Assembly: GCA_016207765.1 (NCBI GenBank)
Contig: JACQOY010000036.1
Location: 1 to 13,671, forward strand
From: Deltaproteobacteria bacterium
GTDB lineage: Bacteria; UBA10199; SBBF01
Direction: 5' to 3'
Length of the DNA: 13,671 bases
Below, piece by piece: positions 1 to 13,671 of the stretch. The position numbers and the translations under genes were made by a program. Each line of letters starts with the position of its first letter. Within the stretch, counting starts at the first letter, position 1. A model generated the notes under the pieces. It saw only the letters and a program-made list of their open reading frames with translations. It had not been told where the DNA came from and did not search any database.

Positions 1-1
1 C

Positions 2-451
2 AACGGCAGAGGGGGCCTCTTCGCCCCCGACCTCTCCACGGTGGGGGCGCGCCGCGATGCCAGGTGGCTGGCCGAACATTTTCGCGACCCCCAGGCGGTC
101 TCTCCCCATTCGCTCATGCCCCGCTTGAATCTCCTGCCGGATGAAACCGATCAGCTGGTGGCTTTTATGGGCACTTTGGGCGGAAGCGGCCCCTTTACGG
201 AAGAGGCCCCGAAATTGTTCGCCGAACATTGCGGCGCCTGCCACAACCTGGACGGCCAAGGGGGAGATACCGGCCCCGAGTTAACCACCATCCGTACCTA
301 CCGCGACAAGGGAACCGTTTATACCTACATCCGGGACCCCGCCTCCATGAACCCCGGCTCGATCATGCCCGGTTTTCAAAGTGTCCTGACCGATGCGCAG
401 ATCGAGGACCTTTCCCGCTACCTCATGTCCTCACAGCGTAACCCGAAGTAA
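2..451 (+). CDS. c-type cytochrome, C-terminal part (5' end outside the window)
   Basis: The reading frame is open from the first complete codon, so the gene starts upstream; the GTG at 41 is internal. The 149 visible residues begin with the tail of one cytochrome c domain (GPDL-like 'APDLSTVG', then a Met-ligand segment 'SLMPRLN'), whose CXXCH must lie outside the window. A complete second domain follows, with haem motif CGACH and axial Met in 'GSIMPGF'. The product is therefore at least dihaem and acts as a periplasmic electron carrier or as the cytochrome domain of a larger membrane protein. It ends with TAA, 89 nt before the next gene. That gap holds a Crp/Fnr-like palindrome, so the next operon probably has its own promoter. 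The partner complex cannot be determined from this fragment. Confidence 0.85.
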   Translation, partial: NGRGGLFAPDLSTVGARRDARWLAEHFRDPQAVSPHSLMPRLNLLPDETDQLVAFMGTLGGSGPFTEEAPKLFAEHCGACHNLDGQGGDTGPELTTIRTYRDKGTVYTYIRDPASMNPGSIMPGFQSVLTDAQIEDLSRYLMSSQRNPK

Positions 452-490
452 ATTCACTTTTCAAAAACTGACCTGAATCATGGTCTCATC

Positions 491-502
491 TGATCGCGAT
501 CA
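491..502. promoter_or_regulatory. Crp/Fnr-type operator (TGAT-CGCG-ATCA)
   Basis: A perfect 12-nt palindrome matches the core of the FNR consensus TTGAT-N4-ATCAA. It is centred at 496.5, 44.5 nt before the ATG at 541. An AT-rich -10-like box (TATAAA, 529-534) lies just before that start. The same TGAT-N4-[AG]TCAT pattern recurs upstream of three other transcription units in the window. The sequence cannot tell which family member binds (O2-, NO- or cAMP-responsive). Confidence 0.55.
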
Positions 503-540
503 TGGCTGAACATGCCTGGAAAGAGAAATATAAAGGAGGC

Positions 541-909
541 ATGAGGAAAATATCGGCGCAAATTTTCAATGGAATTAAACGGGGAACGATGTGGATTGCC
601 CAATCGGAACATCTGCCTCGTGAGTCGCTCCCCGCGGCCCAAAAAACGGTCCCCTTCCTTGCCTGGCTTTTTGCCGGGGAGAGGCTGGAGTCGGCCCCCC
701 CGGCGCGGAAAGATCCCGATCGCCGGAACTTTCTGATGTGGATCGCTTCCCCCGAAAAAATTGAGAGGTCGCCGGAGGCGGAAAAGGGGAACGACCGGCA
801 GGGTTTCCTCCGCTGGCTGGTCTCGCAGGAAAAACTCGGGCAAAAACCGGAAGGGGACGGCAAAAGAACAAATTTCCTGAAATGGATTTTTGGAAGGGAG
901 CCTTTGTGA
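541..909 (+). CDS. Small protein with five FLxWLxxxE repeats, first gene of NrfD-type operon
   Basis: I do not recognise this 122-residue family. It has no signal peptide, membrane helix or cysteine, and is basic and hydrophilic between motifs. Five copies of a motif near F-L-x-W-[IL]-x-x-x-E-x-[LI] have Trp at about residues 18, 42, 67, 92 and 115, a spacing of 23-25. The first copy is degenerate (TMWIAQSEHL) and the last (FLKWIFGREPL) is the C-terminus. Linkers are charged and Pro-rich. The reading frame could also begin at ATG 502 or ATG 589. I chose 541 because AAAGGAGG precedes it, although the gap is only 1 nt, and because 502 overlaps the operator palindrome. Its stop overlaps the GTG of the tetrahaem cytochrome gene, so it is translationally coupled to the membrane complex. 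A cytoplasmic scaffold, assembly or membrane-docking role is inference. Confidence 0.75.
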   Translation: MRKISAQIFNGIKRGTMWIAQSEHLPRESLPAAQKTVPFLAWLFAGERLESAPPARKDPDRRNFLMWIASPEKIERSPEAEKGNDRQGFLRWLVSQEKLGQKPEGDGKRTNFLKWIFGREPL

Positions 910-1418
910 GCCTGCGTCATACAAAACATTATTTTCGCGCCGTCTTCCTCATCATCGGGGCGCTTTTTGCCTTTTTCATTGTCAGGGCCTTTTTGCTTCC
1001 CGGCAGTTTTGGGGAATTCGGATACTACCGGGGAGACAATGTGGCCGAACAGATGGCAAAGCCGGTCCGGTTTGCCGCCAGGGAGGCCTGCGCCGATTGC
1101 CATGGCGATATTTGGAAGACGCACCAAAGCGGATCGCACGCCCCCGTCCAGTGCCAGAATTGCCACGACGCGCTCGCCGTCCATTTTGACGTTGAAAAAG
1201 GGGAATTTATCGGGAAAATGCCCATTCAGCGGACATCGAAACTCTGCCTCCGTTGTCACGACGATCTCCCCTCCCGACCGGATGGCTTTCCGAAGATTGA
1301 TCTGGAAGATCACCTGAAAGATATCCCCGATGCGCACAAGCCGGAGGTCTGTTTTCAGTGTCACCAACCGCACAGTCCGAAGATTGGGGACCAAGGACCA
1401 GTGACTCGTGACCAGTGA
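906..1418 (+). CDS. Membrane-anchored tetrahaem cytochrome c of an NrfD-type quinone oxidoreductase
   Basis: The product has 170 residues. An N-terminal membrane anchor (about residues 12-31) is followed by a periplasmic domain with four CXXCH motifs: CADCH (62-66), CQNCH (83-87), CLRCH (114-118) and CFQCH (149-153). Extra histidines (H73, H78, H93, H136, H144, H156) could complete bis-His ligation. It should pass electrons between the iron-sulfur/NrfD module and soluble periplasmic cytochromes, as in Cbc-type complexes of Geobacter. GTG 906 is preferred over ATG 882 because AAGGGAG (894-900) sits 5 nt upstream and the GTG overlaps the previous stop (GTGA). The last codons and the stop come from a heptanucleotide tandem repeat, so the native C-terminus may have been extended. 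The cytochrome call is firm; the exact complex is inferred from the next two genes. Confidence 0.9.
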   Translation: MSLRHTKHYFRAVFLIIGALFAFFIVRAFLLPGSFGEFGYYRGDNVAEQMAKPVRFAAREACADCHGDIWKTHQSGSHAPVQCQNCHDALAVHFDVEKGEFIGKMPIQRTSKLCLRCHDDLPSRPDGFPKIDLEDHLKDIPDAHKPEVCFQCHQPHSPKIGDQGPVTRDQ

Positions 1419-1444
1419 CCAGGGACCAAGGACCAGCGATTCAG
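1389..1444. repeat. Heptanucleotide tandem repeat (8 units near GACCAGT) at a gene junction
   Basis: Eight consecutive 7-nt units share the consensus GACCAGT; variants include GACCAAG, GACCAGG, GACCAGC, GACTCGT and a final GATTCAG. The array covers the last codons of the tetrahaem gene, supplies its TGA stop (1416-1418) and ends 6 nt before the ATG of the iron-sulfur gene, where no good Shine-Dalgarno is left. Since 7 is not a multiple of 3, each unit shifts the reading frame. It reads as a mobile or slippage-derived intergenic repeat rather than coding sequence. Confidence 0.85.
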
Positions 1445-1450
1445 AATTTT

Positions 1451-2263
1451 ATGAATAAAAAAGAAGGAAAAATTGACGAGAAACCGGAAGAAATGGGGCG
1501 GCGTGACTTCATCAAAAAGGGGTGCGAAATAGCCGCCGGCACAATGTTTGTGGGGCTTCTGCCGTTCAAGTCGGCACGGGCCGAAAAAGAAGTCGAGCGA
1601 ATCCCCCGTCCCGAGGGGCACCCCGACTACAACTGGGAAGATCACCTGTATGCCTATGTGATCGATACGCGAAAATGCATCGGTTGCGGGATGTGCGTCC
1701 AAGCCTGCCGGAAAGAAAACAATGTGCCGGAAGGTTTTTACCGCACCTGGGTGGAGCGGTATGAAGTATCGGCAGAGGATGCCATCAAGGTAGACTCGCC
1801 GCACGGAGGAGAAAACGGATTCACAGCCGATACCCCCGGCTTCAATGTGAGCAAGGGCTACTTTGTCCCCAAGATGTGCAACCACTGCTCCAACAGCCCA
1901 TGCACGCAGGTCTGCCCTGTGGGGGCCTCGTACAAAACCAAGGAGGGGGTTGTCCTGGTGGATGACAAACGTTGTGTCGGATGCGGCTACTGCGTTCAGG
2001 CCTGCCCTTATGGAAGCCGGTTTTTGAATCCGGTGACAAAAACAGCGGAGAAATGCACCTGGTGCTACCACCGCATCACCAGGGGGCTCAAACCCGCTTG
2101 CGTGCAGGCGTGTCCTGTCGGGGCGAGGATGTTCGGAGATGTCAAAAAAGAGGATGATCCGGTGCGCAAAATACTGGCCAAGGAGAGGATTCAGGTGTTG
2201 CAACCGGAAAAACTGACCAAGCCGACCTGCTTTTACATCGGACTGGACAAGGGGGTGCGTTGA
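1451..2263 (+). CDS. Tat-exported 4x[4Fe-4S] ferredoxin subunit (DmsB/NrfC/HybA type)
   Basis: This 270-residue protein is the electron-transfer subunit of a membrane oxidoreductase. A twin-arginine signal starts near residue 15 (MGRRDFIKKG), with a hydrophobic segment behind it, so the folded subunit is exported to the periplasm. Four cubane motifs follow in the usual order: CIGCGMCVQAC, CNHCSNSPCTQVCPVGA, CVGCGYCVQACPYG and CTWC-x11-CVQACP. All sixteen cysteines are present. It sits between the tetrahaem cytochrome and the NrfD gene and should link them electrically. The frame is open from 1415, but that stretch is repeat-derived; ATG 1451 gives the sensible Tat n-region, and ATG 1493 is possible. 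No strong Shine-Dalgarno precedes either. Its stop is 1 nt before the NrfD start. Confidence 0.93.
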   Translation: MNKKEGKIDEKPEEMGRRDFIKKGCEIAAGTMFVGLLPFKSARAEKEVERIPRPEGHPDYNWEDHLYAYVIDTRKCIGCGMCVQACRKENNVPEGFYRTWVERYEVSAEDAIKVDSPHGGENGFTADTPGFNVSKGYFVPKMCNHCSNSPCTQVCPVGASYKTKEGVVLVDDKRCVGCGYCVQACPYGSRFLNPVTKTAEKCTWCYHRITRGLKPACVQACPVGARMFGDVKKEDDPVRKILAKERIQVLQPEKLTKPTCFYIGLDKGVR

Positions 2264-2264
2264 T

Positions 2265-3500
2265 ATGGAATATTCGTTTCTCTTTCCCAACGACATGCAC
2301 ATTCACTGGAGCCTCATGATTGTGATGTACCCCTACATCACGGGGCTGGTGGCGGGGGCCTTTGTGGTGTCAGCCCTCTACCATGTGTTCAACATCGAAG
2401 TCTTGAAACCCGTGGGGCGGCTGGCCCTTTTGGCCTCGTTTGCCTTCCTTTGTTTTGCCACGCTCCCCCTCTTGAACCATCTGGGGCATCCCGAACGAGC
2501 CATGAACATCATGATGACCCCAAATTTTTCGTCCGCCATGGCAGGATTCGGCATCATCTACAATTTTTATCTTCTCCTCCTGACGCTGGAGGTATGGCTT
2601 GTCTATCGCGTCGACATCATCGAGTTTGCGAAGACCTCCCGTGGATTGAAGCGTCTTCTCTACAAGACCCTCGCCTTGGGTGTTTATAACGTCAGTCCGC
2701 AGGCGCTCGCCCTGGACCACAAGCTGATCAAGATCCTCGCCGCCATCGGGATTCCCGGCGCCTGTCTCCTGCACGGCTATGTCGGTTTTCTCTTCGGCGC
2801 CCTCAAGGCAAACCCCTGGTGGTCCACCCCCCTCATGCCGATTATTTTCCTTTTTTCGGCGGTCGTCTCCGGTGTGGCGCTCCTGATCATCGTCTACCAG
2901 TTGTGCATGAAAGTAAGGGGCGAACCGATCGATCAGAATTGCCTTTCCGCCATGGCCAGACTCCTCTGGCTTTTCATGACAATCAGCGTCTCGCTCGAAC
3001 TTTTGGAAATCATCACGCTGGCCTATGAACAGGCCGAGGAATGGGAGGTGATCGGCCCCCTGCTCAGCCACCAGCTCTCCTTCTCTTTCATTTCATTGCA
3101 ACTCATTATCGGAGCCCTGATCCCGTTCATCCTGCTCATGATCCTGACCCTCATGAACCGTTACCTGCATGAAAGGGTAAGAAACACCCTTTCCTTTGTG
3201 GCCTCTCTCCTTTTGCTGATCCAGGTATTGTCCATGCGCTGGAATGTGGTGATCGGTGGCCAGATTTTTTCCAAAAGTTTCCGCGGCTTTCGCGATTATC
3301 AACCCCACTTTCTGGAAAAGGAGGGGATTTTGGCCGCCGTGATCATTTTTATCCTTCCCTTCATCCTTCTCTACGTCATCAACCGCTTTCTTCCGGCCTT
3401 CGACTCCCCCTCCGCTTCTCATAACGGTCATGACCCCTTGAAAAACGGGACTTTCGACTCCCCCGCGTGCTGTTACCCCAAAGCAGGAGGCCCCTCCTAG
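2265..3500 (+). CDS. nrfD: NrfD/PsrC-family integral membrane subunit (quinone site)
   Basis: The 411-residue product has about nine hydrophobic helices (roughly 19-41, 52-70, 92-114, 153-178, 188-211, 230-253, 269-297, 306-324, 354-374). Family-like segments include HGYVGFLFGALKANPWW (170-186), the SAVVSG helix, and RWNVVIGGQ (325-333). NrfD proteins bind quinone in the membrane and exchange electrons with an iron-sulfur partner, which is the preceding gene here. Together with the tetrahaem cytochrome this matches the cytochrome c/FeS/NrfD plan of Geobacter Cbc4-like menaquinol:cytochrome c oxidoreductases and of the related core of alternative complex III. No molybdopterin catalytic subunit is present, which favours quinone-cytochrome exchange over substrate catalysis. 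The last 25 residues are polar, contain CC and run into hairpin-forming DNA, so the C-terminus may be a non-conserved read-through. Confidence 0.92.
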   Translation: MEYSFLFPNDMHIHWSLMIVMYPYITGLVAGAFVVSALYHVFNIEVLKPVGRLALLASFAFLCFATLPLLNHLGHPERAMNIMMTPNFSSAMAGFGIIYNFYLLLLTLEVWLVYRVDIIEFAKTSRGLKRLLYKTLALGVYNVSPQALALDHKLIKILAAIGIPGACLLHGYVGFLFGALKANPWWSTPLMPIIFLFSAVVSGVALLIIVYQLCMKVRGEPIDQNCLSAMARLLWLFMTISVSLELLEIITLAYEQAEEWEVIGPLLSHQLSFSFISLQLIIGALIPFILLMILTLMNRYLHERVRNTLSFVASLLLLIQVLSMRWNVVIGGQIFSKSFRGFRDYQPHFLEKEGILAAVIIFILPFILLYVINRFLPAFDSPSASHNGHDPLKNGTFDSPACCYPKAGGPS

Positions 3501-3518
3501 TAAGGGGAGATGATCCCC
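3485..3518 (+). terminator. Two adjacent GC-rich hairpins after the NrfD gene
   Basis: AGGAGG/CCTCCT (3485-3490 with 3493-3498) forms a tight stem over the stop codon. GGGGA/TCCCC (3504-3508 with 3514-3518) forms a second stem with a 5-nt loop. Neither is followed by a T tract, so a Rho-independent terminator is not proven; they may slow polymerase or protect the 3' end. They do separate the NrfD operon from the operator of the next gene. Confidence 0.3.
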
Positions 3519-3524
3519 ATCGTG

Positions 3525-3536
3525 TGATGTCTATCA
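3525..3536 (+). promoter_or_regulatory. Crp/Fnr-type operator (TGAT-GTCT-ATCA) of the multihaem wire gene
   Basis: TGAT and ATCA half-sites are separated by 4 nt and centred at 3530.5. A -10-like TATGAT lies at 3560-3565. With the classical class II geometry (activator at -41.5), transcription would start at 3572 and TATGAT falls exactly at -12 to -7. That fit makes this the best-supported operator in the window. The start codon (TTG 3574) would be only 2 nt downstream. Confidence 0.65.
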
Positions 3537-3573
3537 TGGTCAACCCTTCGAAAAAAAAGTATGATGTGGGTGA

Positions 3574-5517
3574 TTGATCTCAACCCGTTTAAAAATCGGC
3601 TTTGTGGCCCTTTGCCTTGTCTTTTTCTTTCCGGCCTGCTCCCAGGTCAAACCGACCTCCCAGTCCGATGGAAGCGACGCCTCTCTTTCCCCCGATCCAG
3701 GCAGTTCCGCTATTTTTCCTCATGCCGATGGGTGGGCCGATCCCTCTTCCCACGGCCTTTGGGTCCTAAACAGTGGAGAAACCGTCTGCATGAGTTGTCA
3801 TGAAGAAAACGCATCGACAACCTCGTCAACCACCCCCACTTGCGCCTCGTGCCATCCCCTCTTTCCGCACTCGGACGGCTGGGTCGACAGTTCATCGCAC
3901 GGCGCTTATGTGATCGAATCGGGGGGAACCTCGGCCTGCGCCACCCAATGCCACGGCACCGATCTGGCGGGGGGCTTATCCGGTATTTCGTGCAACACCT
4001 GCCACGACATTTACCCGCATACCACCGACTGGGCGGAGGCCGCCAATCACGGGGCCTCGGCCGAAGGGGATGGAAAAGAAACCTGCACGGCTTGTCACGG
4101 CGACGATCTGGCCGGGGGATTCAGCTCTGTTTCCTGCACCCAATGCCACAGTTTGTACCCTCATGCCGACAACTGGTCCGAAGGGGATCAACATGGGGCA
4201 AGAGTTATGGCCGACGACACCTCGGCCTGCGCCACCCAGTGCCACGGCACCGATCTGGCGGGGGGCTTATCCGGCGTTTCGTGCACCTCTTGCCACAGCA
4301 CTTATCCCCATTCCGGCAATTGGGCTTCTGCCGCTATTCATGGAGCGACGGCGGAAGGGGATGGAAAAGAAGCTTGCAAGGCCTGCCATGGGGATGACTA
4401 CTCCGGGGGAATCAGCTCCGTTCCCTGTTCCCGTTGCCACAATTTGTATCCTCATTCCGACAATTGGGCCGACCCCTCAAGCCATGGTGAAACGGTCAAT
4501 GCCAACGATTCTTCGGTCTGCGCCACCCAATGCCACGGCACCGACCTGGCGGGGGGATTATCCGATGTCTCCTGCAGTTCCTGTCATAGTCTTTATCCCC
4601 ATTCCGACGGGTGGGGGGAATATTCCGGGCATGGGGCCTACGGTTTGACAAACTCAACAACAGAATGTCGGCTTTGTCATGGAACCGATTATCAGGGAGG
4701 GGACAATGGGAGTCCCTCCTGCTACACCTGCCATACAACCTATCCCCACTCAAGCGGGTGGAGCTCTGCCGATGAGCACGGGGTGGCCGCCTATGGAACC
4801 GGCAAAACAAGTTGCGCAACAGCCAATTGTCACGGCGTTAATTACGAGGGAAATGGGGCCACCGTTCCAAGTTGTTCCTCCTGCCACGCCAACTACCCCC
4901 ACACCGATTCTTCGTGGGTTGCCGATGCCGCCTCAACCCATGCGACAACGTTCATCGAGGGAATACTTTCCGGATCGTCCACAATCTGCACGGAGTGTCA
5001 TGGAACCGATTACACCGGCAACACCGGGGTCACCTCCTGTATTTCATGCCACACAAACGGGGTGACCCACACCAGCGGCTGGTCCGATGCAACAGGCCAT
5101 GGTCAGTATTATTCCGGTTACTACACCGCGGCCTCCACCGATGCGAGTTGTCCGGATTGCCACGGTTCCGCGGTCACCTTCGATACGACACAAACCTTGA
5201 GTTCGCTGGAAAGTCAGTCGGATTGCTATGGTTGCCACTGGGCCTATCCGCACACGGGGTGGTCGGGGAGTAGTTACTCATGGGATGTCGACAGCGCGGC
5301 GAATGCCTGGGTGACCCATGCGCTCTACGCCCTCTACAGCCCTCTTCTGATTGATAGTTCCGGAAACACCCCCTCCTCACGACTGACCACCGCCAGTTTG
5401 CCGGCTGTCGAAAACACTTGCGGCGGAGGAACGGCTGGAAACTGCCACTACTCCGGGACCCGCAATCCATTAGACGATCCTTCTGCCTCCAATGTCTGCG
5501 GCGTGTTGTGTCATTGA
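3574..5517 (+). CDS. Outer-surface multihaem c-type cytochrome lipoprotein, 11 dihaem modules (up to 22 haems)
   Basis: This 647-residue protein has a lipoprotein signal (FFFPAC, lipidated Cys 22) and eleven modules of roughly 45-60 residues. The typical module has the pattern [YF]PHxxxW - HG - C..CH(G) - SC..CH, so each pair of haem motifs comes with two spare histidines suitable as distal ligands. Sixteen motifs are CX2CH. Four are CX3CH (CATQCH at 122, 219 and 316; CGVLCH as the last six residues), one is CX4CH (CATANCH at 414) and one is CX7CH (616-625). The architecture suggests a bis-His haem wire on the outer membrane for extracellular electron transfer. TTG 3574 is the only sensible start because an in-frame TGA directly precedes it. 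It converges on the porin-cytochrome operon with a 16-bp gap. No orthologue name can be given. Confidence 0.9.
   Translation: MISTRLKIGFVALCLVFFFPACSQVKPTSQSDGSDASLSPDPGSSAIFPHADGWADPSSHGLWVLNSGETVCMSCHEENASTTSSTTPTCASCHPLFPHSDGWVDSSSHGAYVIESGGTSACATQCHGTDLAGGLSGISCNTCHDIYPHTTDWAEAANHGASAEGDGKETCTACHGDDLAGGFSSVSCTQCHSLYPHADNWSEGDQHGARVMADDTSACATQCHGTDLAGGLSGVSCTSCHSTYPHSGNWASAAIHGATAEGDGKEACKACHGDDYSGGISSVPCSRCHNLYPHSDNWADPSSHGETVNANDSSVCATQCHGTDLAGGLSDVSCSSCHSLYPHSDGWGEYSGHGAYGLTNSTTECRLCHGTDYQGGDNGSPSCYTCHTTYPHSSGWSSADEHGVAAYGTGKTSCATANCHGVNYEGNGATVPSCSSCHANYPHTDSSWVADAASTHATTFIEGILSGSSTICTECHGTDYTGNTGVTSCISCHTNGVTHTSGWSDATGHGQYYSGYYTAASTDASCPDCHGSAVTFDTTQTLSSLESQSDCYGCHWAYPHTGWSGSSYSWDVDSAANAWVTHALYALYSPLLIDSSGNTPSSRLTTASLPAVENTCGGGTAGNCHYSGTRNPLDDPSASNVCGVLCH
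3862..4740 (+). repeat. 291-bp tandem duplication inside the multihaem gene (three copies)
   Basis: Nearly identical DNA recurs at a fixed 291-bp period: the stretch around the CATQCH motif starts at 3931, 4222 and 4513 with only a few substitutions over about 50 bp. Each copy is a four-haem unit of about 97 residues (one module with CX3CH plus one with CX2CH). Copies cover residues 97-194, 195-291 and 292-389. Later modules are diverged, so this block is the youngest expansion of the gene. Confidence 0.85.
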
Positions 5518-5522
5518 AATTT

Positions 5523-5545
5523 GGGGTCTGTTGTTACTCGACCCC
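5523..5545. terminator. Short hairpin between convergent genes
   Basis: GGGGTC (5523-5528) pairs with GACCCC (5540-5545) across an 11-nt loop that contains the stop codon of the minus-strand gene. An AAATTT lies on its left side. It could act in both directions between the wire gene and the dihaem lipoprotein gene. The stem is short and lacks a clear T tract. Confidence 0.25.
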
Positions 5546-5968
5546 GTTGGTCCCGTGGCAGTCACTGCACCCGCTGATTCCCTCTTCCAAAACCTGGTCG
5601 TGAATCGACTCGATGTCGATACCGATTTCGGAACGGTCGACCAAATGAATATTCTCAAGATTGTGGCAGACGGTGCAGTCGGACCTCCCCCAACCGATCT
5701 CGTGCTCTCCCTCGGTCAAGACAAGCCCCTCTTCGGTGGAAAGAATGTCGCCGTAATCCTCGCCGTCGTTGAACTCGTCGCCGCCGCAGGAAAGGAGGAA
5801 AAGCAAAATGGGAATAAGAAGAAAAACAAACAAAGAGAGACCCTTTGATGAAGCAATTTTCGCTCCCGCCGGCCACATCTCCCTGCGAGACAATCCGACT
5901 CGGGGCGGCTTGCAAAAATTGCGAAGACAAAGGGTCTCTCTTTGTTTGCAACGTAATGACTGTTTCAC
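5534..5968 (-). CDS. Small dihaem c-type cytochrome lipoprotein, last gene of porin-cytochrome operon
   Basis: The mature part is small: a lipoprotein signal ending LFLLSC, an acidic linker, then haem motifs CTVCH and CSDCH close to the C-terminus, with extra histidines between them. It is probably anchored to the outer membrane beside the beta-barrel. The frame extends upstream of any plausible start, and two starts compete. GTG 5968 overlaps the heptahaem stop (GTGA) and has AAAGGAGG 4 nt upstream, giving 144 residues with an odd Cys- and Arg-rich 30-residue lead. ATG 5878 gives 114 residues with a normal signal peptide, but its GGGAG touches the ATG. I list the GTG because of its Shine-Dalgarno. 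A long inverted repeat (5827-5948) covers exactly this disputed region. Confidence 0.75.
   Translation of the reverse strand: MKQSLRCKQRETLCLRNFCKPPRVGLSRREMWPAGAKIASSKGLSLFVFLLIPILLFLLSCGGDEFNDGEDYGDILSTEEGLVLTEGEHEIGWGRSDCTVCHNLENIHLVDRSEIGIDIESIHDQVLEEGISGCSDCHGTNGVE
5827..5948. repeat. Long inverted repeat around the start of the dihaem lipoprotein gene
   Basis: Arms 5827-5847 and 5928-5948 are perfect 21-bp inverted copies. After a 5-nt mismatch, a further 8 bp (GCAATTTT, 5853-5860 with 5913-5920, offset by the loop-side mismatch) and 2 bp pair. The loop is about 48 nt and holds the ATG at 5878 and its GGGAG. On the minus-strand transcript the 3' arm encodes the hydrophobic part of the signal peptide and is followed by a U-rich run. 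Possible readings are a translational switch, an attenuator, a tiny inverted-repeat insertion, or an inverted duplication. Confidence 0.85.
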
Positions 5969-6543
5969 AAATCCTCCTTTCCCGAGTGACACTGCTGACA
6001 GTAAGAAATGGAATGGCAAGCGTCGCAACGGCGCGGATTGGCCCGCGCCTCGATGGAATGAACATAGCGGAAGTTGCGTCGATGCATTTCTTCCTGAACG
6101 TCGTCCCTCCTCTGGTGGCAATTGATGCAAAACATGGAATCACTGTGGCACTGCGCGCACGATTCGGGGTTCTGCTTCGCGAATATTTGATGCTTCGCCT
6201 TCCAGTCGGCCTTGTGATCTTCAGGCTTGGGAATTTTCCCGTCGGGATGACACCGGGAACAGTCGTTGGAGGCCGGAAGAGGGGGATTGTCGCTGTTATG
6301 ACAAACATGGCACCCCAGACGGTTGATCTTGTCGCGGTTCGTGAACGAAGCGGGATCGGCGTGGCATGTCTCGCACGAGACAACCCCCTCAAACATGGCT
6401 GTGTGCATTTCGTGGTTGAAAAGGTCGAACGGGTGCCGGGCCTTTTTCCCCTCAACCGCCAACGGGCATGAAAGAAAAAGGAGGACAAACGCGATGATTG
6501 AAAGGCTACTTCTTTTTGTTTTCAAATTTGTGATTAAAGGCAT
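5965..6543 (-). CDS. Periplasmic heptahaem c-type cytochrome
   Basis: The product has 192 residues. A signal peptide (hydrophobic 14-29, probable cleavage near VEG) is followed by seven CXXCH motifs: CETCH (57), CHVCH (78), CSRCH (95), CAQCH (129), CINCH (139), CDACH (173) and CQQCH (182). Several spare His residues (H37, H44, H47, H110, H118, H153, H162) fit bis-His ligation as in the cytochrome c3/c7 class. Placed between a beta-barrel gene and a dihaem lipoprotein gene, it is probably the cytochrome that sits in or under the barrel and carries electrons across the outer membrane. ATG 6543 has AGGA 6 nt upstream; a TTG two codons earlier is less likely. It overlaps the beta-barrel gene by 38 bp. 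LSC near residue 26 might be a weak lipobox, so lipidation is not excluded. Confidence 0.9.
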   Translation of the reverse strand: MPLITNLKTKRSSLSIIAFVLLFLSCPLAVEGKKARHPFDLFNHEMHTAMFEGVVSCETCHADPASFTNRDKINRLGCHVCHNSDNPPLPASNDCSRCHPDGKIPKPEDHKADWKAKHQIFAKQNPESCAQCHSDSMFCINCHQRRDDVQEEMHRRNFRYVHSIEARANPRRCDACHSISYCQQCHSGKEDL

Positions 6544-7813
6544 AGTCAATCCTGAAAGACCCCCTCACATCGTTGTCGAAAAAGACGTTTCGGTTCATTT
6601 CCCATCCCGCGGAAAGGGTCAACCCTTTGATCACCTCATAGCCTGTCCAAAGGCTTAACGTCGCGGCATTGCCGTTATGGTTGGTAACCTTTTCGTATTT
6701 GGCATAGTCGCCCGCCACGCTGAAGTAAAATCGCGGGGTGAATTGCTCGTGCAGAAGGGCCCTCACACCGTGAAGCGTCCCCCCGTAACTCTTCCGAAAA
6801 TAGTAGCCGGGACTCAATAAAAGCCCTTCCTCTTCAAAGGTGATTTCAAAACCGGCATCGAGCAGATGGCCGGGACGGTGCGTTCCGGAGGTTATTTCCT
6901 CCCACTGATATGAATAACCCGAGACAAAATCAAGGGTGCGGCGAACAAGCGTCAGGGTAAAAGCTCCGCGCCCCGACAAGATGGGGCCTTCGGTGAAGGC
7001 CTCAAGAATCGATGGCCGCTCACTGTCACGGTTGACGTTGAAATAATTGAATTCGGTATTGAGGGAAAAGAGCCGTCCCACAGACAAATCGACCCCCGCC
7101 GTGCCGGCATTGATCACCTGACCCGTTGTGTCGTATTCAAAAAGTCCATAGAGGAGGGTCCGCGGAGAGTTCGACAGTTGGTATGAGAGGTTGGCGCCCG
7201 CCAGGATTTCATCATTCCCTCCGAAGCCGGTTCCGTTGACCTCCTCCTTCCTCCAGGAAACATGGATTTGCGCATTCGTCCTCGGAACATCCTTGAAGCC
7301 GATGGAGAGGCCGGTCAACAAGCCATCATCCCGGTTGAAATCCCCCTCTTCAACCGTCCGGGGAACCCCCGCATAAAGGGTAAAACCGACAATCCCCTTG
7401 GGCACAATCCTCATCTTTATCCCGTCAATAATGTCGGTGGAAAAACCTTGCGAGATGAATTGACGGCCGAAATCGAGTTTGAGGAGATCGATTGGATCCC
7501 AGCGGATGAGCGCCTGGTAGAGATCAAAGGCGTCCCGCCGGAGATTGAAATCGCGAAAGACCCGAAGATCGGCGGCGGTGGAGAAATGGGACTCTGTATC
7601 CTTGAAAAGCGCCCCCAGATAGCCGTTGACCGGCGTTTCCCGTTGCGACTGGTCATCCTCACGCACCTGTCCCGCCACAGAAGCGTCAAGATGAATCTCA
7701 TCGGCCATTACCCGCGGGGAAAAAACCACCGGAGGGATAACGGCGAACAACCCACAAAAAAGGAAAAGAATCCTTTTGCCCGAAGCCAATGGAACGGATG
7801 GGTGACGAGGCAT
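6506..7813 (-). CDS. Outer-membrane beta-barrel protein of a porin-cytochrome conduit
   Basis: The 435-residue product has a signal peptide (hydrophobic about 13-32, cleavage near VMA-DE). Alternating polar/hydrophobic strands with aromatic ends follow through the whole chain, and the last strand (FRIDYAFNHKF) is barrel-like. There is no haem motif. It shares an operon with a heptahaem cytochrome and a dihaem lipoprotein, the composition of porin-cytochrome electron conduits such as MtrABC or Geobacter Pcc/Ext complexes. I see no residue-level match to MtrB or OmbB, so the role is inferred from context. It could instead be an unrelated porin. No Shine-Dalgarno precedes ATG 7813; a -10-like TACTAT ends 7 nt before it, suggesting a leaderless message. 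It is divergent from the gene at 7964. Confidence 0.75.
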   Translation of the reverse strand: MPRHPSVPLASGKRILFLFCGLFAVIPPVVFSPRVMADEIHLDASVAGQVREDDQSQRETPVNGYLGALFKDTESHFSTAADLRVFRDFNLRRDAFDLYQALIRWDPIDLLKLDFGRQFISQGFSTDIIDGIKMRIVPKGIVGFTLYAGVPRTVEEGDFNRDDGLLTGLSIGFKDVPRTNAQIHVSWRKEEVNGTGFGGNDEILAGANLSYQLSNSPRTLLYGLFEYDTTGQVINAGTAGVDLSVGRLFSLNTEFNYFNVNRDSERPSILEAFTEGPILSGRGAFTLTLVRRTLDFVSGYSYQWEEITSGTHRPGHLLDAGFEITFEEEGLLLSPGYYFRKSYGGTLHGVRALLHEQFTPRFYFSVAGDYAKYEKVTNHNGNAATLSLWTGYEVIKGLTLSAGWEMNRNVFFDNDVRGSFRIDYAFNHKFENKKK

Positions 7814-7820
7814 GGCAGTG

Positions 7821-7861
7821 ATAGTATGTTTCTTTGGCTTTTTGTCCTATGATACAAGTCC
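7821..7861 (-). promoter_or_regulatory. Promoter of the beta-barrel operon: degenerate Crp/Fnr site plus -10 box
   Basis: On the plus strand TGAT-ACAA-GTCC (7850-7861) is one base off the TGAT-N4-[AG]TCA pattern. Its centre (7855.5) is 42.5 nt before the ATG at 7813. Class II geometry puts the transcription start at 7814 and the -10 at 7821-7826, which reads TACTAT on the minus strand. The fit is exact, though one half-site is degenerate. Confidence 0.5.
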
Positions 7862-7863
7862 TA

Positions 7864-7875
7864 TGATATGGGTCA
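7864..7875. promoter_or_regulatory. Crp/Fnr-type operator (TGAT-ATGG-GTCA) in the divergent promoter region
   Basis: This is a full TGAT-N4-GTCAT site, 14 bp from a degenerate copy; the two share the 11-nt direct repeat GTCCTATGATA (7844-7854, 7858-7868). It lies between divergent genes. It could raise occupancy of the neighbouring site for the minus-strand operon or act on the plus-strand gene from about 94 nt upstream. Confidence 0.45.
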
Positions 7876-7925
7876 TACCCTTCTTTTCCGTCCAGGGCCA
7901 GCCTGATTTTTGTTCCACTCTTTCC

Positions 7926-7954
7926 TTGAAAACGAATTATTTTTTTCATAGAGT
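7926..7954 (+). promoter_or_regulatory. Putative sigma-70 promoter for the dihaem/haem b lipoprotein gene
   Basis: TTGAAA (7926-7931) and TAGAGT (7949-7954) are separated by 17 bp. The predicted start of transcription (about 7961) is only 3 nt before ATG 7964. No convincing Shine-Dalgarno is present. Confidence 0.4.
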
Positions 7955-7963
7955 GAAAACCCT

Positions 7964-9295
7964 ATGCAACCAAAACAATTCTTCGCCTTCTTCTTTTTTC
8001 TGTTGATTTTCGCATCCTGCCGGAGCCGGGAAGCCCAACCAACCAACGAGGAACATGGAAACAGGCTCTACGAGGCGCACTGCGCCTCCTGCCACGGCGC
8101 AAAAGGGAACGGCAACGGACCCGCGGCCCCCTATTTGTGGCCGAAACCGCGCGATTTTACGGCGGGTGTTTTCAAATACCGGACCACGCGGGGGCCCTAC
8201 CCCTCCGATACGGAATTGCTCGAGACAATGAAAAAGGGGATCCCCGGCACTTCGATGCCCGGATGGGATATATTGAAGACCAACGACTGGCGGGATATTC
8301 TCGCCACGGTAAAACGTTTCATCCCCCACATTGAGGATAGCGCCGCCGGCCCCTATATCGAGGTCCCTGTTGAGGCAAAGGCGACACTCGAATCGATTGA
8401 AGAAGGGAAAAAATTGTACGAGACGGCCGGTTGCCCCGCCTGCCACGGTCCTCAGGGGCATGGTGATGGTCCTGCCGCGCAGATTTTAAGGGACATTTGG
8501 GGGCAAACAATTTCACCGCGGGATTTGACGCACGGGCCGCTTAAATGGGGCAACCTGAACAAAGAAATCTATCGCACCCTGCTGATGGGGATCCCCGGGA
8601 CCCCCATGCCGGCCCATGAGGGGACTTTCACTCCGGCGCAGATTTGGTCGCTGGTCCATTACATCAAGGCGATCCAGAAAATGCCCGCTGATTACAACCC
8701 CTCCGATCCCAAGCGGTACCTGATCGACGTGGTCCAAATCGACGGGGAATTGCCCGATGATCCGGCGGCCAACGCCTGGCAAAAGGCAAAAGGGGTTCCT
8801 GTTTTTCTCAAACCTCTCTACAGCGCACCGAACATCCCGGAATGGCTGACGGTCAAGGCCCTTTCCAATGGAAAAGAAACAGCCTTTTATATCTCTTGGG
8901 AAGACGACCTCCCCGACATGAAAGAGGGAAGAAGCGACGGGGTTGCCGTGCAACTTCCCACAAAAGAAATTTCCGATCCCTCCGAGCTCCCCTATCTGGG
9001 AATGGGACATTCCGGCAATCCGGTTGAAATCTGGAAATGGGAACCGGGGGGCTTAAGAAGATTTGCCTCAAACGGCATCGGCACCCCTTTAACGCTTCTT
9101 CCTTCTGAAGCGGAGAAGGTGCATGAAAAGGGGGCCTACGACAACGGCCGATGGCATGTGATCCTCAAAAGCTCCTCTTTCAAGAGCGGCGGTTACCTTT
9201 CGTTTGCCTTGTGGGATGCCGATATCATGAGTCATGCCGGACCCGAAACTTTTTCGGAGTGGATGCAGTATTCCCCTTCGGCAGAGGGAGATTGA
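7964..9295 (+). CDS. Lipoprotein with two cytochrome c domains and a C-terminal EB_dh-like haem b domain
   Basis: The product has 443 residues. A lipoprotein signal ends FASC (Cys 19). Two mono-haem domains follow: CASCH (40-44) with Met in GTSMP (98), and CPACH (157-161) with Met in GTPMP (215). Residues 245-435 resemble the haem b-binding gamma subunits of ethylbenzene dehydrogenase, selenate/chlorate reductase and nitrite oxidoreductase, including 'YLGMGHSGNPVEIWKW' with probable axial Met 347. In that family a second axial ligand is a Lys in a G-K-x-x-S-x-W segment near the C-terminus; here the matching segment is GPETFSEW, with no Lys. The protein probably joins soluble or enzyme-bound electrons to the respiratory chain at a membrane face. 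No molybdopterin partner is in the window. It is separated from ccoN by 73 bp containing its own operator, so it is likely a single-gene unit. Confidence 0.85.
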   Translation: MQPKQFFAFFFFLLIFASCRSREAQPTNEEHGNRLYEAHCASCHGAKGNGNGPAAPYLWPKPRDFTAGVFKYRTTRGPYPSDTELLETMKKGIPGTSMPGWDILKTNDWRDILATVKRFIPHIEDSAAGPYIEVPVEAKATLESIEEGKKLYETAGCPACHGPQGHGDGPAAQILRDIWGQTISPRDLTHGPLKWGNLNKEIYRTLLMGIPGTPMPAHEGTFTPAQIWSLVHYIKAIQKMPADYNPSDPKRYLIDVVQIDGELPDDPAANAWQKAKGVPVFLKPLYSAPNIPEWLTVKALSNGKETAFYISWEDDLPDMKEGRSDGVAVQLPTKEISDPSELPYLGMGHSGNPVEIWKWEPGGLRRFASNGIGTPLTLLPSEAEKVHEKGAYDNGRWHVILKSSSFKSGGYLSFALWDADIMSHAGPETFSEWMQYSPSAEGD

Positions 9296-9320
9296 AAAGA
9301 AGGCCGATCGAAAATCAACA

Positions 9321-9332
9321 TGATCTAAGTCA
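9321..9332 (+). promoter_or_regulatory. Crp/Fnr-type operator (TGAT-CTAA-GTCA) upstream of ccoN
   Basis: The site is TGAT-N4-GTCAT, nearly the same as the one at 7864. Its centre (9326.5) is 42.5 nt before ATG 9369, as for the other units. The -10 expected from class II geometry (9356-9361) is a poor match, so the exact transcription start is uncertain. Fnr-type control of a high-affinity oxidase operon is well known and fits. Confidence 0.5.
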
Positions 9333-9368
9333 TATTTTCCTCTGCATGATTTTGTGGTAGCGGCTCTT

Positions 9369-10754
9369 ATGGATAAAAAGCAGATAGCCGTCGTTTCCGG
9401 ACCTCTTGTCCGGGTGTATGTTTACGTCGCGCTCTTCGGCATTCTGGTCCCGCTCTCTTTCGCCCTGATCCTTGCGGCAAAATTTGTCTGGCCCGATTTT
9501 CTGGGAACCATTTCCTGGCTTCAGTTCGGCCGAATCCGTGTTTTTCACACAAACGGCGTGATCTTCGGATGGCTGGGGCTTTCTTTTTTTGGAATCCTCA
9601 ACTACTGCGTCCCCAAGCTGGCAGGGCGCCCGCTCCTTTCCGAAAAACTGGCCTGGATCACCCTTTACGTTCTGGTTGCAGGTGTGGGCATCGGATTGAT
9701 TGCCGAACTGGCCGGAGGAATGCAGGGGATCGAATATGCCGAATTTCCCTGGTACGCCGACATCATCTTCGCCGCCGGTTTTGTCATGGCGAGCATCAAC
9801 TATCTCGGCACCCTTTTCAAATCGGACGAAAAACAACTCTACGTCAGCTCGTGGTATTTCATCCTCGGTTTTTCCTTCACTGTTTTCAATTATGTGATGG
9901 GTAATGTCATCCCCGCCTATTTTGCGCCGGGGGCGGCCGGCGCCGCCATCACCGGATTGTGGATCCACAACGCCGTCGGCCTTTTTGTCACGCCGATGGG
10001 GGTGGGGATTGTCTATTTCATCCTTCCGGTTCTGCTGGGAAAACCGGTCTACAGCCATCTCTTGTCGCTCCTTGGTTTTTGGACATTGGCTTTCTTCTAC
10101 CCTCTCGGCGGATCACACCACTATTTTTTCAGCCCCATCCCGTGGTGGGTGCAGGTACTGGCGGTTCCACTCACCGCCGTTCTCTTTGTGGTTGTGGTGA
10201 CGGTGGTCTACAACTGGTTTATGACCCTTAAAGGATCGTGGGGGGAAATCCCCAAATCACCGGCGCTGGCCTTTATGGTCACCGGCATATTCGCCTACAT
10301 GGCGACATGCACGCAAGGCCCCTTTCACGCCTTTCTTTCGGTTCAAAAAGTGATCCACTTCACCGATTGGGTGGTAGCCCACGCGCACCTGGCCCTCTTC
10401 GGCGCTTTTTCCTACTGGGTGATCGGAAGCATCCTTTATCTGTGGCCTTTTGTAACCGGCAAACCGCTCGTCTCGCCCGGCCGCCAGTGGACCTCTTATT
10501 GGCTTCTGACCCTCGGTTTTTATGTCTTCTATTTCGCTCCGATAACAGCCTCCGGTCTCCTTCAGGGTTACTATTGGATAACAGGGGCGCCGTTTGCCGA
10601 TTCGGTGATTAACTCCGGACCTTTCTGGTTTGCGCGCCTGATCGGCGGCGTCCTGATGTATGTCGGCATGGTGCTGTTCGCACGGGAACTGTTTGTCTCG
10701 GCCAAAGGGATTGCCAAAAAAGCTCATTCGGGGGCTATGGGAGGCTCCGCATGA
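9369..10754 (+). CDS. ccoN: cbb3-type (C-family) haem-copper oxidase catalytic subunit I
   Basis: The 461-residue product is close to the usual length of CcoN, with about twelve membrane helices. Key residues align with cbb3 oxidases: low-spin haem b ligands H60 (FGRIRVFHTN) and H340, high-spin haem b3 ligand H338 (DWVVAHAH), CuB ligands H200 (WIHNAVG), H250 and H251 (GGSHHYFF), and Tyr 244, six residues before the HH pair where the cross-linked helix VII Tyr belongs. The typical IEYAEFPW segment is present. This supports O2 reduction rather than NO reduction. At the position of the conserved Glu in STFEGP (22 residues before the proximal His) there is Gln 316. ATG 9369 is chosen; the frame is open from a GTG at 9354, but no Shine-Dalgarno supports either. 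Its stop overlaps the next start (ATGA). Confidence 0.93.
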   Translation: MDKKQIAVVSGPLVRVYVYVALFGILVPLSFALILAAKFVWPDFLGTISWLQFGRIRVFHTNGVIFGWLGLSFFGILNYCVPKLAGRPLLSEKLAWITLYVLVAGVGIGLIAELAGGMQGIEYAEFPWYADIIFAAGFVMASINYLGTLFKSDEKQLYVSSWYFILGFSFTVFNYVMGNVIPAYFAPGAAGAAITGLWIHNAVGLFVTPMGVGIVYFILPVLLGKPVYSHLLSLLGFWTLAFFYPLGGSHHYFFSPIPWWVQVLAVPLTAVLFVVVVTVVYNWFMTLKGSWGEIPKSPALAFMVTGIFAYMATCTQGPFHAFLSVQKVIHFTDWVVAHAHLALFGAFSYWVIGSILYLWPFVTGKPLVSPGRQWTSYWLLTLGFYVFYFAPITASGLLQGYYWITGAPFADSVINSGPFWFARLIGGVLMYVGMVLFARELFVSAKGIAKKAHSGAMGGSA

Positions 10755-11893
10755 ACCGGTTTGAACGCTTCGAGGGGATTTTTCTTGTCGCCGGCATCGG
10801 CTTTTTTCTTCTTTCGTTTTTGGGAATGGGGCTGGCGCCGTGGACCACTCTCAAAAAACTCAAAATGATCCCTGAAGGAACGGGGCGAACGGCCGAGGAG
10901 GAACTGGGGAGAACCATTTTTATCCACGAGGGATGCTGGCACTGCCACACGCAGTTCGTTCGGCCGGTTGCGGGGGAACCCCGACGGTACGGCCCGGTGT
11001 CTCAGGCGATGGAACACATCAATGAAATCCCCCAGCTGTTCGGCACCCGCCGAGTCGGCCCCGACCTTGCGCGCGAAGGGGGCAAAAGAAGCAATGATTG
11101 GCACCTCGCCCATTTTTACAACCCGCGTTTGACGGTCCCCTGGTCGGTCATGCCCGGTTTTCCATGGTTCTACAAAAAAGAAGGGGGAAAAATCATCCCG
11201 ACCGAAAAGGCCAAAGCCCTCACGGCCTATATGCAGTCACTGGGAAAATCGGCCAAGGCCCAAATGGAAAAAGCGGAGGAGGAATACCGGAAAAACTTCC
11301 GCATCGGCTCCATCCTCCCCCCGGGCGATGATCTTCTGGAAAGGGGCAAGGAGTTGTTTGCCGAAGAATGTAGCGGCTGTCACGGCCCGCAGGGAGACGG
11401 CAACAGCGAGGCGAATAAACTGCTTCTGCCGGCTCCCGCCGACCTGACCGAGGATAATCCAACGCCCGAATATGTTTACACGGTTCTCCACAAGGGAATC
11501 CCCGGTTCCGCCATGCCTCATTTTCGCGACTGCCCGGAGGAAGACATTTGGGCGCTTTCTTACTATGTTGTCTCTCTGGAACCAAAGGAGAAAGAACCGG
11601 TGATACCTCCTCCCTCCCCCGAAGTAATTGACCGCGGCAAGGAGATCTTCTCCACCACCTGTGCGGTCTGTCACGGAGCGGAAGGGCGCGGCGATGGACC
11701 AGCCGGGATCGCGCTCAAACCGTCCCCACCTGATTTCCATGGCATGAGGCCGTCCTTCCGCCATATCGTGGATACCTTGTCAAAGGGGATTCCGGGAACC
11801 GCCATGGCCCCCTTCGTTCAGCTTTCCGCCGGGGACAAGGAGGCTCTCGCCTTTTATATCCGGTCATTGTATACTGCCGGGGAAAAACAATGA
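10751..11893 (+). CDS. ccoO: CcoO-CcoP fusion: trihaem cytochrome c subunit of cbb3 oxidase
   Basis: The product has 380 residues. An N-terminal anchor (about 9-29) and a CcoO domain come first: GCWHCHTQFVRP (haem at 62-66), RRYGPVSQ, GTRRVGPDLAREGGKRS and WSVMPGFPW with axial Met 134. A charged linker (about 165-190) leads to two CcoP-like cytochrome c domains: CSGCH (207-211) with GSAMPHF Met 255, and CAVCH (304-308) with GTAMAPF Met 352. Canonical cbb3 oxidases use separate CcoO (one haem) and CcoP (two haems with their own anchor); here all three haems are in one chain with one anchor. It should carry electrons from soluble cytochrome c to CcoN. GGGAGG 6 nt upstream supports ATG 10751. 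The last codon overlaps the following gene. Confidence 0.93.
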   Translation: MNRFERFEGIFLVAGIGFFLLSFLGMGLAPWTTLKKLKMIPEGTGRTAEEELGRTIFIHEGCWHCHTQFVRPVAGEPRRYGPVSQAMEHINEIPQLFGTRRVGPDLAREGGKRSNDWHLAHFYNPRLTVPWSVMPGFPWFYKKEGGKIIPTEKAKALTAYMQSLGKSAKAQMEKAEEEYRKNFRIGSILPPGDDLLERGKELFAEECSGCHGPQGDGNSEANKLLLPAPADLTEDNPTPEYVYTVLHKGIPGSAMPHFRDCPEEDIWALSYYVVSLEPKEKEPVIPPPSPEVIDRGKEIFSTTCAVCHGAEGRGDGPAGIALKPSPPDFHGMRPSFRHIVDTLSKGIPGTAMAPFVQLSAGDKEALAFYIRSLYTAGEKQ

Positions 11894-12156
11894 TGATTCA
11901 TCTTAAACAATGGGGGAGGAAAATTCTGTTTACGGGAATGTTTTGCATTCTTGGCGGCGGCAATGCCTTGGCCTGTCCTTTTTGCAATATTGACGGATGG
12001 GTGGTGCGTAATTTTGTGCTGACCGTTTTCGGACTCGCGTTGACCGGTTTTTTCTTTCTTCTGATCTGGTCGATAAAAAGGGGGCAGTACAAAGACCCCG
12101 AGGCTCCGAAATACCGTCTTCTGGAACTCGACCGAAAGACGGGGGTGCGTCTTTAA
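11890..12156 (+). CDS. CcoS-like small membrane protein with a CPFC motif
   Basis: The product has 88 residues. An N-terminal hydrophobic segment ends in ALACPFCNIDG, then a membrane helix (about 42-60) runs into IWSIKRGQYKDPEAPKYRLLELD. The last part closely resembles the CcoS signature (W-x-V-R-S-G-Q-F-D-D-x-E-x-P followed by R-x-L), a small protein needed for cofactor insertion into cbb3 oxidase. Typical CcoS lacks the N-terminal signal and CPFC; the pair of cysteines would face the periplasm and could handle copper or disulfides (inference). It begins inside the previous stop (ATGA), so it is coupled to ccoO-P. The call rests on the C-terminal motif and operon position. Confidence 0.7.
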   Translation: MMIHLKQWGRKILFTGMFCILGGGNALACPFCNIDGWVVRNFVLTVFGLALTGFFFLLIWSIKRGQYKDPEAPKYRLLELDRKTGVRL

Positions 12157-12161
12157 AGGAG
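12155..12161 (+). promoter_or_regulatory. Strong Shine-Dalgarno (AAAGGAG) for the 50-residue ORF
   Basis: AAAGGAG ends 7 nt before ATG 12169 and starts directly at the stop of the CcoS-like gene. It is the main evidence that the following very short frame is translated. Confidence 0.6.
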
Positions 12162-12168
12162 ACGGAAT

Positions 12169-12321
12169 ATGCCTCAGACAGCCGGCTCAAGCAATCCACA
12201 ATCGTCCCATGGCAACCATAGACTTCCGTTGTGGCTTAAAATTCTCTGGCTGGCCGCCGTGGCGGGAATCGTCGCCTATATCATCCGCAACCTCTCCCAG
12301 CCGCCATTTTCCATCCCTTAA
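12169..12321 (+). CDS. 50-residue single-helix protein, possible CcoQ/CcoP-anchor-like subunit
   Basis: This short frame encodes a polar, His-containing N-terminus (residues 1-19), one membrane helix (about 20-39, LPLWLKILWLAAVAGIVAYI) and a short tail. The junction HRLPLWLKILW recalls the N-terminal anchor of CcoP (NPLPRWW-x-LF), which is exactly what the CcoO-CcoP fusion lacks, and small one-helix subunits such as CcoQ. It follows the CcoS-like gene by 12 nt with a strong Shine-Dalgarno and ends the oxidase operon, 15 bp from the convergent HTH gene. A role as a stabilising subunit of the oxidase is inference. Confidence 0.65.
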   Translation: MPQTAGSSNPQSSHGNHRLPLWLKILWLAAVAGIVAYIIRNLSQPPFSIP

Positions 12322-12336
12322 GCCGCAGAGAACCTG

Positions 12337-12936
12337 TCATCCTCCCACTTTCAGCGTTAATCCCACCGCGCCGCATAATTTAACCAGATTTGACAATCGG
12401 ATATCCCCCCCTTTTTTGAATTTATTCAGGGTCATGGCGCTCAAGCCTGTTTTTTCGGAAAGAGTTCGGAGAGTCATCGACATTTCGCGGCATTTGGCAA
12501 AAACCATCCTGCTTGCATCCGATGTGTTTTGAACAACCGTTTCTTGCAACACCGGCGATTCTGCCAAACCCAAACCGCTTCGCTGTACAAAAACACGACA
12601 TTGCGGATCTATTTCAGCCAATTTTTCCATATTCTTTTTTTCAAGCCGGCTGGATAGAAGAAATTGGGTCAATAGCGGTGTAATCTCCTTGAGCAGGAGG
12701 GCAACGTTATTTTCACTATTTACAAATTTTGTTTTCCTGTACTCCGTTCGTTCACCAACATACCCCAATTCGTTGCAGACCAAGCTCAAAAAAACCTCGA
12801 GTTTGTCATCTGTCGGCGCCCGGTCAAAATCGATCAGCAGATAAGGTTCCGCAATTTTCCAGCGGGCAACCCTGGATTTTATGGAAAGTTGCAGGGCGTT
12901 GATGAATTGTTCAATCTCTTCCTTTGAAGGATTCAT
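12337..12936 (-). CDS. XRE-type helix-turn-helix protein with an unknown N-terminal domain
   Basis: The product has 199 residues. About residues 152-199 form a Cro/C1-type DNA-binding domain (TLRTLSEKTGLSAMTLNKF followed by LSNLVKLCGAVGLTLKV), like the HipB/XRE class. Residues 1-150 are soluble and match nothing I recognise. The start ATG overlaps the kinase stop (ATGA), and GGAGG lies 5 nt upstream, so the two proteins are made together. By analogy with HipBA this would be the DNA-binding autoregulator or antitoxin. Two points are unusual: the regulator comes second, and its HTH is C-terminal behind a large extra domain. Codon use looks more AT-rich than in the oxidase genes, compatible with acquisition by transfer. 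Confidence 0.8.
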   Translation of the reverse strand: MNPSKEEIEQFINALQLSIKSRVARWKIAEPYLLIDFDRAPTDDKLEVFLSLVCNELGYVGERTEYRKTKFVNSENNVALLLKEITPLLTQFLLSSRLEKKNMEKLAEIDPQCRVFVQRSGLGLAESPVLQETVVQNTSDASRMVFAKCREMSMTLRTLSEKTGLSAMTLNKFKKGGDIRLSNLVKLCGAVGLTLKVGG

Positions 12937-13667
12937 GGCTTCCTCCGGTATAATTGGGTGACATCCTGGATGCTGGTACAGTTCAGCGCCCGATGAATCC
13001 GGTTGACAAGGGCTTCGGTTTGCACTGCCGACCGTAACGGCACCAGCTTGGACACCCCACCGCCGACAAGATCGGTCATTCTTTCGCTGACAGGAACCTT
13101 GAAACGCTTTTGCAGTTCCCTCCTCCCTCCTGCTTCATAGTACGAAAGATAATCGGGCATGCTTCCCGAATATTCCATAAAACAGTGGGAAGAATCGATC
13201 AGGACTATCTCGCCGTTGACATAGTCACAAAGATAATTGGCATCGTGCCGATCAGCCTGCCCGGTTATCCAGTCAAAGAGGGCGCATTCAAAAACATTTT
13301 CCGTTTTGAAATCCGTCTTCCCGTAAAAAGTCTTGTAGGTTCTTGCGTCGGGCAAATCCAGCCACCGCTGGACCGTCGCATGATCATCGATGAGCCACAA
13401 TTCCGGCACGCGAAGCCCCAAAGAGCGGGCCAGGCAAAAGGCCCAATACTCTCTTTCGGCCAGCGAGCCCTGTTTGGGATCAATCTGGCACTCCTTGTGA
13501 TTTCGGGGAGATACCCTTTTCAGAAAAAGCTTTCCCTCGGGGGTCTGATACAGCTCCTGCACGGCCGATTGGCCGCGGGAGGGATAATTTTTGGTTGCCA
13601 GGGGAAGAGGACATCCCCCGGCAATAAGCCTTTTAATGTCCACCGGGGTTAAAAGAGGAGATCCCAT
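12933..13667 (-). CDS. PI3/4-kinase/HipA-like fold protein kinase, partner of the HTH gene
   Basis: The visible 244 residues look like a compact kinase of the HipA/PI3-4-kinase superfamily: a probable ATP Lys (GKLFLKR, K50), a conserved Glu region (SLAEREYWAFCLARSLG, 68-84), a hinge-like VQRWLD (99-104), a catalytic loop with TGQADRHDANYL (D139, N144) and a metal Asp in IVLIDSSHCF (D158). It is much shorter than HipA (about 440) and lacks that protein's N-terminal subdomain. All core catalytic residues are present, so it should be active. It is co-translated with the downstream HTH gene. ATG 13667 is 4 nt from the window end and the frame is still open there, so the true start may lie further upstream. 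The substrate is unknown. Confidence 0.75.
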   Translation of the reverse strand: MGSPLLTPVDIKRLIAGGCPLPLATKNYPSRGQSAVQELYQTPEGKLFLKRVSPRNHKECQIDPKQGSLAEREYWAFCLARSLGLRVPELWLIDDHATVQRWLDLPDARTYKTFYGKTDFKTENVFECALFDWITGQADRHDANYLCDYVNGEIVLIDSSHCFMEYSGSMPDYLSYYEAGGRRELQKRFKVPVSERMTDLVGGGVSKLVPLRSAVQTEALVNRIHRALNCTSIQDVTQLYRRKP

Positions 13668-13671
13668 ACTA

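Follow-up and report, generated by a model that had tools for sequence, protein, structure and literature searches.

A tandem-repeat protein encoded directly upstream of a tetrahaem cytochrome is a candidate cytoplasmic partner of one clade of NrfD complexes

We describe a family of proteins built from short tandem units that is found in several bacterial phyla and whose genes immediately precede a tetrahaem cytochrome gene; judging from sequence and gene order, these proteins probably dock on the inner face of the NrfD complex. NrfD complexes are widespread energy-conserving enzymes, and their described partners are mainly redox subunits. What is new here is a predicted partner of NrfD complexes that is conserved, non-redox, repeat-built and cytoplasmic, and that occurs in several phyla. 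If this prediction is true, some NrfD complexes are organised or regulated from inside the cell.

One member of the family is encoded in the window, by which we mean the whole 13,671-nucleotide stretch of DNA that was analysed (Table 1). Its product contains no Cys and carries Trp at residues 18, 42, 67, 92 and 115, with spacings of 24, 25, 25 and 23 residues, and its stop codon (TGA, 907-909) overlaps the GTG start of the tetrahaem cytochrome gene (906-908). A preliminary description of this DNA had reported the same Trp positions, a spacing of 23-25 residues, the lack of Cys and the GTGA coupling, and recomputation and translation gave identical results. It had also reported five regular Trp motifs. 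The pattern is real, since W[ILV]xxx[ED]x[LI] is found at five places in the protein and at most twice in any of 100,000 composition-preserving shuffles (no occurrence in 98,635, one in 1,361, two in 4, and three in none), but F-L-x-W is present in only four of the five units, the first having G-T-M-W instead. A reading of the product as a membrane protein was dropped on hydropathy, no part of the protein being strongly hydrophobic (the Kyte-Doolittle mean over 19 residues peaks at 0.61). The start is uncertain: the ATG at 541 has an AGGAGG at a distance of just one base, an in-frame ATG at 502 would add MAEHAWKEKYKGG, an extension shared in part with the relative P0002 (MAEFAGKEKYQRR), and both are possible.

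Table 1. Features of the repeat gene and the operon that it leads in the window
Feature	Position	Strand	Remarks
Trp-motif repeat protein	541..909	+	122 aa; possible alternative start at 502
Repeat unit 1, GTMWIAQSEHLP	583..618	+	degenerate at F-L
Repeat unit 2, FLAWLFAGERLE	655..690	+	
Repeat unit 3, FLMWIASPEKIE	730..765	+	
Repeat unit 4, FLRWLVSQEKLG	805..840	+	
Repeat unit 5, FLKWIFGREPL	874..906	+	
Tetrahaem c-type cytochrome	906..1418	+	four CxxCH; Pfam Cytochrome_C7; alignment A2; one N-terminal membrane anchor
KHYFR, cytosolic tail of tetrahaem cytochrome	924..938	+	aromatic co-varies with repeat gene
FeS subunit	1415..2263	+	Fer4 domains; Tat-like RRDFIKKG near N-terminus (by eye)
NrfD-like membrane subunit	2265..3500	+	Pfam PF03916, E 5.3e-40; alignment A1

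The operon in the window encodes all three subunits sought, namely a membrane-anchored tetrahaem cytochrome, a multi-cluster FeS protein and NrfD. Elsewhere in the window, positions 3574-5517 encode a 647-residue multihaem protein with 16 CxxCH, four CxxxCH and one CxxxxCH motifs; three of the four CxxxCH are CATQCH at a spacing of 97 residues, possibly a tandem array of non-canonical haem sites. The gene at 7964-9295, in which two cytochrome c domains are fused to a haem b domain of the ethylbenzene-dehydrogenase type, adjoins cbb3-like oxidase genes (9354-12156), and two overlapping reading frames on the reverse strand (12337-13667) look, from reading alone, like an Xre/HipA-type pair.

When 5.8 billion proteins were searched with the single sequence, P0002 was the sole relative besides the window's own protein, and the gene could have been read as an orphan; this reading was overturned by synteny and then by profile searches. 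We fetched operons with an orthologous NrfD, for which 22 of 60 genomes gave a match, some of them distant, and collected 13 wider loci. Weak matches to the repeat protein were present at the same operon position in three of the 13 (G025, G044 and G027). A profile of the unit, run over the 23,140 open reading frames of loci L001-L124, added three of the 80 named loci, with a clear gap below them: L045 (a Spirochaetia MAG), L046 (LJ_bin-5039) and L050 (Candidatus Sulfomarinibacter kjeldsenii). Searches with alignments then yielded 16 and subsequently 30 proteins, 34 different ones including the window's own, with E values down to 1e-65; among these 34 are three named as hypothetical proteins, two of Planctomycetota and one of Deltaproteobacteria. 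Two further carriers, G494 and G499, are presumably Anaeromyxobacter strains. The repeat gene is thus no orphan, and its carriers belong to several bacterial phyla.

The profile search of other genomes that the preliminary description had proposed, together with reading by eye, placed homologues in 43 distinct genomes: 12 from the near and sampled set, seven, four and 18 from three phyla surveyed more fully, and the carriers of L045 and L050. The 12 came from a survey of 385 genomes in which at most ten candidates were scored per genome. In the phylum of G292, nine of 12 genomes have the repeat gene (seven new), as do five of 68 (four new) in that of G324. In the phylum of G223, it was found in 19 of the 20 genomes with an in-clade NrfD (see below), 18 of them new: ten were detected by profile at E 1e-3 and eight by eye, and G223 itself was known earlier. 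The twentieth, G569, ends at a contig edge.

In all 43 carriers the tetrahaem cytochrome gene starts directly downstream of the repeat gene, at distances ranging from a start/stop overlap, seen in several genomes, to 274 bases. In G020 the contig ends 15 codons into the tetrahaem gene and the remainder lies on another contig; in G438 the tetrahaem gene has a broken reading frame. The search for NrfD, which covered all carriers but the seven newly found in the G292 phylum, detected it in 35 genomes and gave nothing above threshold in G444. The neighbourhood anticipated by the preliminary description, with hits beside cytochrome and NrfD genes, therefore recurs. At L163 (G156) and L166 (G292), the repeat gene is immediately preceded by a second FeS-NrfD pair. 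Several of the operons also have nearby a recurring long open reading frame, whose start we labelled, from reading, as coiled-coil-like.

The repeat gene is confined to one clade of NrfD. Across the 385 genomes, 39 have an NrfD at E 1e-60 or better, and these fall into 18 scoring at least 587 bits and 21 scoring at most 506. The repeat gene is present in 12 of the 18 genomes of the high-scoring clade and in none of the 367 others (21 plus 346; Fisher p 1e-18, ignoring relatedness). Five in-clade genomes (G009, G016, G030, G035 and G037) keep the operon and lack the repeat gene, the upstream frames having been read with no match; in the sixth, G195, the contig ends inside the cytochrome gene, so that presence of the repeat gene is not assessable. 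In a 64-row NrfD tree, which was made by a quick method and leaves several forks open, all 14 carriers fall in one clade of 20 rows (SH-aLRT 81, not starred). With G195 left out, four changes on this tree suffice for the distribution of the repeat gene, the simplest history being a single gain with three losses. The phyla surveyed later agree: an in-clade NrfD occurs in four of the 68 genomes of the G324 phylum, all four of them carriers of the repeat gene, and in the G223 phylum no repeat gene lies upstream in three additional genomes whose NrfD scores below 520 bits.

Consensus units read F-L-x-W-[LVI]-x-S-x-[ED]-x-L-P and occur in 2 to 7 copies per protein at a median spacing of 25 residues; copy number thus varies, a point that the preliminary description had proposed to test. 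In 204 units from 45 sequences, some of which are the same gene or near-copies and so not all independent, F is present in 70%, L in 50%, W in 89%, [LVI] in 95%, S in 45%, [ED] at position 9 in 97%, the following L in 83% and P in 60%, percentages that lean to the motif because the profile was seeded with it. Some units were missed by the profile (spacings near 50), and the phylum of G223 is represented by G223 alone, the proteins found there later having been left out. The acid and Leu positions are therefore strongly conserved and the Trp position mostly so; absence of homologues, or homologues with neither conserved Trp and Glu positions nor a link to cytochrome operons, had been named as the outcome that would count against the proposal, and neither was found. 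In 18 further proteins of the G223 phylum, W occupies its position in 15 of 42 loosely matched units, the others having mostly L, V or F. We conclude that Trp is not essential to the unit. The units are rich in F, L and W and the linkers are charged; unit cores have an average net charge of -0.47. The units had been proposed to be amphipathic, of which their hydrophobic moments (0.15-0.44), modest and unremarkable, give no clear sign.

Between G156 and G292 synonymous differences are more frequent than non-synonymous ones, with a pS of 0.76 and a pN of 0.36 for unit cores and 0.73 versus 0.43 for whole units; the contrast between units within a gene is small (0.44 versus 0.34 in G156, 0.55 versus 0.46 in G292). 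Changes in copy number are seen directly: P0022 and P0030 have their flanks in common and differ in length by 77 residues, where collapse of the assembly is possible, and in G388 pieces of the repeat array lie on two contigs, one piece each. As the preliminary description had supposed, the family is not a named one: the window's protein matched no Pfam or NCBIfam family at E 0.01, all Pfam and NCBIfam matches of ten relatives were below the cut-offs, and profile A5 of the family gave no match at E 1 to PDB sequences. No such repeat protein was described in the titles and abstract openings of the literature matches listed. One member, P0032 (266 aa), has three repeat units and then a hydrophobic C-terminal part that matched neither Pfam nor NCBIfam and had no convincing counterpart in the loci (best E 0.34).

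In two genomes (G027 and G505) no stop codon separates the repeats from the N-terminal tail of the cytochrome, which continues in the same frame, an internal start still being possible. CxxCH motifs that follow a single N-terminal hydrophobic stretch indicate a cytoplasmic N-terminus. The CxxCH motifs of the cytochrome lie behind one such stretch, and hence its N-terminus and the repeats should face the cytoplasm. The in-frame fusion to this cytosolic N-terminus would therefore place the repeat protein in the cytoplasm, and lends support to the cytoplasmic or membrane-edge location suggested earlier.

The tail itself co-varies with the repeat gene. By direct count, [KR]H-x-[FWY]-R is present in the cytochrome tail of 42 of 43 carriers versus one of the five in-clade genomes that lack the gene (Fisher p 1e-4 for the aromatic, ignoring relatedness). 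The exceptions are G035, which has no repeat gene and keeps F, and the fusion genome G505, which has V. The signal amounts to three losses, in two of which the aromatic changed. In a first column scan of 13 carriers versus the five losers, which asked for columns that keep one residue class in all carriers and differ in three or more losers, the tail aromatic was the only one of 140 tetrahaem columns to pass; none of 208 FeS columns passed, and the lone passing NrfD column of 370 differs in one lineage only. In an enlarged automatic scan no tetrahaem column passed and the tail column was not recovered, we think because the tail was misaligned; one FeS and four NrfD columns passed, each differing in one losing lineage. 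Outside the clade the motif is present at two of 34 loci, a further two giving no match to the cytochrome, and also in G656, one of three further out-of-clade genomes. We regard the co-variation as a clue to docking, a lead and not a proof.

The reading that we favour, held tentatively and at rather less than even confidence, is that the repeat protein acts as a multivalent linker in the cytoplasm and docks on the tail of the cytochrome. It would be an accessory protein dedicated to one clade of tetrahaem-FeS-NrfD quinone:cytochrome oxidoreductase complexes. Each unit would fold into a short helix and bind the tail motif, with its hydrophobic side against the tail aromatic and its acid paired to the basic residues. 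With the units arrayed in tandem on variable linkers, a single molecule could hold several complexes together on the cytoplasmic side of the membrane, and unit number would set how many. That the linker gathers complexes through the tail into inner-membrane arrays, whose size is tuned by expansion and contraction of 23-28-residue repeats, is a further step that we consider possible but would not count on. A somewhat unlikely alternative is a peripheral membrane stabiliser, whose units would lie as in-plane interfacial helices around the complex with no specific binding to the tail. The composition of units and linkers and the replacement of Trp by other hydrophobic residues suit such a role, as does fusion to a membrane-anchored N-terminus, which puts the units at the membrane edge. 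Set against this are the near-invariant acid at position 9 and the negative cores, acidity of a kind unusual for binders of anionic membranes, together with the modest hydrophobic moments and the tail co-variation, which suggests a protein contact.

The tight coupling of the genes, and the position of the repeat gene before the subunit it would serve, would also suit a co-translated assembly factor, a chaperone that delivers the tetrahaem or FeS/NrfD subunits to the machinery for export or haem attachment and then dissociates. Two to seven tandem copies, or permanent fusion to the client, are not obviously needed for this, and five in-clade operons do without the gene; we consider it improbable. 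Tandem motifs in the cytoplasm would equally suit a platform that brings to the complex another cytoplasmic protein, such as a dehydrogenase or positioning factor, but no consistent second partner gene was noticed beside the operon in a non-systematic reading of ten loci, and we give this proposal little credence. Start/stop overlaps in several genomes would fit a leader reading frame whose translation, and not its product, controls that of the cytochrome. We set this aside as very improbable because of the conservation at the protein level across phyla (profile E down to 1e-65) and the in-frame fusions; pN is also lower than pS.

Several known systems share features with the operon in the window. 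Geobacter Cbc4 consists of CbcS, CbcT and CbcU, discussed together with NrfD/PsrC-type relatives (PMC11434368), and has the same three kinds of subunit (c-type cytochrome, FeS and membrane), a likeness by composition alone; unlike the window operon, Cbc4 comes with no mention of a repeat protein in the parts of that source available to us. The FeS and NrfD pair is also common to the QrcABCD and NrfCD module, in which the menaquinone site is periplasmic and protons are taken up from the cytoplasm (PMC13059093); the available parts of that account likewise mention no repeat protein, in contrast to the window operon. The FeS and NrfD proteins of the window match QrcC/QrcD and DsrO/DsrP models, below the cut-offs. 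The Rubisco linkers EPYC1 and PYCO1 cross-link their enzyme complex through tandem short stickers (PMC10288592), and the repeat protein resembles them in its tandem short motifs, variable linkers and variable copy number. The PDB search gave no sign of common descent. We propose by analogy that the repeat protein may work like EPYC1 and PYCO1 in principle, its partner being a bacterial membrane complex where theirs is Rubisco.
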